From: an uncultured Pseudomonadota bacterium | Lineage (GTDB): Bacteria; Pseudomonadota; Gammaproteobacteria; Steroidobacterales; Woeseiaceae | Direction: 5' to 3' | Assembly: GCA_913055625.1 (NCBI GenBank) | Contig: CAJXJW010000002.1 | Coordinates: 186,001 to 250,000, forward strand | Length of the DNA: 64,000 bases | Shown: one piece after another, positions 1 to 64,000 of the stretch | Position numbering within the stretch: position 1 is the first letter of the stretch | Layout of the letters: every line of letters starts with the position of its first letter | Translations under genes and position numbers: made by a program | Notes under the pieces: model-generated | Database searches by the model: none | The model's input: the letters and a program-made list of their open reading frames with translations, nothing else | Told to the model about the DNA's origin: nothing

Positions 1-194
1 CGGGCGACAGCCCGTTTACGTTCGGCGACTCGCCGACGCTTGCGGATGCCTGCCTCGTGCCGCAGATGTACAACGCACGCCGTTTCGAGCTGCCGCTGGA
101 CGACTTTCCGCGACTCGTCGCGATCGATGCTGCCTGCAACGAACTCGACGCCTTCCGCCGCGCGGCGCCGGAGGCGCAGCCGGACGCCCCGTAG
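1..194 (+). CDS. maiA: Maleylacetoacetate isomerase (zeta-class GST), C-terminal fragment
   Basis: The gene enters from the left edge, so only the last 63 residues are visible, in the frame beginning at base 3, with a TAG stop at 192-194. The fragment contains TLADACLVPQMYNARRF, then a PRLVAID helix start, and ends APEAQPDAP. That combination is characteristic of the C-terminal helical domain of zeta-class glutathione transferases that isomerise maleylacetoacetate to fumarylacetoacetate in cytosolic tyrosine/phenylalanine breakdown. The glutathione-binding N-terminal half lies outside the window. The other catabolic genes (homogentisate dioxygenase, fumarylacetoacetase) would be expected upstream, and the downstream sulfatase looks unrelated. 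A different GST class is possible but less likely given the very typical C-terminus. Confidence 0.85.
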   Translation, partial: GDSPFTFGDSPTLADACLVPQMYNARRFELPLDDFPRLVAIDAACNELDAFRRAAPEAQPDAP

Positions 195-252
195 CGCGTC
201 TGCTAGAGTGTCGGCGACGATTGTCAGGCACTGTTTGCTCAGCGGGGGAAGC

Positions 253-1839
253 GTGACGCGACACATCATCCTGGCCACCTGGGTGGCATTCACGCTCGTT
301 CTCGCGGCCTCGGCCTCGGCCGACCCGCGAGCACCGAACATCATCTTCGTCCTGACGGACGACCAGCGTTACGACGAGCTCGGGTTCATGAACCCGGTGA
401 TCGACACGCCCAACATGGACCGCATCGCGGCGGAAGGGGTGCATTTCGCGAATGCGTTCGTCACGACTGCGCTGTGTTCACCGAGCCGTGCGTCGATCCT
501 CACCGGCCAGTACATGCACAACCACGGCGTCGTGGACAACAACGCACCACCGCGGGAGGGCCTGCGCTACTTCCCGGAATTCCTGCAGGAGGCCGGGTAC
601 GACACCGCGTTCATCGGCAAGTGGCACATGGGCGAGGCGGTCACTTCGGGCAGCACGCACGACGAGCCGCAGCCGGGTTTCGACCACTGGGTGAGCTTTG
701 CGGGCCAGGGCCACTACTACCCGGTGCGGCGCGACGGATGGTCGAACAAGCTCAACGTGAACGGCGAGCGCGTCGACCAGAGGGGCTATATCACCGACGA
801 GCTAACGGATTACGCGCTGGACTGGCTCGCCGAGCGGGACGACGCGACGCCGTTCTTCCTGTACCTGTCGCACAAGGCAGTGCACGCGGATTTCGCGCCG
901 GCCGAACGCCACCGCGAACGGTACGCGGACCGCAGCGTGCCGGTGCCGGACAGCCAGGCCGACACGCCGGAGAACCGGCGCGGCAAGCCGCTCTGGGTGC
1001 AGAACCAGCGCAATAGCTGGCACGGCGTGGACTTCCCGTATCACAGCTCGCTCGACGTCCAGTCGTACAAGATGCAGTACCATCGCGCGCTGTCCGCCGT
1101 CGACGAGAGCCTCGGCCGCCTGTTCGAATGGCTCGAGGAGACCAGCAGGCTCGACGACACGGTCGTCGTGCTGATGGGCGACAACGGCTTCCTGTTCGGC
1201 GAGCACGGCCTGATCGACAAGCGAAACGCCTACGAGGAGTCGATGCGCGTGCCCCTGTTGATGCGGGGCCCGTCGCTGCCGGCGGGACACGTTGCCGACG
1301 AGATTGTCGCAAACATCGACATCGCGGCGACGTTTCTCGACATGGCCGGCGTAGCGCCGAGTCCGCAGTTCGACGGCGAGAGCTTCTACGCGATCGCACA
1401 GGGAAAGCCGCAGCCCGGCTGGCGTGACGAGCTGCTCTACGAGTACTACTGGGAGTTCAATTACCCCAGCACACCGACCACGTTCGCCCTGCGCACGCCC
1501 GACTACAAGTTCATCCAGTATCATGGCGTGTGGGACACGGACGAGCTGTACGACATGCGAAACGACCCCCGCGAGATGCACAACCTCATCGACGATGAAA
1601 GGTATCTTGCCGTCGTCGCTGACTTGCGCGATCGACTGTTTGCCAGGCTCGAAGACCGCGATGGCGGGCACGCCGTGCCGTTCACGAAGAAGTTCTCCAA
1701 GGGCGCGGTATACCGGCACCGCGACCGCTCCAGGTCGGCGCCGTTCCCGGAGGACTGGCAGAAGAGCGGCGACGAGAAAGACCTGCGCGAGTTCATGATT
1801 CCGGATCGCGCGCGGAGCCGTATACTATCCGGGAACTGA
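253..1839 (+). CDS. Secreted type I sulfatase
   Basis: This 528-residue alkaline-phosphatase-superfamily sulfatase is predicted to hydrolyse sulfate esters (or N-sulfate) in the periplasm or outside the cell. The mature N-terminus carries the metal-binding LTDDQR segment (residues 34-39). The formylglycine signature C-S-P-S-R starts at Cys75 and is followed by ASILTG. GDNGF and GEHGL segments further on supply the other metal-site residues. I chose the GTG at 253 because it follows a GGGGGAA ribosome-binding site and opens a clean signal peptide ending near ASADP; the frame stays open upstream to 40, but that would put basic, non-signal sequence ahead of it. The permease starts 14 bases downstream, suggesting an operon for an anionic substrate. 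The substrate cannot be read from sequence. The Cys needs a formylglycine-generating enzyme encoded elsewhere. Confidence 0.88.
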   Translation: MTRHIILATWVAFTLVLAASASADPRAPNIIFVLTDDQRYDELGFMNPVIDTPNMDRIAAEGVHFANAFVTTALCSPSRASILTGQYMHNHGVVDNNAPPREGLRYFPEFLQEAGYDTAFIGKWHMGEAVTSGSTHDEPQPGFDHWVSFAGQGHYYPVRRDGWSNKLNVNGERVDQRGYITDELTDYALDWLAERDDATPFFLYLSHKAVHADFAPAERHRERYADRSVPVPDSQADTPENRRGKPLWVQNQRNSWHGVDFPYHSSLDVQSYKMQYHRALSAVDESLGRLFEWLEETSRLDDTVVVLMGDNGFLFGEHGLIDKRNAYEESMRVPLLMRGPSLPAGHVADEIVANIDIAATFLDMAGVAPSPQFDGESFYAIAQGKPQPGWRDELLYEYYWEFNYPSTPTTFALRTPDYKFIQYHGVWDTDELYDMRNDPREMHNLIDDERYLAVVADLRDRLFARLEDRDGGHAVPFTKKFSKGAVYRHRDRSRSAPFPEDWQKSGDEKDLREFMIPDRARSRILSGN

Positions 1840-1852
1840 CAACGGGTCCCGA

Positions 1853-3703
1853 TTGAACGCCTTTTCCGGCGCGCCCGACGCGCACGCCATCGTCGCGATG
1901 GCCCTCACACTGGTTGCATTGTTTCTCTTCAGCAGCCGGCACCTCTCGCTCGAGTCGTCCAGCCTCGCAGTGCTTACGTTGCTCGTCGTGGTGTTCGAGC
2001 TGTTCCCCTATTCCGGCGAACAGGGCCGACTGGGCCCGGCTGACTTCCTGGCCGGGTTCGGCAACCCGGCACTGATAACGATCGTCGCGCTGCTCGTGTG
2101 TTCGAAGGCGCTCGAGGTGACCGGCGCGCTGCATGCGACGACGCGCCTGCTCGCCCGCATCTGGAAGACGCAGCCGCGGCTCGGTCTTCTCGCGACCATG
2201 TTCATCGTCGCCGGCGCGAGCATGTTCATGAACAATACGCCGCTGGTCGCGATGGCGTTGCCCGTACTCGTCGCCGTCTGCAGGCAGACGCAAACGTCGA
2301 CGGCCCGTGTGCTGATGCCGGTCGGCTTCGCAACCATCATCGGCGGCATGGCCACCACCATAGGCACGTCGACGAACCTGCTGGTTGCCGACCTGGTCGC
2401 CGATCACGGCATGCCGCGCTTCGGAATGTTCGAGTTCGCGGAGCCGGTGCTGATCGCTGGCAGCATCAGCATCGTGCTGATCTGGCTGCTGGCGCCCCGC
2501 TTGTTGCCGGACCGTGAGCAACGGAGCTCGCGGTCGTCACCACGGGTGTACCGCGGCGTGCTTCATGTCACGGAGAAGAGTGCCGCCGCCGGCAAAACGC
2601 TCGCGCAGGTACAGGCGATGACGCATTCCCGAATGCAGATCGAGAGAATCGAGCGCGGCGAAGACCTGTTCATCGCGAGGCTGCCGACCGTCGTGATTCG
2701 TCCTGGCGACAGGATCTATACGCGTGCTCCGTCGGCGCAGCTCAAGGAGTACGAAACGGTGCTCGGCACGCCGCTCAACGCCGAGAATCGCGGCGCCAGC
2801 ACGTTCGAGCGACGGTGGATCGGCGAGTCGGCGCGGCAACAGCTCGCGGAGATTGTCGTTACGTCCTCGTCGTCGCTGCACCGCCAGAGCCTGGACGAGT
2901 CGACCCTTCTGTCGAAGCACGGACTGACGCCCATCGCGATACATTCGCCGCGGCGCCACGCGGACGAAGAGGCCGACGGCGAGGACGGGCTCGAGAGCCG
3001 GCGGCTCGGCGTCGGTGACATCGTGCTCATCCAGGGCGACACGGACGGCATCAAGGCGCTGCAGCGCAGCGGCCAGGCGCTGGTGTTGTCCGGCGCGGTC
3101 GACCTGCCCACGACCGCCAAGGCGCTGCCTGCCGGCGTCATCATGGCCGGCGTCGTGTTTGTCGCGGCGCTCGGACTGCTGCCGATCATGGTCAGCGCAC
3201 TGGTCGGCGTCGTACTGTGTATCGGGCTGCGGTGCATCGTGTGGAAGCAGGTCAGGTCCGCGCTCGATTCGAACCTGATCATGATGATCGTTGCGTCGCT
3301 GGCCCTCGGCGAAGCGCTGGTGCAGACCGGGGCCACCGCGTGGCTGGCGGACGTGTTCGTGACGGCGGCCGGAGGGCTGCCTCCGGGGCTGGTGATTGCC
3401 GTCCTCATGCTCGGATCGGCGCTGATGACGGAAGTTGTCACGAACAATGCCACGGCCGTGTTGCTGACGCCGCTGGCGTTCGGGATCGCCGAAGGACTCG
3501 GACTCGACGCGAAACCGCTGGTGCTGGCAGTGATGTTCGGCGCGAACATGAGCTACCTGACGCCCCTCGGTTACCAGACGAACATCATGGTGATGAACGC
3601 CGGCGGCTACCGGTTCGGCGATTTCTTCCGGCTCGGGCTGCCGCTGCAGATCTGCATCTGGCTCATGCTGTCGTGGTTGCTGGCCATCGGTGTCGGCATC
3701 TAG
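1853..3703 (+). CDS. SLC13/DASS-family permease with two RCK_C (TrkA_C) domains
   Basis: A 616-residue inner-membrane carrier of the divalent anion/sodium symporter superfamily, whose members move sulfate, dicarboxylates or similar anions. It starts with TTG, 14 bases after the sulfatase stop. Hydrophobic helices occupy about residues 10-220 and 410-616. Between them lies a soluble region with two TrkA_C-like modules (about 225-310 and 330-400) containing the repeated 'GD.I' core. Each transmembrane half has the family-typical serine/threonine and asparagine motif (IGTSTNLL near 180 and the TEVVTNNATAV segment near 530), which form the anion and sodium sites. Genes of this architecture are often annotated as sulfur-deprivation or sulfate permeases. 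Linkage to the sulfatase makes uptake of released sulfate or a sulfated product reasonable, though inferred. Confidence 0.85.
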   Translation: MNAFSGAPDAHAIVAMALTLVALFLFSSRHLSLESSSLAVLTLLVVVFELFPYSGEQGRLGPADFLAGFGNPALITIVALLVCSKALEVTGALHATTRLLARIWKTQPRLGLLATMFIVAGASMFMNNTPLVAMALPVLVAVCRQTQTSTARVLMPVGFATIIGGMATTIGTSTNLLVADLVADHGMPRFGMFEFAEPVLIAGSISIVLIWLLAPRLLPDREQRSSRSSPRVYRGVLHVTEKSAAAGKTLAQVQAMTHSRMQIERIERGEDLFIARLPTVVIRPGDRIYTRAPSAQLKEYETVLGTPLNAENRGASTFERRWIGESARQQLAEIVVTSSSSLHRQSLDESTLLSKHGLTPIAIHSPRRHADEEADGEDGLESRRLGVGDIVLIQGDTDGIKALQRSGQALVLSGAVDLPTTAKALPAGVIMAGVVFVAALGLLPIMVSALVGVVLCIGLRCIVWKQVRSALDSNLIMMIVASLALGEALVQTGATAWLADVFVTAAGGLPPGLVIAVLMLGSALMTEVVTNNATAVLLTPLAFGIAEGLGLDAKPLVLAVMFGANMSYLTPLGYQTNIMVMNAGGYRFGDFFRLGLPLQICIWLMLSWLLAIGVGI

Positions 3704-3791
3704 AGCTGCCACGCGAGACCGGACCCCTTGCAAGGCGCAAGGCCACGGGCGACACTGGCAAAGACGCATTTCGCGAATCAGTCTCATTCGA

Positions 3792-4847
3792 ATGTCCCGG
3801 TTTCGTTTCCTCGCAATGCTCCTGCTGGCCGCGGGAGCAGTACAGGCCGCCGACGCGCCACCCGTGGGGGTCGGCGAAGCCGTTGAGCGCCCGATCGTCC
3901 GAACAGTCCGCGTGAGCGGGACGGTGACGTCGCCGCGTAACGCCGTCCTGTCGCCGTCGGTCGGCGGCCTCGTCGCCGCGATTGCCGTGGACGCCGGGGA
4001 CCGTGTCGCCGCGGGTGACGGCATCGTGCGTCTCGACGACGAGCTCGCCAGGCTGGAGCTTCAGCGCCGCGAAGCGGAACTCGCACAGGCGCGCGCGGCG
4101 CTGGCGGATGCGGAACGCCGCCTCGACGAGGCCGAGCGGGTGCGTAGCGCGAGTGCGATCGCGGAAACAGAGATCAAGTCACGGCAATCGACGGCGGAAC
4201 AGGCGGCCGCCGCGTTGTCTGCCGCGGAAGCCGCGTACCGCCAACAACAGGCCGTCGTGGAGCGCCACCGCGTGCGGGCGCCGTTCGCCGGCGTCATCAG
4301 CGAACGGCTCGCCGACATCGGCGAGTGGGTCAGCCCCGGCACCGGCCTCGTCGAACTCGTCGCGATCGACGAATTGCGCTTCGACTTCCGGGTACCGCAG
4401 GAGTACTACCCGAACGTCACGCCCGACACGCTGATCGAGCTCCGCTCGGATGCGTCGCCAGCGTTCGCGGCGCCGGGGCGCGTGACCGCAATCGTGCCGG
4501 TCAAGGATGCCGGCGCGCGTACGTTCCTCGTGCGGGTCGTCAGCGAAGGCGAAGACGACCCCACCGTCACGCCGGGCATGTCTGCCCGTGGCCTGCTGCA
4601 CATCGACGCGCAGCGGACCGGCGTGGTCGTGTCCCGCGACGCGCTGCTGCGCTACCCGGACGGCCGGCAGGTCGTCTGGATCGTGGACCGGTCGGCCGAA
4701 CTGCCGCGCGTGCGCGAGCAGCAGGTCGAGACCGGCTTCACGTTCGACGGCCTGGTCGAGATCCTGACCGGGCTGACCGCGGGGACGCTGGTCGTCACGC
4801 GCGGGAACGAAGCGCTGCAGGAAGGCCAACAGGTTACGATACGCTGA
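3792..4847 (+). CDS. RND efflux pump periplasmic adaptor (HlyD/MFP family)
   Basis: A 351-residue membrane-fusion protein that would link an RND permease to an outer-membrane channel. ATG 3792 opens a signal peptide ending VQAADA; the frame extends upstream to 3690 but only through basic residues and over the permease end. A biotinyl-lipoyl-like half motif (VDAGDRVAAGDGIVRLDD, about residues 68-85) is followed by an alpha-helical hairpin rich in Ala/Glu/Arg (about 86-155), the second lipoyl half (RAPFAGVIS) and beta-barrel domains. The RND permease follows after 21 bases with its own strong ribosome-binding site. No outer-membrane factor is encoded alongside, so the pump may borrow a TolC-type channel. 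Confidence 0.88.
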   Translation: MSRFRFLAMLLLAAGAVQAADAPPVGVGEAVERPIVRTVRVSGTVTSPRNAVLSPSVGGLVAAIAVDAGDRVAAGDGIVRLDDELARLELQRREAELAQARAALADAERRLDEAERVRSASAIAETEIKSRQSTAEQAAAALSAAEAAYRQQQAVVERHRVRAPFAGVISERLADIGEWVSPGTGLVELVAIDELRFDFRVPQEYYPNVTPDTLIELRSDASPAFAAPGRVTAIVPVKDAGARTFLVRVVSEGEDDPTVTPGMSARGLLHIDAQRTGVVVSRDALLRYPDGRQVVWIVDRSAELPRVREQQVETGFTFDGLVEILTGLTAGTLVVTRGNEALQEGQQVTIR

Positions 4848-4868
4848 GCCAGCGGAGGAGCTGAACCG

Positions 4869-7800
4869 GTGTTCGACGCAATCGTTCGCAACGGCATCCT
4901 GATGACGGTCGCGTCGCTGATCATCGGCGTCGTCGGCCTGATGGCGGCGTTTCGCGTGCCGGTGCAGATGATTCCCGATCTCGAGGTGCGGACGATCTCC
5001 GTGCAGACCTCGTGGCCCGGCGCGACGCCGCAGGATGTCGAGAAGGAGATCCTGATAGAGCAGGAGGAATACCTCCGGAACCTGCCAAACCTGCAACGAC
5101 TCGAGGCGACCGCATCGGGAGGCCGCGCGACGATCGAGCTGGACTTCCCGTTCGGCACGGACATCACCGAGACGCTGATCCGCGTCAACAATGCGCTGAA
5201 CCAGGTACCGTCCTACCCGGAGAACGTGGACGAGCCGCGGGTCTATGCGAGCTCGTTCTCGGCGAACTCGTTCATGTATTACGCCGTCGTGCCGTTGCCG
5301 GGCAATCCGCGCGGCCTCGACATGGACATGATGCGGGACTTCATCGAGGACAACGTACGTACGCGGATGTCCGGCGTGCCCGGCGTCTCCGAGGTAAACG
5401 TCTGGGGCGGCGCGGAGCGGCAGATACGCATCCTTATCGACGCGTCCCGGTTGTCCGACCGCCGCCTGACGATCGGTGACGTCTACGACGCGGTCCGCGG
5501 CCGCAACCAGGACGTGTCCGGCGGCGAGATCGAGAGCGGCAAGCGCCGCTACCTCCTCAGGACGGTCGGGCGCTTCGAGGACATGGATTCGCTGCGCGAA
5601 CTGATCGTTGCGCGCCGCGGCGACACCGTCATCCGCCTCGGAGACATCGCATCCGTCGAGTTCGACCACTTCGAGGTCAACAACCTCTCTTTCGTGAACG
5701 GCGCGCCGTCCATCCAGCTTGCGGTCAACCGCGAAGCCGGTTCGAACGTCATCGACATCAAGTACGCGATGATCGAGGCGGTCGAGGCCATCCAGGCGGA
5801 AGTGCTCGAGCCTGCCGGCATGCAGATCATGCTGACGGCGGAGGACGTCGGCTACGTCGAGGCATCCGTGCGCAACGTCTGGATCAACCTGGCGATCGGT
5901 GCGTTGTTTGCAACGCTGGTCATGTACGTGTTCCTTCGTTCGGTGCGGGCGACCGCGGTCGGCGTCATTGGCGTTCCCCTGTGCACGATTGCGGCGTTCA
6001 TCGGCCTGCTGGCGACGGGCCGCACGGTGAACGTCATTTCCCTGGCCGGCGTGGCATTCGCGATCGGCATGACGCTCGACAACAGTATCGTCGTCATCGA
6101 GAGCATCGAGCTGGCGCGCCGCCGCGGTCTCGACCGGGTACGCGCGGCAGTGGAAGGCGTTCGGGGCGTCTGGCCCGCCGTGCTGGCGTCGACGCTGACG
6201 ACGATCCTGGTGTTCACCCCGGTCCTGTTCATCCGCGAGGAAGCCGGGCAGCTGTACTCCGATATTGCCATCGCGATCTCGGCGTCGATCCTCGCATCCA
6301 TGCTCGTTGCGATCACGCTGATCCCGACAGCAAGTGCACGTCTCGACTTCGGCACCGAAAACCTCGCGCCATCCGCGACGGCCGATGCCATCAGGGCGCG
6401 TCTGCTGGGGTGGGTGCACTCTATGATCGCGACGCCACGAAGCCGGCTGACGACGATCATCGTCACGCTGGTGCTGAGTGCGGCCTTTGTCCTGCTGCTC
6501 ACGCCCCCCGCCGAGTACCTGCCGGAAGGCGAGGAGCCGAAGGTTTTCGCGTCGATGAATGCGCCGCCCGGCTACAACATCGACACGATGACCGAAATCG
6601 GCCTGGAGGTGCAGGACTACTTCCTGCCGTTCGTCGGCGATGACCCGGCGCGTTTCGACGCCGGCGAATCACCGGTCCCGGCGCTGCGCTACATCAACGT
6701 GCGCATCGACCCGGGCGGCATGCGTATCATCTCCGAGCCCGCACACAGCCGCCACATCAATGCCCTGATGGACGTGATCACCGCGAAGTACCGGGAGTAT
6801 CCGGGCATGCGCGCGTTTGCCGCGCGCGGGTCGATCATCTCGAGCAACGATGGCGGGACGCGCAGCATCAACCTCGACATCTCGGGACCGGATCTCGCGG
6901 TCATCTATGACACGGCGCTCGCCGCGTACCGCCGCGCCGAGGACGTGCTGGGCAATCCGCGCATCCAGTCGAACCCGTCGTCGCTGTCGCTCGCGCAACC
7001 GCTGGTCGAGGTGCGTCCGGACTGGGATCGGGCTGCCGAGCTCGGCATGGACGCCGGCGACGTCGGCTACACCGTGGCCGCGCTGACCGACGGCGCCTTT
7101 GTCGACGAATTCTTTCTCGCCGACGACAAGATCGACATCTACCTGTACGGCAGCGAGGGCGGACGCGCCGACCTCGACCGCCTGGGCGACGTCCCGGTCT
7201 TCACGCCGCAGGGGACGATTCTGCCGCTGTCCGCCATTGCGACCATTGCGGAGACGGTCGACACGAGTACCGTGCGACGTGTCAACGGCCGCCGTACCGT
7301 GACGCTGAACGTCATCCCGCCGCCGTCCGTGCCGCTCGAGTCGGGCGTCGACATCGTGCGCAACGACGTCGTCGGCTACCTGCGCGACAGCGGGCAGTTG
7401 CCGGCCGGCGTCGTCATCGACATCTCGGGCGCGAGCGACCAGCTCGATGCGACGAAGGCCGCGCTGGCCGCGAACTACCCGGTCGCGCTCGTCATTATCT
7501 TCCTGCTGCTGGTCGCGATCTTCCGGCACTGGGGCTACCCGCTGCTGATCATGACGAGCATTCCGCTCGGCATCGCGGGCGGCATCGTCGGGCTGGCGCT
7601 GCTGAACGGTGTGGGCGCGTTGCTGCCGCTCATCGGACTGAACCCGGTGCACCAGTCGTTCGACATGATCTCGATGCTGGGCTTCCTGATCCTGATGGGC
7701 ACGGTCGTCAACAACCCGATCCTGATCGTCGACCGGGCGATGCGCTACCTCGAGGAACACCCGGTATCGGCCCGCGAGGCGGTTGCGGAAGCTGTCGACG

Positions 7801-8024
7801 TGCGTCTGCGGCCGATCGCGATGTCGACGTTGACGACGATCTGCGGTCTGTCGCCGCTCGTGTTCATGCCGGGTGCCGGCACGGAGCTGTACCGCGGCGT
7901 CGGCGCAATCGTGCTGTTCGGCATCCTCGGCGCCGCGGTCGTGTCGCTGACGATGTTGCCGGCACTGACGGTCGCGGCCCTGGAGTGGCGGCGCGAGCGC
8001 GGCCCGGCGAGCCAGCCCGCCTGA
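4869..8024 (+). CDS. RND-family efflux permease
   Basis: A 1051-residue inner-membrane, proton-driven efflux transporter. It begins at GTG 4869 behind GGAGGAG (4854-4860). The architecture is typical: one N-terminal membrane helix, a periplasmic porter loop starting with the VQTSWPGATPQDVE-type segment, six helices (about 330-540), a second periplasmic loop and a last block of helices ending near residue 1040. The GMTLDNSIVVIE segment around residue 410 contains the proton-relay acidic residue. Sequence style (VPVQMIPDLEVRTIS at the start, MGTVVNNPILIVDRAM in the second half) resembles the AcrB/MdtB-like pumps often paired with a short adaptor. Substrate is unknown. The gene ends 9 bases from a convergent gene with no obvious terminator. 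Confidence 0.9.
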   Translation: MFDAIVRNGILMTVASLIIGVVGLMAAFRVPVQMIPDLEVRTISVQTSWPGATPQDVEKEILIEQEEYLRNLPNLQRLEATASGGRATIELDFPFGTDITETLIRVNNALNQVPSYPENVDEPRVYASSFSANSFMYYAVVPLPGNPRGLDMDMMRDFIEDNVRTRMSGVPGVSEVNVWGGAERQIRILIDASRLSDRRLTIGDVYDAVRGRNQDVSGGEIESGKRRYLLRTVGRFEDMDSLRELIVARRGDTVIRLGDIASVEFDHFEVNNLSFVNGAPSIQLAVNREAGSNVIDIKYAMIEAVEAIQAEVLEPAGMQIMLTAEDVGYVEASVRNVWINLAIGALFATLVMYVFLRSVRATAVGVIGVPLCTIAAFIGLLATGRTVNVISLAGVAFAIGMTLDNSIVVIESIELARRRGLDRVRAAVEGVRGVWPAVLASTLTTILVFTPVLFIREEAGQLYSDIAIAISASILASMLVAITLIPTASARLDFGTENLAPSATADAIRARLLGWVHSMIATPRSRLTTIIVTLVLSAAFVLLLTPPAEYLPEGEEPKVFASMNAPPGYNIDTMTEIGLEVQDYFLPFVGDDPARFDAGESPVPALRYINVRIDPGGMRIISEPAHSRHINALMDVITAKYREYPGMRAFAARGSIISSNDGGTRSINLDISGPDLAVIYDTALAAYRRAEDVLGNPRIQSNPSSLSLAQPLVEVRPDWDRAAELGMDAGDVGYTVAALTDGAFVDEFFLADDKIDIYLYGSEGGRADLDRLGDVPVFTPQGTILPLSAIATIAETVDTSTVRRVNGRRTVTLNVIPPPSVPLESGVDIVRNDVVGYLRDSGQLPAGVVIDISGASDQLDATKAALAANYPVALVIIFLLLVAIFRHWGYPLLIMTSIPLGIAGGIVGLALLNGVGALLPLIGLNPVHQSFDMISMLGFLILMGTVVNNPILIVDRAMRYLEEHPVSAREAVAEAVDVRLRPIAMSTLTTICGLSPLVFMPGAGTELYRGVGAIVLFGILGAAVVSLTMLPALTVAALEWRRERGPASQPA

Positions 8025-8033
8025 TCGACGCGT

Positions 8034-8309
8034 TCAGCCCGCCTGCCAGATCGTCCAGGCGCCGATCACGACGAAGCCCGCGCCCGCGATCCATGACAGG
8101 ATCTTCGGGTCGACGATGGTCGAGACGACGGACCCGGCCGCGACCGCGATCGCCGATGACAGCAGCAGCGCCGCGGACGCGCCGAGGAACACGGTCCACA
8201 GGCTGACGGACGGGCGGCTGGCGAACAGCATCGTCGCGAGCTGCGTCTTGTCGCCGAGCTCGGCGAGGAACACCGTGCCGAATACGATGGCGAAAGTCTT
8301 CAGTTCCAT
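8034..8309 (-). CDS. GDT1/TMEM165 (UPF0016) family cation transporter, single-repeat form
   Basis: A 91-residue integral membrane protein with three hydrophobic stretches. It carries the family signature E-L-G-D-K-T-Q at residues 17-23, which forms the cation site of GDT1 proteins (manganese/calcium homeostasis). Most members have two such repeats in about 190 residues; this one has a single copy, so it should work as a dimer or pair with another half. It lies 18 bases after the S9 peptidase stop on the same strand and is probably co-transcribed with it. No leader long enough for a manganese riboswitch is present. Confidence 0.82.
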   Translation of the reverse strand: MELKTFAIVFGTVFLAELGDKTQLATMLFASRPSVSLWTVFLGASAALLLSSAIAVAAGSVVSTIVDPKILSWIAGAGFVVIGAWTIWQAG

Positions 8310-8327
8310 GGGGGGATACTCTTCGGA

Positions 8328-10346
8328 TCAGGGCCTGAGCCGGCCGTCTTCCTTGCCGGTGACGTAGCGGTCGAGCCAGCGGAAATACTGTTCGTACAGG
8401 TGGCGCTCGTAGGACGGCACGGAGAGGACGTGGCCCTCGCCGGGGTACACGACCAGTTCGGTCGGCACGCCGCGCCGCTTGAGCGCGATATAGAGTTGTT
8501 CGGAGTTCAGGATCGGCACGTTCCAGTCGTCCTCGCCGCCGACGATCAGCGTCGGCGTCACGACCTTGTCCAGCGACCAGAACGGCGTGATCCGGTCCCA
8601 GTTCTCGCGGTTCTCGGCGAGCCAGGGCAGGCCGAGTTCCTCTTCCCACCAGCGCTGGTACTGATCGTGCCCGTAGTTAGCGACGTACAGCGTCGCGCTC
8701 GCGCCGGTGATCGCGGCGCGGAAGCGGTCCGTTTTCGTGATGACGTGGTTCGTCATCATGCCGCCGTAGGACCAGCCGTAGACCGCGGTACGCTCCGGAT
8801 CGACCCAGCCCTTGGCAATCACTGCATCCATCGAGGCGATGACGTCCTCGTAGTCGATGCCGCCCCAGTCGCGATAAATCGCTTCCGCGAACGCCTGGCC
8901 ATAGCCCCAGGACCCGCGCGGGTTCGGCATGACGACGACGTAGCCGCGGCCGGCCAGCAGGCGGGATTCGGCCTCGAAGCGCGCATCCCACTGCGCTTGC
9001 GGGCCGCCGTGGATGTACAGCAGCCCCGGGTACCTGCGGCCCGGCTTGTAGTCGGGCGGGAACACGACGAACGTGTCGAGCAGCGTCCCGTCCGTGCTCC
9101 GGTAGTTGTGTTTCTCGACGCGGCTCAGACTGAGCCCGGAAAGCACCGCGTCGTTGACGCGGGACAGCTTCTCGAGGCCGTCGGGGTTGAGCGCGAAGAT
9201 CTCGCCCGGCGCCTGTGGCGTTGCCACGATGGCATACAGCGCATCGCCGGGGCCGATGTCGTAGTCGACGACCACCTCGCCGCCCCGGGTGAGCGTCGCC
9301 AGCGTTCCCGTCGCCAGGTCGACGCGGACGAGACTCTGTTCGCCGCGGGATTCGATGTAGGCAAACATCGACGTTCCGTCCGACGAGAAGCGGGGTTCGT
9401 AGACGCCCGTTTCCTTGAGCGCACCGAAGCCCTGTATCGCGCCCGATGCCACGTCGACGAGCGCGGCCTGGGGGATCGCGTAGATCGGCAACGCACCCGG
9501 TACGCCGGACGTGCAGAGAATCGTCTTGCCGTCGGGGCTCCACGACGGGCTCGCCTCCGCGGACTCGCTGGTCGTGAGGCGCCGCGGCGCGGTGCCGGGC
9601 TTCGCCGCCGTATCGACGATCCACAGGTCCGTGTTGCGGTTGCCGTCCGGTTCCGGCGTGCGGTTGCTGACGAACACGATTCGGCGGCTGTCCGGCGCCC
9701 AGGCGGGCTCACTGTCTTCGTAGTCGCCGAACGTGACCTGCACCGGCGCGCGGGATTCGAGGTCGACGACGTAAACGTGCGCGCGGTAACGGTCGAGGTA
9801 GCCCGTGTAGTCTTCCTTGAACTGCAGGCGGTCGATGACCCACGGGCGCGGGTTCGGCGGTTCCTCTTCGTCGAGGTCCGCGGGCGTCGGGTCTTCGGCC
9901 AGGAACAGCAGCTTCGTGCCGTCTGGCGCCCACTGGTAGGCGTCGATGCCCTGCGGCAGCGTCGTCAGCGCGTGCGCGTCGCCACCACGGCGGTCGTACA
10001 GCCAGATCTGCGAGACGTCATCCTCACGATCCGACAGCACGGCGAGGTAACGGCCGTCGGGGCTCCACTGCGGACTCGTGCTGCCGGCGCCCTCCGCCGA
10101 TACCCGGAACGCGGCGCTGCCGTCGACCGGCTGCACCCAGACCGCGTCGGCGTACGCGTCTTCTTCCAGGTCCTTCGTGCTCAGTGTGTAGGCAACGTAG
10201 GCGCCGTCCGGGCTGACCGCGATTTCATCGACGGTGCCGAGGGCAAGGTAGTGTTCGATGCCGAAGGGTTCTGCGTGGGTGGCGCTGTGGATGGCCGGCA
10301 GAAGCAGCAGTGCCAGCAGGCGCCGGCGGAAACGAATTAGCCGCAT
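8328..10346 (-). CDS. S9-family serine peptidase (prolyl oligopeptidase / acylaminoacyl-peptidase type)
   Basis: A 672-residue exported peptidase, probably trimming oligopeptides in the periplasm. A basic N-terminus and hydrophobic core ending at SATHAEP form a signal peptide. Residues 30-400 contain repeated 'SPDG', 'WSPDGRYLA' and 'WAPDG' blades of a TolB-like beta-propeller that would gate the active site. The C-terminal alpha/beta-hydrolase domain has the nucleophile elbow GWSYGGMM (Ser526), the acid in GGEDDWNVP and the base in GEGHVL. The final residues lead within 18 bases to the GDT1 gene. Peptidase class is secure; exact specificity (dipeptidyl aminopeptidase versus acylaminoacyl-peptidase) is not. 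Confidence 0.9.
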   Translation of the reverse strand: MRLIRFRRRLLALLLLPAIHSATHAEPFGIEHYLALGTVDEIAVSPDGAYVAYTLSTKDLEEDAYADAVWVQPVDGSAAFRVSAEGAGSTSPQWSPDGRYLAVLSDREDDVSQIWLYDRRGGDAHALTTLPQGIDAYQWAPDGTKLLFLAEDPTPADLDEEEPPNPRPWVIDRLQFKEDYTGYLDRYRAHVYVVDLESRAPVQVTFGDYEDSEPAWAPDSRRIVFVSNRTPEPDGNRNTDLWIVDTAAKPGTAPRRLTTSESAEASPSWSPDGKTILCTSGVPGALPIYAIPQAALVDVASGAIQGFGALKETGVYEPRFSSDGTSMFAYIESRGEQSLVRVDLATGTLATLTRGGEVVVDYDIGPGDALYAIVATPQAPGEIFALNPDGLEKLSRVNDAVLSGLSLSRVEKHNYRSTDGTLLDTFVVFPPDYKPGRRYPGLLYIHGGPQAQWDARFEAESRLLAGRGYVVVMPNPRGSWGYGQAFAEAIYRDWGGIDYEDVIASMDAVIAKGWVDPERTAVYGWSYGGMMTNHVITKTDRFRAAITGASATLYVANYGHDQYQRWWEEELGLPWLAENRENWDRITPFWSLDKVVTPTLIVGGEDDWNVPILNSEQLYIALKRRGVPTELVVYPGEGHVLSVPSYERHLYEQYFRWLDRYVTGKEDGRLRP

Positions 10347-10427
10347 GTCGCGATCAGACCCCGGGTGAGGAAACCGTCGACAGGCTAGCGCATGCGGGCC
10401 CGATTGTCTGCGGCGGCGAGCCTCGCG

Positions 10428-11039
10428 TCAGGCCGGTGCGGTGTGCGCGTCGATGAGCTGGCGAGCGATCTCGGAAACGGATTTGACCGGACCGAGGTCC
10501 GCGAAACACAGGCGCGACAGGAACGACCCGCCCATCAGCAGCATCAGCGCGTCGCCGAGCTGGTCGGGATCGCGCGCGCCCATCTCCGCCGCCAGTGCTC
10601 GCAGGCGCTTGAGGATTTCCTCGTGGTGCCGCACGACGATGAGCCGCGCCGGGTGATTTTCGTCGATGATCTCGACCGAGGCGTTCGCGATCGGGCAGCC
10701 GCGGCAGGAATCGTCGTCGCTCGCGGCCGTTTCGAATTCGCGAAACAGGCGTTCGATCTGCCGGCGCGGCTCGCCCGGGTAGGGCGCGATCGACTCGTCC
10801 CACCACTCCCAGAACAGGCGGTCCTGCTCCTCGAGCACGGCGGCGACGAGCTGGTCCTTGGAGCCGAAGTTCCGGTACAGGCTCATCTTGGTCGTGCCCG
10901 CGGCAGCCGCAATGGCGTCGACGCCGATGGCGCGGATGCCCTGGCGGTAAAACAGCTCGCGGGCCGCCTGGAAGATGCGCTCCCCGGCGGAGTCGGGCGA
11001 CGCCTCTTCGGCGCCGAGATTGAACAGGTCTGCCGTCAT
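10428..11039 (-). CDS. TetR/AcrR-family repressor, divergent from RND operon
   Basis: A 203-residue regulator with an N-terminal TetR helix-turn-helix at about residues 18-64 (typical GVDAIAAAAGTTKMSLYRNF) and a variable ligand-binding helical domain. A CRGCP segment near residue 115 is common in one TetR subgroup. Start ATG 11039 is preferred over the upstream in-frame start at 11144, because the domain begins just inside it and the longer version would run through the promoter and operator. The divergent arrangement with the RND adaptor and a perfect palindrome between the two genes argue that it represses the efflux operon and probably itself, with release by a pump substrate. The inducer is unknown. 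Confidence 0.88.
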   Translation of the reverse strand: MTADLFNLGAEEASPDSAGERIFQAARELFYRQGIRAIGVDAIAAAAGTTKMSLYRNFGSKDQLVAAVLEEQDRLFWEWWDESIAPYPGEPRRQIERLFREFETAASDDDSCRGCPIANASVEIIDENHPARLIVVRHHEEILKRLRALAAEMGARDPDQLGDALMLLMGGSFLSRLCFADLGPVKSVSEIARQLIDAHTAPA

Positions 11040-11052
11040 GAAAAACTCTCGC

Positions 11053-11081
11053 TTGACAGGTGAGTGACCGGTCAGTATCTT
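11053..11081 (+). promoter_or_regulatory. Sigma70-type promoter of RND operon with embedded TetR operator
   Basis: TTGACA (11053-11058) and TATCTT (11076-11081) are separated by exactly 17 bases. The spacer contains the perfect 10-bp palindrome TGACCGGTCA at 11065-11074, extendable by one further A/T pair. A repressor dimer bound there would block RNA polymerase directly, which is the classic TetR arrangement. On the opposite strand, TTGACA and CATGAT, also 17 bases apart (within 11116-11144), could be the tetR promoter, which would place the palindrome in the tetR leader. The assignment to the neighbouring TetR protein is by position. Confidence 0.7.
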
Positions 11082-11228
11082 CGCGATGGTACCGAACGGT
11101 ATCGTAACGCGCTCAATCATGTCCTCGTAACGATCGCTTGTCAATGGCCGTTTTCCGAATGGTCAGCTTTAACGGACGAACACGATCGCGCGTTGCCAGA
11201 CAACACATTGAATAAAAAAGGTCTTTCC

Positions 11229-12413
11229 ATGCGTACCCGTAACCTGATCAGCGCGATTGCCTTCCTGGCGGTGGTGACCATCACCGTTCTGGCGAGCCGG
11301 GAGCCCGGCCATGCCGACGTGGCGCCCCCGCCGCCGCCGGCGGTAACAGTCGCGACGGTCGACATCCGCCCGCTGCAGTCCTGGGACGAGTTCACCGGGC
11401 GGCTGGCCGCGGTGGAGACGGTCGACGTGCACCCGCGCGTCAGCGGCTACATCGAGTCGGTGCACTTCGAGGAAGGCGCCGCCGTGAAGGCCGGCGACCT
11501 GCTGTTCCGGATCGACCCGCGGCCGTTCAAAGCCGACGTCGACCGCCTCGCGGCGGAACTCGAGCGCGCCGAAGCGCAGCTCGCGCTGGCCGCATCGAAT
11601 CACGCGCGCGGCGTCCGCCTCTACGAGCAGAATGCGACGTCGCGCGAGCAACTCGAGAGCCTCGCGGCCGCCGAATCCACGCAGCGCGCCGAGCTGGCCG
11701 CCGTGAAGGCGGCGCTGGAGTCGGCGCGCCTGAACCTCGAGTTCACGCGTGTCGTTTCGCCGATCGACGGCCGCGCGTCGCGCGCACAGATCACCGCCGG
11801 CAACCTCGTCGACAGCAGCAGCTGGCTGACGACGGTCGTCTCCAGCGGCCCGATCCACGTGCACTTCGATGCGGACGAACAGACCTACCTGCGCTACCGG
11901 GAGCTGGTGAGCGGCCGCGGTATCGACGCCGTGCAGGTGCAGGTCGGCCTGATCAACGAAGAGGGCTACCCGCACCCGGCGCGCCTCGACTTCATCGACA
12001 ACCGCGTCGATCCGGAGAGCGGCACGATTCGCGGCCGCGCGGTGCTCGACAACGCGGACGGGCGATTCACGCCCGGGCTGTTCGCGCGCGTGCGCCTCGT
12101 CGGCAACGAAACGAGTGACGTCGCGATGGTCGACGACCGGGCAATCGGCACGGACCTCGACCGCAAGTACGTGCTGGTGGTCGACGAGAACAACGTTGCG
12201 AACTACCGGGGCGTGCGTATCGGCCGCTACGTCGACGGACTGCGCGTCGTCACCGACGGGCTCGTCGACGGCGACGTCGTCATCGTCAACGGGCTGCAGC
12301 GCGTTCGACCCGGCTCGCCGGTCACGCCGACCGCCGTCGATATGCAGTCACTTGCACGGACCCCGGATCGCACCGACGAGGGCGGCCTGACCGTCGCCGC
12401 CACACGGAACTAG
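11229..12413 (+). CDS. RND efflux periplasmic adaptor (AcrA/MexA type)
   Basis: A 394-residue membrane-fusion protein, the first gene of a three-gene efflux operon. ATG 11229 begins a signal-anchor ending near GHADVAPPPPP; an upstream in-frame start at 11064 would begin within the promoter. The lipoyl half-motif VHFEEGAAVKAGDLLFRIDPRPF region is at about residues 77-100. A coiled-coil hairpin with many Ala/Glu/Arg residues spans about 100-165, followed by the second lipoyl half around VVSPIDGRASRAQIT and barrel domains containing the typical NEEGYPHPARLDFIDN-like stretch. It should bridge the downstream HAE1-type pump and the OprM-like channel. Confidence 0.9.
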   Translation: MRTRNLISAIAFLAVVTITVLASREPGHADVAPPPPPAVTVATVDIRPLQSWDEFTGRLAAVETVDVHPRVSGYIESVHFEEGAAVKAGDLLFRIDPRPFKADVDRLAAELERAEAQLALAASNHARGVRLYEQNATSREQLESLAAAESTQRAELAAVKAALESARLNLEFTRVVSPIDGRASRAQITAGNLVDSSSWLTTVVSSGPIHVHFDADEQTYLRYRELVSGRGIDAVQVQVGLINEEGYPHPARLDFIDNRVDPESGTIRGRAVLDNADGRFTPGLFARVRLVGNETSDVAMVDDRAIGTDLDRKYVLVVDENNVANYRGVRIGRYVDGLRVVTDGLVDGDVVIVNGLQRVRPGSPVTPTAVDMQSLARTPDRTDEGGLTVAATRN

Positions 12414-12418
12414 ACAGG

Positions 12419-12438
12419 ACCCCGGCGCTGGCCGGGGT
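12419..12438 (+). other. Intercistronic GC hairpin between RND adaptor and pump
   Basis: ACCCCGGC and GCCGGGGT form a perfect 8-bp stem around a GCTG loop, lying 6 bases after the adaptor stop. There is no T-run, so it is not an intrinsic terminator. It covers the only G-rich sequence ahead of the ATG at 12441, and could protect the upstream message from 3' exonucleases or modulate pump translation. Confidence 0.5.
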
Positions 12439-12464
12439 GAATGAATACCCACGGACACCCTCCC

Positions 12465-15400
12465 ATGAACTTCCCGCAATTCTTCGTCAACCGGCCGATC
12501 TTTGCGGCCGTGGTGTCGATGATCATCTTCATCACGGGCGCGCTGTCGCTGCGCCTGCTGCCGATCAGTGAATACCCGGAAGTGGTGCCGCCGACGGTCG
12601 TCGTGCGCGCTACCTACCCGGGCGCGAACCCGCAGGTGGTCGCCGAGACGGTGGCCTCGCCGCTCGAACAGGCGATCAACGGCGTCGAGGACATGCTCTA
12701 CATGTCGTCGATCGCGACCGCGGACGGCCTGATGACGCTCACGGTGACCTTCGCTCTCGGCACCGACCTGGACCGGGCACAGGTGCTCGTCCAGAACCGC
12801 GTGCAGCAGACGCTGCCGAAGCTGCCTGCCGAAGTGCAGCAGCTCGGCGTCGTGACCGAGAAGTCCTCGCCGGACCTCACGATGGTCGTGCACCTGGTGT
12901 CCCCCGACCAGCGTTACGACATGCTGTACCTGTCGAACTACGCGACGCTGCGCGTGCGCGACGAACTCGCGCGGCTCGACGGCGTCGGCCAGGCGCAGGT
13001 CTTCGGCGCGGGCGAATACTCGATGCGCGTGTGGCTGGACCCCGAGAAGGTCGCGGCGCTGAACCTGACGGCGAGCGAGGTCGTGCGCGCGATCCGCGAG
13101 CAGAACATCCAGGTGGCGGCCGGGCAACTCGGATCGCCGCCGTCGCCGTCGTCGGCGCAGTTCCAGCTCCTGATCGATACGCAGGGCCGGCTCGTCGACG
13201 AGTCGGAGTTCGAGAGCATCGTCGTGAAGACGGGCGACACCGGGCAGATCGTCCGGCTCGGCGACGTCGCGCGGATCGAACTCGGCGCCAGCAGCTACTC
13301 GTTGCGCTCACTGCTCGACAACCAGCCGGCCGCCGGCATCGGCCTGTTTCAGCGCCCCGGCTCGAACGCACTCGACATCTCGAGTTCCGTGCGCGAGCGC
13401 ATGGCGGAACTGAGCGCGGAATTCCCGGAGGGTATCGAATACCGGATCGTCTACGACCCGACCACGTTCGTGCGCTCGTCGATCAACGCGGTCGTCAAGA
13501 CGCTGCTCGAGGCACTCGTGCTCGTCGTGCTGGTCGTCGTGTTGTTCCTGCAGACCTGGCGCGCGTCGCTGATCCCGCTCGCCGCGGTACCGGTGTCGCT
13601 CGTCGGCACGCTCGCGGTCATGCACCTGTTCGGCTTTTCGCTGAACACGCTGTCGCTGTTCGCGCTCGTGCTCTCGATCGGTATTGTCGTCGACGACGCG
13701 ATCGTCGTGGTCGAGAACGTCGAGCGCAACATCCGCGAGGGACGCAAGCCGATCGAGGCGACGAAGCAGGCGATGCGCGAAGTGACCGGCCCGATCATCG
13801 CCACGACACTGGTCCTGGTCGCCGTGTTCGTGCCGACCGCGTTCATCAGCAGCCTCACGGGGCAGTTCTACCGCCAGTTCGCGCTGACGATCGCGATCAG
13901 CACGGTGATCTCCGCGATCAACTCGCTGACGCTGTCGCCGGCCCTGTCGGCCCTGTTGCTCAAGGAGCCGGGCACGGCGCCGGATCGCCTGCAACGCGGC
14001 ATCGATCGTGCGTTCGGCTGGGTGTTGCGGCCGTTCAACCGCTTCTTTCGCCGCGCGACGCAGCGCTACACCGCGGGCACGCGCAGGAGCCTGAAGCGGC
14101 CCGCGCTGGCGCTGACGATGTACGCCGGCCTGATCGCGCTGACCTGGGTGGGCTTTACGCAGGTGCCGAGCGGCTTCATCCCCGCGCAGGACAAGCAGTA
14201 CCTCATCGCGTACGCACAGTTGCCCGAGGCGGCGACGCTCGACCGGACGGACGAGGTCATCCAGCGCATGGGCGACATCATCCTGGAGCAGCCGGGCGTC
14301 GCGAACGCGGTGGCGTTCCCGGGCCTCTCCATCAACGGCTTCGTCAATGCGCCGAACGCCGGCATCGTTTTCGTGACGCTCGAGGACTTCTCGGAACGGC
14401 ACGGCGACGCCATGTCCGCCGGCGCAATCGCGGGCGCCCTGAACCAGCAGTTCGGCGCCATCCAGGACGCGTTCGTCGTGATTTTCCCGCCGCCGCCCAT
14501 CATGGGTCTCGGCACGATCGGCGGGTTCCGCATGCAGATCGAGGATCGTGGCGGACACGGCTACGCCGCGCTGTACCAGGAGACGCAGAACCTCGTGCAG
14601 AAGGCCTGGCAGACGCCCGGGCTGACCGGGCTGTTCTCGGGTTTCCAGGTCAACGTGCCGCAGTTGCACGTGGACGTGAACCGCGAGAAGGCGAAAGCGC
14701 AGGGCGTGGATCTCGACGTGTTGTACGAGACGATGCAGATCTACCTGGGCTCGTTGTACGTGAATGACTTCAACCGATTCGGCCGCACCTACCAGGTGAC
14801 GGCGCAGGCAGACATGGACTTCCGGTTGCAGCCCGAGGACGTGTTGAAGCTGAAGGTGCGCAACGCGGACGGTGTCATGGTGCCGCTCGGCAGCTTCGTA
14901 ACCCTCGAGCACCGCGCCGGCCCGGACCTCGTACCGCATTACAACGGCTACCTCACCGCCGAGATCAACGGCGGTCCGGCGCCGGGCTACAGCTCCGGCC
15001 AGGCCGAGGCGCTGATGGCGGAACTCGCGGAACGCGAGTTGCCGAACGGCATGACCTACGAGTGGACCGACCTCACGTACCAGCAGCAGCTTGCCGGTAA
15101 CACGGCGGTGTGGATCTTCCCGTTGTGCGTGCTGCTCGCGTTCCTCGTGCTGGCCGCCCAGTACGAAAGCTGGAGCCTGCCTCTGGTCGTGCTCCTGATC
15201 GTGCCGACGGTGCTGTTGTCCGCGATCGCAGGCGTGTGGCTCACGGGCGGTGACAACAACATCTTCACGCAGATCAGCCTGATCGTGCTGGTCGGGCTCG
15301 CGTGCAAGAACGCGATCCTGATCGTCGAGTTTGCGCGCCATGCCGAGGAGCAGGGCCGGTCGATCTGGCAGGCCGTGGTCGAGGCCTGCCGCCTGCGACT

Positions 15401-15632
15401 GCGCCCGATCATCATGACCTCGCTCGCGTTCATCATGGGCGTCACGCCGCTGGTGTTCTCGAGCGGCGCCGGCGCCGAGATGCGCCACGCGATGGGCGTC
15501 GCCGTGTTCGCCGGGATGATCGGCGTGACCCTGTTCGGCCTGCTGCTGACTCCGGTTTTCTACTACGTGATCCGCCGTCTCGTCGTTCGCTGGCAGGATG
15601 CGCGGCTCGGCGCCGCACCGGAGGCCGCATGA
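12465..15632 (+). CDS. HAE1-type RND multidrug efflux permease (AcrB/MexB-like)
   Basis: A large inner-membrane drug/proton antiporter of 1055 residues from ATG 12465. The N-terminus MNFPQFFVNRPIFA is the family-typical start, so I prefer it to the in-frame ATG at 12441 eight codons earlier. It has the standard duplicated layout: helix 1, porter loop, helices 2-7, second porter loop, helices 8-12. The GIVVDDAIVVVENVER segment near residue 405 has the twin aspartates of the proton relay, and the GFIPAQDK segment near 575 is also typical. It follows the adaptor by 51 bases and its TGA overlaps the start of the channel gene as ATGA, so the three components are translationally linked. Confidence 0.93.
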   Translation: MNFPQFFVNRPIFAAVVSMIIFITGALSLRLLPISEYPEVVPPTVVVRATYPGANPQVVAETVASPLEQAINGVEDMLYMSSIATADGLMTLTVTFALGTDLDRAQVLVQNRVQQTLPKLPAEVQQLGVVTEKSSPDLTMVVHLVSPDQRYDMLYLSNYATLRVRDELARLDGVGQAQVFGAGEYSMRVWLDPEKVAALNLTASEVVRAIREQNIQVAAGQLGSPPSPSSAQFQLLIDTQGRLVDESEFESIVVKTGDTGQIVRLGDVARIELGASSYSLRSLLDNQPAAGIGLFQRPGSNALDISSSVRERMAELSAEFPEGIEYRIVYDPTTFVRSSINAVVKTLLEALVLVVLVVVLFLQTWRASLIPLAAVPVSLVGTLAVMHLFGFSLNTLSLFALVLSIGIVVDDAIVVVENVERNIREGRKPIEATKQAMREVTGPIIATTLVLVAVFVPTAFISSLTGQFYRQFALTIAISTVISAINSLTLSPALSALLLKEPGTAPDRLQRGIDRAFGWVLRPFNRFFRRATQRYTAGTRRSLKRPALALTMYAGLIALTWVGFTQVPSGFIPAQDKQYLIAYAQLPEAATLDRTDEVIQRMGDIILEQPGVANAVAFPGLSINGFVNAPNAGIVFVTLEDFSERHGDAMSAGAIAGALNQQFGAIQDAFVVIFPPPPIMGLGTIGGFRMQIEDRGGHGYAALYQETQNLVQKAWQTPGLTGLFSGFQVNVPQLHVDVNREKAKAQGVDLDVLYETMQIYLGSLYVNDFNRFGRTYQVTAQADMDFRLQPEDVLKLKVRNADGVMVPLGSFVTLEHRAGPDLVPHYNGYLTAEINGGPAPGYSSGQAEALMAELAERELPNGMTYEWTDLTYQQQLAGNTAVWIFPLCVLLAFLVLAAQYESWSLPLVVLLIVPTVLLSAIAGVWLTGGDNNIFTQISLIVLVGLACKNAILIVEFARHAEEQGRSIWQAVVEACRLRLRPIIMTSLAFIMGVTPLVFSSGAGAEMRHAMGVAVFAGMIGVTLFGLLLTPVFYYVIRRLVVRWQDARLGAAPEAA

Positions 15633-17023
15633 ACCGCCTGTCCCGCAGCATCGTTCCCGCGCTGGCGCTCACGCTGAGTGCCTGTGCGGTCGGCCCGGAC
15701 TACGAGACGCCGGAGACGGCGCCCGCGTCCTTCGTCAACGCGTCCCGGCCGGACTTCACGAACGCGCCGGTCGAGGCGGCCTGGTGGCGGCAGTTCGGTG
15801 ACCCGGTCCTCGAGGACCTCGTCACGCGCTCGCTGGCCGGCAACCCGGACCTGCGCATCGCGCAGGCACGCATTGCAGAGGCGCGCGCCGTGTTCGACGA
15901 AGGCAAGCTCGACCTGTTCCCCGCGGTGACGACGCATGCCGGATTCAGCCGGCAGGACTCCCCGGTGCCGCAGTCGGGCGCGCTGACGCCGGTCAGCTAC
16001 GACGTGTACGACGTCGGGTTCGACGCCGCCTGGGAGCTGGACGTCTTCGGCCGCGTGCGGCGCAGCGTCGAAGCAGCCCGCGCGAATGCGGAGGCGGCCG
16101 AGGCCGACTACCAGTTCGCGCAGGTCAGCCTGACGGCCGAGGTCGCGCGCGAGTACTTCGCGTTGCGCGGCGCGCAGCGGCGGCTGGTCGTGGCGAGGAA
16201 CAACCTCGAGAACCAGCGCGAAGTGTTGCGCCTGACGCGCGTGCGGCTGGAGCTCGGCGTCGGCCAGGAGATCGACGTCGCGAGTGCGCGGGCGCGCCTC
16301 GCCGAAACCGAGGCACTGCTGCCGCCGCTCGTCGTGGCGGAGAAGCGCGCGGCCTACCGGCTCGCGGTGCTGCTCGGCCAGCGACCGGGCACGCTCGACG
16401 CCGACCTCGCACCGGTGAGCACTGCGGCGCGGATCGAGGAAATACCGATCGGCGATGCGGCGGACCTGCTGCGCCGGCGACCCGACGTCCGGGCCGCGGA
16501 GCGGCAGCTCGCCGCGCAGACCGCTCGCGTCGGCGTCGCGACGGCCGACCTGTTCCCGCGCCTGAGCGTGACGGGTTTCATCGGCTTCGTGTCGGGAACC
16601 TCGTCGAACCTCGGCGACAGCGGCACGGACGCGTGGTTCGTCACGCCGCGCCTCGACTGGGCGGCGTTCGACCTGGGCAGCGCCCGTGCGCGGCTGCGCG
16701 CCACCGAGGCCGGGACCGACGCGGCGCTGGCGGCGTATGAACAAACGGTGCTGCTGGCACTCGAAGAAACCGAGAACGCGTTCGTTGCGTACGCGGAGGA
16801 GCAGAAGCGGCTCGCGGCACTCGTCGAGCAGGTCTCGGCATCGCGGCGCGCCGCGGAACTTGCCCGGATCCAGTACGAGGAGGGCGCGGTCGATTTCCTC
16901 CGGCTGCTGGACGCGGAGAGCACGGTGCTGGACGCGGAGGATGCGGTCACGGCGGCGGAAACATCGCTGAACACGAACGTCGTCGCCATCTACAAGGCGC
17001 TGGGTGGCGGATGGAACCTCTGA
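15629..17023 (+). CDS. Outer-membrane efflux lipoprotein (OprM/NodT family)
   Basis: A 464-residue TolC-fold channel protein. It starts at ATG 15629, overlapping the pump stop codon by four bases. The signal peptide ends in a lipobox, LSAC, with CAVGPDY after it; this C-x-VGPDY motif is the hallmark of the OprM/NodT lipoproteins. Two repeats of the outer-membrane efflux domain (about 60-250 and 270-460) are visible as Ala/Arg/Glu-rich coiled-coil helices separated by short beta segments (e.g. RPDVRAAERQLAAQTARVGVA). It completes the tripartite complex through which the pump discharges to the outside. Confidence 0.92.
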   Translation: MNRLSRSIVPALALTLSACAVGPDYETPETAPASFVNASRPDFTNAPVEAAWWRQFGDPVLEDLVTRSLAGNPDLRIAQARIAEARAVFDEGKLDLFPAVTTHAGFSRQDSPVPQSGALTPVSYDVYDVGFDAAWELDVFGRVRRSVEAARANAEAAEADYQFAQVSLTAEVAREYFALRGAQRRLVVARNNLENQREVLRLTRVRLELGVGQEIDVASARARLAETEALLPPLVVAEKRAAYRLAVLLGQRPGTLDADLAPVSTAARIEEIPIGDAADLLRRRPDVRAAERQLAAQTARVGVATADLFPRLSVTGFIGFVSGTSSNLGDSGTDAWFVTPRLDWAAFDLGSARARLRATEAGTDAALAAYEQTVLLALEETENAFVAYAEEQKRLAALVEQVSASRRAAELARIQYEEGAVDFLRLLDAESTVLDAEDAVTAAETSLNTNVVAIYKALGGGWNL

Positions 17024-17050
17024 CCACAATGACCAGACAAGGGGAACGGC

Positions 17051-17152
17051 ATGAATGACGATCGATCGCCCGATGATATCGAGCCGGCTGCGATCGGCCT
17101 CTGGGTCGTGCTCGCGCTGATCCTGGTCGGCGCGATCGTCAAGCTGATCTGA
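17051..17152 (+). CDS. Small single-span membrane peptide downstream of RND operon
   Basis: A 33-codon frame not recognised as any family. It has an AAGGGGAA ribosome-binding site at 17039-17046 ahead of ATG 17051. An acidic N-terminus (MNDDRSPDDIEP) is followed by one hydrophobic span (about residues 13-32: AAIGLWVVLALILVGAIVKL) and a stop at 17150-17152. It starts 27 bases after the channel gene and ends 4 bases before a convergent gene, so it sits at the end of the efflux operon. Small membrane peptides can modulate RND pumps (AcrZ with AcrB is the known case); no resemblance to AcrZ is claimed, only position and topology. Confidence 0.55.
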   Translation: MNDDRSPDDIEPAAIGLWVVLALILVGAIVKLI

Positions 17153-17156
17153 GCGA

Positions 17157-18398
17157 TTACGGCCAGAAGATGACGAGCAGCGTGCCGGCGCCGATCGCGC
17201 TGCCGAACGACGCCGCGACGATGCCGAATAGCCGTCGCCCGCCGAGCGCGCCGGCAACGCCGGCCTTGAACAGCAGGTTGGACAGGGTCGCTATCATGAT
17301 TGCGCGCCACGCAATACTGTCGTTGACGCGCCCCTGGTTGTGCAACTCGGCGACGGACAGGGTCAGTGCGTCAACGTCCGTCAGCCCTGAAATGAAGGCC
17401 GCGACATAGAGCGCCGAGTCGCCGAACTGGTCCTCAACGAAGGCGACGAGCAGCAGAACGAGCGCGTACAGGCCGCCGAAGACGATGGCCGGTTTGAGCT
17501 GTGACGGGTTACTGTGTTCCGGCGCGTGCGTGCCACCCTGCTGCAGCCGGTAGTAAAGCCAGGCGCTGATCGCGGCCATCAATACGAACACGATGGCAAA
17601 CGGCGGCACGAGACTGCCGAGCAGTCCGCGCGCCACCGCGGCGATCTCGATCGCGACACGGACGAGAACGACCGTCGATGCGACGACGATGACGAACGAT
17701 GCAGTCCCGAGCGCCTTCTCGTTGTCCGCGGACTGGCGGGCGTAGCTCACCGTGGTCGCGGTGCTGGAGATCATCCCGCCCAGGATGCCGCCGAGTATCG
17801 AGCCCGCGCGCACGCTGACGATGCGGTAAGCAACGTAGGCACAAAGGCTGATGCCGACGATCAGCACGACCATGAGCCAGATCTTGAACGGGTTCAGCAC
17901 GGCGTAAGGGCCGAACGTCTGGTTCGGAAGCACTGGCAGGATCACCATCGCGATCAGCACGAACTGGAAGATCGCCCGCACGTCGGTCACGCTGAGCGCG
18001 CCCACGAAGGCTTCCATGCGGTCTTTCAGGTGCAGCAGGACGGCGGTTGCGCCACCGAGCACGACGGCCGGGATCGTGTAACCCGACATCAGCATCGCGC
18101 CGACGAAGAACATGACGAGCGCGGCCGTCTCGGTCGTCTGGCCCGACGGGGCATCGCCGTCGCCGGACTCGTGCATCCAGTTGCCCATGATCAGGAGGCC
18201 GGCCAGGCCGACGACTGCGGCGGCGATGATCCAGCCGCCGTAGTCCCTCGCGAGCAGCGCGCTGACGGCGCCGAGCAGCGTGATCAGCGTAAACGTGCGT
18301 ATGCCGGCGAGCGGGTGCTTGTCCCATTCGCGCTGCAGCCCGACCAGCAGGCCGAGCGTCAGGGCAATGCCGAGGGCCTTGAAGATGTCGGTGTCCAA
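17157..18398 (-). CDS. MgtC/SapB-family membrane protein with DUF4010 domain
   Basis: A 413-residue polytopic inner-membrane protein. The N-terminal part (about residues 1-135) is MgtC/SapB-like: ALGIALTLGLLVGLQREW, then RTFTLITLLGAVSALLA. The remainder matches the DUF4010 half, with AYRIVSVRAGSILGGILGGMISSTATT around residue 195 and a final set of hydrophobic helices. MgtC-type proteins are linked to magnesium limitation and membrane-energy homeostasis; the function of the DUF4010 version is unknown. The gene runs convergently into the efflux operon with only a 4-base gap and appears to be a single-gene unit. Confidence 0.85.
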   Translation of the reverse strand: MDTDIFKALGIALTLGLLVGLQREWDKHPLAGIRTFTLITLLGAVSALLARDYGGWIIAAAVVGLAGLLIMGNWMHESGDGDAPSGQTTETAALVMFFVGAMLMSGYTIPAVVLGGATAVLLHLKDRMEAFVGALSVTDVRAIFQFVLIAMVILPVLPNQTFGPYAVLNPFKIWLMVVLIVGISLCAYVAYRIVSVRAGSILGGILGGMISSTATTVSYARQSADNEKALGTASFVIVVASTVVLVRVAIEIAAVARGLLGSLVPPFAIVFVLMAAISAWLYYRLQQGGTHAPEHSNPSQLKPAIVFGGLYALVLLLVAFVEDQFGDSALYVAAFISGLTDVDALTLSVAELHNQGRVNDSIAWRAIMIATLSNLLFKAGVAGALGGRRLFGIVAASFGSAIGAGTLLVIFWP

Positions 18399-18465
18399 GT
18401 CAGTCGCCGCGCAAGTCGATCGCCGTCCATCATCTCACGGAACGTGACGCCGCGGGCGCCGGCCG

Positions 18466-19857
18466 TCAGGGATCCGGCGCCGCAGGCGGGCCCTTCGGGC
18501 GCCGCGGACCGACAATGTCAAAGATGATGCCGGCGAGGGCGTTGATGCGCATGACGCGGAAGATGACCTGCGATGTCGATATCGGGCGCACGGAGCGCAC
18601 CTCGCGCAACTTCGGCAGCAGGAACAGGACGACACCACCGCGGACCAGCGTGGAGATGACGAACACGCCGTACAGCGGGCTGAGCCAGGAGAGGTGCCGG
18701 CCAAACAGGGTAATGTCGGCCGGCAGCAGCGCGGCGAGCACGCCGCCGAATATGGCGCCGCAGAATATGCCGATGTTCGCGAGCACGTTGTGAATAGCGA
18801 GATAGGTCGATCGGCGTTCGGGCACTATCAGGTCATAAATGAAGTTGCTGGCAGCCAGCGTGAAGCCGGCCCAGGAGAAGCCGCTCAGCGCCTGGATGAA
18901 AATCAGGTAGCCGATGTCCGTCGACACGGTCCACAGTATGGGCATCAGCGGAATGAAGACGCCGGTGGCGGTCAGGATGCGCCGATTGCCGAAAACGTCG
19001 CTGATCCGGCCCCACTGCGACAGCGTGAGGAACTGGGCGAGGACCGACGCGGCGGAGTTCAGCGTGAACGCCATGTAGCTGAATTGCAGGTCGCGCAGCA
19101 TGAAAACGGTAAAAAACGGCGACGCGATCGCGACGCCGAACTGCATCATCGCGAAGAACAGCGAGAAACGCACGGCGTTGGACTGCCGCAGGCGCTGCCA
19201 CCACCCGCGGCCGATTGGCAGGTCCATTGCCGCGACGTGGCCGCCCGGGTCCGTCATTCGGGCGATGTGGTACACGGAGACGACCCTGGCGAACGCCGCG
19301 GTGATGAACAGCAGCACGAAGCCGGCCAGCGTCTGGCCGCGCGTGCTGAGCGCGTGCAGGAGAAAGCCGCCACTCAGCAGCGAGCAAAACGAAGTGAACG
19401 TCACGATGCGCGTGCGCAGTCCGAAGAAGCGCCCGCGCCGGCGGTCGGGCACGATGTCGCCCATCATGCTGCTCCACTGCGGCGCGGCCAGGTGCGCACC
19501 GGCGTGGTACACGACAATGCTCATGATGAGGAGCGGCACCGCATGCGTGGGAAACAGCAGCGGCAGGCACAGAATCGGCAGCCAGGCAAAGGCCTGCAGG
19601 CTCGCACCAATGATGATGATGCGCTGCCGTTCGCCCGTCACACGTCCGAGCCACGCGGACAGGAGCTGCGTCATGGAGGCGAGCAGGGGCGGCAGCGAGG
19701 CAAGCAATCCGATCTGTGGTGCGGTCGCTTTCAGGAACAGCGCGTAAGCCGACACGTAGGTCTCTCCCACGCCCGTCATCGCGGCGTACGCGGCTGCGTC
19801 CTTCAGAGAGTGTTTCAGGGAACGTTCGACGTCCGGGTTGCGACTTATCGCGGGCAT
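18466..19857 (-). CDS. Major facilitator superfamily transporter
   Basis: A 463-residue inner-membrane carrier with about 12 predicted helices in two halves. The N-terminal cytoplasmic segment is followed by GVGETYVSAYALFLKAT, the first helix, and a loop-2/3-like basic segment (AWLGRVTGERQR). A second basic loop near RRGRFFGLRTRI and the internal LSQWGRISDVFGNRR segment echo the MFS A-motif (GxxxDRxGRR). The C-terminus is basic and Pro-rich. No substrate can be inferred; proteins of this style are usually annotated simply as MFS transporters. It is divergent from the DksA/TraR-type gene with about 140 bases between. Confidence 0.8.
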   Translation of the reverse strand: MPAISRNPDVERSLKHSLKDAAAYAAMTGVGETYVSAYALFLKATAPQIGLLASLPPLLASMTQLLSAWLGRVTGERQRIIIIGASLQAFAWLPILCLPLLFPTHAVPLLIMSIVVYHAGAHLAAPQWSSMMGDIVPDRRRGRFFGLRTRIVTFTSFCSLLSGGFLLHALSTRGQTLAGFVLLFITAAFARVVSVYHIARMTDPGGHVAAMDLPIGRGWWQRLRQSNAVRFSLFFAMMQFGVAIASPFFTVFMLRDLQFSYMAFTLNSAASVLAQFLTLSQWGRISDVFGNRRILTATGVFIPLMPILWTVSTDIGYLIFIQALSGFSWAGFTLAASNFIYDLIVPERRSTYLAIHNVLANIGIFCGAIFGGVLAALLPADITLFGRHLSWLSPLYGVFVISTLVRGGVVLFLLPKLREVRSVRPISTSQVIFRVMRINALAGIIFDIVGPRRPKGPPAAPDP

Positions 19858-19998
19858 TGACGGCGGTATGTGGGCGGGACCGGAGGTGGATGATCGCCGT
19901 TTTCCGCGACGGAAGGTAGCGACGGGTAGACATTACCTGTTCGACGGGACTGCGGCCACGGTAGACTGGGCGTCGGTGCTTGCAGGAAGGGGCCGGGC

Positions 19999-20265
19999 AT
20001 GGCCGGCGGATTCGCCAAAGACGGAGCGGTGCAGGAACAGATCGACGCCTCGATCGAGGACGCCGTGAACCGTGCGCGCAGCCGGCTTCCAGCCGGCGCG
20101 AGCCGCGAGCGTTGCGAGGAGTGCGACGGCGTGATTCCGGAGGCGCGCCGTGCCGCGATCCCGGGCGTGCGTCTCTGCGTGGCCTGCCAGGCCGAGCGGG
20201 ACAAGGCCGATGCGCCCGTCGCGGGCTACAACCGGCGCGGCAGCAAGGACAGCCAGCTCCGCTGA
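19999..20265 (+). CDS. DksA/TraR-family C4 zinc-finger protein (YbiI-like, short)
   Basis: An 88-residue protein preceded by GGAAGGGG. Residues 42-66 have C-E-E-C and C-V-A-C pairs with IPEARRAAIPGVRL between them, the four-cysteine zinc finger of the DksA/TraR family. The long coiled-coil of full-length DksA is absent, as in the YbiI/TraR-like small members. Such proteins can bind the RNA polymerase secondary channel, but for the short forms this is not established. It ends 7 bases from the convergent dgcN gene. Confidence 0.85.
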   Translation: MAGGFAKDGAVQEQIDASIEDAVNRARSRLPAGASRERCEECDGVIPEARRAAIPGVRLCVACQAERDKADAPVAGYNRRGSKDSQLR

Positions 20266-20272
20266 CGGCGCA

Positions 20273-21301
20273 TCAGCCGAAAGTCTTCCGGACGTACGCC
20301 ACGATGTCGCTGCAGCCGTCGATCAGCGGGTCGACGGCAGGCACCCCGTGCTCGGCCGCCAACGCCTCCAGGTAAGCGCTGCGCTTCCGCACCGGCAGCG
20401 TCGACGTATTCACGGCAATGCCGACGCAGCACGCCGCGGGATTCGTCCGGCGCGCGACCCTCTCGTGCAGCGCGATGCACTCGGTGATCGACGGCAGGGC
20501 GAAGTGCTCCCAGTCCGACAGGCACTCGCGCGTGGCATCGTGGCAGACGACGAACGCGTCGGGCTGCGAGCCGTGCAGCAGGCCGAGGCTGACGCCCGAG
20601 TACGCCGGGTGAAACAGTGAGCCCTGGCCTTCGATCACGTCCCAGTGACCCGGTTCGTTGTCCGGAGAAAGGACCTCCGCCGCCCCGGCGATGAAGTCCG
20701 CGACGACGGCGTCGATCGGCATTCCCTCACCCGCGATCAGGATGCCGGTCTGCCCCGTGGCGCGGAACGTCGAGTCGATACCTGCATCGGCAAACGCGGA
20801 ATCGATGCCGAGCGCCGTGTACTTCTTGCCGATGGCGCAGTCGGTGCCGACCGTGAGCAGGCGCCGCCCGGTGCGCTTCTTCCCGGTGCCGACCGGCAGG
20901 TTCCGCGGCGGCACGCGGACGTCGACGAGGCGCACATCGTGCGCCCCGGCGACTTCGACGAGCGCCGGGTTGTCGTTCAACTTCGTGTGCAGGCCGGCGA
21001 CGATATCGAGACCGGCCCGCGCCGCGTCCACCATTACATCCCACCAGGCCGCGGGCACGGCGCCGCCAACCGGCGCGACCCCGACGACGAGGCTGCCGAC
21101 GCCGTCATCGGCCGCGGCATCAATGCCGAGATCCGGCACGCCGAGGTCTACCGCGGCGCCGGGCGCGCGCAGCTGCCCGGCAACGTCGGCACGCCGCCAG
21201 TGGACGATGCCGAAACCGGTCTTGGCATTGATCGGGTCGTGCTCGTCGCCGAGAAGGATCAGGTAGGGCTTCCTGAGGCGAATGCGGGGGATTCGGGTCA
21301 T
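20273..21301 (-). CDS. dgcN: DUF1611 protein, probable D-glutamate N-acetyltransferase DgcN
   Basis: A 342-residue DUF1611-family protein (Rossmann-like N-terminal half, P-loop-like C-terminal half). A phosphate-binding loop GTDCAIGKKYTA lies at about residues 148-159. The family-typical segments RATGQTGILIAG and GQGSLFHPAYSGVSLGLLHG follow. DUF1611 proteins of this type were characterised as DgcN, which N-acetylates D-glutamate as the first step of a catabolic route. The partner DgcA racemises the product. Here the partner gene is divergent, 143 bases away. I chose ATG 21301 over 21382 because the conserved sequence begins RIRLRKPYLILLGD immediately after it. Confidence 0.8.
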   Translation of the reverse strand: MTRIPRIRLRKPYLILLGDEHDPINAKTGFGIVHWRRADVAGQLRAPGAAVDLGVPDLGIDAAADDGVGSLVVGVAPVGGAVPAAWWDVMVDAARAGLDIVAGLHTKLNDNPALVEVAGAHDVRLVDVRVPPRNLPVGTGKKRTGRRLLTVGTDCAIGKKYTALGIDSAFADAGIDSTFRATGQTGILIAGEGMPIDAVVADFIAGAAEVLSPDNEPGHWDVIEGQGSLFHPAYSGVSLGLLHGSQPDAFVVCHDATRECLSDWEHFALPSITECIALHERVARRTNPAACCVGIAVNTSTLPVRKRSAYLEALAAEHGVPAVDPLIDGCSDIVAYVRKTFG

Positions 21302-21444
21302 GCGTGCAGAGTCTCCGGGCAACCTGCCGGACAGTACACGGGCAGTGCGATTCCCGACAAGCGGTGCGACCGCGGCGCGCATTCGACCTACAATGCCGCG
21401 ATGAACCCGATCACGACAGCGCCGGCAGCCGGCCCGCCCACCTG

Positions 21445-22425
21445 ATGCCCAAACGCGAGCTCATCGTCACGACCGAGTCCTGGGCGTACCGGGAGCCGTT
21501 CACGATCACCGGCTACACGTTTACCGCCTCGGACCTCGTCTACGTGCGACTCCGCGAAGACGGCGCGGCCGGCCACGGGGAGGCCGCTGGCGTGTACTAC
21601 CTGGACGAGACGCCGGGCAGCATGGTGGCGCAGCTCGAGGGCGTGCGCGCGGCGATCGAGGCAGGCGCCTCGCGGGAAGCGCTTCAGGCACTGTTGCCGC
21701 CCGGCGGTGCGCGCAACGCGCTCGACTGCGCGCTGTGGGACCTGGAGGCGAAGATGTCGGGCCGTTCCATCTGGGCACTCACCGGCATCGAGCCCGGGCC
21801 CACGCAGACCGTGCTCACGATCGGCATCGGCTCACCGGAAGCGATGGGCGCGGCAGCAACGGCAATCGACTCGCCGCGCATCAAGGTGAAGCTCAGCGCC
21901 GAGCGCCCGGTGGAGCGCGTGGCCGCGGTGCGGGCCGCGCGGCCCGACGCCGAGATCGTCGTCGACGTGAACCAGGGCTGGACGTTCGAGCAGCTCGGGT
22001 CATTCGCGCCGGCGCTCGCGGATCTCGGTGTCGCGATGATCGAGCAGCCGCTGCCGCGCGGCGGCGATGCCGAGCTCGAAAGCTTTACGTCGCCGGTGCC
22101 GCTGTGTGCCGACGAATCCTGCCTGTCCGCGGCGGAGTTCGACGTGGCCGCGCAGCGCTACCGGGTCGTCAACATCAAGCTCGACAAGTGCGGCGGCCTG
22201 ACCGAGGCGCTCGAGATCGCGCGGCTGGCGGAAGCGCGCGGCATCGACGCGATGGTCGGCAACATGATGGGCACGTCGTTGTCGACGGCGGCGGAGTTCG
22301 TCGTGGCGCAACGCTGCCGTTTCGTCGATCTCGACGGCGCGACGTTCCTGGCATCGGACCGCGAACCGGCGATGCTGATCCGGCACGGCGTCATCTCGCC
22401 GCCGGAGCCCGCGTTGTGGGGCTGA
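21445..22425 (+). CDS. dgcA: Enolase-superfamily epimerase, probable N-acetyl-D-glutamate racemase DgcA
   Basis: A 326-residue enolase-superfamily enzyme. The capping domain (about 1-115) is followed by a TIM-barrel with all expected catalytic positions: K-V-K on strand 2 (RIKVKL near 148-153), D in VDVNQGW, E in IEQPL, D in ADES and the strand-6 Lys in NIKLDKCGG. This is the dipeptide-epimerase subgroup arrangement. Proximity to the DUF1611 gene identifies it as the DgcA-type racemase converting N-acetyl-D-glutamate to the L-form rather than an L-Ala-D/L-Glu epimerase, although the latter remains possible because the two share the fold and motifs. Start ATG 21445 was chosen since upstream codons are not family-like. 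Confidence 0.8.
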   Translation: MPKRELIVTTESWAYREPFTITGYTFTASDLVYVRLREDGAAGHGEAAGVYYLDETPGSMVAQLEGVRAAIEAGASREALQALLPPGGARNALDCALWDLEAKMSGRSIWALTGIEPGPTQTVLTIGIGSPEAMGAAATAIDSPRIKVKLSAERPVERVAAVRAARPDAEIVVDVNQGWTFEQLGSFAPALADLGVAMIEQPLPRGGDAELESFTSPVPLCADESCLSAAEFDVAAQRYRVVNIKLDKCGGLTEALEIARLAEARGIDAMVGNMMGTSLSTAAEFVVAQRCRFVDLDGATFLASDREPAMLIRHGVISPPEPALWG

Positions 22426-22507
22426 CGCCGTCCGCGCATGCCTTGATCTGCCGGCGGTGACCAACGATGATCAGTCTCTGCACAGTCAACTCGCCGGATG
22501 TCGGAAC

Positions 22508-22759
22508 ATGAGCAAGAAGCGGATCAGGAAACTGCTGGAAGAACTCGGCGAGGAACTCGACCGGACCGACGACCTGGATGCGGATACGCGGGATACCCTC
22601 GCGGGCATCGGCGTTCGCCTGGGCGAGGCGGGAACGGACGACGACGACACGTTGCGCGACAACGTGCGCGAGTTGGAATCGCGATTCGCCGCGTCACACC
22701 CGACGGCCGAACGGATCGCGCGCGAGATCGCGGACCTGCTGTCGAAGATGGGGATCTGA
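22508..22759 (+). CDS. DUF4404 family small acidic helical protein
   Basis: An 83-residue cytosolic protein, strongly charged and almost entirely helical: KKRIRKLLEELGEELDR, DADTRDTLAGI, then RDNVRELESRFAASHPTAERIAREIADLLSKMGI. Length and the pattern 'LHAELxRT..ld..tr..L..l' match the DUF4404 family, whose role is unknown. ATG 22508 is preferred over the GTG-like frame opening at 22457, since the family start begins there. It follows dgcA by 82 bases and could be a separate unit. The gene ends 8 bases from a convergent membrane-protein gene. Confidence 0.7.
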   Translation: MSKKRIRKLLEELGEELDRTDDLDADTRDTLAGIGVRLGEAGTDDDDTLRDNVRELESRFAASHPTAERIAREIADLLSKMGI

Positions 22760-22767
22760 CGCGCGGG

Positions 22768-23163
22768 TCAGGACACGGCGGCGCCGAGTTCGAGAATCGG
22801 CAGGTACATCGCGTACGCCCAGGCTCCGAGAATCGCAACGGCCAGCACCGCGCTGGCGACGACCCACGCAAACCCGTTGCCGGCGGCTCCTGTTCGCCTT
22901 GCGCGCAGCAAGTTGACGAATGGCACGATACTGACCAGCGATAACGCGATCGCGAACGGGGCCGCAGATAGTGCAAATCCGGTGATCGCCGGCAATTCCG
23001 TACCGAATCCGGCATAGAGACGCGCGAACCCGGGCGTGGCGAGCATCACGCAGGCATATATGCCCAGCGACAACACCATCAGAGAGGCCGAGACCCAGAC
23101 GATCCAGCCGTTGTCTGCGGGTTGTCGAGCCGTCTCGGTGGGGTCTTTGGGGTTCGACCTCAT
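22768..23163 (-). CDS. Hypothetical three-helix membrane protein
   Basis: A 131-residue protein I do not recognise. After a polar N-terminus (MRSNPKDPTETARQPADNG) there are three hydrophobic spans at about residues 20-42, 62-85 and 100-125, separated by short loops. A basic loop (LLRARRTGAAGN) before the third span suggests a cytosolic position. No catalytic or cofactor motif is visible. It lies 94 bases after the YdjM-like gene on the same strand and may be the last gene of a four-gene run starting at 24772. Confidence 0.6.
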   Translation of the reverse strand: MRSNPKDPTETARQPADNGWIVWVSASLMVLSLGIYACVMLATPGFARLYAGFGTELPAITGFALSAAPFAIALSLVSIVPFVNLLRARRTGAAGNGFAWVVASAVLAVAILGAWAYAMYLPILELGAAVS

Positions 23164-23257
23164 TGCTTGATTCCTCGAAGAAGTCTGCCGGCGTTCGGGT
23201 GGTCGGTGCCGTCGCCGCGCGACGAGTCGATCGTCACCACGACGCGGTGATCCATGC

Positions 23258-23911
23258 TCACGAGCGTTTCGTGTCGAGCCAGAAAGCTACCGCGGCAAAC
23301 AGAAAATAGGACAGCAAGGCAGTGGCGGCCAGCATGACCTTGCTGTCCCCCTGAAGCGGCCCGAAAAGATTGACGACGTTGATCATCAGCAGCACCACGA
23401 CGAAAGCGGTCATGCCCCATTTTCCGATGGCACCGGTCGGCCTGGTCGCGCGGAGGTACCACCACAAGCCGGCCAGCAGGAGCGCAGCTTCCAGGACGTA
23501 GGTCGCCGCCGCATAGTTCCAGAGGCCGAGGCCGAGCTTTGGCGAGGCGTCGCTCCACAATGGCAAGTCGGGCGTGTGCACGAGCAGGTCGAGTACCCAG
23601 TGTGACGCGACCGCGATTGCGACGACGATCGCCACGCGCCGGCTCTTCACGACCACCCATCGGAACAGCGCATACGCCAGGGCCGCCCATGCCAGTGACG
23701 CAACGAGGCTGTGCGTATACGGCATGTAGATGAGTTCGAAATGCGTGGCGTCGGTGAAATTCTCGACGACATTGAGTCGCTCAACACCCAGCAGTACGAG
23801 CGGGAAGAACACGATGTCGACGAACTGCACGGCGAGGAACAGGATGCCGAGCGAGGCGGTTTTTTCGTACTTCTTGAGTGCCAGGCTGGCGGCGTAGTGG
23901 CCTACGAACAT
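23258..23911 (-). CDS. YdjM-like membrane-bound metal-dependent hydrolase family protein
   Basis: A 217-residue polytopic membrane protein. It has conserved histidines typical of the LexA-regulated YdjM-type family: GHYAASL at residues 4-10, MPYTHSLVASL near 65, and SHWVLDLLVH near 105. These are read as a metal-binding set inside the membrane; no enzymatic activity has been firmly assigned to the family. Five to six hydrophobic spans can be counted. A GGGAG ribosome-binding site precedes ATG 23911. It is 12 bases downstream of yjbQ, so the two are probably co-transcribed. Confidence 0.75.
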   Translation of the reverse strand: MFVGHYAASLALKKYEKTASLGILFLAVQFVDIVFFPLVLLGVERLNVVENFTDATHFELIYMPYTHSLVASLAWAALAYALFRWVVVKSRRVAIVVAIAVASHWVLDLLVHTPDLPLWSDASPKLGLGLWNYAAATYVLEAALLLAGLWWYLRATRPTGAIGKWGMTAFVVVLLMINVVNLFGPLQGDSKVMLAATALLSYFLFAAVAFWLDTKRS

Positions 23912-23923
23912 GGTTTTTCTCCC

Positions 23924-24340
23924 TCAATCTCCCTGCACCGTCACGATGAGCCGCCGGCGGTGCCCCGCGTGCCGGTGCTCCCAGAGGTAGACGCCCTGCC
24001 ACGTGCCGAGCAGGCAGCGTCCGTTGCCGACGGGCAGCGTCATGTCGGACTGCGTCAACACGGTGCGCACGTGCGCCGGCATGTCGTCCGGCCCCTCGTC
24101 GTCGTGGCGAAACATCGGGTCGCCGTCCGGCGCCGTCTTCTGCATGAAGCGCTCGAGGTCGGCGCGCACCGTGGGGTCTGCGTTCTCACACAGCATCAGC
24201 GACGCGCTGGTGTGCTGCAGGAACAGGTGTGCGAGCCCGGTCGTGATGCCGCTGGCGGCGACCGCGTCCTGTACGTCACGCGTGATGTCGCGGCTTTCGC
24301 GGCCTGATGTCCGTATCTCGATGGTGGTTTGCTGGTACAT
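23924..24340 (-). CDS. yjbQ: YjbQ family (UPF0047) protein
   Basis: A 138-residue cytosolic protein with the compact beta-rich YjbQ fold. Typical features are FLQHTSASLMLCENADPTV near residues 40-58 (the His and Asn/Asp of the conserved pocket), a HDDEGPDDMPAH segment near 78-89 and a C-terminal GTWQGVYLWEHRHAGHRR stretch. Some annotations call this family secondary thiamine-phosphate synthase because the E. coli protein can suppress thiE mutants; the physiological reaction is unsettled. It starts 13 bases after the predicted true stop of the broken gamma-glutamylcyclotransferase-like gene. Confidence 0.88.
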   Translation of the reverse strand: MYQQTTIEIRTSGRESRDITRDVQDAVAASGITTGLAHLFLQHTSASLMLCENADPTVRADLERFMQKTAPDGDPMFRHDDEGPDDMPAHVRTVLTQSDMTLPVGNGRCLLGTWQGVYLWEHRHAGHRRRLIVTVQGD

Positions 24341-24353
24341 ATAAGTGACCGGG

Positions 24354-24772
24354 TCAGGTAAACGTTTCGATGTGCCGCAGGTAGCTGCCGGGAAAGCCCA
24401 GGCCGGCAGCCAGCTTCAGCAGGGCCGCGGCGTATTGCGGGTTCGTCCCGGCGAGTTCGCGGCGGGCAGGTTGTAGCACAATACGGGTACGACGCTGCCG
24501 TCCGCTTGCGTCACCTCCAGCGTCTCCGCGACGTAATCCGCAACGCTCGGCTCGGCATACAACGAGCCGAGCTCGCCGGGAGCGGCCTCCATTAACACGC
24601 CGAAAGCGCGCCGGCCGGGGCAGGGCACCAGCGTCGCGCGTTCCCCGATGCGCAGCTCGAAACCGTCAGCGAATCCCGTCCTCGTGCCCGACACGCGAAT
24701 GCCCCTGGACGCCAGCAATGCCTCATCCATGAAGAGCCCGTAGAAAAACACCGATACCTCGTTCGCCGTCAA
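24354..24772 (-). pseudogene. Gamma-glutamylcyclotransferase (AIG2-like) gene with C-terminal frameshift
   Basis: The intact frame from ATG 24772 begins MTANEVSVFFYGLFMDEALL and has the AIG2-like cyclotransferase pattern through VPVLCYNLP. It then runs into an unrelated tail ending NTPRPC with a stop near 24416. In the neighbouring frame the expected helix continues: ARRELAGTNPQYAAALLK, then LAAGLGFPGSYLRHIETFT, stopping at 24354-24356, just ahead of yjbQ. A single missing base in 24461-24470 (a GC-rich run) explains both. The product would lack its last roughly 35 residues. Whether this is a natural mutation or an assembly error cannot be told from one sequence. Confidence 0.75.
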
Positions 24773-24814
24773 CGCGATCTGCTCATCTCGAGAGTATAGA
24801 TTGCCAGTGCCTGC

Positions 24815-24938
24815 ATAAAAGGTGTCCTATAAAAGGTGTCAGGTCTATTTTTCCATAAAAGGTGTCAGGTCTATTTTTCAAGAAATAAACCTGACACCTT
24901 TTAGACACCTTTGGCATTTATTTGGCACCTGACACCTC
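24815..24938. repeat. GGTGTCAGG repeat cluster with 20-bp inverted repeat
   Basis: Three direct copies of ATAAAAGGTGTC start at 24815, 24829 and 24855; the last two continue into AGGTCTATTTTT. The third is followed by its inverse: 24857-24876 and 24883-24902 pair over 20 positions with one mismatch around a TTCAAG loop. Two further degenerate inverse units follow (around 24904-24912 and 24926-24938). The block is much more AT-rich than its surroundings. Repeats with this GGTGTCAGG core are familiar as REP-like/MITE elements near IS200-like (REP-associated) transposases; none is present here. Parts of the hairpin could also act as a bidirectional terminator. Confidence 0.75.
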
Positions 24939-25038
24939 TAGGGCCCGTCTAGCGTATCAGCAACGCAATACGGAGGCGCGGGGCCGCGGAAATTGCTAAG
25001 TTCCCTCTCCTGGCTGCGAGGATGATTCAGGGGGACCC

Positions 25039-26031
25039 ATGCAGTACAAAGCCGTCAAGCTCGTCAAGCGACCCGAGGTGCGTATCACGCCGGACGTCTT
25101 CGAGGTGGTTTCGCTCGAGACGCCGGCGCTCGAGGCCGGTCAGGTGCTGCTGAGGCAAACGCACATGTCGCTCGACCCGGCCATGAAAGGCTGGATGTCG
25201 GCGGATCGTGGCAGCTACATCCCGCCGGTCGAACTCGGCAGCATCATGCGCTCGAGCGGACTCGCGGAAGTGGTCGAGAGCCGCAACGACGCTTTTCCCG
25301 TCGGTACGCGCCTGATGGGCATGATCGGGTGGACCGAGTACGCGGTCAGCGACGGCAAGGGCCTGAGCAAGGTGCCGCCCGGGATACCGGCCGAGGCCGT
25401 GCTCTGCGTCCTCGCGTTGCCGGGCGTCACGGCGTGGAAGGGCTTCATGGACCTTGCCCGGCCGAAGCAGGGCGAGACGCTGGTCGTCTCCGGCGCCGCG
25501 GGCTCGGTCGGTTCGATCGTCGGCCAGCTCGGGAAGCACGTCGGCATGCGCGTCATTGGTTCGGCGGGCAGCCAGGACAAGCGCGACTGGCTGACGGGCG
25601 AACTCGGCTTCGATGCCGCCATCGACTACAAGAGCCCGGACCTGCTGCAGGAGCTGACCGCCGTCACGCCCGACGGTGTCGACGTCTACTTCGAGAACAC
25701 GGGCGGGCCGATCCAGTTCGCGACCTACCAGCGCATGAACGCGCACGGCCGCATCGTCGTCTGCGGCATGATTTCCGACTACAACGCCGAGAAGCTGTCG
25801 CCGGGCCCAAACTGGATCAACATCATCCGCAAGCGGCTTACGATCCGCGGCTACACGATGCCCGACTATTGGGACGAACTGCCGGACCTGTCGCGCAAGG
25901 TGGGCGAATACCTGCTCGCTGGCAAGCTCAAGTACCGCGCGCACACACTGCAGGGGCTCGAGAGCGCGATCGAAGGCATCAACCTGTTGTTCACCGGCGG
26001 CAACACGGGCAAGCTGCTGGTCGCGCTGTAG
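25039..26031 (+). CDS. NADP-dependent medium-chain oxidoreductase (MDR, PTGR/CurA-like)
   Basis: A 330-residue zinc-independent medium-chain dehydrogenase/reductase. The N-terminal domain contains the subgroup-typical SLDPAMKGWM segment (near 45) and the GLSKVPPGIP stretch before the cofactor domain. The nucleotide-binding motif AAGSVGSIVGQLGK is at about 154-167. Further on, YFENTGGPIQF and the MISDYNAEK segment match prostaglandin/leukotriene-reductase-like and CurA-type enoyl reductases that reduce alpha,beta-unsaturated carbonyls. It has a GGGGGA ribosome-binding site, starts about 100 bases from the repeat block, and ends convergently 4 bases from the DUF1080 gene. Natural substrate unknown. 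Confidence 0.87.
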   Translation: MQYKAVKLVKRPEVRITPDVFEVVSLETPALEAGQVLLRQTHMSLDPAMKGWMSADRGSYIPPVELGSIMRSSGLAEVVESRNDAFPVGTRLMGMIGWTEYAVSDGKGLSKVPPGIPAEAVLCVLALPGVTAWKGFMDLARPKQGETLVVSGAAGSVGSIVGQLGKHVGMRVIGSAGSQDKRDWLTGELGFDAAIDYKSPDLLQELTAVTPDGVDVYFENTGGPIQFATYQRMNAHGRIVVCGMISDYNAEKLSPGPNWINIIRKRLTIRGYTMPDYWDELPDLSRKVGEYLLAGKLKYRAHTLQGLESAIEGINLLFTGGNTGKLLVAL

Positions 26032-26034
26032 GCG

Positions 26035-26829
26035 CTAGTCAACGTTGGAATCGTTGCCCGGCAGCACCATGATCTCGACGCGCCGGAACTGGATCGGGTG
26101 GCCCTCGCTCTGCAGCGAGATGTAGCCCTTGCCGAGCGGCAGGCCGTCCACCTTCACGGCCGGGTCGAAATTCGCCACGACGCCGCCGCCGATGACGGCA
26201 TCGTCGTACTCGATGACCTTCACGCCGTTCACGTAGTGCTCGAAGTGTTCGCTGCCCTGCGCACCGACCTCGACGGTCACCCACTGGTCGCCGTAGAACG
26301 TCTCCGAGTCCGACCACAGGCAGTGCTCTTCCTCGAATTCGCCCATGTACGTCACGTGCGTTCCGGGCGTGCACAGGTTCGCCGTCGGCCGGCGCTCGCC
26401 CTCGACGAGGCCGCCAAGGAACTGCGCTTCGAGCGAAATCGGGAAGTCCTGCGCGGCGGGCATCGTGTACGGCGACGGCGAATGCAGCATCACGCCGCTG
26501 TTGCGCCAGGCCCAGCTCTCGGTGCCCGGCGCGTGGTCGCCGATGAAGCGGTACTCGACGCGCAGCCGGTAGTGGGAAAACGGTGTGTCGTAGAAGAGGT
26601 GCCCGAAACGATTTTCAAAGGTCTCGTAGCCGTCGTAGTTGACGGTCAGCAGCCCGTCCTCGACCCGAAACGTATTCGCGAAATTGTCGCCCGGCTCGTA
26701 GGTGCGGATTTTCGGCGTCCAGCCGTCAAGATTCTCGCCATTGAACAGCGGCACCCACTGGGGTTCGTCGGATGGCGGCGATGAGCACGCGCCCAGCAGG
26801 AGTGCGAGCGCGGCGATGCGCTTATGCAT
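26035..26829 (-). CDS. DUF1080 (3-keto-disaccharide hydrolase-like) lipoprotein
   Basis: A 264-residue lipoprotein with lipobox LLGAC within the first 16 residues, so it should be anchored in the periplasm. The mature protein is a concanavalin-like jelly roll typical of DUF1080: WVPLFNGENLDGWTPK at its start, a central NSGVMLH segment, and a conserved final strand of the type PIQFRRVEI. Members act on 3-keto sugars (hydrolysis or elimination of 3-keto-disaccharides). ATG 26829 overlaps the end of the upstream subunit-3 gene by 8 bases. It is the last gene of a three-gene operon with a GMC oxidoreductase, which supports a sugar 3-oxidation route. Confidence 0.85.
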   Translation of the reverse strand: MHKRIAALALLLGACSSPPSDEPQWVPLFNGENLDGWTPKIRTYEPGDNFANTFRVEDGLLTVNYDGYETFENRFGHLFYDTPFSHYRLRVEYRFIGDHAPGTESWAWRNSGVMLHSPSPYTMPAAQDFPISLEAQFLGGLVEGERRPTANLCTPGTHVTYMGEFEEEHCLWSDSETFYGDQWVTVEVGAQGSEHFEHYVNGVKVIEYDDAVIGGGVVANFDPAVKVDGLPLGKGYISLQSEGHPIQFRRVEIMVLPGNDSNVD

Positions 26830-27451
26830 GATCGGCCCAGGCTGTCTCACCCTCCGCGTACGGTGCGCACGGGTCGTAGCGTCCCGGCGTTTCCGCGTAG
26901 CGCATGGCCTGCGTGTAGCCGATCTCCGACGTGAAGTAGCCGGTCAGCGTCAGTTCCTTCAGGAGGCGGAAATAGTGCGCCGGATCGCCGTCCTTGCGGT
27001 TCCAGGTGTAGTGCTGTGCCTCGTCGTCGATGCGCGTCAGCAATGCGAGCCGCTCGGCCGGCGTTGCGGCCATGAACGCCTTGCCGGTCTCGTTCATGCA
27101 CTCTTCGTTCAGTGTGACCAGCCCCTTGCGTACGATCTCCTGGTCCGCCGGGTAGTAGCAGTCCAGCACCATCAGGGCAATGAACGGGCCGACACCGGCG
27201 GCCTTCGCGCCCGGCGTGTCCGTCTCGGGGAGGATCGTGTCCGCAATCTCGTCGAGGTACGCAACATCCGTCGCGGTGAACAGGGTGTTCGAGTACGTGG
27301 CTTCAGCCGACGGCGCCGGCCGGTCCGCTTCCTTCGAGCAGGCGGCCAGCAGGGCCGTTTGCCCGACGAGTGCCGTGCCGCCGAGCATCGCGGAAACGCG
27401 GAGAATGGCTTCGCGCCGCGAGATCCGGGGCAATTGCTTGTCGTCGCTCAT
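26822..27451 (-). CDS. Gluconate 2-dehydrogenase subunit 3-family protein
   Basis: A 209-residue small subunit that accompanies membrane or periplasmic GMC-type sugar dehydrogenases. The N-terminus has an S-R-R-E twin-arginine-like motif followed by a hydrophobic stretch and LLAAC, so it is exported and probably lipid-anchored. The body matches subunit 3, including DEIADTILPETDTPGAKAAGV near residues 66-86. Such subunits carry their flavoprotein partner across the membrane by TAT and help its maturation. ATG 27451 was chosen because the in-frame extension to 27826 lies over the dehydrogenase gene. It begins 9 bases after the flavoprotein stop. Confidence 0.87.
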   Translation of the reverse strand: MSDDKQLPRISRREAILRVSAMLGGTALVGQTALLAACSKEADRPAPSAEATYSNTLFTATDVAYLDEIADTILPETDTPGAKAAGVGPFIALMVLDCYYPADQEIVRKGLVTLNEECMNETGKAFMAATPAERLALLTRIDDEAQHYTWNRKDGDPAHYFRLLKELTLTGYFTSEIGYTQAMRYAETPGRYDPCAPYAEGETAWADHA

Positions 27452-27459
27452 CGTACTCC

Positions 27460-29151
27460 TCACAGGTTCCGGCGCTTGAGTTCCTGCACCGCGTAGTCCG
27501 CGGCGCGGGCCGTCAATGCCATGTAGGTCAGCGAAGGGTTCTGGCAGCCGGCTGACGTCATGCAGGAACCGTCGGTCACGAACACGTTCGGCGCGTCCCA
27601 GACCTGGTTCCAGCCGTTCAGCACCGACGACTTCGGATCGCGGCCCATGCGCGCCGTGCCCATCTCGTGTATGCCCATGCCGGGTGAGTAACCGGCGTCG
27701 TACGTGTGTACGTCGCTCGCGCCGATCGCGTCCAGCATTTCGGCCATGTCGTTTGCCATGTCGACGCGCATCAATGCTTCGTTCTCGCCGGTGGCACAAT
27801 CGATCTTGAGCACCGGCAGGCCCCACTTGTCGGTTTTCGCCTCGTCGATGCCGACCTTGTTCTCGTGGTTCGGCAGCATCTCGCCGAACGCCGACGTGCC
27901 GATGCGCCAGCTGCCGGGCTGCGCCATGCGATCCTTGAAGTCACCGCCGACGCCGAGTTCGTGCACTGCGCGATCCCAGCCCGACCGCGAAGCGCCGCCC
28001 TGGTAGCCGAAGCCGCGCAGGTAATCGCGCTTGTCACCGAACAGGTTCCGATAGCGCGGGATATAGAAGCCGCCGGGGCGTCGGCCGAACGTGTACTTGT
28101 CGTCGAGGCCCCAGTCGTCCAGCGAACCGGAAGCGCCGACGCGGAAGTGATGGTCCATCAGGTTGTGGCCGAGCGCGCCGGAACTCGAGCCGAGTCCGCC
28201 GGGCCACACGTCGGTCGCGGAGCGCATCAGCAGCCAGGTCGAATTCAGCGTCGACGCGCACAGGAACACGATCTTTGCTTTGTACTCGGTGCTCTTGTCC
28301 GTGACGGCATCCAGAACGCGCACCCCGGAGGCGCGCTTTGCATCCTTGTCGTAGACGACTTCGGTAACGATCGACCAGGGCTTCAGCGTCAGGTTGCCGG
28401 TCGCGACGGCCGCGGGCAGCGTCGACGACTGCGTACTGAAATAGGCGCCGTAGGGGCAGCCGAGCCAGCAGGCATTGCGGTACTGGCACGGCGAGCGGCC
28501 GGGTAGCGCCTGCGTCAGGTTCGCGGTGCGGGCGGGGATGATGCGCCGCCGATTGTCGAAGTGGCCCTTCAGGGCGTTCGCAGCCTTGTCCTCGGCGCAG
28601 TTGAGCGGCATGGCCGGCTGGAACTGGCCGTCCGGGAGCTGTTCCAGGTTTTCGATGGAGCCCTGGATGCCGGCATGCCTCTCGACATGGTCGTACCAGG
28701 GCGCGATGTCCGCGTAGCGGATCGGCCAGTCGACGGCGAGGCCATCCTTCGCGTTCGCCTCGAAGTCGAAATCGCTGAGCCGGTAGCTTTGGCGGCCCCA
28801 CATCAGCGAGCGTCCGCCGACGTGGTACCCGCGGTACCAGTCGAAGCGCCGGATCTCGGTATAGGGGTTATCTTCGTCGGAGGCCCACCAGTCGAGATTC
28901 ATCTCGTTCAGGGCATAATCGCGCTTGAGCACCGGGAAGGCCTCTTCCATCGCGACTGTGCGGCGGCCGCGGTGCGGGTATTCCCACGGCGCCTTTCGGG
29001 CATTGACGTAGTCCTTGACGTGCTCGATGTTCTTGCCGCGTTCCAGCAGCAGGACCTTGAGCCCCTTCTCCGTCAGTTCCTTGGCCGCCCAACCCCCGGA
29101 GATCCCGGAGCCGACGACGATGGCATCGTATGCTTCAGCGGACAATGACAT
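27460..29151 (-). CDS. GMC-family FAD-dependent oxidoreductase (sugar dehydrogenase-like)
   Basis: A 563-residue flavoenzyme without its own signal peptide, expected to be carried by subunit 3. The FAD dinucleotide motif VVGSGISGGWAAKEL is at residues 12-26. Typical GMC segments follow: GGRSLMWGRQSYRLSD (FAD loop, near 110), CQYRNACWLGCPYGAY cysteine cluster (near 221-236) and the C-terminal substrate loop with HEMGTARMGRDP and NPSLTYMAL. The cysteine-rich segment is seen in glucoside 3-dehydrogenases and 2-ketogluconate-type dehydrogenases. With the DUF1080 gene downstream, oxidation of a sugar C3 hydroxyl is the most economical guess. Confidence 0.88.
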   Translation of the reverse strand: MSLSAEAYDAIVVGSGISGGWAAKELTEKGLKVLLLERGKNIEHVKDYVNARKAPWEYPHRGRRTVAMEEAFPVLKRDYALNEMNLDWWASDEDNPYTEIRRFDWYRGYHVGGRSLMWGRQSYRLSDFDFEANAKDGLAVDWPIRYADIAPWYDHVERHAGIQGSIENLEQLPDGQFQPAMPLNCAEDKAANALKGHFDNRRRIIPARTANLTQALPGRSPCQYRNACWLGCPYGAYFSTQSSTLPAAVATGNLTLKPWSIVTEVVYDKDAKRASGVRVLDAVTDKSTEYKAKIVFLCASTLNSTWLLMRSATDVWPGGLGSSSGALGHNLMDHHFRVGASGSLDDWGLDDKYTFGRRPGGFYIPRYRNLFGDKRDYLRGFGYQGGASRSGWDRAVHELGVGGDFKDRMAQPGSWRIGTSAFGEMLPNHENKVGIDEAKTDKWGLPVLKIDCATGENEALMRVDMANDMAEMLDAIGASDVHTYDAGYSPGMGIHEMGTARMGRDPKSSVLNGWNQVWDAPNVFVTDGSCMTSAGCQNPSLTYMALTARAADYAVQELKRRNL

Positions 29152-29204
29152 CCCCCCATGGCGTCAGTGTTCAGGCGAATGATCATACAAGTTCGATCCG
29201 CCGA

Positions 29205-30776
29205 TTAGTAGGAATCCACCGGTTGGAGTTCCCGGCAACGCCTGCGTTCGGAAGAGACCGCGAAGTTCTCGAGGCAGCGTCTCAGCGATTCGTCCAGTTG
29301 CGTTCCCCGCACTCTCCACCGCCAGTTCCCGTTCGACGTGCCCGGCGTGTTGACCCGCGCTTCGGACCCCAGTCCGAGAAAGTCCTGCAGGGGGGCGATA
29401 GCGAGTCGTGCCGCGGAACTGAACGCGGTGCGAATCATGTCGTGGTGAATCGTTTCCGGCGTGCCGCCGGTCAGCGCGAGTGCCGCCCGGCGCGCGGCGC
29501 GGACTTCGTCCGCACTGCGAATGTCGTTCGGGCTGCCGCGGAACCAGCCGAGCGTTGTGTCGTTGTCGTGGGTGCCGGTGTAGCACACCGTGTTTTCGGC
29601 AACGTCGGAAAGTTGAAAGCCGGGTATGTCGACGTCGAACTGCAGCACGTGCATGCCCGGAATGCCGTGCCGTTCCCTGAGTGCCACCACGGCAGGCGTG
29701 ATCACGCCGAGATCCTCCGCCACGATGGGAAGCCCGCCGAGGGCCGATCGCAGGGCATCGAACAGGGGGTCCCCTGGCCCCGGTTGCCAGGACCCGTTCC
29801 GGGCCGTGTCGGACCCGGCCGGCACTGCCCAGTACGCCTCGAAGCCGCGGAAATGATCGACGCGGACAATGTCGACCAGCTCGGCTGCAGCGCGGAGTCG
29901 CTCGATCCACCACGCGTAGCCGTCGCGCGCATGCTTCGCCCAGTCGTAGAGCGGGTTGCCCCAGAGCTGGCCGTCGACGCAGAAGTAATCGGGCGGAACG
30001 CCGGCGACGAAGTCCGGGTGCCCGTCGACGTCCAGCCGCAGGATGTCGCGGTTCGCCCAGGCATCGGCACTGTCGAAGGCAATGCAGATCGGCATGTCGC
30101 CGAACAGGGTGACACCCCGGCGGCGTGCATGCTCGCGCAACGCGCGCCACTGGCGGTCGAAGAGGAATTGCATGACCTTGATCGTGTCGATGGCGTCGCG
30201 CTGGTCGCGCTCGACGGCGGCGAGGCTATGCGCCTCGCGGTGTACGTACTCAGGCGCCCATTCGGTCCACGCCCGTTCGTCGTGTTGCGACTTCAATATG
30301 CGGAACAGCGCGTAGTCGTGCAGCCACAGCCTGTCATGACTTGCGACATACTCGTCGAAGTCATCGCGCAGCGAGGCGCCGGCCCGCGATGCAAAACGAG
30401 CAGCGGCGAGGCGCAGCAGGCGCATCTTGCGCGGTATGAGACTGCCGTAGTCGACGGTGTCGGCCGGCAAGGCGCGCAGCGGCTCGATCTCATCCGCGGC
30501 GAGCAACGCGTCGCTGACGAGACCGCTGAGGTCGATGAGCAGTTCGTTGCCCGCGAACGTGGAGAGAGACTGGTACGGCGAGTCCCCGTACGCCGTCGGT
30601 CCGAGCGGCAGGAATTGCCAGACACTGAAACCGGCGTCGGCCAGCAGGTCGACGAACGCGTGTGCCGTCGCACCGATCTCCCCGATGCCATAAGCGCCGG
30701 GCAGCGACGTGACGTGAAGACACACGCCGGCCTGGCGGGAAGACGATAGGAAGGGGTCGACTCTGGACACGGTCAT
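29205..30776 (-). CDS. malQ: 4-alpha-glucanotransferase (amylomaltase, GH77)
   Basis: A 523-residue cytosolic GH77 enzyme that transfers glucan chains between maltodextrins. The N-terminus reads SSSRQAGVCLHVTSLPG, the normal beginning of the family. The three catalytic acids are visible: nucleophile Asp in VRVDHFRGF, acid/base Glu in IVAEDLG, and the third Asp in GTHDNDT. Start ATG 30776 is preferred; an in-frame ATG at 30812 would add 12 residues. Neither has a clear ribosome-binding site. The gene is divergent from the halogenase/receptor block, and a LacI-type palindrome lies between them, tying it to the alpha-glucan locus. Confidence 0.92.
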   Translation of the reverse strand: MTVSRVDPFLSSSRQAGVCLHVTSLPGAYGIGEIGATAHAFVDLLADAGFSVWQFLPLGPTAYGDSPYQSLSTFAGNELLIDLSGLVSDALLAADEIEPLRALPADTVDYGSLIPRKMRLLRLAAARFASRAGASLRDDFDEYVASHDRLWLHDYALFRILKSQHDERAWTEWAPEYVHREAHSLAAVERDQRDAIDTIKVMQFLFDRQWRALREHARRRGVTLFGDMPICIAFDSADAWANRDILRLDVDGHPDFVAGVPPDYFCVDGQLWGNPLYDWAKHARDGYAWWIERLRAAAELVDIVRVDHFRGFEAYWAVPAGSDTARNGSWQPGPGDPLFDALRSALGGLPIVAEDLGVITPAVVALRERHGIPGMHVLQFDVDIPGFQLSDVAENTVCYTGTHDNDTTLGWFRGSPNDIRSADEVRAARRAALALTGGTPETIHHDMIRTAFSSAARLAIAPLQDFLGLGSEARVNTPGTSNGNWRWRVRGTQLDESLRRCLENFAVSSERRRCRELQPVDSY

Positions 30777-30865
30777 AGCGTTCGGGCGGGTATTCCCATA
30801 CCAGAGCGTCATGCCCGGGCATCTGAGGGAAAGCTAATTCAAGAACGAATCCTGCCGCAACAGGT

Positions 30866-30879
30866 TGCATACGTATTCA
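30866..30879. promoter_or_regulatory. Putative LacI-type operator between malQ and halogenase
   Basis: TGCATACGTATTCA differs at one position from the perfect palindrome TGAATACGTATTCA found at 41661-41674. It keeps the central ACGT expected for LacI-family operators. It is 90 bases from the malQ start and 86 from the halogenase start, so it could control both directions. The neighbouring LacI gene at 44919-45965 is the obvious candidate regulator. Confidence 0.6.
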
Positions 30880-30964
30880 TTCGCACGGTTACGCGTCGCG
30901 ACTTTCGCGGGGACTTTCATGCTGTGCTATACCTCATCGCCCGAAATACGCAGTGGCCGCCTGT

Positions 30965-32476
30965 ATGAATCCCGAAGACAGGAAGCGCGTAGTCATTCTC
31001 GGCGGCGGCACGGCCGGCTGGATTACCGCGAATGCATTCGCCAGCCGCTGGCCGGGCACGGTTGACGTCACACTGATCGAGTCACCGGGTATCGGCACCG
31101 TCGGTGTCGGCGAGGGTTCGACGCCGCGCCTGAAGGTGTTCATGGATGCGATCGGCGTGCAGGAGTCGGCGTGGATGCTGCCGTGCAAGGCGACCTACAA
31201 GAACGGCATCCAGTTCGTCAACTGGTCCACGAAGCCGGGCTTCGAGCGGTACTTCCACCCCTTCGCGTCGCAAGTGGACCGGTTCACGACGACAGCGTTC
31301 TACTTCAACACGCTGGCGCGGCGCCGCGGCGTCGACGTTCACGCGCACCCGGACCGGTTTTCACTGGCGGCACGCCTGTCCGAGAACCGGCAGGGGCCGA
31401 TTCCGGACGAGTGCTTTCCGTTCGTCAGCGACTACGGCTATCACTTCGACGCACGGCGACTCGGTGACTTCCTGAGAGACATCGCGACTTGCCGCGGCGT
31501 CGAGCACCGCCAGGCCCGGGTGACCGGGGTCAATTTTGCGGAAAGCGGCGCTATCGCAAGCGTGTCGGTCGACGGCGGTGGTGTTGTCGACGCCGACTTC
31601 TTCGTCGATTGCTCCGGGTTTCGCGGCATCTTGATCCAGGGATCTCTGAACGTGGCTTTCCGGCCGTTCTCCGAGAACCTGTTCAACGATTCCGCGGTCG
31701 TGTTGCCGACGCCGCAGGCGGACAGCATCGGGTCACAAACGGTCTCGACGGCACTGAAATACGGCTGGGCCTGGGAGATTCCGCTGACCCACCGCATCGG
31801 TAACGGCTACGTCTACAGCTCGTCATTCTGTTCGCCGGACGATGCGGAAACCGAGTTGCGCGAACACCTGGGCCTGCTCGATAGCAGCGTCGATGCGCGA
31901 CATCTCAGGATGAAGGTCGGGCGTGTCGAGCGTCACTGGGAGAGGAACTGTCTCGCAGTGGGCCTGTCGCAGGGCTTCATCGAGCCGCTGGAGGCGACCG
32001 CGCTGACCATCGTCTGCAACACGGTCTACCGGTTCATGGATGCTGTCGACATGGACGGCGGGTTCCACGGCCACTCGCGAGATGCGTTCAATGCGAGGGT
32101 CAACGCCGAGTTCGAGCTCATCCGGGACTACATCGTCGCGCACTACCTGTTGAACTCGCGGAACGACACCGACTACTGGCTACAGAATGCCGGGAACACG
32201 AACCTGTCGGACACGCTCAGGGAGATCCTCGGTACCTGGGCTTCCGGGCAGAATCTCAGCGGTGTACTCGAAAGCGGGAAGCTGCGCTCGTCATACACGC
32301 CGAGGTCCTGGCACTGCATCCTGGCCGGTTATGGCTGCTACCCGGCGCTCAAACCGGACCCCCGCAACGACGAGCTTCGAAACAAGATCGACATGTCGGA
32401 AGTCGACGAGTTCATCCGCCGTTGCGCACTGAACTTCCGCTCGCAGGACGCGTTGCTGCAGGCCTTGAACTCCTGA
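30965..32476 (+). CDS. Flavin-dependent tryptophan-halogenase family protein, copy 1
   Basis: A 503-residue FADH2-dependent halogenase-like enzyme, predicted cytosolic. The FAD motif GGGTAGW is at residues 13-19. The catalytic lysine is Lys79, in the CKATYKNGIQFVNW context and at the same number as Lys79 of PrnA. The diagnostic W-x-W-x-I-P motif appears as WAWEIP, and FIEPLEAT carries the conserved glutamate. All key residues are thus present. ATG 30965 places Lys79 exactly; a GTG 12 bases upstream is possible. Its neighbours (malQ, TonB receptor, a second halogenase) suggest a role in a nutrient-uptake locus rather than classical antibiotic biosynthesis. The natural substrate is unknown. Confidence 0.9.
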   Translation: MNPEDRKRVVILGGGTAGWITANAFASRWPGTVDVTLIESPGIGTVGVGEGSTPRLKVFMDAIGVQESAWMLPCKATYKNGIQFVNWSTKPGFERYFHPFASQVDRFTTTAFYFNTLARRRGVDVHAHPDRFSLAARLSENRQGPIPDECFPFVSDYGYHFDARRLGDFLRDIATCRGVEHRQARVTGVNFAESGAIASVSVDGGGVVDADFFVDCSGFRGILIQGSLNVAFRPFSENLFNDSAVVLPTPQADSIGSQTVSTALKYGWAWEIPLTHRIGNGYVYSSSFCSPDDAETELREHLGLLDSSVDARHLRMKVGRVERHWERNCLAVGLSQGFIEPLEATALTIVCNTVYRFMDAVDMDGGFHGHSRDAFNARVNAEFELIRDYIVAHYLLNSRNDTDYWLQNAGNTNLSDTLREILGTWASGQNLSGVLESGKLRSSYTPRSWHCILAGYGCYPALKPDPRNDELRNKIDMSEVDEFIRRCALNFRSQDALLQALNS

Positions 32477-32521
32477 GCCTGTCGTTCGGCGACGCGCGGT
32501 CCTGCATGTAGCGAATATGCT

Positions 32522-32540
32522 ACGCGGTACCGCGTTTTCT
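32522..32540 (+). terminator. Weak intrinsic terminator-like hairpin after halogenase 1
   Basis: ACGCG-GTAC-CGCGT forms a 5-bp GC stem followed by TTTTCTT, 45 bases after the halogenase stop. A second short inverted repeat (GTAGC/GCTAC) lies just upstream. Short but correctly built; it would separate the halogenase from the TonB receptor transcript. Confidence 0.4.
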
Positions 32541-32637
32541 TCCTGCGGTCACCGGCACTGGCGAGTCGGCGCATCGACGATGGCCTCTTCTTACAGTGAT
32601 ACCGGCATGTCCTGCGGTGTCGTCGAACTCGTATGAA

Positions 32638-32685
32638 TGAATACGATTGCAAGACATTGCCGCCCTCCGTAGTGGCTCATAACAT
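32638..32685 (+). promoter_or_regulatory. Candidate receptor promoter with degenerate LacI operator
   Basis: TTGCCG (32657-32662) and TAACAT (32680-32685) are 17 bases apart and lie 58 bases before the receptor ATG. Immediately upstream, TGAATACGATTGCA (32638-32651) shares 11 of 14 positions with the perfect palindrome near 41.66 kb; its left half is identical. This would place receptor expression under the same regulator, with weaker binding. Around 270 bases separate the halogenase stop and receptor start, and nothing else in this gap looks coding. Confidence 0.4.
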
Positions 32686-32743
32686 ACAAAACCTCGCGAT
32701 TGACATTGCTCGCGAACAGTTTGTCCTTGGGGGGACGCAAATC

Positions 32744-35683
32744 ATGGCATCGAAGAGGCAACGTTCCGCGCTGTCGAACACGAACAGCACGAATACCAAT
32801 CTCAACATCCGTCGCACCGCCGTATCGATCGCGGTTGCCGCCGCACTGCCCGGCGCGGCGGCCATTCCGAACCTGGCGCAGGCACAGGACGCCGCCAACC
32901 AGCAGGTGATCGAGGAGATCGTCACCATCGGCGTGCGGACCAGCATCCTGGGTTCCATCGACGCGAAGCGCGAAGCGGACAGCATTTCCGACGTCGTGGA
33001 TGCAGGCGCCCTCGGGTCGCTGCCCGACTTCTCCATCGCCGACGCCCTGGGACGCGTACCCGGCGTAACCACGGTTCGCGATTCCGGGCAGTCCTCGGAA
33101 CTCAATATTCGCGGAATGAACGGCGATTTCATTCAGACGACGCTGAACGGCCGCGAACAGGCGTCGACGGCCGGCTATTCCTCCGGCACACGCTGGATGT
33201 CGTTCGACCAGTACCCGGCAGAACTGATCAACCAGGCCGCCGTGTACAAGTCGCCCAAGGCCTCGCAGCTCGAAGGCGGCGTCGCGGGCATCGTCGAGTT
33301 GAAGACTGCCGATCCGCTGGACGCGCCGAAGGCGCACAACCTGGTGCTGAACGCGCGCCTCGCACACAACGATGCGGCGGACTCTTTCGGTGGCGACGAG
33401 GACGGCTACCGGCTCACCGCGTCGTACCAGGGAAAGTTTGCCGATGACACGTTCGGCATCGCCATCGGAGGGTCGTATCTCGATCAGCCGAATGCCTTCA
33501 TCATGTCGCGCGCTGGCGCCGACGACCCGGACTCGGTCGGGTATGGCGGCGATGGCTCGGCCGGCAACGAATACATGCCACGGGCTTTCCAGTGGCAAGC
33601 GGGTACCGGCACGGATGAGCGGCTCGGCCTGATGAGCACGCTCGTCTGGGAGCCGAACGACAAGGTCCGTGCCCAGTTCGACTACTTCCGATCCGAGTTC
33701 GATCGTGACGACCAGCGCACCGGCATCACGGCGAGCGGCTTCCGCGAAGCCGCGGCGGCCAACAACAACGTCACGAACACGGTAGTCAACAACGGCATCG
33801 TGACCAGCGCGACGATCAGTCCCATCAATCCGAACATTGCGAGCAGCGGACGGGACCATGCCTGGTTCGAGGCGCGCACCGAAGACCAGACGACGAAAGC
33901 GGACAGCGACACCTACGGCATCGTCCTGGAGTGGTATCCGACGGACAGCAGCACGCTGGTCTTCGACGCTTACCGCAGCGAAGGCGAAAAGTCGCGCGAA
34001 GACCGCATCGCCACGATGCATGCCTACGAATTCGACACGAACGGCCCGGGCACGTTCCAGGAAGTTCCGGGACAGTCGATGACCTACCAGTTGAACGGCA
34101 CGGGCTTCGCGTCGGCCACGTTCTCCGGCGTCGACTTCACGGATCTCGACACGATGCGCCTGGGTCGCTACGAGCGTTATCCGCATCAATACAGCGACAC
34201 GATTGATGCGTTCAAGGTCGACTTCAAACAGGATCTCGACTGGGGCTGGGTCTCCGGCCTCGAGGCGGGTGTGCGTATCTCCGACCGGGAGTTCACGACC
34301 GATCGCGGTACGTTCCAGTATGGTGGGCGCGAAGGCATCTTCGACACGGGGACCGAAAGCTGGTGTGAAGCGAACGACACGCTCGTGGGCGCCAACCCGA
34401 TGCCCTGCGCGCCGCAGTCCGTCGATGGCTTCGTGCGCATCCAGTCGCTGCCCGGCGTGCCCGACCACATCGCGGTCACCGATATCGCCGCCCTGGGCAC
34501 CGCGATCTTCGGTGCCGGCAACGACGCCGGCCTCGACAAATTCGAGGACAACTGGACGCTGATCAACGACACGACGCTGACCGAGGAGACCGAGGCGATC
34601 TACCTGATGCTGAACCTCGACTTCAATCTCGGCGACGTGCCGGTGCGAGGCAACATCGGTATTCGCCACGTCGAGACGGACGTCAAGTCGGCCGGCCTGC
34701 GTGACGTCGGCGCCGGCAACGGCACGCCGATCACCGATGACATCGGGGTGACCCAGGACAACCTGGCATTCGTGAGCACCGGCCCCGAGTATTCCGACAC
34801 GTTGCCGTCACTGAACCTCGCGTTCGAGCTCACCGACAACGATATCCTGCGCTTCGCGGCCGCCTCGGTCATGTCCCGTCCGCCGGTCGGCAACATGACG
34901 AGCGCGTCGGGTTCGTGGAGCGGTGCAGCCGACCCGGGCACCGGCCTCGTCGAGTACAACGTCTGGAACGATGGCAGCCCGTACCTCGATCCGTTCCGCG
35001 CGGATCAGCTCGACCTGTCCTACGAGCACTATTTCGACAACGGCGGCGCGGTGACCGCGGCCGTGTTCTGGAAGGACATCGAATCGCTGGTCGAGGGGCC
35101 GAACCAGTTCACCGGCGTGGATCCGGATTCCGTGGGCGTAACGCTGCCGCCCGGAACGTTCCTGAACATCTACCAGACCTACGTCAACAACGACAAGGGC
35201 GGGTACATCCGCGGCATAGAGCTGTCGGCGACCGGCACGTTCGACCGTCTGCCGGGCGTTTTCGCGGGACTCGGCGCGACCGCGAGTTACTCCTACACCG
35301 AAAGCGAAACGCAGGTATCGGGCGGCTCCGTCGTCGGCAATGACGAGACCCTGCCGCTGCCCGGCCTGTCCGAGAACGTGTGGAGTGCCACGGTGTTCTG
35401 GGATATCGAGGACTTCAGTTCGCACGTCAACGTTCGCTATCGTGACGAGTTCATCCAGCGTATTCCCGTGCCGGGACAACCGGCGCCGGTGTTCTCGGAG
35501 CCGTACACGACCGTCGACGCGCAGTTCTCGTACAACTGGCCGGACCTGGGTATGAGCGTGGTTCTGTCCGCCAACAACCTCACGGATGAGGAAAGCGTGA
35601 TCTCCTACGGCGTCAGCGGCGTGCTCGGCGAGGTCAGGCAGTTCGGACGGCAGTACTACCTCGGCTTCAACTACCAGTACTGA
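32744..35683 (+). CDS. TonB-dependent outer-membrane receptor, probable maltodextrin-type
   Basis: A 979-residue receptor that would import a large substrate across the outer membrane using TonB energy. A long, basic leader ends in AQAQD, followed by a TonB-box-like EEIVTIG. The plug domain has the segments SLPDFSIADALGRVPGVT and NIRGMNGDFIQTTLNGR. The remaining residues form alternating beta strands up to a terminal aromatic strand (YYLGFNYQY). The plug sequence style (SILGSIDAKREADSISDVVDA) is that of the large receptors linked to carbohydrate loci in Caulobacter- and Xanthomonas-like bacteria. ATG 32744 has GGGGGGA upstream. Flanking malQ, MFS and GH13 genes point to alpha-glucans. Confidence 0.9.
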   Translation: MASKRQRSALSNTNSTNTNLNIRRTAVSIAVAAALPGAAAIPNLAQAQDAANQQVIEEIVTIGVRTSILGSIDAKREADSISDVVDAGALGSLPDFSIADALGRVPGVTTVRDSGQSSELNIRGMNGDFIQTTLNGREQASTAGYSSGTRWMSFDQYPAELINQAAVYKSPKASQLEGGVAGIVELKTADPLDAPKAHNLVLNARLAHNDAADSFGGDEDGYRLTASYQGKFADDTFGIAIGGSYLDQPNAFIMSRAGADDPDSVGYGGDGSAGNEYMPRAFQWQAGTGTDERLGLMSTLVWEPNDKVRAQFDYFRSEFDRDDQRTGITASGFREAAAANNNVTNTVVNNGIVTSATISPINPNIASSGRDHAWFEARTEDQTTKADSDTYGIVLEWYPTDSSTLVFDAYRSEGEKSREDRIATMHAYEFDTNGPGTFQEVPGQSMTYQLNGTGFASATFSGVDFTDLDTMRLGRYERYPHQYSDTIDAFKVDFKQDLDWGWVSGLEAGVRISDREFTTDRGTFQYGGREGIFDTGTESWCEANDTLVGANPMPCAPQSVDGFVRIQSLPGVPDHIAVTDIAALGTAIFGAGNDAGLDKFEDNWTLINDTTLTEETEAIYLMLNLDFNLGDVPVRGNIGIRHVETDVKSAGLRDVGAGNGTPITDDIGVTQDNLAFVSTGPEYSDTLPSLNLAFELTDNDILRFAAASVMSRPPVGNMTSASGSWSGAADPGTGLVEYNVWNDGSPYLDPFRADQLDLSYEHYFDNGGAVTAAVFWKDIESLVEGPNQFTGVDPDSVGVTLPPGTFLNIYQTYVNNDKGGYIRGIELSATGTFDRLPGVFAGLGATASYSYTESETQVSGGSVVGNDETLPLPGLSENVWSATVFWDIEDFSSHVNVRYRDEFIQRIPVPGQPAPVFSEPYTTVDAQFSYNWPDLGMSVVLSANNLTDEESVISYGVSGVLGEVRQFGRQYYLGFNYQY

Positions 35684-35726
35684 GGCCAAGACCCCCTGCG
35701 GCGCGTCACCGCCGCCGCAACCCCCG

Positions 35727-35769
35727 GGCCGCTCGAAGGGTGATACTCTTCGGGCGGCCTGTTGTTTTT
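35727..35769 (+). terminator. Intrinsic terminator between receptor and second halogenase
   Basis: GGCCGCTCGAAG (35727-35738) pairs with CTTCGGGCGGCC (35748-35759) over 12 positions, including one T-G wobble, around a 9-base loop. It is followed by TGTTGTTTTT. The structure lies 43 bases after the receptor stop and ends 28 bases before the second halogenase ATG, so the halogenase is made either by read-through or from a very close promoter. Confidence 0.75.
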
Positions 35770-35797
35770 CGAAACCGGACAAACGCCGGAACCGACT

Positions 35798-37381
35798 ATG
35801 CGCAGAGGCACACAGAGTATCGTGATCCTGGGGGGCGGCACCGCCGGATGGATCGCGGCCAACCTGATGGCTACCTACTGGGACGGCGAGGGTGTCGACA
35901 TCACCCTGGTGGAGTCGCCTGACATCGGCATCATCGGCGTGGGCGAAGGATCCACGCCGCCGCTCAAGCTGTTCATGGACATCATCGGTGCCCGCGAGTC
36001 GGACTGGATGGGGCGCTGCGACGCGACCTACAAGGTCGGTATCACGTTCCGGAACTGGTCGACGAAACCGGGCTACGCCGAGTACTTTCACCCGTTCCAG
36101 TGCCAGCCGGACGAAGTCACGCTTCCGGCGTTTTATCACAACAGCTTCCTGCGCCGGAAAGGCGTGGACCTGGACGGGCATCCCAGCCAGTTCTTTCTCG
36201 GTTGGTACCTGGCGAACCAGCGGCTGGCGCCGATCGCGCCCCGCAACTTCCCGTTCAAGATGAACTACGGCTACCACTTCAACTCCGGCCTGCTCGGCGA
36301 GTTTCTCAAGGACTGGGCTGCAGCCAAGGGCGTGAAGTACCGGCAGGCGACGGTGACCGAAGCGGTGCTGGACGACCAGGGCTACATCGACTACCTGAAG
36401 ACGGATTCCGAAGCCACGATCAAGGCGGACTTCTACGTCGATTCGACGGGTTTTCGCAGCCAGCTGCTGCAGCAGGCGCTCGGCGTGCCGTTCGAGAGCC
36501 GCGACGACGTGTTGTTCAACGACTCGGCCGTGGTGTTCCCGACGGAGCCGGAGGAAAATCCCGAGCCCCAGACGATCTCGACGGCGCTCAGGCATGGCTG
36601 GGCCTGGAAAATCCCGCTGACCACGCGCTTCGGCAACGGTTACGTCTACAGTTCGAAGTACGTCGACGACGACGAGGCCGAGCGGGAGTTCCGTGAACAC
36701 CTCGGGCTGGGCGACTCGGACATCGAGGCGCGCCGGCTCCGGTTCAAGGTCGGGCGGGTTCGCGAACACTGGGTGAAGAACTGTCTCGCCGTCGGCCTGT
36801 CGCAGGGATTCATCGAACCCCTCGAAGCCACGGCACTCGATATGGTCCAGGAAACGGTGTTCCGTTTCGTCGAGGCGGCGAAGAAAGGCAACATGACCGA
36901 TCAGTACCGCGACGAGTTCAATGCCCGCATCAGCAAGCGCTTCGATGCCGTCCGCGACTACATTGTCTGTCATTACCGCATCAATACGCGATCGGATACG
37001 CCCTACTGGCGGGACAACGGGGCCAACGAGCGTATCTCCCGATCGCTACGGGAGCTGCTGACCGCCTGGATCACGGGCAGGAACATCACCCAGGAGATCG
37101 AGCGGCAGCAACTCGACGCGTACTTCCCGAGCATGTCCTGGAACTGCCTGCTCGCGGGCAAGGGCATATACCCGACCGCCGAGCAGGTACGGCCCGGCAA
37201 CGAGTTGGCCCACAAGTACGACCTGGAGGAGATCGCCTGGTATCTCGAGGGTTGTGCGATGAACTTCCGGCCGCACCGGGAGGTGATCGCCGAGTTGCGG
37301 CCTGAACGTACGGCCACCATGACCACGGCGCCCGGGCGAGATGCGCCCGGGACGAAACACCGCCAGAGCGCCGCGAGCTAG
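35798..37381 (+). CDS. Flavin-dependent tryptophan-halogenase family protein, copy 2
   Basis: A 527-residue paralogue of the first halogenase, with all family features: GGGTAGW at residues 12-18, catalytic Lys79 in CDATYKVGITFRNW, WAWKIP motif and FIEPLEAT. Sequence similarity to copy 1 is strong throughout, including the SEN/LAN insertion region and RVRE/RVER segment, so the pair arose by duplication. ATG 35798 was chosen because the in-frame TTG at 35762 lies inside the terminator T-tract. The last ~25 residues (from about RTATMTTAPGRDAPG) are unlike the family and are encoded by GC-rich sequence with a self-complementary 8-bp stem. Whether both copies accept the same substrate is unknown. 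Confidence 0.9.
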   Translation: MRRGTQSIVILGGGTAGWIAANLMATYWDGEGVDITLVESPDIGIIGVGEGSTPPLKLFMDIIGARESDWMGRCDATYKVGITFRNWSTKPGYAEYFHPFQCQPDEVTLPAFYHNSFLRRKGVDLDGHPSQFFLGWYLANQRLAPIAPRNFPFKMNYGYHFNSGLLGEFLKDWAAAKGVKYRQATVTEAVLDDQGYIDYLKTDSEATIKADFYVDSTGFRSQLLQQALGVPFESRDDVLFNDSAVVFPTEPEENPEPQTISTALRHGWAWKIPLTTRFGNGYVYSSKYVDDDEAEREFREHLGLGDSDIEARRLRFKVGRVREHWVKNCLAVGLSQGFIEPLEATALDMVQETVFRFVEAAKKGNMTDQYRDEFNARISKRFDAVRDYIVCHYRINTRSDTPYWRDNGANERISRSLRELLTAWITGRNITQEIERQQLDAYFPSMSWNCLLAGKGIYPTAEQVRPGNELAHKYDLEEIAWYLEGCAMNFRPHREVIAELRPERTATMTTAPGRDAPGTKHRQSAAS

Positions 37382-37534
37382 TCAGCAGATCGCGGGCCCT
37401 GTCGCCGCGGCACACACGCGGTGATCGGTCCCGTGTGCGCGCCGAGGCCGGGAGCCGCAGGGCCCTCAGCGACGCCCCGATCGGCGTTCTATACTTCTGA
37501 TGTAACTGCGCTTCCGTGGCCGAGGGTGTGAGCC

Positions 37535-38302
37535 GTGAGCCGACCGCGCGAAATTGTCCGTTTCCAGGTTGTGGTGGCAACGACCCTGCTCTTTGCGGGC
37601 TGTGCCGTGTCGGGGCCGGGTTCGCCGATCTCTCACGGCGGACTGCCGAAGTTGCCGCGCGGCGAAGACGTCAAGGTGGTGACTCTGCAACCCGGGCAGC
37701 AGGGGTTCGATATCGAATCTCAGCAGGAAGCGGCAGCGAGAACCGCAGTCGAAATTGCGCCCGACCTGGCCATTGGATCGGCGCAATATGCCACGCAGCT
37801 TATTGCGCCCTGCGGCTCGGAGGCCATGAGTTTCTGTGCCGGCATATTTCTTCCCGCCATCCTGGTCGCCGCAACGGTCACGGGTTTGACGACCAGTGTT
37901 GCAGGCTCACGGAAAGGCATCGCGTCGGACAACGCACGCGCTATCGAGCGGGCGCTGAACGATGCCTTTGCCGGCAATCTGCACAATGAAGTGTTACGCG
38001 AGCACGTCGAGTTGGAAGCCTCTGTTCCTTTTCATATCGACTCGGGAGCGCAGACCGTTCTGTTCGTCGGTATTCACCAGGTCTTCGTGTCCAGGGACGA
38101 TGGCCGCCGGGTCCGCTTCAACGTTGCCGGGTTCCTGTCGGTTCGCGTCGGGACCAGGATGACCAAGCGGCAGTACTTCGAGTTGCCGACTGAATCCAGG
38201 ACAGTGGACGAATGGCTGGATGATGGCGGGTTCCCGATGCGTCGGGCCATCCGGGGCGTCATCGAGGACCTGGCTGTCGAAATGGTCGACCGCGTGTCGT
38301 GA
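37535..38302 (+). CDS. Hypothetical lipoprotein
   Basis: A 255-residue protein of no family I recognise. GTG 37535 follows GAGGGTG, and a TATACT -10-like hexamer lies at 37490-37495. The N-terminus has a hydrophobic stretch ending in lipobox LFAGC (Cys23), so it should be lipid-anchored. A central hydrophobic segment (about residues 103-122, GIFLPAILVAATVTGLTTSV) might be a second membrane span. The C-terminal third has alternating strand-like sequence (VPFHIDSGAQTVLFVGIHQVF) and a basic/acidic end. It has no link to the surrounding carbohydrate genes and may belong with the next two genes. Confidence 0.6.
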   Translation: MSRPREIVRFQVVVATTLLFAGCAVSGPGSPISHGGLPKLPRGEDVKVVTLQPGQQGFDIESQQEAAARTAVEIAPDLAIGSAQYATQLIAPCGSEAMSFCAGIFLPAILVAATVTGLTTSVAGSRKGIASDNARAIERALNDAFAGNLHNEVLREHVELEASVPFHIDSGAQTVLFVGIHQVFVSRDDGRRVRFNVAGFLSVRVGTRMTKRQYFELPTESRTVDEWLDDGGFPMRRAIRGVIEDLAVEMVDRVS

Positions 38303-38453
38303 ACCGGCCGTCCGGCGTTCGCGGCCGTCGGATCGCCAGGAGTTGCATGCGCCGTCGTCGATTCCTCCGGTGTCGCGAATCCGGTAGCGCCGCTCTCGCG
38401 CGTGAACTAGTCTAGGGATATTCGAGCCGCGACGTACCCGAGGGGAGATCACC

Positions 38454-39935
38454 ATGCGTAGACGTCTGTTCATCAAGGCCGTCTCAGCAGCCGGGCTTTC
38501 CGTCGCGCTACCGGCGTGCGGCCGCAGCTCGTCGAATAGCGCGGCTTCGTTGCCTGCGCGGATGTCGGCCGTGACGGGCGCTGGAGAACCGCTGGAAATA
38601 GAGATGGCGGCGGTCCGGGAACTGGCAGACTCGATGTCGGGAGCGATCTACCTCCCCGCGGACGAGGGTTACGACGCAGCCAGGAAGGTCTGGAACGGGA
38701 TGATCGACAAGCGGCCGGCCATGGTCGCCGCTTGTTCGAGCCCGGCTGACGTCCAGCATTGTGTGACGTTTGCCCGCGAACGAAATCTGCTGCTCGCCGT
38801 CAAGGGCGGCGGTCACAGCTATCCCGGCAAGTCGACCTGTGACAACGGCATGATGATCGACCTTTCCCCGATGCACGCCGTTGCGATCGACACGCGCGCG
38901 AGCGCTGCCACCGTGCAAGGTGGTGCGCTGCTCGGGCACCTCGATACGGCGTCTCTCGCGCAGGGCCTCGTTACGACCGCCGGTATCGTTTCCCATACCG
39001 GTGTCGGCGGGTTCACGCTGGGTGGCGGCATGGGGCGCCTCGACCGCAGGATCGGGCTCGCAATAGACAACCTGCTGTCGGCCACCGTGGTGACCGCTGA
39101 CGGGCAGGTTCGCCACGCCAGCGACGACGAAAACCCGGACCTGTTCTGGGCATTGCGTGGTGGCGGAGGCAACTTCGGCGTGGTCACGGAGTTCGTCTAC
39201 CGCCTGCACCCGTTCGACGACAACGTGTACGCGGGCAATATCCAGTACCCGATCGAGCAGGCTCGGCACATGATGACCGTCTTCGCCGAGCTGGAACAGA
39301 CGATGCCCGACGCCGTGAACGTCGAGCCGTACCTGTACGTCGCCGACGGGCAACGCATGTTCGGGTTCGCCATCTTGTATGCGGGTGCACCGGAGGACGG
39401 GGAGAGGGTGCTGCAGCCGCTGTTGGCGGCAAAGAAGCCGGAGTTCAACTCCATGAAGCCCGATACCTACTCGCGCTGGCAGACCAATGCCGACGAATAC
39501 CTCGGGCACGGCAAGCTGAATTACCTGAAGTCCGGTTTTATCGTCGAGTTGACGCCGTCCTTCATCGACGCGTTTGTTGGCAACTACGAAGGCGACGAGC
39601 TTCCGAATGTCTGGTATCAGCATCTCGGTGGGGCAACTTCTCGTATTGCCGGCGACGCAACGGCGTACGCGCACCGGGACGTACGTTTCAACCTGGGCAT
39701 TGATGCCGTGTTCACCGATGCGGCGGAGACCGAGGCGCGGATCAACTCCGTGCGCCGCTACCACCAGGCCATGGAGCCGTACATGAAAGGCTACTACACG
39801 AACCTGAACGAGGAGGGTGCGGAAAAGACCTGGGGCAACTACGGCCCGAACTATCCGCGGTTGTCCGAGGTGAAAGCCCGGTATGACGGTGAGAACCTCT
39901 TCCGGCTGAACGCCAATATCATGCCCGCTGCGTGA
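38454..39935 (+). CDS. Exported BBE-type FAD-binding oxidoreductase
   Basis: A 493-residue flavoprotein of the berberine-bridge-enzyme / oligosaccharide-oxidase group (FAD_binding_4 plus BBE domains). The N-terminus is MRRRLFIKAVSAAG with twin Arg-like start and a lipobox LPAC, so export by TAT and lipid anchoring are plausible. FAD-binding motif GGGHSYPG supplies His121, the usual site of covalent 8-alpha-histidyl FAD. The second covalent Cys of bicovalent enzymes is not visible in the TAGIVSHTGVGGFTLGGG segment, where Ser/His/Thr occur. The last ~45 residues match the C-terminal BBE motif (NYGPNYPRLSEVKARYD). The strong ribosome-binding site AGGGGAG precedes ATG 38454. Substrate unknown; sugars or phenolics are possible. 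Confidence 0.85.
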   Translation: MRRRLFIKAVSAAGLSVALPACGRSSSNSAASLPARMSAVTGAGEPLEIEMAAVRELADSMSGAIYLPADEGYDAARKVWNGMIDKRPAMVAACSSPADVQHCVTFARERNLLLAVKGGGHSYPGKSTCDNGMMIDLSPMHAVAIDTRASAATVQGGALLGHLDTASLAQGLVTTAGIVSHTGVGGFTLGGGMGRLDRRIGLAIDNLLSATVVTADGQVRHASDDENPDLFWALRGGGGNFGVVTEFVYRLHPFDDNVYAGNIQYPIEQARHMMTVFAELEQTMPDAVNVEPYLYVADGQRMFGFAILYAGAPEDGERVLQPLLAAKKPEFNSMKPDTYSRWQTNADEYLGHGKLNYLKSGFIVELTPSFIDAFVGNYEGDELPNVWYQHLGGATSRIAGDATAYAHRDVRFNLGIDAVFTDAAETEARINSVRRYHQAMEPYMKGYYTNLNEEGAEKTWGNYGPNYPRLSEVKARYDGENLFRLNANIMPAA

Positions 39936-39953
39936 TGGGGACGAATTGCGTCG

Positions 39954-41663
39954 GTGCTCCGTCCCGCCGCGCGCGTAAGTGCGGCCTCCGATCGGCAACC
40001 TGGCCATACTTCAGTGACGTTCCGATTCGACTCCTTTCGGATTGACGAGGATCGCCGCGAGATCTGGCGGGGCGCGGCGCTGCTGCAAGTCGAACCGCGA
40101 ATCTTCGACCTCTTGCTGTACCTGGTTCGTCACAGTGACCGCGTCGTCACGAAAGACGAGCTCCAGGACGAGGTCTGGGGAACGGTCGTCACCGAAGCGG
40201 CGGTTGCTCGCGGTATCATGAAAGCGCGCAAGCTGCTCGGTGATACGACCGATCATCCCCGTTACCTGAAGACCATTCGCGGCAGCGGCTACCGGTTCAT
40301 CGGCGCATCGGCTGAGGCGCCGAGTGAGACGGCGCCATTGCTGGCGAGGGATCGCCGGTCTATCGCGGTGTTGCCATTCGCAAACATGTCGGGGAACGAC
40401 GAGAACCGATACTTCAGCGACGGCATTGCCGAGGAAGTCCTGAACCTGCTCGCGAAGCTGCCCGAGCTTCGCGTCAGTTCGCGGACTTCGTCGTTTTGTT
40501 TCCGCGACAGCGCGCTGGATCTCCGGTCGATCGCCGGCAAGCTGAACGTGGACTATGTTCTCGAGGGCAGCGTGCGGCGAGACGGTTCCCGGGTGCGTAT
40601 CACGGTACAGCTCATCGACGCGCGCGACGACGCACATGTCATGAGCGAAGCGTTCGAGCGCGAGGTGGTGGACATTTTCCGGCTCCAGGCCGACATCGCG
40701 ACCCAAGTTGTCGCGCGCCTGCAACTCGCGACGGAGGCCATGAACAATGCGCCTCGCGACACGGTGAGTCTCCAGGCTTACGAGCACTATCTCCGCGGCC
40801 GGCACTATTTTCATCTCTTCGACGGAAAGTCCATGGATTACTCGAAGTTGATGTATCGCAAGGCCATCGAGCTCGACTCGACGTTCGCCAAGGCCTGGGC
40901 CGGATTAGCGGAATCGTTGACCGTGGTATGGATGTGGCAGAGCAACGATCCGGCGGTGCTGGAAGAGGCCAGGTCGGCGAGTCGTCGCGCCGTCGAGCTC
41001 GCCCCGGAACTTGCGGAATCCCGGTGCGCGCGCGGATTCGTCCTGTCTCTGCAGGGGGACTACGTGGCTGCCGCGGCCGAGTTCGAGACATCAATCGCGC
41101 TGGACCCGATGCTGTACGAAGCCTGGTATCTCTACGGGAGGTCCCGGTTTGCGGAGGGCGTTCCCGCGGAGGCGGCGAGGCTGTTTCGAACCGCGGCGGC
41201 CGTGCGCCCCGACGAGTACCAGGCGATGAACCTGGCCGCGACCGCGCTGCGTCGCCTCGGCGAGCACGATGCCATGCTCGCTGCCTCGGCCGAGGGCGTA
41301 CGCCGCTGCCGGCAGCGGCTTGCCTTGCGCCCGGACGATACGCGTGCATTGACGCTGGGTGCCGGCTCGCTCGTCGACCTCGGTGAGCGTGAAGAGGCCA
41401 TTGTCTGGCTCGAGCGGGCGCTCGACATTCGGCCGAACGACATCGGCGTGATGCACAACTGTGGTTGCGTGTACGCCGCGCTGGGCGAGGTCGACCGCGC
41501 ACTGGACCTGTTCGAGCGGCGATTTGCCCTCGGCAATGCGTTCGCGGACTGGATCGACAACGACCCGGACTTCGACGGCTTGCGTGAACACCCGCGCTTC
41601 AAGGCGATACGGCGGACGGCTGCGGCCGGCGAGCGTGCGATGCCGACTCCCGACGCCGGTTGA
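39954..41663 (+). CDS. Winged-helix (OmpR/CadC-type) regulator with TolB-like and TPR domains
   Basis: A 569-residue fusion. Residues about 22-115 form an OmpR/PhoB-type winged helix (FRIDEDRREIWRGAALLQVEPRIFDLLLYL and the GSGYRFIG ending). A TolB-N-like segment follows (IAVLPFANMSGNDENRYFSDGIAEEV, residues 135-160), then TPR-type helices from about 260 to 540. This arrangement is usually called a CadC-like or adenylate-cyclase-associated TPR regulator. No receiver domain or transmembrane helix is evident. GTG 39954 is the earlier start; GTG 40014, directly before the DNA-binding domain, may be the real one. The stop codon overlaps the LacI palindrome. Likely transcriptional target: neighbouring BBE gene or unknown. 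Confidence 0.82.
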   Translation: MLRPAARVSAASDRQPGHTSVTFRFDSFRIDEDRREIWRGAALLQVEPRIFDLLLYLVRHSDRVVTKDELQDEVWGTVVTEAAVARGIMKARKLLGDTTDHPRYLKTIRGSGYRFIGASAEAPSETAPLLARDRRSIAVLPFANMSGNDENRYFSDGIAEEVLNLLAKLPELRVSSRTSSFCFRDSALDLRSIAGKLNVDYVLEGSVRRDGSRVRITVQLIDARDDAHVMSEAFEREVVDIFRLQADIATQVVARLQLATEAMNNAPRDTVSLQAYEHYLRGRHYFHLFDGKSMDYSKLMYRKAIELDSTFAKAWAGLAESLTVVWMWQSNDPAVLEEARSASRRAVELAPELAESRCARGFVLSLQGDYVAAAAEFETSIALDPMLYEAWYLYGRSRFAEGVPAEAARLFRTAAAVRPDEYQAMNLAATALRRLGEHDAMLAASAEGVRRCRQRLALRPDDTRALTLGAGSLVDLGEREEAIVWLERALDIRPNDIGVMHNCGCVYAALGEVDRALDLFERRFALGNAFADWIDNDPDFDGLREHPRFKAIRRTAAAGERAMPTPDAG

Positions 41664-41674
41664 ATACGTATTCA
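41661..41674. promoter_or_regulatory. Perfect 14-bp LacI-type operator ahead of MFS-amylase pair
   Basis: TGAATACGTATTCA is a perfect palindrome with the central ACGT typical of LacI-family sites. It overlaps the stop codon of the upstream TPR regulator gene and lies 91 bases before the MFS transporter ATG. A one-mismatch copy is at 30866-30879 and a weaker one at 32638-32651, all within the alpha-glucan region that encodes a LacI protein at 44919-45965. Confidence 0.7.
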
Positions 41675-41765
41675 TCAGGCCGGCATCGGACCCCCTTTGC
41701 TAGACTGCGGGCGGAGCAACGAGGGGGCGTTTCGCGGCGGGGGCCGCGCGACGGGTCGGACTTCC

Positions 41766-43274
41766 ATGCAGCAAAAACCTGTCCTGTCGTTCTGGCAGAT
41801 CTGGAACATGTGTTTCGGGTTCCTGGGTATCCAGTTCGGCTTCGCATTGCAGAACGCCAACGTCAGCCGCATCTTTCAGACGCTCGGCGCAGATATCGGC
41901 GATCTGCCGATACTGTGGGTCGCGGCACCGCTGACTGGCCTCATCGTGCAGCCGATCATCGGCTACATGAGCGACCGGACCTGGGGCCGCTTCGGCCGGC
42001 GGCGGCCGTACTTCACGGTCGGCGCCATCCTCGCGTCGCTGGCCCTGTTCGCCATGCCGAACTCGCCTGCGCTGTGGGTCGCCGCGGGCATGCTCTGGAT
42101 CATGGACGCGAGCATCAATATCTCCATGGAACCGTTCCGTGCGTTCGTCGGGGACATGCTGCCGGAGCGGCAGAGGACGTCCGGCTTCGCGATGCAGAGC
42201 TTCTTCATCGGCATCGGTGCCGTCGTGGCGTCGGCGCTTCCGTGGATGATGACGAACTGGTTCGATGTCAGTAACACGGCCCCCGCGGGCGAGATTCCGG
42301 CCTCGGTGAAGTGGTCGTTCTACCTCGGCGGCGCCGCCTTCTTCGCCGCGGTGATGTGGACCGTGTTGCGTACCCGCGAGTACTCGCCGGCGGAGCTGGC
42401 CGCGTTCGAGCGGGCCGAATCGCCCGAAAACGCGGTGCCCGGCACGGCGCCGCCGCCGACCGGTGCGTTCCGCCTCGGCAGCGTCCTTGCGCTCGTCGCC
42501 GGCATCGCGGGCTGGTTGCTGATCCGTCACTACGACTTCGAGAAGGAGTTGTTCATCCTGAGCGGCGGCCTCGTGGTTTTCGGCCTGTTGCTCGTCCCGT
42601 CCGCGCTGGGCAAGGCCCGCGAGATGCGCCTCGGCGGCCTCGACGACATCGTCAACGACCTGTTCCGCATGCCGCGCGTCATGAAGCAGCTCGCGGTCGT
42701 TCAGTTCTTTTCCTGGTTCGCCCTGTTCGCCATGTGGATCTACGGCACGTCGGCGGTGACCAGCTACCACTACGGCACGACGGATGCCGCGTCCGCGCTG
42801 TACAACGACGGTGCGGACTGGGTGGGCGTGCTGTTTGCGTGCTACAACGGCTTCGCCGCGCTGGCGGCCATCGCGATTCCTTTCGTCGCGAACAACCTCG
42901 GTTGCCGTTCCTGTCACCTGTTGAACCTGGCGCTCGGCGGGCTCGGGCTCATCAGTTTCTGGTTCATCGATGATCACCGCTGGCTGCTCGTCTCGATGAT
43001 CGGCGTCGGCATCGCGTGGGCATCGATCCTTTCGTTGCCTTACGCGCTGCTGTCGAACAACCTGCCGGCGCGCAAGATGGGCGTGTACATGGGCATCTTC
43101 AACTTCTTCATCGTGATCCCGCAGATCATTGCGGCGAGCATCCTCGGGCTGCTCGTCAATCACCTGTTCGGGGGTAACAGCATCTATGCGCTGATCGTCG
43201 GCGGCGTGTGCATGATCCTGGCGGGCGTCGCGACGATGCTCGTCGACAAGGACGCGGAGCCGAAGCTCGCATGA
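41766..43274 (+). CDS. MFS sugar transporter (SLC45/GPH-like, probable alpha-glucoside)
   Basis: A 502-residue inner-membrane symporter with about 12 helices. The N-terminal sequence LSFWQIWNMCFGFLGIQFGFALQNANVSRIFQTLG is typical of the sucrose/maltose SLC45-like family, with the loop-2/3 motif SDRTWGRFGRRRPYF near residue 75. ATG 41766 starts at the family-normal point; the frame is open upstream but non-family. The stop overlaps the amylase start as ATGA, so transporter and enzyme are co-translated. With the LacI operator upstream, import of maltose or maltodextrin produced by the outer enzyme is the natural reading. Confidence 0.88.
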   Translation: MQQKPVLSFWQIWNMCFGFLGIQFGFALQNANVSRIFQTLGADIGDLPILWVAAPLTGLIVQPIIGYMSDRTWGRFGRRRPYFTVGAILASLALFAMPNSPALWVAAGMLWIMDASINISMEPFRAFVGDMLPERQRTSGFAMQSFFIGIGAVVASALPWMMTNWFDVSNTAPAGEIPASVKWSFYLGGAAFFAAVMWTVLRTREYSPAELAAFERAESPENAVPGTAPPPTGAFRLGSVLALVAGIAGWLLIRHYDFEKELFILSGGLVVFGLLLVPSALGKAREMRLGGLDDIVNDLFRMPRVMKQLAVVQFFSWFALFAMWIYGTSAVTSYHYGTTDAASALYNDGADWVGVLFACYNGFAALAAIAIPFVANNLGCRSCHLLNLALGGLGLISFWFIDDHRWLLVSMIGVGIAWASILSLPYALLSNNLPARKMGVYMGIFNFFIVIPQIIAASILGLLVNHLFGGNSIYALIVGGVCMILAGVATMLVDKDAEPKLA

Positions 43275-44965
43275 GCGCCAGGAGCGGAATCGCCCTGGGT
43301 GTGGCGCTGCTGTGTGCTGCCTGTTCCGGCGATTCGCCGGTCGAGGAGTACTACGGCACACTCGAGCCCTTCGCGAGCGAAGCCGTGTACTTCGTGGTTA
43401 CCGATCGTTTCGTCGACGGCGATCCCGGCAACAACTTCGAGGAGCAGGGTGCCGGCCCCTGGCATTCCTTCGACCGCCCGATCGTCGAGGACGGCGAGGA
43501 CATCGCGAACATCGGCTACCTGGGTGGCGACTTCCGGGGAATTCTCGATCACGCCGCGTACATCGCCGAGACCGGTTTCACGGCGCTGTGGATCACGCCG
43601 ATCGTCGAAAACCCGGATGAAGCGTTCTCCGGGAGCCATCCGCCGGGCGACATCCCGTTCGGCGACCAGGGCAAGTCGGGCTATCACGGCTACTGGGGCG
43701 TCAACTTCTTCAGTGTCGACGAGCACCTCGAATCCGAAGGCCTCGACTTCGCGACGTTGGTTCGCCGGCTGGACGAGGAGCACGGCATCAAGCTCGTGCT
43801 GGATATCGTCGCGAACCACGGGTCGCCTGCCTACACGATGCCCGAGGAGCAGCCGCTGTTTGGCGAGATATACGACGCGGACGGGACGCTGCTCGCGGAC
43901 CATGAAAACCTGGCGCCCGGAGACCTGGACCCGGCAAATGCCCTGCACGCGTTCTACCGCCGCGAACCCGACCTGGCGCTGCTCGCCGACACGAACTGGG
44001 AGAACCCCGCCGTCCTCGATTACTTCGTGCGGGCGTACTCGCGCCGTATCGACGAAGGCGTGGCCGCCTTCCGCATCGACACGATCCGGCACATGCCGCA
44101 TGCTTTCTGGGCCGCGTTCAGCGAGAAAATTCGCGCGGAGCACCCCGGGTTCTTCATGTTCGGCGAGGCGTTCAACTACGAGGCGGCCGGGATCGCACCG
44201 CACACGTTTCCGGAGAACGGCGGGATCAGCGTGCTCGACTTCCCGTTGAAGCAGGCAATGGACGAAGTGTTCGCCAGGGGGCAGGCCTATGCAAAGCTGC
44301 CGATGGCCCTGCACACCGCGGACGGCGTGTACCAGAACCCGTACGAACTGATGACGTTCTACGACAACCACGACATGCCGAGAATGGATGCCGACGACGA
44401 AGGTTTCATCGACGCGCACAACTGGCTGTTCACGGCGCGCGGTATCCCGGTCGTCTACTACGGTTCCGAGATCGGCTTCCGTCGCGGCGCTGCGGAGCAC
44501 AGGGGCAATCGCGACTACTTCGGCACGGACAACATCGAAGCCGCGAAGTCGCACCGCATCCGGCAGGCCTTGCAGCGGGTCGCGCGGCTGCGCGCCGGCT
44601 CCGTGGCGCTGCAGCGGGGGCTGCAGCTCGACGTGGAGTACACGGATCGCACCGCGGCGTTCTTTCGCGTGTACCAGCATGACGGCGTTTCGCAGTCGGC
44701 CCTGGTGCTGCTCAACGGCGACGACGACGCTCGAGATGTGCGCGTGAACGGCATGCCCGGGCACGGGCCCTGGCGGGAAGATGGCGTCGAGGATCTCTAC
44801 GTCGAACGGATGGATGAGGCGGTCACGTTTCGCGTACCGCCGCACAGCGTGCGGGTACTGTTCTTCGATCAGCCGGTCGAGAGCGCGTCCGCGCGTGCGT
44901 GGCTGGCTGAGCTGCAGCTCAACGCGGAACGGATGCGTCGCGCCCGCCGCATGAGTCGCGAATGA
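43271..44965 (+). CDS. GH13 alpha-amylase-family lipoprotein
   Basis: A 564-residue glycoside hydrolase anchored by lipobox LCAAC (Cys18) and expected on the outer or periplasmic face. The (beta/alpha)8 domain has all three GH13 catalytic acids: Asp270 in FRIDTIRH, Glu299 in FGEAFNY and Asp368 in YDNHDMPR, with DIVANHGS as region I. Sequence resembles maltogenic/cyclomaltodextrin-type and extracellular alpha-amylases. A C-terminal beta domain follows, ending in a basic tail. The start overlaps the transporter stop (ATGA). The 3' end overlaps the convergent LacI gene by 47 bases. It should release maltodextrins for the receptor, transporter and MalQ. Confidence 0.9.
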   Translation: MSARSGIALGVALLCAACSGDSPVEEYYGTLEPFASEAVYFVVTDRFVDGDPGNNFEEQGAGPWHSFDRPIVEDGEDIANIGYLGGDFRGILDHAAYIAETGFTALWITPIVENPDEAFSGSHPPGDIPFGDQGKSGYHGYWGVNFFSVDEHLESEGLDFATLVRRLDEEHGIKLVLDIVANHGSPAYTMPEEQPLFGEIYDADGTLLADHENLAPGDLDPANALHAFYRREPDLALLADTNWENPAVLDYFVRAYSRRIDEGVAAFRIDTIRHMPHAFWAAFSEKIRAEHPGFFMFGEAFNYEAAGIAPHTFPENGGISVLDFPLKQAMDEVFARGQAYAKLPMALHTADGVYQNPYELMTFYDNHDMPRMDADDEGFIDAHNWLFTARGIPVVYYGSEIGFRRGAAEHRGNRDYFGTDNIEAAKSHRIRQALQRVARLRAGSVALQRGLQLDVEYTDRTAAFFRVYQHDGVSQSALVLLNGDDDARDVRVNGMPGHGPWREDGVEDLYVERMDEAVTFRVPPHSVRVLFFDQPVESASARAWLAELQLNAERMRRARRMSRE

Positions 44966-45965
44966 CCAGCTTCGGCGTGATCAGTGTCGACTCGACGGGG
45001 TGGCCCTCGATCATGCCGACGATGGCGCGAACCAGCGCGTCCGCCGCCGCCTCCACGTTCTGCTGCACGGTGGTCAGCGGTGGCGTGACGTAGGCCGCCA
45101 GCGGCATGTCGTCGAAGCCGACCAGACTGACGTCCGCCGGCACCGCTTTCCCTGCTTCCTGCAGCGCGCGCAGTGCGCCGATCGCGAGCAAGTCGGTGAC
45201 CGCGAAGATGCCGTCGAATCCCGCGTTGCGCTCGAGCAGATTTCGCGCCGCCGCGTAACCTTCCTTCTCGGAGTTACCGGCGGGTGCGTGCAACGCGGCG
45301 TCCGGCTGTATGCCGGCTGCCTCGAGGGACCGGACATAGCCCGCGAAACGGGCCGCAAATTCGGGGCTGCGCTGCGACGTGCTCCCGATGAACGCGATGC
45401 GCTTTCGCCCGAGATCGAGCAAGTGCCGGGTCGCCTGCCGGCCGCCGGTCTCGTTGTCGCAACCGACGGAGTGTCCGGGCTGATCCCTCACGATCGGTCC
45501 CCAGATCATGAAGTTCGTGTTGGCCTCGGCAAGGGCGTCCAGCTTTTCGCGGTAGTCCAGGTAATCGCCGTAGCCCAGAAGAATCAGTCCGTCGGCACGC
45601 TGGCTGGCCCGGTACTCGATGTGCCAGTCGTCGTGCAGCTGCTGCAGCGACACGAGGATGTCGTAACCGTGGCGCGCAGCCGAGCGCACGATGTTGTCGA
45701 GCATGGACAGGAAGAACAGGTTGAGCTGGGACGTGACCGTCTTGCTGTCGTCAAAAATCAGAAGCGCGATCGTATTGCTGTGGTGCGTGCGCAGCCCCGC
45801 GGCATTCCGGTTGACGAAGTAGTTGAGTTCCCGCGCGATCGACTGGATGCGCTCCCGGGTTTCGGGTCGCACCAGCGGGCTGTTGCGCAGCGCGCGCGAA
45901 ACCGTCGCCTGGGAAACCCCGGCGATTTCGGCGATGTCGCGTGACGTGGGCGTCGTGGTTTTCAT
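44919..45965 (-). CDS. LacI-family transcriptional repressor
   Basis: A 348-residue regulator. The helix-turn-helix is at residues 8-30 (SRDIAEIAGVSQATVSRALRN) followed by the hinge helix (RPETRERIQSIARELNY). The effector domain is of the periplasmic-binding type, with segments NTIALLIFDD, FMIWGPIVRDQPGHSVGCDN, KRIAFIGST and GFDDMPLAAYVTPPLTTV. The protein is encoded convergently to the amylase, with 47 bases of 3' overlap. The two near-identical palindromes at 30.87 and 41.66 kb are the most likely binding sites, with maltose or a maltodextrin as effector by analogy to MalR-type members. Regulation of the nearby receptor at 46669 is possible too, although no matching operator was seen there. 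Confidence 0.9.
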   Translation of the reverse strand: MKTTTPTSRDIAEIAGVSQATVSRALRNSPLVRPETRERIQSIARELNYFVNRNAAGLRTHHSNTIALLIFDDSKTVTSQLNLFFLSMLDNIVRSAARHGYDILVSLQQLHDDWHIEYRASQRADGLILLGYGDYLDYREKLDALAEANTNFMIWGPIVRDQPGHSVGCDNETGGRQATRHLLDLGRKRIAFIGSTSQRSPEFAARFAGYVRSLEAAGIQPDAALHAPAGNSEKEGYAAARNLLERNAGFDGIFAVTDLLAIGALRALQEAGKAVPADVSLVGFDDMPLAAYVTPPLTTVQQNVEAAADALVRAIVGMIEGHPVESTLITPKLVIRDSCGGRDASVPR

Positions 45966-46668
45966 CGCGGCATGGTGGATTTCCCTTCCCTGCCTCGTGT
46001 TTTACCACAGATCGGTACGCTCGAAACGAATCGGGCGGGCGCCGACTCCGGCAGGCACCCGCCGGGCGGCACGAGTCCGCGCATCCGGCACACCGGGCGC
46101 GAAACCGGTGAGTTCGAACCGGATCATGAAGTCGCGAAGCAGCGTGGCGGTGCCGAGCCGGAACATGAGATGCGGGGAACGAGGCCCGCGTCGCCGGGGA
46201 TCGACCGGGTGCAACGTGGCGCTCTCGACGCCGGCGCCCCGTTCCCTGTTGGAGGACTCGCCGTCCGCGACCGTCGCTCGGCGACGATCTCGCTGTCGGC
46301 GCACGGGCGACGGGCACGGACCGACTGTCGCGTCCGGCAGACGATTTGCGCAAACCCCCCGTAATACACCACGAACAGGCGTCTCAAAAACACAACAATA
46401 GTGGACTGTTTATCCCGTTATCGCATAAGGAATTTCAATTAGTAGCGGGAAAGCGACGATATAACTAGTTATTCCAACAGCTAATAACAACTGTCCGTAT
46501 CCATAACGCAACGATATTTCGACGTCACATTCTTGTGTAGGACTGTTCCAACAGGATCCGTTGGGCGGGCACGGGCGTGCCGGCAGGACAACGGGTTCGA
46601 TCGCGGCCGGTGCGATTTGGTTGCGATCAATTAGGAATAACCCCACGAGATATGACGGAGACAACACG
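45966..46668. other. 703-bp intergenic region between LacI and TonB receptor
   Basis: No convincing gene. The first ~400 bases are GC-rich. A minus-strand frame (46002-46304) has a weak echo of a cytochrome P450 C-terminus (PHLMF.LG...RFEL...PIRF) but lacks the heme cysteine. The last ~250 bases are AT-rich and probably hold the receptor promoter. They contain GTTATT...AATAAC around 46467-46487, and two copies of TTCCAACAG at 46472 and 46546, the second within the inverted repeat CTGTTCCAACAG. Confidence 0.5.
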
Positions 46669-49515
46669 ATGAAACCGAACCAACGCATTAGCACCGCGGT
46701 GCGGATGGCGCTGGGTGTCAGCGCGGGCAGCCTGCTGCTCGCCTCGGCGCCGGCGGCACTCGCGCAGGACGGTGGCGCGGATGCGCTCGAGGAAATCACG
46801 GTGACGGGGTCGCGCATCAAGCGTTCCGACCTCGACAGCGCCAGCCCGGTAACCGTGCTCGATCGCAACGACATCATGGCCCAGGGCGTTACCGACGTCG
46901 GCAACCTGATTCAACGCATGCCATCGATGTCCGGCACGCCGCTAGGCACCACGACGAACAACGGCAACACGGAAGAGGGCCAGGTCGAGATCGACCTGCG
47001 CGGCATGGGGCCGGAGCGCACCGTGACGCTGATCAACGGCAAGCGCACCGTCGACGGCGGCGACTTCACCACGATTCCGTCCATCATGATCGAGCGTGTC
47101 GAGATCCTGAAGGACGGTGCATCCGCGATCTACGGCGCAGATGCGGTCGCCGGCGTGGTCAACATCATCACCCGCCAGGATTTCGAGGGCGTAAACGTCG
47201 ACGTCCAGACGGCCGACTTCTTCGACATGGACAGCGGTGTGCAGAACGCTGTTTCGCTGATCGCCGGCACCAGCTTCGACGGCGGCAACTTCGTGTTCGG
47301 CGCGGAATACATCGACCAGGAAGAGGCGTACCAGCGTGACGCGCCGTGGGACTTCTTCCAGGGTTCGTACTACATCTACTACGAGTCGGATTTCGGCTGC
47401 GAATCCAATCCCACGAGCTGCACGTTCTTCGGTTCCTCGCGTATCCCGGAATCGCGGCTGAACTTCCTGAACCACGGCATCTTCATGATCGAGAATGCCG
47501 GCGACGTGATGACGCCGTACGACAACCGTACGTACAACTACGCGCCGGTAAACTACATCCAGACGCCATACAACCGCACGAACGTGTTCGGCGAGGCCAA
47601 TTTCGACCTGTCGTCGAACGTGCGCTTCAACGCGGCGATCCGCGGCAGCTCGCGCCGGTCCGACCAGGAACTCGCGCCGCTGCCGTATGACACGAACATC
47701 GACCCGGGTTACGACGGGGTATTCAACGGCACTGCGTACACGGGTATTTCGCCGGACAACTTCTACCTGCGTGACGCGCTCGACCGCTATAACGCGGCGA
47801 ACGGCACGGCACTCGCCTACGAGCCCGTGACGAACGCACGGCGGCGCATGGAGGAGACGCCCCGCCACTTCTCACAGGACCTGTCGCAGTACCAGGCGGT
47901 GCTCGGGTTCGAAGGTGACTTCGGCGGCCTCGACTGGGACTTCTACTACAACAAGGGCTACAGGAGCCTGGTCAACAATGACCTCGGCCAGTTCTCGGGC
48001 GAGCGCCTGAAGAACGCGCTCGGCCCGTCCGCCGACCTCGACGGTGACGGCACGCCGGAGTGTTACGGCGACATCGGCGACCCGACGTCCGTCATCTCCG
48101 GTTGCGTGCCCCTGAACCTGTTCGGCGGGCCGCTGTCGGTGACGGATGCGATGCTGGGCTACGTCGGCGTCGAGCTCGTCGATACCCGCGTCTGGGAGCA
48201 GGATATCGTGGAAGGCAGCATCAGCGGCTCCGCGTTCGAGCTGCCGGGTGGTGAGTTCGGCTGGGCGGTCGGCGCGGCGTATCGCGGCGAGACGTTCAAG
48301 TACACGCCGGACTCGGCCAAGGTTCTCGGCGCCGCCACCGGCGGCACCGGCGCCGGCACCGACGGCTCGCTGTACTCGAAGGCGCTGTACGCCGAGGCCT
48401 ATGCGCCGATCTTCGACAACGGCACGCAGTCACTGGCACTCAAGGGCGGCGTTCGCTGGGACGACTACAACCTGTTCGGTGATGACACCACGTGGCAGGT
48501 CGGCGTCGAGTTCCAGGTCGTCGACTCCCTGAAGCTGCGCGGCACGGCCGGCACGGCGTTCCGAGCGCCGACGATCGAGGAGCTGTACGACGGCCTGCAG
48601 GACGATGCGCCGAACTACGTCGACCCCTGCGATCCGGAGGACTTCCAGGCTAACTACGGCGGCAATGGCACGAATATCGCCCCGGGCTGTGCGCAGGTGG
48701 CGAACCGCACGGACACGCAGACGACCTCGCTGATCGGCGGCGCAGCCGACCTGCAGCCCGAATCGGCCGACACGCTGACGGCGGGCCTGGTCTGGACGCC
48801 GGCGCTGGGTGATGGCGGACTGTCGGTCACGGTCGACTGGTGGCAGATCGAGCTCGAAGACGCCATTGGTACCTACGGCGTACAGTTCACGCTCGATGAG
48901 TGCTACGTGAACGGTGACGCGGCAAGCTGCGCGCTGATCACGCGGCGTGCCGACGCGGACTACACGATCCGCGACATCGTCGATACGAACGTGAACGTCG
49001 CGAACCAGGTCGGTGAGGGCATCGACACGGAGATTCGCTACGACTTCGATACGAGCTTCGGCTCGTTCGAGACGGCGTTGCTATGGTCGCACCTGCTCGA
49101 GCGGCACCGTACACCGTACCCTGGCGCGCCGGTGGAAGAGATGCTCGGCATGCATTTCCTCGATACCAGTACCGAGGACGGGGGCACGTACGCGAAGGAC
49201 AAGTTCAACGCCTCCGTGCACTGGACGCTGGGCGACCTGAAGGTGGGCTACCTCGCGGAGTACATCGGCCCGATCGATTCCATCGCGAAGTTCCAGAACA
49301 CCTATGTGCAGAGCGTCGATTCGCAGCTCTACCACGACCTGGTGTTCGACTACACGCTCGACGTGGTTGGTGACACGATGCTGACGCTCGGCATCACCAA
49401 CCTGTCGGACGAGGCGCCGCCGTACATCGACCGTGGCTTCAACGCCAACACCGACCCGACAACGTACCGCATGTTCGGAAGAGGTTATTTCCTCCGCATA
49501 TCGCAGACGTTCTGA
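46669..49515 (+). CDS. TonB-dependent outer-membrane receptor
   Basis: A 948-residue outer-membrane importer. The leader ends ALAQDG, followed by a TonB box in EEITVTGSRIKRSD. The plug contains DVGNLIQRMPSMSG, RGMGPERTVTLINGKR and the RVEILKDGASAIYGADAVAGVVNIITR stretch typical of this receptor group. Long extracellular loops contain paired cysteines (e.g. CESNPTSC near 244 and CDPEDF..GC near 647). The barrel ends with the terminal aromatic Phe (LRISQTF). Start ATG 46669 has a GGAG-like site. An intrinsic terminator follows the stop. Substrate not predictable from sequence; it lies next to the alpha-glucan regulator but no LacI operator was found upstream. Confidence 0.9.
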   Translation: MKPNQRISTAVRMALGVSAGSLLLASAPAALAQDGGADALEEITVTGSRIKRSDLDSASPVTVLDRNDIMAQGVTDVGNLIQRMPSMSGTPLGTTTNNGNTEEGQVEIDLRGMGPERTVTLINGKRTVDGGDFTTIPSIMIERVEILKDGASAIYGADAVAGVVNIITRQDFEGVNVDVQTADFFDMDSGVQNAVSLIAGTSFDGGNFVFGAEYIDQEEAYQRDAPWDFFQGSYYIYYESDFGCESNPTSCTFFGSSRIPESRLNFLNHGIFMIENAGDVMTPYDNRTYNYAPVNYIQTPYNRTNVFGEANFDLSSNVRFNAAIRGSSRRSDQELAPLPYDTNIDPGYDGVFNGTAYTGISPDNFYLRDALDRYNAANGTALAYEPVTNARRRMEETPRHFSQDLSQYQAVLGFEGDFGGLDWDFYYNKGYRSLVNNDLGQFSGERLKNALGPSADLDGDGTPECYGDIGDPTSVISGCVPLNLFGGPLSVTDAMLGYVGVELVDTRVWEQDIVEGSISGSAFELPGGEFGWAVGAAYRGETFKYTPDSAKVLGAATGGTGAGTDGSLYSKALYAEAYAPIFDNGTQSLALKGGVRWDDYNLFGDDTTWQVGVEFQVVDSLKLRGTAGTAFRAPTIEELYDGLQDDAPNYVDPCDPEDFQANYGGNGTNIAPGCAQVANRTDTQTTSLIGGAADLQPESADTLTAGLVWTPALGDGGLSVTVDWWQIELEDAIGTYGVQFTLDECYVNGDAASCALITRRADADYTIRDIVDTNVNVANQVGEGIDTEIRYDFDTSFGSFETALLWSHLLERHRTPYPGAPVEEMLGMHFLDTSTEDGGTYAKDKFNASVHWTLGDLKVGYLAEYIGPIDSIAKFQNTYVQSVDSQLYHDLVFDYTLDVVGDTMLTLGITNLSDEAPPYIDRGFNANTDPTTYRMFGRGYFLRISQTF

Positions 49516-49544
49516 TCGGAGACCCCGCGGCTTATCGGGGGTCG

Positions 49545-49569
49545 AGGGCCGCCTTCGGGCGGCCCTTTT
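49545..49569 (+). terminator. Strong intrinsic terminator after TonB receptor
   Basis: GGGCCGCC (49546-49553), a TTCG tetraloop and GGCGGCCC (49558-49565) form a perfect 8-bp GC stem followed by TTTT. A smaller stem (GACCCC/GGGGTC) lies 20 bases upstream. This cleanly ends the receptor transcript before the sulfotransferase pair. Confidence 0.9.
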
Positions 49570-49649
49570 CCTGCGACGGCACGGTACCGAACTTTGACGT
49601 GCCGCGCGCTTCTAATGCATACGCAGCCGCTGGACGAACCGGGGGGCAT

Positions 49650-51239
49650 ATGACCACCAGCGCTTACTTGCAGAAGGTAAGCCATGCCGCGCGCGCCGCG
49701 GCGCAACGCAAGGACTGGGCGAGCGTCGCGGCCTGTTCCAGCGAAATCCTTCGACACGACGCGGCATCCGCCGAGGGGTGCTTTCTCGCCGGCCTCGCGG
49801 CGAAGGCGGAAGGGCGTGCGGATGCTGCGGCGGTGCAGTTCTCCCGCGCATTCCAGCAGGACGGCGGGCGCTACGATGCCGCCGTCGAACTCGCGAAGCT
49901 GTATGCCTCGGAGCGACGCAACGGCGAAGCGGCGGAATTGCTGCGGCGCGTCGAGAACAAGCTCGGCGGTAGCCCGATGTACCTGCACCTGGCGGCGACC
50001 GTGTACGCGGAGATCGGCTTGCCGCAGCGCGCCTACCCGTTGTTCGTCAAAGCGGACGCGCTGCAGCCCGGCACCGACCTCGTCCTTGCGCATCGCGCAA
50101 CCTGCGCGGTCTTCCTCGGCAAGCTCGACGAGGCGCGCGACATCTACCGGCGCTTGCTGGCGCGGTACCCGGATCACCAACGCTACCACTACCAGTTGGC
50201 GAAACTCGATCGTGCGACGGACGACCGGCACGTACACGAGATGGAGGCCGTACTGGACAGGACGAAGCAGCCGCCGGAGCACAACGTCTTCCTGTACTAC
50301 GCGCTCGGCAAGGAGTGCGAGGATCTCGAGCGCTGGGACGACGCGTTCGGGTGGTTCCGACGCGCGGGCGACGCGGTTGCCGCGGTGGCGGACTACGACA
50401 TCGGGCGCGACCTCGCGCTGCTGGACACCATCACCCGGACCTGCAGCGCGAAATGGCTGGGGACGCCGGCGGATGGGGCGTCCGCCGGGCGGACGCCGAT
50501 CTTCGTTGTCGGTCTGCCGCGTAGCGGCACGACGCTGACCGACCGCATCCTGTCCAGCCATTCGCAGGTGGCGTCGGTCGGCGAGACGCAGTTCGTGCAG
50601 ATGATCCTGCGCCGGGAGTCCGGCATCGTCAGCGACGAGAAGATGACGCCGGCGATGATCGAGGTGATGAGTACCCGCGACCTCGCCTGCCTGCGCGACG
50701 GCTACCTTGCCGCGCTCGACTACCGGCTTGGCAAGCGGCCGTACTTTGTCGACAAGCTGCCGTTCAACGTCCTGTACGCAGGCTTTATCGCGAAGGCCTT
50801 TCCCCACGCACGCATCGTGCTGGTCGATCGCGACCCGATGGACGTGTGCTTCGCCATGTACAAGCAGGTGTTCACCTGGGCGTACAAGTTTTCCTACACG
50901 CTGGACGGTCTCGCGCGCTTTTACCCGGCCTATGCGCGGCTCGTGGACCACTGGCGCAACGTTCTCGGCGAACGCCTCGTCGAAGTGAAGTACGAGACGC
51001 TGGTTCGCGCGCCGGAGGACACGACGCGGCGACTGCTCGACGTGCTGGGTCTCGACTTCGAGCCGGCCTGCCTCGATGCCGAGCAGAACCCACAGGCCAC
51101 GGCGACGGCCAGCTCGGTGCAGGTGCGGGAGAAAATCCACGACCGGTCGGTCGGGCGCTGGCGTCGCTACGCGCGGCCGCTCGAGCCGTTGCGCGCGCAA
51201 CTCGCTGACGCCGGCATCGATGTCGGCGAGCAGCCGTGA
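49650..51239 (+). CDS. TPR-containing sulfotransferase, copy 1
   Basis: A 529-residue cytosolic fusion. The N-terminal ~270 residues form TPR-type helical repeats. The C-terminal sulfotransferase domain has the PAPS 5'-phosphosulfate loop GLPRSGTTLTDRIL (about residues 290-303), a substrate/partner segment KLPFNVLYAGF, and the 3'-phosphate-binding region ARIVLVDRDPMDVCFAMY. It should transfer sulfate from PAPS to an unknown hydroxyl or amine acceptor. ATG 49650 has GGGGGG upstream and starts the first TPR. The stop overlaps the next gene's GTG start by four bases. It follows a strong terminator, so it forms a new unit. Confidence 0.87.
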   Translation: MTTSAYLQKVSHAARAAAQRKDWASVAACSSEILRHDAASAEGCFLAGLAAKAEGRADAAAVQFSRAFQQDGGRYDAAVELAKLYASERRNGEAAELLRRVENKLGGSPMYLHLAATVYAEIGLPQRAYPLFVKADALQPGTDLVLAHRATCAVFLGKLDEARDIYRRLLARYPDHQRYHYQLAKLDRATDDRHVHEMEAVLDRTKQPPEHNVFLYYALGKECEDLERWDDAFGWFRRAGDAVAAVADYDIGRDLALLDTITRTCSAKWLGTPADGASAGRTPIFVVGLPRSGTTLTDRILSSHSQVASVGETQFVQMILRRESGIVSDEKMTPAMIEVMSTRDLACLRDGYLAALDYRLGKRPYFVDKLPFNVLYAGFIAKAFPHARIVLVDRDPMDVCFAMYKQVFTWAYKFSYTLDGLARFYPAYARLVDHWRNVLGERLVEVKYETLVRAPEDTTRRLLDVLGLDFEPACLDAEQNPQATATASSVQVREKIHDRSVGRWRRYARPLEPLRAQLADAGIDVGEQP

Positions 51240-52801
51240 CACGGACGACCGAACAATTGAGCATCACGGCGCGGCAGGCGGCCCGCGCGAGAGACTGGCG
51301 TCGCGTTGGCGCCTGCGCGCGCGAACTGATCCGGCGCCCGGACGCGAGCGCCGAGGGCCACTTCCTGCTCGGCCTGGCCGAAAAGGCAGCGCGCCGGCCG
51401 CGGGCCGCCGTCGACGCGTTCCGCACGGCCTGCACACAGGACGCGGCACGCTACGACGCGGCCGTCGAAGCGGCCGCGCAACTCGTCGCGCTCGGTCGAT
51501 TCGGCGAGGCCGTACATCTCGTTCGCGACTGCGAGTCTCGGCTCGACCGTAGCCCGCGCTACCTTCAGATGGCGGCCACCGTGTACCTGAACGCCGGCCT
51601 GCCCGCAAACGCGTGGCCGCTGTTCCGGCAGGCCGATGCGCTGCAGCCCGGCATCGACGCGTTGCGGGCCGGCCTCGCGGAGTGCAGCGTTTACGTCGGG
51701 CGTATCGACGCCGCGGCGGAGATCTACCGGGAGTTGCTGGCGCGGAACCCGGGACACCAGCGGAACCACTACGCCCTGTCGCGATTGCAGAGAGCCACGG
51801 ATTCGACGCACCTCGACGCCATGCGGGCGATCCTCGAGACGAATGGCCAGCCGGACGAGCGAAACATCTACCTGCTGTATGCCATCGGCAAGGAATGCGA
51901 GGATCTCGGCCGCTGGGACGAGGCGTTCGACAGCTACTCCCGCGCCGGTGCCGCGGCAGCGCGCGTCGCGGGTTACGACGTCGATGACGATGTCCGGCTC
52001 GTCGACGCGATCATCGAGACCTGCGACGCGGACTGGCTCACTGCCGGCATCGCCGAGCCCGGCGATTCGCGGACGCCGGTGTTCGTCACTGGCCTGCCGC
52101 GCTCCGGGACGACACTGGTCGAGCGCGTGCTCGGGCTGCACTCCGGCGTGGAATCTGCGGGCGAGACCTGGTTCCTGCAACAGGCGGTGCGCCGCGTGAG
52201 CGGCATCGAATCGTCGGAACGGATGACGGCGGCGATGATCCCGGCGGCGGCGCGTTCGCAGCCCGGCCGCATCGGCGAGGATTACCTGTCGAACGTGGTG
52301 TACAAGCTCGACGGCAAGCCCGCCTTCATCGAGAAATTTCCGGAAAATTTTCTCTACCTCGGCTTCATCGCACGCGAGTTCCCGAATGCGCGCATCGTTC
52401 ACGTCCATCGCCACCCGATGGACAACGCGTTCGGCCTGTTCAGGCAGTCGTACTTTCGCTACGCCTACCGGCTCGAGGACCTGGCCGCGTTCCTGCCCGC
52501 GTGGGAACGGCTGGCGACGCACTGGCGCAACGTGCTCGGCGATCGCATCGTCGACGTGCGCTACGAGGATTTCGTCACGAGGCCGGACGCGGAGATCCGC
52601 CGGCTGCTCGCGGCGGTCGGCCTGCCGTTCGAGGAGGCGTGCCTGCACGTGGAGAACAACCTCTCCGCCTCGAACACGGCAAGTGCCGTACAGGTGCGCG
52701 AGCCGATGCACACGCGGTCCATCGGTCACTGGCGGCATTTCGCGTCCGGGCTCGCGCCGCTGGAGGCGCACCTGCGCGCCGAGGGTGTCGAACTCGATTG
52801 A
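51236..52801 (+). CDS. TPR-containing sulfotransferase, copy 2
   Basis: A 521-residue paralogue of the preceding gene, overlapping its stop as GTGA, so translational coupling is expected. The same architecture is conserved: TPR helices to about residue 260, PAPS loop GLPRSGTTLVERVL, then EKFPENFLYLGF and ARIVHVHRHPMDNAFGLF (3'-phosphate loop). Differences in the acceptor-facing segments suggest a related but distinct acceptor, or that the two form a heteromeric complex. It ends 9 bases from the convergent apbE gene. Confidence 0.87.
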   Translation: MTRTTEQLSITARQAARARDWRRVGACARELIRRPDASAEGHFLLGLAEKAARRPRAAVDAFRTACTQDAARYDAAVEAAAQLVALGRFGEAVHLVRDCESRLDRSPRYLQMAATVYLNAGLPANAWPLFRQADALQPGIDALRAGLAECSVYVGRIDAAAEIYRELLARNPGHQRNHYALSRLQRATDSTHLDAMRAILETNGQPDERNIYLLYAIGKECEDLGRWDEAFDSYSRAGAAAARVAGYDVDDDVRLVDAIIETCDADWLTAGIAEPGDSRTPVFVTGLPRSGTTLVERVLGLHSGVESAGETWFLQQAVRRVSGIESSERMTAAMIPAAARSQPGRIGEDYLSNVVYKLDGKPAFIEKFPENFLYLGFIAREFPNARIVHVHRHPMDNAFGLFRQSYFRYAYRLEDLAAFLPAWERLATHWRNVLGDRIVDVRYEDFVTRPDAEIRRLLAAVGLPFEEACLHVENNLSASNTASAVQVREPMHTRSIGHWRHFASGLAPLEAHLRAEGVELD

Positions 52802-52810
52802 CCGGCCGGG

Positions 52811-53719
52811 CTAGCGCGTGACCCAGGAGCGAACACCCTGCGCTTCGAGGAACGTCTCGGCGCCGCCGCCCTCGAGCATGGCCAGCGTGCAGACCATGCC
52901 GGCCTGGACGCAGGTGTCTGCCGCAACGGTCACGGCGACCGGTGCGTCGCACACCGGCCACCCGGTGCGGGGATCGAGGATGTGACCGTAGCGCCTCCCG
53001 TCGCGTATCACGTAGCGACGCGCATCGCCGCTGGTCGCCAGTGCGCCGGTCGTGAGGCGCACCAGCCGATCCGGCCGAACGCCCGGGCCGCGCGGCGATT
53101 CGAGACCCACGTGCCAGGCCGGCCGCCGCGCCGGCGGCCCGGTGACGGCGAGGTCGCCGCCGAAGTTGACCAGTGCCGGCTGTGCCGTCCGTTCGCGCAC
53201 GAGTGCGACGGCCCGGTCGACTGCGTATTCCTTGCCGATGCCGCCGAAATCGACCTGCATGCCTGCCGGTAGTGTCAGCGTCGGCGCGGACCAGTGAGCG
53301 CGATGCCAGCCGACGTCGGCCAGTATCGCGGCGACGAGATCGGCCGACGGCACAGTGTCGCCGCCGTCGAACGTCCAGGCCCGGCGCAGCGCGCCGGACG
53401 TGATGTCGAAGCGCCCGTCGCTGCTCGCCCACAGCAAGGCGGCGAAATCCACGAGTCGCGCCGTTTCGTCATCCACGTCGACCGGCGCGCCCGCCGCGGT
53501 GTTGATCCGGTCGACGACGTTGCCGCTCCGGTAGCGGCTGAACTTGTCCTCGATGCGCCACGCCTCTTTCGCGGCGATCGCACCGAGTGCAGCAGCGTCA
53601 TTGCGCGTGCCACCGTCGCACAGCACCTCGCAGGGGCTGCCCATGGCCTGGAACGACGCCCGCCAGCCGCCGTCCGCCGTCGTGGTATCGACACGGCGCT
53701 CGACGCGGCTTTCCTGCAC
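52811..53719 (-). CDS. apbE: FAD:protein FMN transferase (ApbE)
   Basis: A 302-residue flavin transferase that attaches FMN covalently to Thr/Ser of exported proteins. It has the family segments MGSPCEV (about 26), DFGGIGKEYAVDRAV (about 154), LVNFGGDLAVTG (about 183) and RYGHILDPRTGWP (about 245). In the metal-binding motif, Asp268 is present but the usual Thr four positions later is Gln272 (ADTCVQAG), a subfamily difference. No signal peptide is visible from GTG 53719, the first start after the upstream gene; the frame extends further up only across that gene. It is the last gene of a TlpA-DUF4266-DUF3570-ApbE operon, and the DUF3570 partner contains a flavinylation-type motif. Confidence 0.85.
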   Translation of the reverse strand: MQESRVERRVDTTTADGGWRASFQAMGSPCEVLCDGGTRNDAAALGAIAAKEAWRIEDKFSRYRSGNVVDRINTAAGAPVDVDDETARLVDFAALLWASSDGRFDITSGALRRAWTFDGGDTVPSADLVAAILADVGWHRAHWSAPTLTLPAGMQVDFGGIGKEYAVDRAVALVRERTAQPALVNFGGDLAVTGPPARRPAWHVGLESPRGPGVRPDRLVRLTTGALATSGDARRYVIRDGRRYGHILDPRTGWPVCDAPVAVTVAADTCVQAGMVCTLAMLEGGGAETFLEAQGVRSWVTR

Positions 53720-53730
53720 GGCACCGGCCG

Positions 53731-55038
53731 TCAGAAGCGGTAGCTCACTTGTGCGATCACGGCGTAAAGGTCCGGGAAAACGTCGGCCGCCGTCTGCGAG
53801 CCGGTGAGCAGGTTCGCGGGGACATCGCCGCGCTGCTGGTACACCTCGAGTCGAACGCCGACGTCGTTGCCGCCGGCGGTGCGCCACCCGACCTTGATCC
53901 CGGCCGTGATCGCGTCGAAGCGACCGAGCCGGTAGTCGCTGGAGGCGAAGGCGGGCAACGCCGCGGTGTCCGCGAGCGACGCGAGATAGAAATCGGCCTC
54001 GGTCTGCATGTAGTAGCGCACGTGCGGTTCGAGGTACGCCGACTTGCCCATCGGCCAGCGCAGGCGCGTATCGAACGTGTGCGAGTCGATCTCCCAGTCG
54101 TCGGTCATGTAGCGGTACGACACGTCGAGCACCTTGCCGCCGAGATCCTGCTTCCACTGGCCGTACAGGCTGTGCTTGGCGCGCGAATCCGGCCGGCTTT
54201 CGAACCGGAACTCATGCGACGGGCCGTCGATGCCCGGCGTCGGCGTTCGTGGTACTGCCAGGCCCGTCACCGGGTCGACGACGCTGAGAATCTTGTACGG
54301 ATCCGTGAGGTAGCCCGACGCATCGCTGTAGGAATAGTTCAGCTGCACGATGGCGTTGCGCGACACGACCTGGGTAAGACCGACGACGACATCCAGCACG
54401 TTCTTCGACTCGGCGCCGCCGCGATTCGCCAGGTCGCCGACATCGCTCATCAGCGACAGCGCGACCGGCGTTCCGCCGACCGGGTCGATGTCGTCGCGGG
54501 CGATAGCGAGGCCGGCGGACAGCGTCGTGTTGCGCTGGTTGAAGTCGCGGGCGACCTTGGCGTTCAGCCCGAAATGCGTGTAGTCGTATTCGTTCGACGC
54601 GCTGAAGCCCACGCTGATCGTGTTCAGGCGGCCGAGCGGCTGCGTCCAGCCTGCGGTCGCCGCAACGCGCGTGTCCCGGAACGTGTCGTCCAGCGGAATC
54701 TCGTTGGCCGGTACCGTGTAGATATCGTTGCCCGACGGCCGAGTGAAGGTTTGCGCGAACGCCTGGCGAACCGCGCCGCTCGGCGTCGCGCCGGTCAGCG
54801 CATCCACCGTGAGCCCGAGCGTGAGCGAGCGGTCGTCGACGAAGCGTCGCGTCGCGAGCAGGTTCACGCTCGCGTCCTGGACCCGGTCGTTGTCCTCGCC
54901 GTAGTACAGGAGCGCGGTGTCGAAGGTCCAGGTCTGCAATTCTTCGGCCTGGACCGGCTGCGCGGCGTGGCTACCGAGCAGCGCACAGGTTGCGGTGGCC
55001 AGGGTCGCCGAGAGATTGCGGGGTTTGGAGTGGCTCAT
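53731..55038 (-). CDS. DUF3570 outer-membrane beta-barrel protein with flavinylation-like motif
   Basis: A 435-residue exported protein. The leader ends VQAEE, and alternating hydrophobic/polar strands run to a terminal aromatic residue (VSYRF), the pattern of an outer-membrane barrel. It matches the DUF3570 family, which has no assigned function. Near the N-terminus, residues 79-85 read DALTGAT, identical in form to the ApbE target consensus Dxx(S/T)GA(T/S); Thr85 would be the acceptor. A family-typical RQAFAQTFTRPSG segment follows. It lies between the DUF4266 lipoprotein gene (9-base gap) and apbE (11-base gap), so it is clearly co-expressed with the flavin transferase. Confidence 0.82.
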   Translation of the reverse strand: MSHSKPRNLSATLATATCALLGSHAAQPVQAEELQTWTFDTALLYYGEDNDRVQDASVNLLATRRFVDDRSLTLGLTVDALTGATPSGAVRQAFAQTFTRPSGNDIYTVPANEIPLDDTFRDTRVAATAGWTQPLGRLNTISVGFSASNEYDYTHFGLNAKVARDFNQRNTTLSAGLAIARDDIDPVGGTPVALSLMSDVGDLANRGGAESKNVLDVVVGLTQVVSRNAIVQLNYSYSDASGYLTDPYKILSVVDPVTGLAVPRTPTPGIDGPSHEFRFESRPDSRAKHSLYGQWKQDLGGKVLDVSYRYMTDDWEIDSHTFDTRLRWPMGKSAYLEPHVRYYMQTEADFYLASLADTAALPAFASSDYRLGRFDAITAGIKVGWRTAGGNDVGVRLEVYQQRGDVPANLLTGSQTAADVFPDLYAVIAQVSYRF

Positions 55039-55047
55039 CGTACGTCC

Positions 55048-55269
55048 CTAGTTGCAGCCACAGCCGCCGCCGCCGAAACCACGGCCGCCGCTAGAGGCTT
55101 CCTTGCTGAAATAGATGTGGTCGTCCAGCGCCGCCTCGACCGGGTCGGTCGTGAGCTGCATCTCGTCGCGCGCGAGCACGTCGCGGTCCCAGGGCTCGAC
55201 GCCGAGGCCTGCGCAGCCCGCGAGGCCGGCAAGCAGCAGGATGATCAACAGGTTTCGTCCGGGTCGCAC
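55048..55269 (-). CDS. DUF4266 lipoprotein with C-terminal glycine-rich CGC tail
   Basis: A 73-residue lipoprotein. After a hydrophobic signal and lipobox LAGC (Cys19), the mature part starts AGLGVEPWDRDVLARDEMQL, the DUF4266 hallmark. It continues TDPVEAALDDHIYFSKEASSGGR and finishes GFGGGGCGCN. The Gly-rich CGC end is a family feature and looks like a metal- or thiol-reactive tail. It lies between the TlpA-like gene (3-base gap) and the DUF3570 barrel, a combination seen repeatedly in proteobacteria. Function unknown. Confidence 0.85.
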   Translation of the reverse strand: MRPGRNLLIILLLAGLAGCAGLGVEPWDRDVLARDEMQLTTDPVEAALDDHIYFSKEASSGGRGFGGGGCGCN

Positions 55270-55272
55270 GGC

Positions 55273-55734
55273 TTACTCCTCGTCCAGCGCGGCGCGTATC
55301 GCCGCTTCGTAGTCGTCCTGCTGCAGGACCTTGAATCCCAGGTGACTGTCCACGACGCGGCCGTCGCGGCCGATCAGGAAAGAGCTGGGCATGGCGACGA
55401 CCTCGAACGCGCGCGCGAGCGAGTGGTCGGTGTCGTAGTGCACGCCGAACCGTGCCGGAACCTCGGCGAGAAACGCCCGGGCGGCGTCCGGGTCGTTGTC
55501 GACGTTGACGGCGACGATCACCAGGCCGTCGCTGGCATATCTCTCGTGCATCGCGTTCATCCAGGGAAAGGAACGCCGGCAGGGCACGCACCAGGAGGCC
55601 CAGAAGTCCACCAGTACGACCTTGCCGGCGTGGGGGGAGAGAAGCGCGTCGGCCGGGCCGGCAGCAGCCGGCGCCGTTGTGCCGAGCAGCGCGATGAACA
55701 GGGCAGCGGCGATGCCCATCCTTGTCAATGCCAT
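55273..55734 (-). CDS. TlpA-like periplasmic thioredoxin-fold protein
   Basis: A 153-residue exported thioredoxin-fold protein. A signal peptide ends near AAAGPAD, and the redox motif W-C-V-P-C is at residues 48-52, in the context DFWASWCVPCRRSFPWMN. The remaining fold has the typical cis-Pro loop VVAMPSSFLIGRDG and a basic/acidic C-terminus. Such proteins reduce or shuffle specific periplasmic cysteines. It is the first gene of the DUF4266-DUF3570-ApbE operon; its substrate could be the cysteine-tailed DUF4266 lipoprotein. ATG 55734 is chosen since the open frame to 55857 has non-signal sequence and would run into the inverted repeat. Confidence 0.85.
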   Translation of the reverse strand: MALTRMGIAAALFIALLGTTAPAAAGPADALLSPHAGKVVLVDFWASWCVPCRRSFPWMNAMHERYASDGLVIVAVNVDNDPDAARAFLAEVPARFGVHYDTDHSLARAFEVVAMPSSFLIGRDGRVVDSHLGFKVLQQDDYEAAIRAALDEE

Positions 55735-55804
55735 GCGGCGGATCCTTGTGTATTGACCGGTGGTGCCGGCCTGCAGGCCGATGTCCCCGTGAGAGGCCGG
55801 TGCC

Positions 55805-55854
55805 CCGGAAATCCTTCGCGCCTGTCCAAAAAAAAATCCCGCGAAGGATTCCGG
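55805..55854. repeat. 15-bp inverted repeat with A-tract loop upstream of tlpA
   Basis: CCGGAAATCCTTCGCG (55805-55820) pairs with CGCGAAGGATTCCGG (55840-55854) over 15 bp with one bulged A. The 19-base loop contains nine consecutive A's (55828-55836), i.e. nine U's in the tlpA-sense transcript. It lies between divergent tlpA and glycosyltransferase genes, about 70 bases from each start. It could be a regulatory leader hairpin, a binding site or a small mobile-repeat remnant. Confidence 0.6.
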
Positions 55855-55922
55855 CAAGGCGCCGCTCTAACGGGCAGTACCGCCTGCGGGCGGGCCCGCA
55901 CCGTGCCCGGATACTCAGAAGG

Positions 55923-56645
55923 ATGGGTCGAAACATGGAATCAGCATCAAGGACCGTGGACGTCAGCGTCGTCATTCCCGTGTACAACGAGCGCGGCAAC
56001 GTGTTGCCGCTCGCTGCCGAGGTTCAGAAGGCCCTCACCGGTCGCCTGCGCTACGAACTGCTGTTCGTCGACGACGGCAGCGCCGACGGCACGGGTGACG
56101 AGATCGAGGACGCAGGGCGCATCGATCCGAACGTGCGCCACGTGCGCCACGAAAAGAACCGCGGGCAGAGTGCGGGTGTCCGGACCGGTGTCGCGGCGGC
56201 GCGAGCCGGCATCGTCGCGGTGCTCGATGGCGACGGGCAGAACGACCCGCGCGACATCCCGAAGCTCTATGGACGGCTGGTGTCGGTACCGCGACTGCAG
56301 CTCGTCATCGGCGAGCGTCGCGAGCGCCGCGACGGCTGGCTTCGCCGGATGTCGTCCCGGGTCGCGAACGGCGTACGGTCGCGGATGCTCGGCGACGGCA
56401 TCAACGATACGGGCTGCGGCATCAAGGTGTTCTATCGCGACCGGTTCCTGGGCTTGCCGGCGTTCGACCACATGCATCGCTTCCTGCCGGCGCTGTTCCA
56501 GCGGGAGGGCGGGCTCGTTTCCGCCGTGCCGGTCAATCATCGGCCGCGGCAGCACGGACGTTCCAAGTACGGGGTCGGCAACCGCCTGTGGGCCGGCATC
56601 GCCGACATCGCCGGCGTCTTGTGGCTCAAGAAGCGCCGGCTCTGA
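55923..56645 (+). CDS. GT2-family glycosyltransferase (DPM1/ArnC-like)
   Basis: A 240-residue GT-A-fold transferase. Residues VSVVIPVYNERGNV (about 15-28) and LLFVDDGSADGT (about 47-58) are the nucleotide-sugar binding start. AVLDGDGQNDPRDI carries the DxD metal site. The lack of long C-terminal transmembrane helices makes it resemble DPM1-type enzymes making polyprenyl-phosphate sugars. ATG 55923 follows AGAAGG closely; ATG 55935 is an alternative. It begins a three-gene run with the LpxB N-terminal-domain protein and ArnT-like enzyme (3-base gap, then a GTGA overlap), so it probably provides the lipid-linked sugar donor. Confidence 0.85.
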   Translation: MGRNMESASRTVDVSVVIPVYNERGNVLPLAAEVQKALTGRLRYELLFVDDGSADGTGDEIEDAGRIDPNVRHVRHEKNRGQSAGVRTGVAAARAGIVAVLDGDGQNDPRDIPKLYGRLVSVPRLQLVIGERRERRDGWLRRMSSRVANGVRSRMLGDGINDTGCGIKVFYRDRFLGLPAFDHMHRFLPALFQREGGLVSAVPVNHRPRQHGRSKYGVGNRLWAGIADIAGVLWLKKRRL

Positions 56646-56648
56646 TCC

Positions 56649-56921
56649 GTGGATTCGTCCACTGCGTGGCTCATCCTGGGCTTCGTCGGGCAGGCGTTCT
56701 TCTTTTCCCGCTTCCTCGTGCAGTGGATCGCGAGTGAGCGCGCAGGCCGCAGCGTGATACCGATCGCGTTCTGGTACCTGAGCCTGTTCGGTGGCGCGAC
56801 GTTGCTGGTCTACGCCATCTACCGGCGGGACCCGGTGTTCATCCTGGGCCAGTCGACCGGTGCCTTTATCTACCTCCGCAACGTCGCGCTGCGGCGCCGG
56901 GAGCAAAGGACGGCAGCGTGA
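56649..56921 (+). CDS. Lipid-A biosynthesis N-terminal domain (LAB_N) membrane protein
   Basis: A 90-residue protein with three hydrophobic stretches. It matches the LAB_N domain: GFVGQAFFFSRFLVQWIASERAGRSVIPIAFWYLSLFGG is the complete family signature region (about residues 11-50), with further GQSTGAFIYLRN near 67. The domain was first seen at the N-terminus of LpxB-like proteins and often stands alone next to glycosyltransferases; its role is unknown, possibly sugar or polyprenyl flipping. GTG 56649 lies 3 bases after the GT2 stop, and its own stop overlaps the ArnT-like start. Confidence 0.87.
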   Translation: MDSSTAWLILGFVGQAFFFSRFLVQWIASERAGRSVIPIAFWYLSLFGGATLLVYAIYRRDPVFILGQSTGAFIYLRNVALRRREQRTAA

Positions 56922-58642
56922 ACGGGGAAGAGCGGCGCCAGCTGCTGTTCCTGCTGTTGATCGCTTTCGTCGTCCTGGCGGCGGGACTCGGGCTGCGCGC
57001 CCCGTGGCCGCCCGACGAGCCGCGCTTCGCACTGATCGCGCGGGACATGGTCGAGCATGGCCAATGGCTGATCCCGCGCGTCGGCGGCGTGCTGTACCCG
57101 GACAAGCCGCCACTGTTCTTCTGGACAGTGGCACTATTCTACGCCGTGACGGGGTCCATCGACGTCGCGCTGCTGCTGCCCGGGCTCCTCGCAGGCCTCG
57201 TTGTCACGTTCCTCGTCGCCGACCTCGGGCGCTGGTTGTGGGGCGCTGAAACCGGGACGTGGTGCGCCGCGACGTTGCTCGCGACCGTACAGTTCCCGCT
57301 GCAGATGCGCGGCGGGCAGATCGACGCGCTCTTGTGCCTCTGGACGACGTTCGGCCTGTACGCGTTCCTGCGCCACCTGCTCCTCGGGCCGGACTGGCGC
57401 TGGTACGCGGCCGGCGGCGCCGCCGCAGGGCTCGGGATCATTACCAAGGGCGTGGGCTTCCTGCCGTACCTCGTGTTTGTACCGATGCTGACCGCCGCGC
57501 GCGGCGGCTGGTCGTACCGCGGTGCCGGCTGGCGAGACGTCCGATGGCTGCTGGCGCCTCTGGCCACGTTGCTGGTCGTTGCAGCGTGGCTCGTGCCGAT
57601 GCTGGTCGTGACCGGGATCGCCGACGACCCGTCGTATGCCGCGTACCGCGACAACATCCTGTTTCACCAGACGGTCACGCGCTACGCGGATGCCTGGGGC
57701 CACATCAAGCCGCCGTGGTACCTGCTGACCAACGCGGCGGCCTGGCTGTGGCTGCCCGTGACGCTGCTGCTGCCGTGGCTCGTGCCGGCCTGGCGCCGCG
57801 ACATCGCGGCGCGGCACCTGCCGACGCTGCTGATCGGCGGCTGGCTCCTGCTCGTGTTGCTGTTCTTCTCGCTGAGCGACGGGAAGCGAGCCGTCTACAT
57901 TTTCCCCGCCGCGCCGGCCATGGCGCTGCTGGCGGGCCGGCACGCGAAGGCGCTGATCGGGCAGCGGGTGCCGGGCGTGATCGTCCGGGCATGGCCGGTC
58001 GCACTGGCCCTGCTGCTGGTCGTGCTGGGCGGCGGGCTCCTGCTCGATCCCGGGCAAGCGCTGCGCTGGGTGTCCACGGCGGACGTTGCGTTCAGCGCCG
58101 CAATGGCGGTGTTGCTGACCGGCATTGCAATGCTCGTGGCTGCCTCGGCCCGCGGACGCCGCGGTTCGCTGCGCGGCGTCGCGGCGCCGCTCGTCGTGAT
58201 GTGGGTCGGACTCGGCGTCTTTCTCGCGCCGGTCCTGGATCGCGATCGTTCGGGTCGGATGCTGATGCAACGCGTCGAGCAGCTGTTGCCGGCGCAGGCC
58301 CGACTCGGTCTCATCGACTGGCCGGAGCAATTCCTGCTGCAGGCCGCCCGGCCCGTCGTGCACTTCGGTTTTCGACGGGACCTGGACGAGGAGCTGGCGG
58401 ATGGAGAGGCCTGGCTGACACGGGGGCGAGAACGCGTGCTGCTGATGCCGGATCGGCTGGCGGCACCGTGCTTCGACCCGGGGGGCGTGACGTTCGTGGC
58501 CCGGGCGCACCGCCGGACCTGGGTCCTGGCGGATGCCACGGCGCTCGTGGCCGACTGCGTGCCGGCCACGACGGTGCCGATCGAGGTCGTCCACTACGTG
58601 CCAACGGGTAGCGCGAAGGATTTGGCGCGGTCGGCGCTCTAA
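56918..58642 (+). CDS. ArnT/PMT-like membrane glycosyltransferase
   Basis: A 574-residue GT-C-fold enzyme with about 12 hydrophobic spans. The first loop contains the family-typical PPDEPRFALIARDMVEHGQWLIPRV, with acidic residues for donor binding. YPDKPPLFFW and GIITKGVGFL are further ArnT/PMT hallmarks. It would transfer a sugar from the polyprenyl-phosphate donor made by the GT2 to lipid A or another envelope acceptor on the periplasmic side. The start is GTG 56918 overlapping the LAB_N stop (GTGA). The C-terminal ~150 residues form a soluble periplasmic domain. The exact sugar is unknown. Confidence 0.87.
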   Translation: MNGEERRQLLFLLLIAFVVLAAGLGLRAPWPPDEPRFALIARDMVEHGQWLIPRVGGVLYPDKPPLFFWTVALFYAVTGSIDVALLLPGLLAGLVVTFLVADLGRWLWGAETGTWCAATLLATVQFPLQMRGGQIDALLCLWTTFGLYAFLRHLLLGPDWRWYAAGGAAAGLGIITKGVGFLPYLVFVPMLTAARGGWSYRGAGWRDVRWLLAPLATLLVVAAWLVPMLVVTGIADDPSYAAYRDNILFHQTVTRYADAWGHIKPPWYLLTNAAAWLWLPVTLLLPWLVPAWRRDIAARHLPTLLIGGWLLLVLLFFSLSDGKRAVYIFPAAPAMALLAGRHAKALIGQRVPGVIVRAWPVALALLLVVLGGGLLLDPGQALRWVSTADVAFSAAMAVLLTGIAMLVAASARGRRGSLRGVAAPLVVMWVGLGVFLAPVLDRDRSGRMLMQRVEQLLPAQARLGLIDWPEQFLLQAARPVVHFGFRRDLDEELADGEAWLTRGRERVLLMPDRLAAPCFDPGGVTFVARAHRRTWVLADATALVADCVPATTVPIEVVHYVPTGSAKDLARSAL

Positions 58643-58668
58643 CGGAGAATGGGAACGATGGATACGCG

Positions 58669-59286
58669 GTGAGCGACGGCGACACACAGATCGGGCGCGA
58701 CCGGGCGCTGGCCCGGGAGGTCGCCGGCGGCGACGCCGGCGCATTCGACCGGTTCTTCCGCGAGTACTTTCCGCGGCTGTTCCGGTTCGCGCTGGCCCGT
58801 GCCGGCGACGACCCCGCATTGGCCGAGGAGGTCGTGCAGCGGACGATGTGCATCGTCGTCCGCAAGATGCACAGCTACCGCGGCGAGGCCCTGCTGTTCA
58901 CGTGGCTGTGCCAGATCTGCCGCAACGAACTGAATGCCGTGTACCGCCAGCACGGCGCTGACCTGCGGGCCGACGTGCCGATCGACGATCATCCCGCGGT
59001 GCAGGCCGCGCTCGAATCGATGATCGGCGAGGATTTCCGGCCGGACTCGGTGCGGCATCGCGAGGAGCTCGCCGGCTTCGTGCGCGCGACCCTCGACTAC
59101 CTGCCGGACAACTATGCGACCGCGCTGGAAATGAAATACATACACGGGTGCACGGTCGCCGAGATCGCGCACCGCCTCGGCGTGGGCGACAAGGCCGCCG
59201 AGTCCGTACTGAGCCGTGCGCGCGCGGCCTTCCGCGAAGGCTTCCGGTCGTTGTGGGACCGCGAGCCGGCGGCACTGTTCGATTGA
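58669..59286 (+). CDS. ECF-type RNA polymerase sigma factor
   Basis: A 205-residue group IV sigma factor. Region 2 is at about residues 24-90 (AFDRFFREYFPRLFRFAL, then TMCIVVRKMHSYRGEALLFTWLCQICRN) and region 4 at about 138-190 (LDYLPDNYATALEMKYIHGCTVAEIAHRLGVG). GTG 58669 is used, since the ATG at 58659 runs into a stop. The next gene is a FecR-type regulator beginning 8 bases later, followed by a TonB-dependent receptor, making a cell-surface signalling module. The target genes probably include the receptor. Confidence 0.9.
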   Translation: MSDGDTQIGRDRALAREVAGGDAGAFDRFFREYFPRLFRFALARAGDDPALAEEVVQRTMCIVVRKMHSYRGEALLFTWLCQICRNELNAVYRQHGADLRADVPIDDHPAVQAALESMIGEDFRPDSVRHREELAGFVRATLDYLPDNYATALEMKYIHGCTVAEIAHRLGVGDKAAESVLSRARAAFREGFRSLWDREPAALFD

Positions 59287-59294
59287 GCGATGCA

Positions 59295-60323
59295 ATGACC
59301 GACGACAAGCGACAGGATGAGACCACCCAACGCGACGACGCGGCGCTGGCCGAGCTGTTGCGCTTTTCGGGTCCGCGAAAGCCGGTGCCTGACGACATCG
59401 AAGCCCGCGTGTACGCGCGCGTTCGCGAAGCGTGGCAGGAAACGCTGCCGGCAGAGGACGGCGAGGGGCGGGTGTACCATGCCGTGCGACGCGAGTGGCA
59501 GCAAAACGCGAAGCCGCGGCATCGTCGCTGGGCGGCGCCCTTCGCCCTCGCGGCATCCGTACTCGTCGCGCTGGCGCTCGTGCTGCGCCAGGCGCCGGAC
59601 GTGCCGGCGCCTGTCGCGGTGGCGACGGTGGTCCGGGTGGCGGGCGATGCAGCGCCCGCGGTCGACAGCATCCTGTATGCCGGGGACCGAATCGAGACCG
59701 GCGCCGACGCCGGAATCACGTTGCGCCTTGCGGATGCAGAATCGCTGCGCGTCGATGCCGGCACGACGCTGGTCATCGTCGACCGGAACCGGTTCCGGCT
59801 CGATGCCGGCCGCGTCTACGCGGACACCGGTGACCGGATCTACCGCGACAGGGGGCTCGTCATCGACACGGCGATGGGCGCCGTGACCGACGTCGGCACC
59901 CAGTTTGCCGTCGCCGCCGGGGTGGATGCGGTCTCGATCGCGGTCCGGGAAGGGCGCGTGGACCTCGCGCACGATTCGGTCGACATCGTGACCGTGGCCG
60001 GGGAACACATGGCGCTCGAGCGTGGCGGCGTGCCGCAGATCAGTCGCCTGGCCCCGCACGATGCGTACTGGGACTGGGTCGTCGATTTGTCGCCCGGCTT
60101 CGACATCGAGAACCAGTCGCTGCTCGACTTCCTGCGCTGGGCCGCCAGGGAGACCGGCCGCGAGCTGGTGTTCGAGGATACGGAGTTGCGCCTCGCCGCG
60201 ATGCGCACGGACCTGCACGGGTCGACCGGCGACCTGGCGCCGCTCGACGCGGTGGAGTCGGTACTCGCGACCACGCGATTCCATTACCGGATCGAGGACG
60301 CCCGGATCGTCATCGAGCGCTGA
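59295..60323 (+). CDS. FecR-like anti-sigma/regulator with C-terminal STN-like domain
   Basis: A 342-residue single-span membrane protein. The cytosolic N-terminal part (about 1-78) is acidic/basic and should hold the sigma factor. A transmembrane helix is at about 79-98, and the FecR periplasmic domain at about 105-245 (GDRIETGADAGITLRLADAESLRVDAGTTL, then DVGTQFAVAAGVDAVSIAVREGRV). The last ~70 residues (from FDIENQSLLDFLRWAARETGREL to FHYRIEDARIVIER) resemble the STN fold of secretins and TonB receptors. The downstream receptor has an STN of its own, so the two could pair or compete. Confidence 0.85.
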   Translation: MTDDKRQDETTQRDDAALAELLRFSGPRKPVPDDIEARVYARVREAWQETLPAEDGEGRVYHAVRREWQQNAKPRHRRWAAPFALAASVLVALALVLRQAPDVPAPVAVATVVRVAGDAAPAVDSILYAGDRIETGADAGITLRLADAESLRVDAGTTLVIVDRNRFRLDAGRVYADTGDRIYRDRGLVIDTAMGAVTDVGTQFAVAAGVDAVSIAVREGRVDLAHDSVDIVTVAGEHMALERGGVPQISRLAPHDAYWDWVVDLSPGFDIENQSLLDFLRWAARETGRELVFEDTELRLAAMRTDLHGSTGDLAPLDAVESVLATTRFHYRIEDARIVIER

Positions 60324-60343
60324 GCGCGTTTGGCGCCCGTCCG

Positions 60344-60369
60344 CGCATGCCCTAACATCGCGGCATGCG
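60344..60369 (+). other. Hairpin covering the start codon of the TonB receptor
   Basis: CGCATGCC (60344-60351) and GGCATGCG (60362-60369) form a perfect 8-bp stem around a 10-base loop. The receptor ATG (60365-60367) lies inside the right arm and no good ribosome-binding site precedes it. Translation should therefore depend on opening this structure. Confidence 0.5.
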
Positions 60370-62665
60370 GCGCCTGCTGACCTCTCTGATTGTGTGTCTT
60401 GCCTGCGCGCCGTCGTTGGCGGCGGCCGACGAAGACGCCGGCCGGCTGCTGCGGGACGTACTCGACGAGCGCATCGCCGCGGGCGAGCGAATCATCTATT
60501 CCTCCGATCTCGTCAGCGACGGCATGGTCGTGCGGGAATCACCCATCGGCGATACGTCGTTGCAGCATCTCGAAAGCCTGCTGCAGCCGTTCGGTCTGGC
60601 GGTACGGACCGGCCCGTCGGGTGAATGGCTGGTCGTGCCCGCGCCGGGTGCCGGCGCAGCGCCTGCGCCAACCGCGCCCGCGGCGGCCGCGCCGGCGCCG
60701 ATCCCGGAAATCGTCGTGACGTCGAGCCTGCACCGGCTGCGGTACTCGGAGCCGGTCACGCACACACGGCTCGATCGCGAGCTTGCGACGCGTATCCCGA
60801 CCGTCGCGGAGGAGCCGGTTCGGCTGACGGACCGCCTGCCCGGCACCGCGAGCGGCGGGGTCTCGACGCGCAACCACGTGCGCGGCGGCGAAGTGAGCGA
60901 AGTGCTGTTCCTGCTCGACGGTCTGCGACTGTATGAGCCCTATCACCTGAAGCAGTTCCAGGCGATCGCGACGATCGTCAACCCTGCGGCGATCGACAGC
61001 ATGGACTTCTACACCGGCGCCTACCCGGCGCGCTACGGCGACCGGATGAGCGGCGTGCTGGAGATCGACCTGCGCGAGCCACCGACGGCCACGGAAACGG
61101 AGCTGTCACTGTCCTTTTTCAATGCATCGGCGATGTCGGCCGGGCGCTTCGGCGACAGCGGTGACTGGCTCGTCTCCGCGCGGCGCGGCAATCTCGACCT
61201 GGTGGTCGACGCCATCGAGCCGGAATACGGAAGCCCGGACTATCACGACCTGCTTTCGCACGTCGGCTGGGAGTTCGGTCCGCGCGCTGTCGTCAGCGCA
61301 AACCTGCTGTTCTCGAAGGACAAGCTGTCGCTGTTCGACCCGGATCGCGGCGAGAGCGCGACGGCCGCGTACAAGAACGAGGTGTACTGGCTGAAGTGGC
61401 TGGCGGACTGGAGTGACGCGTGGCAAAGCGAGACGATCGCGGCGTACAGCGACATCTCGAACCGTCGGTCCGGCACGCTCGATCTGCCCGGCATCGTGTC
61501 CGGCCAACTCGATGAGCAGAACGAATTTCGCGTGCTGGAGCTGCGGCAGGACTGGCAGTGGGTGCCGTCGTCGAAGTGGATGCTCCGCTTCGGCGCCAAC
61601 CTGAAGCGTCTCGATGCCGACTACCGCTTCTCGTCACAGCAGGTGATCTCCGCACCGTTCGACGGCATCCTCGACAATGCACCGGCAAGCTACCGCGACT
61701 TCACGGCCGACCCGGCGGGCGCACAGTACGCGGCCTACGCGGATCTCCGCTGGCGCCTGCTGCCTCCGCTGGTGCTGGAGCTGGGGCTGCGCTGGGACCA
61801 GCAGACCTACACGACGGCAAAGGACGATACACAGCTCGGGCCGCGGGCGGCGCTGCTGTTCGAGGCGGGGGAGCGCACATCGCTGCGGTTCGGTTGGGGG
61901 CAGTACTACCAGGCGCAGGAGATCAACGAGCTGCAACTCGCCGACGGGCTCGATGCGTTCTTCCCGGCGCAGCGCGCCGAGCACTTCGTGCTGAACGTCG
62001 AGCACCGGTTCCCGAACCACGTGGACGTTGCGATTTCCGCGTACCGCAAGCGCTTCCGCGAACTGCGCCCGCGCTTCGAGAACAGCTTCAACACGCTGAC
62101 GTTGCTGCCGGAAATCCAGTTCGACCGGGTCGAGGTCGATGCGCCGTCTGCCGAGGCGATCGGCGTCGAAGCGTCGTTGACGCAGGGCTCGGGAACGGAC
62201 GACCTGTTCTGGTGGCTGTCCTATGCCTGGGCGCGTGTCGAAGACCGCATGCCCGGCGGCGACGTGCTGCGAAGCTGGGACCAGGAGCACACGCTAAAGG
62301 CCGGGTTGAGCTGGCGCTGGCGGGACTGGAATTTCAGCACGGCGGCCGAGGTGCACACGGGCTGGCCGCGCACGGAGCTCGTCGGGACGATGACGCCCGG
62401 CCCGGATGGCGACGAACTCGCGCTCGCGGTGACGCCTAGAAACGCGGCGCACTACGGCCGTTTCCAGTCGCTGGACGTGCGTGTGAGCCGTGACTTCCCG
62501 CTGAAACGTGGCCGTCTCACCACGTTTCTCGAAGTCAGCAATCTCGCGAACCGCGAAAACGCCTGCTGCACCGAGTACTCGCTGGCGGACGACGGCAGCC
62601 TGCTGGGCGAGCAGGCGCACTGGCTGCCGCTGGTCCCGTCGCTGGGGGTCGTGTGGCGGTTCTGA
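60365..62665 (+). CDS. TonB-dependent receptor with N-terminal STN signalling domain
   Basis: A 766-residue outer-membrane transducer. The signal peptide ends SLAAADED. Residues about 25-92 form an STN domain (LLRDVLDERIAAGERIIYSSDLV, then LLQPFGLAVRTGPSGEWLVV), followed by an Ala/Pro linker (about 95-115) and TonB box PEIVVTSS. The plug has DRLPGTASGGVSTRNHVRGGEVSEVLFLLDGLRL and TGAYPARYGDRMSGVLEID. The barrel ends GVVWRF. With the upstream sigma and FecR genes it should report substrate binding to the sigma factor. The short plug and small barrel are unlike the two carbohydrate-locus receptors. The ligand is unknown; siderophore or glycan are both possible. Confidence 0.88.
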   Translation: MRRLLTSLIVCLACAPSLAAADEDAGRLLRDVLDERIAAGERIIYSSDLVSDGMVVRESPIGDTSLQHLESLLQPFGLAVRTGPSGEWLVVPAPGAGAAPAPTAPAAAAPAPIPEIVVTSSLHRLRYSEPVTHTRLDRELATRIPTVAEEPVRLTDRLPGTASGGVSTRNHVRGGEVSEVLFLLDGLRLYEPYHLKQFQAIATIVNPAAIDSMDFYTGAYPARYGDRMSGVLEIDLREPPTATETELSLSFFNASAMSAGRFGDSGDWLVSARRGNLDLVVDAIEPEYGSPDYHDLLSHVGWEFGPRAVVSANLLFSKDKLSLFDPDRGESATAAYKNEVYWLKWLADWSDAWQSETIAAYSDISNRRSGTLDLPGIVSGQLDEQNEFRVLELRQDWQWVPSSKWMLRFGANLKRLDADYRFSSQQVISAPFDGILDNAPASYRDFTADPAGAQYAAYADLRWRLLPPLVLELGLRWDQQTYTTAKDDTQLGPRAALLFEAGERTSLRFGWGQYYQAQEINELQLADGLDAFFPAQRAEHFVLNVEHRFPNHVDVAISAYRKRFRELRPRFENSFNTLTLLPEIQFDRVEVDAPSAEAIGVEASLTQGSGTDDLFWWLSYAWARVEDRMPGGDVLRSWDQEHTLKAGLSWRWRDWNFSTAAEVHTGWPRTELVGTMTPGPDGDELALAVTPRNAAHYGRFQSLDVRVSRDFPLKRGRLTTFLEVSNLANRENACCTEYSLADDGSLLGEQAHWLPLVPSLGVVWRF

Positions 62666-62729
62666 GAGTGGACGCCCGGGCGGTATCCTTCGCCGTTCGT
62701 CGAAAACGCGCTCTTGCTGGAGTCCGCGG

Positions 62730-63338
62730 TTGATCCGACTGTTTCTTGTTTCGCTGATGCCGGGGCTGTTGTTCGGGGGCATGTGGCTGCTGTTCGGTTA
62801 CCTGCGCGACCCCGACAGGTTCGACGCCGACGCGCCGTGGCTGTTGATCGGCGCGTACACCGTCTTTGCGTCGGTGGTCACGGTTCGCAAGGCCTTCGAG
62901 CCCGCGAACACACTGTGGGACGCGCTCGCCACGGACTTCCCGTTCGTGCCGACGCAGCCGGACACGTGGCCGATCAGCGCCGGCCGCATCGGGACGGTCG
63001 AGCACCAGGCGCTCGACAGCACGGTGAGTTCCGCGACGGAGCTCGGGCTGTACCTGCGCCGGCTCCGCCGTTTCCTGCCGAACCGGCCGTCGGTGACGAT
63101 ACCGTGGACGCAGGTCGAATCGATCGAAGTGCTGGAGCCTGATCGCGAGGCCGTCGCCGAGGCCAGCAGCCGCGAACAGCGCCGCCTGCTGTCGCGCCTG
63201 CTGCACGCGAAAGTGACGCTGGCGAGAAAGCACGACGCGATGGTGCTCCTGGTGCCGTGGAGCGAGGAGTTCGGCCGGTACGTGCCGGCGAGCATCGATC
63301 TCCGGAAGGACTGGGAGTGGCCTTATTCGGTGATGTGA
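62730..63338 (+). CDS. Hypothetical membrane protein
   Basis: A 202-residue protein that I cannot assign. It starts at TTG 62730 behind GGAG (7-base spacing), beginning LIRLFLVSLMPGLLFGGMWLLFG, one hydrophobic span. A second span is at about 37-55 (WLLIGAYTVFASVVTVRKAF). The rest is soluble, with a beta-rich segment (PFVPTQPDTWPISAGRIGTVEHQALDSTVSS) and a basic/acidic helix (ASSREQRRLLSRLLHAKVTLARKHD). No catalytic motif was seen. It follows the receptor by 64 bases, between it and a PIG-L gene, and may be unrelated to either. Confidence 0.55.
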   Translation: MIRLFLVSLMPGLLFGGMWLLFGYLRDPDRFDADAPWLLIGAYTVFASVVTVRKAFEPANTLWDALATDFPFVPTQPDTWPISAGRIGTVEHQALDSTVSSATELGLYLRRLRRFLPNRPSVTIPWTQVESIEVLEPDREAVAEASSREQRRLLSRLLHAKVTLARKHDAMVLLVPWSEEFGRYVPASIDLRKDWEWPYSVM

Positions 63339-63389
63339 GTTGGCAGCACGCGGTAGTATTCGGCAGGATCGCTGCGTAGGGGGTGCGCA

Positions 63390-64000
63390 ATGCTGTTTCG
63401 AAACTCTGCCCGGCTGGCCGCGGCAGCCGGCATCCTGGCCATCGCGGGCTGCGGACATCAGGCGATGGAATTGCCCGAGCCACTCGCCTGCAACAACGCC
63501 GAGTTCTCTGCCTACGATGGCCTGCTGATCGTTGCGCCGCACCCGGATGACGAAGTCCTCGGCTTCGCGGGGCTCGCGGCGGAGTTCATCCGGCAGGGCA
63601 AACCGGTGCGTACCGTCGTCACCACGGACGGCGACGCCTATTGCGAGGCCTGCGCGCTGTGGACCACGGGTTCCGTCGAGGGCACGCCCTGCGACGCGCC
63701 GACCTTGTCGAACCTGGCGACGCCCGCGACCGACAGTCTCGCCGAGGCGCGCCGGCTCGAGAGCACGATGGCGGCGAAAGCCCTGGGCCGGCCGCCGCCC
63801 CTGTTTCTCGACTACCCGGACACGGGTCTCGCGGCCGCGCGCCGGAACCGCGATGCCGGCAGTCCCGGTACGTTGCTCCGGCGATCCGACTTCTCGGCCT
63901 GCAACAGCTGCGGTGAGTGCGGCGCCGGCTACGGCGGCGGCCCCGAGACGTCGCTCAGCACGGATACGCTCGTTGCATCGCTCGACGAATTGTTCGCCGA
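63390..64000 (+). CDS. PIG-L-family deacetylase lipoprotein, 5' part
   Basis: The visible 203 codons start with ATG 63390 behind AGGGGG. The N-terminus is a lipoprotein signal with lipobox AIAGC (Cys21). The zinc motif APHPDDEVLG (about residues 50-59) with H-P-D-D-E is the hallmark of PIG-L/LmbE deacetylases of N-acetylglucosamine-type substrates. A cluster of cysteines (ACNSCGEC, near 171-178) sits in an insertion not usual for the short members. The gene runs off the right edge, so the C-terminal histidine cannot be checked. An envelope or extracellular amino-sugar substrate is likely. Confidence 0.85.
   Translation, partial: MLFRNSARLAAAAGILAIAGCGHQAMELPEPLACNNAEFSAYDGLLIVAPHPDDEVLGFAGLAAEFIRQGKPVRTVVTTDGDAYCEACALWTTGSVEGTPCDAPTLSNLATPATDSLAEARRLESTMAAKALGRPPPLFLDYPDTGLAAARRNRDAGSPGTLLRRSDFSACNSCGECGAGYGGGPETSLSTDTLVASLDELFA

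Follow-up and report, generated by a model that had tools for sequence, protein, structure and literature searches.

In the window, the 64,000-nucleotide stretch of DNA from an uncultured gammaproteobacterium of the Woeseiaceae analyzed here, we find a tight row of genes that is best explained as a whole, with a probability of roughly three in four, as belonging to the DUF3570/ApbE flavinylation system described in earlier work. Its features are:

55273..55734, minus strand: TlpA-like thioredoxin-fold protein (Pfam Redoxin/AhpC-TSA/Thioredoxin_8; CxxC in WASWCVPC)
55048..55269, minus strand: DUF4266 small lipoprotein (PF14086, E=1e-22; C-terminal tail GGGGCGCN)
53731..55038, minus strand: DUF3570 outer-membrane barrel, predicted flavinylation substrate (PF12094, E=1.3e-132; 16-strand model, pLDDT 86.3)
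54784..54804, minus strand: ApbE motif DALTGAT, residues 79-85, with the predicted FMN acceptor Thr85 (pattern match; family conservation)
52811..53719, minus strand: ApbE flavin transferase with no recognizable signal peptide, K163-E164 and G274 (PF02424, E=1.7e-63; predicted model)

The PF12094 match spans the whole of the 435-residue DUF3570 protein, whose stop codon (53731-53733) and the likely GTG start of apbE (53719-53717) leave 11 bases between the two genes. This spacing, with apbE as the next gene downstream, had been given in the first-pass annotation and is confirmed by the gene coordinates, as is its placement of DALTGAT by a re-reading of the sequence. Its further statement that the operon holds no other FMN-binding-domain protein also stands: none of the four genes matches FMN_bind in a Pfam scan, and three matches to this domain lie elsewhere in the genome. 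Likewise, no DsbD was found among the ten proteins scanned with Pfam, and one DsbD-type protein (a PF02683 match) is encoded elsewhere. The TlpA-like protein matches Redoxin, AhpC-TSA, Thioredoxin_8 and others, with PF13899 not among its Pfam matches; judged by eye, it has an N-terminal signal-like stretch and the DUF4266 protein a lipobox (LAGC). The latter ends in GCGCN, as do 57 of the 59 DUF4266 frames of relatives; both this CGC tail and the CxxC of the TlpA-like protein are conserved in relatives.

The precedent for this arrangement comes from Chlorobium (C. luteolum), whose DUF3570 protein is flavinylated by its ApbE, ABB24423.1 (Meheust et al. 2021, PMC8238504). The same work describes clusters of ApbE, DUF3570, a thioredoxin-like protein and DUF4266 ('DsbD systems'), with two [S/T]GA[S/T] motifs in DUF3570, stated to be conserved, and a C-terminal CXC in DUF4266. 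The window resembles these clusters in having DUF3570, ApbE, DUF4266 and a protein of thioredoxin-like kind in one row, in the CXC tail of its DUF4266 and in the [S/T]GA[S/T] motif of its DUF3570. The earlier proposal, which casts the barrel as a flavoprotein modified covalently by the neighboring ApbE, agrees with the homologue experiment in PMC8238504 and with the motif test below. The family was wrongly termed uncharacterized, since PMC8238504 already presents it as an ApbE substrate; the idea of a flavin-bearing barrel is thus supported but not new. There are also differences from the clusters as described in that report. DALTGAT is directly followed by a tandem near-repeat, PSGAV (P86-V90), which lacks a Ser/Thr acceptor, so that the window protein has one strict site as against two; as one-site DUF3570 proteins form the majority among the relatives examined, we read the missing second motif as variation rather than exclusion from the system. 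The gene row lacks DsbD, which is present in just some of the published clusters, 316 having been counted without it. The thioredoxin-like protein is of the Redoxin/AhpC-TSA kind, with WCVPC, whereas that of PMC8238504 is PF13899. Finally, the window ApbE is of a signal-less type (KE/G, below), which may be a further difference, depending on the type of the Chlorobium ApbE.

The motif itself might be suspected of being a chance match, given that the pattern is short and that some TlpA/DUF4266/DUF3570 cores lack apbE. We consider this scarcely credible and discard it: when the mature DUF3570 protein was shuffled 20,000 times, D..[ST]GA[ST] arose in only 0.76% of the products, DALTGAT is its sole match among the window's 315 reading frames of 100 aa or longer, and 44 of 46 complete DUF3570 proteins from loci with apbE retain it, besides the published flavinylation of the homologue (PMC8238504). 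The two exceptions adjacent to apbE (L053 and L070) have TGST/TGSS instead. Among DUF3570 proteins without a nearby apbE, 7/11 have lost the motif Gly and the remaining four keep the motif; D79, L81, T82 and G83 are invariant in 29 relatives. The motif passes the conservation check proposed with the earlier note. A Fisher test gave p=2.7e-4 (43/4 versus 4/7), which is only indicative because the lineages are related; these counts scored L037, whose frame is fused to an upstream gene, as motif-less and included L064, whose N-terminus is missing, and correcting both by hand yields the 44/46 linked and 4/11 unlinked proteins with the motif. Three further proteins whose contigs end beside DUF3570 (L042, L062 and L082) were left out of the counts, and all three keep the motif. 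Taken together, the apbE gene in the same tight row and the position of Thr85 within a conserved motif support the prediction that DUF3570 is flavinylated. The occurrence of the core genes without apbE indicates that the flavin is not required in every version of the system; even there, a lost Gly need not mean that flavin is absent, since a Gly-to-Ala change in the motif is reported to lower flavinylation merely to about half (2025 review, PMC12052999).

As to the location of the flavin, the AlphaFold model of DUF3570 is a 16-strand barrel (pLDDT 86.3) and the protein ends in a C-terminal Phe, both of which support an exported outer-membrane barrel and agree with the location first assigned to it. 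A flavoprotein-like fold was considered and rejected: no flavoprotein appears among the 50 matches listed of 528 Foldseek matches (E <= 0.001), those 50 being outer-membrane channels, receptors and ushers with query-normalized TM-scores below 0.5. In the model, Thr85 lies at the junction of strand 3 with the first long loop, which is probably extracellular. As this is the outer end of the strand, the flavin would sit within the barrel's outer mouth or close to it.

Like the periplasmic ApbE/Ftp proteins of the Nqr and Rnf systems (e.g., E. coli Ftp and V. cholerae ApbE), the window ApbE has, by sequence, an ApbE fold with the active-site Ser (Ser230), His (His246) and the metal-ligand Thr. It differs from them in having no recognizable signal peptide or lipobox, in Gly274 at the position of Asp280/285, and in a Glu in place of Gly directly after the E169/Lys position. 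Hydrophobicity windows detected no hydrophobic N-terminus in this ApbE; its missing export signal had been overlooked in the first-pass annotation. In a comparison of 102 ApbEs, from which frames of up to 240 residues and duplicates had been dropped beforehand, the DUF3570-linked ApbEs fall within one clade of 52 members, which a quick tree recovers with support 97. Two changes mark this clade, KG to KE and the metal-binding Asp to Gly, and neither occurs in the other 50 ApbEs; the Asp position is Gly in 52/52 members, as against Asp in 48/50 and Glu in 2/50 outside. All 47 DUF3570-linked ApbEs compared are of the KE/G type, and 45 of them lack a hydrophobic N-terminus, which is present in 44 of the 50 outside the clade, by our simple and crude hydrophobicity rule rather than SignalP. 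In several DUF3570-linked ApbEs, the open frame leaves just 11-28 residues ahead of the core. In the ApbEs that have been studied, the Asp (D280 in E. coli, D285 in V. cholerae) is described as binding metal or acting in catalysis, and the clade's Glu adjoins the position that E169, a ligand of metal 2, occupies in E. coli; sequence and these published ligands suggest a swap of the metal-site carboxylate in space. A single signal-less clade of DUF3570-linked ApbEs with two altered metal-site positions was not found in the parts of PMC8238504 drawn on here. At three other loci, ApbEs of this clade adjoin small EF-hand proteins that bear PQxx[ST]GAS at their N-terminus, raising the possibility that these are a further substrate. 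The whole-genome searches were centered on Pseudomonadota, the genome_contigs scan returning gammaproteobacterial and proteobacterial records; a search of plasmids for other phyla gave no DUF3570 match and, with ApbE as the query, three partial matches of 31-33% identity.

The lack of a recognizable export signal across the clade suggests that flavin attachment may precede export and take place in the cytoplasm. A cytosolic ApbE is known from Klebsiella (review PMC12052999), where it flavinylates a soluble fumarate reductase; the window ApbE shares with it the absence of a signal peptide, whereas its substrate would be an exported outer-membrane barrel rather than a soluble cytoplasmic enzyme. 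The alternative that the barrel receives its flavin in the periplasm, like NqrC/RnfG, either from this ApbE exported via an unrecognized route or from one of the genome's two signal-bearing ApbEs, is a serious contender, though we hold it somewhat less probable than not. This genome does encode two more ApbEs whose N-termini are hydrophobic (L007 and L008), and the ApbEs acting on exported proteins covered by the 2025 review (PMC12052999) are periplasmic. Against this stand the uniform KE/G type of the linked ApbEs, their near-universal lack of a hydrophobic N-terminus and the few residues some have ahead of the core; recruitment of another ApbE would also be odd given the tight DUF3570-apbE linkage. 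It is far less probable that loss of the metal-binding Asp, fixed as Gly throughout the clade, has abolished or changed the activity, with no flavinylation of DUF3570 and the motif kept for some other reason: the Ser and His are retained in 52/52 and the metal-ligand Thr in 51/52 members, the new Glu lies beside a metal-2 ligand position, and motif and gene are retained together.

Within the DUF3570/ApbE system, we give a little under even odds to the following, more novel joint reading. A distinct cytoplasmic clade of ApbE, its carboxylate moved from the Asp280 position to the Glu169 loop, would flavinylate before export; the FMN-bearing barrel precursor would then cross the inner membrane and be inserted into the outer membrane, with the FMN ending at the outer mouth; and the EF-hand PQxx[ST]GAS proteins would be a second, unreported class of substrate. 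In the overall explanation given at the outset, the steps might run thus. The clade-wide absence of a signal peptide suggests that ApbE, with its altered metal site, acts in the cytoplasm on the unfolded, not yet exported barrel, moving FMN from FAD onto Thr85 as the single site, by analogy with the published homologue. Gene content and the conserved cysteines point to a possible flow of thiol electrons from a DsbD-type protein via TlpA (WCVPC) and the CGC tail of DUF4266 to the barrel flavin and a further acceptor; the flow through TlpA, DUF4266 and the barrel could also run in reverse.

Neither the position of the flavin in the barrel nor the place of its attachment was settled in PMC8238504 (2021), as far as the portions drawn on here extend, and a signal-less ApbE raises the question of how flavin reaches a surface protein. 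Should the ApbE encoded beside the barrel act in the cytoplasm, this route would not need FAD export, and a chain already bearing flavin would have to be accepted by the export machinery. As a simple signature in sequence, the paired KE/G change allows such ApbEs and their substrates to be sought, and it already points to an EF-hand family.

Four genes on the minus strand of the window form the row considered here:

55734..55273, minus strand: TlpA-like thioredoxin-fold protein, first of the row
55269..55048, minus strand: DUF4266 lipoprotein with a C-terminal GCGCN, second
55038..53731, minus strand: DUF3570 protein, third
53719..52811, minus strand: ApbE, fourth

The window sequence confirms both observations of the first-pass annotation, namely that residues 79-85 of the DUF3570 protein (bases 54784-54804) read DALTGAT and that apbE is the next gene, starting 11 bases past the DUF3570 stop. 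Of the 315 window frames that reach 100 aa, no other contains a match to D..[ST]GA[ST]; when the mature DUF3570 sequence was shuffled 20,000 times, the pattern turned up in 0.76% of the shuffled versions. Signal sequences are visible by eye in the TlpA-like, DUF4266 and DUF3570 products. Two tandem TPR-sulfotransferase (Sulfotransfer_3) genes (49599-51239 and 51236-52801, plus strand) are convergent with the row.

The proposal that the barrel is the covalent flavoprotein is right in kind but no longer new: the DUF3570 protein of Chlorobium luteolum was flavinylated upon co-expression with its ApbE in E. coli, although it was mainly in the pellet, the pair having been cloned by a strategy 'similar' to that of signal-truncated constructs (Meheust et al., eLife 2021, PMC8238504). 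The finding is real and its interpretation supported, with the system itself already published; by analogy with this homologue, FMN attachment to the window protein is predicted. The words 'barrel' and 'cytosolic ApbE' are absent from the main text of the 2021 paper, and the partial literature searched yielded neither the signal-less ApbE clade, nor the predicted outer-mouth place of the flavin, nor the EF-hand neighbors described below.

The DUF3570 motif and the apbE gene occur together, with exceptions. We aligned 61 DUF3570 frames: 29 from loci of a genome_contigs scan, 30 from stretches drawn from DUF3570-bearing genomes of the phylum (28 of 397 genomes have a match), the window itself and L006, another locus of the window genome. 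By the test that the first-pass annotation set, the motif tracks apbE, without being invariant: of the 47 frames in loci with apbE, 46 have an intact N-terminus, and [DEQ]..[ST]GA[ST] is present in 44 of the 46, the exceptions, L053 and L070, having TGST and TGSS at this position. Fourteen frames lack apbE in the fetched locus; three of these, set apart as lying at a contig edge (L042, L062, L082), all keep the motif. In 7 of the remaining 11, including L006, the motif Gly is replaced by S or N (SSAS, SNAS), a loss to be read with caution since a Gly to Ala change merely reduces flavinylation to about half (portions of the review PMC12052999). The other four (L039, L091, L093, L094) keep the motif; the source genomes of L093 and L094 have a DUF3570-linked ApbE at another locus, and that of L091 has ordinary ApbEs only.

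The linked ApbEs themselves are unusual. The comparison covered 102 distinct frames, of which 47 lie no more than 2 kb from a DUF3570 gene and 55 are further ApbEs encoded by genomes of this phylum. All 47 linked ApbEs have Lys-Glu where most others carry Lys-Gly (GGIGKEYAVD versus SAIAKGYAVD in L007, another locus of the window genome) and Gly at the others' Asp position (QAGM versus EADA). Five unlinked ApbEs (L176-L180) share both changes, giving a clade of 52, whereas the remaining 50 show neither, with Gly at the first position in every case and Asp (48) or Glu (2) at the second. A quick tree places the 52 on one side of a single branch with support 97. All retain the active-site Ser and His, and 51 the metal-ligand Thr (Ser in L079). 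In E. coli Ftp, D280 and T284 are among the metal 1 ligands and E169 binds metal 2, according to the parts of PMC4767422 consulted; its D-x-x-D-T (D280-T284) aligns with G274-T278 of the window ApbE, and E169 aligns one residue ahead of the new Glu164. For V. cholerae ApbE, the review (PMC12052999, in part) counts Asp285 among three conserved residues of the active site, and the spacing is equal: 28 residues from His257 to Asp285, and 28 from His246 to Gly274 of the window ApbE. In the alignments shown, three solved ApbEs have Asp at the Gly274-equivalent position. The new Glu may take the place of the lost Asp. Separately, the ApbEs near apbE-less DUF3570 genes at L142:12653-13711 and L143:13134-14198 have Glu for the metal-site Asp and, by alignment, Lys for the ligand Thr.

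The clade also appears to lack an export signal. By a simple hydrophobicity rule applied to any possible start up to the ApbE core, 45 of the 47 linked ApbEs have no hydrophobic stretch upstream of the core; in the exceptions, L050 and L060, the frame extends back into DUF3570 at a hydrophobic stretch, and at several loci the open frame gives merely 11-28 residues ahead of the core. A hydrophobic N-terminus is likewise absent from the five unlinked members and present in 44 of 50 non-clade ApbEs, including L007 and L008 of the window genome (absent in L138-L143). Since the C. luteolum protein was flavinylated despite being mainly in the pellet, after cloning 'similar' to that of signal-truncated constructs, modification of DUF3570 inside the cell seems possible, and it may proceed so in nature.

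A profile of the linked ApbEs gave 22 matches of at least 245 bits over the 397 genomes, the next falling to 171, with some divergent linked ApbEs below this threshold. Seventeen lie in genomes with a PF12094 (DUF3570) match and five in genomes without; in three of the latter, a small EF-hand protein with an N-terminal PQxx[ST]GAS adjoins the clade ApbE:

L176:6996-7406, minus strand: EF-hand protein, N-terminal PQxx[ST]GAS, in a genome without DUF3570 match
L179:4140-4538, plus strand: the same, likewise without DUF3570 match
L180:5657-5968, plus strand: the same, likewise without DUF3570 match

None has a signal peptide by eye. On the contigs of about 4 kb of L177 and L178 no EF-hand neighbor of ApbE was found. 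A profile of the three proteins matches below E=1e-30 in 4 of 397 genomes: the three sources and the genome of L178 (G089), which encodes EF-hand proteins with PQAVSGAS and PQAVSGAR, both off the L178 contig; in the next-best genome (E=3.7e-13) the EF-hand protein lacks the motif. The motif has Gln where Asp is usual, and changing that Asp to Ala had a minor effect only (consulted parts of PMC12052999). A literature search for ApbE with EF-hand returned, judged by title, solely papers on other topics. These proteins are candidates for a further ApbE substrate.

An AlphaFold2 model of the window DUF3570 (29 sequences) is a confident barrel of 16 long strands (pLDDT 86.3, pTM 0.81), in which all the long loops (84-121, 185-209, 242-284, 346-372, 406-423) share a side, the strands being joined on the opposite side by turns of 2-5 residues throughout. 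In outer-membrane barrels long loops are usually extracellular, and hence we take these to be so. As strand 3 spans residues 71-83, Thr85, the predicted acceptor, would lie just beyond its outer end where the first long loop begins, placing the flavin near the predicted outer mouth. On average, hydrophobic positions (72, 74, 76, 78) alternate with polar ones (73, 75, 79), and therefore Asp79 would face the lumen; the alternation breaks past residue 80, leaving the direction of Thr85 uncertain. A crude signal-peptide rule is passed by 57 of 60 DUF3570 frames, and the 50 Foldseek matches listed are generic outer-membrane channels, receptors and ushers. Directly after Thr85 comes P-S-G-A-V, with G88 invariant and A89 almost so in 29 relatives; by hand count, of the 37 linked proteins with GA there, 35 have V, L or I at position 90 and two have T (L053, L075). 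Our reading is of a second, tandem motif whose acceptor was probably lost. Most linked proteins compared have one strict [ST]GA[ST]; L078, L079 and L083 have two neighboring ones, and in L081, L086 and L087 a good motif occurs solely further along.

Ten intact loci besides L039 encode DUF4266 and DUF3570 without apbE; in nine a TlpA-like gene is also present. The lipoprotein retains its tail there: 57 of the 59 DUF4266 frames, from loci that have apbE and from loci that lack it, end exactly in GCGCN, the final Asn included (L076 has GCGCY; a run-together frame masks the tail of L037). The window genome has such a second pair:

L006:6829-8231, contig C8: DUF4266 and DUF3570, apbE absent, motif YVSSAS, lipoprotein tail GCGCN

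An HZS_alpha-domain (PF18582) protein, this being the middle domain of hydrazine synthase alpha, is encoded upstream of that set (L006, 2591-5356); another occurs with TPR proteins in the longer cluster holding the apbE-less set of L142 (198-13708), where an ApbE outside the clade lies about 6 kb away. At L008:6967-14287 the window genome encodes two long proteins resembling those of L142 by eye, along with a TlpA-like protein and an ApbE. As the apbE-less sets keep GCGCN, the core appears to consist of the thiol tail plus the barrel, with flavin added to it or lost from it.

Our observations extend to the protein families, the conserved motif and the linked genes, and no further; the barrel topology comes from a model, and the electron order is drawn from gene content. 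A DsbD-type protein would hand thiol electrons to TlpA, which would pass them to the CGC tail of DUF4266, flexible and rich in glycine; this tail would then deliver them to FMN within or close to the barrel's outer mouth, and thence to some acceptor. This route is the most likely one, and it could run in the opposite direction.
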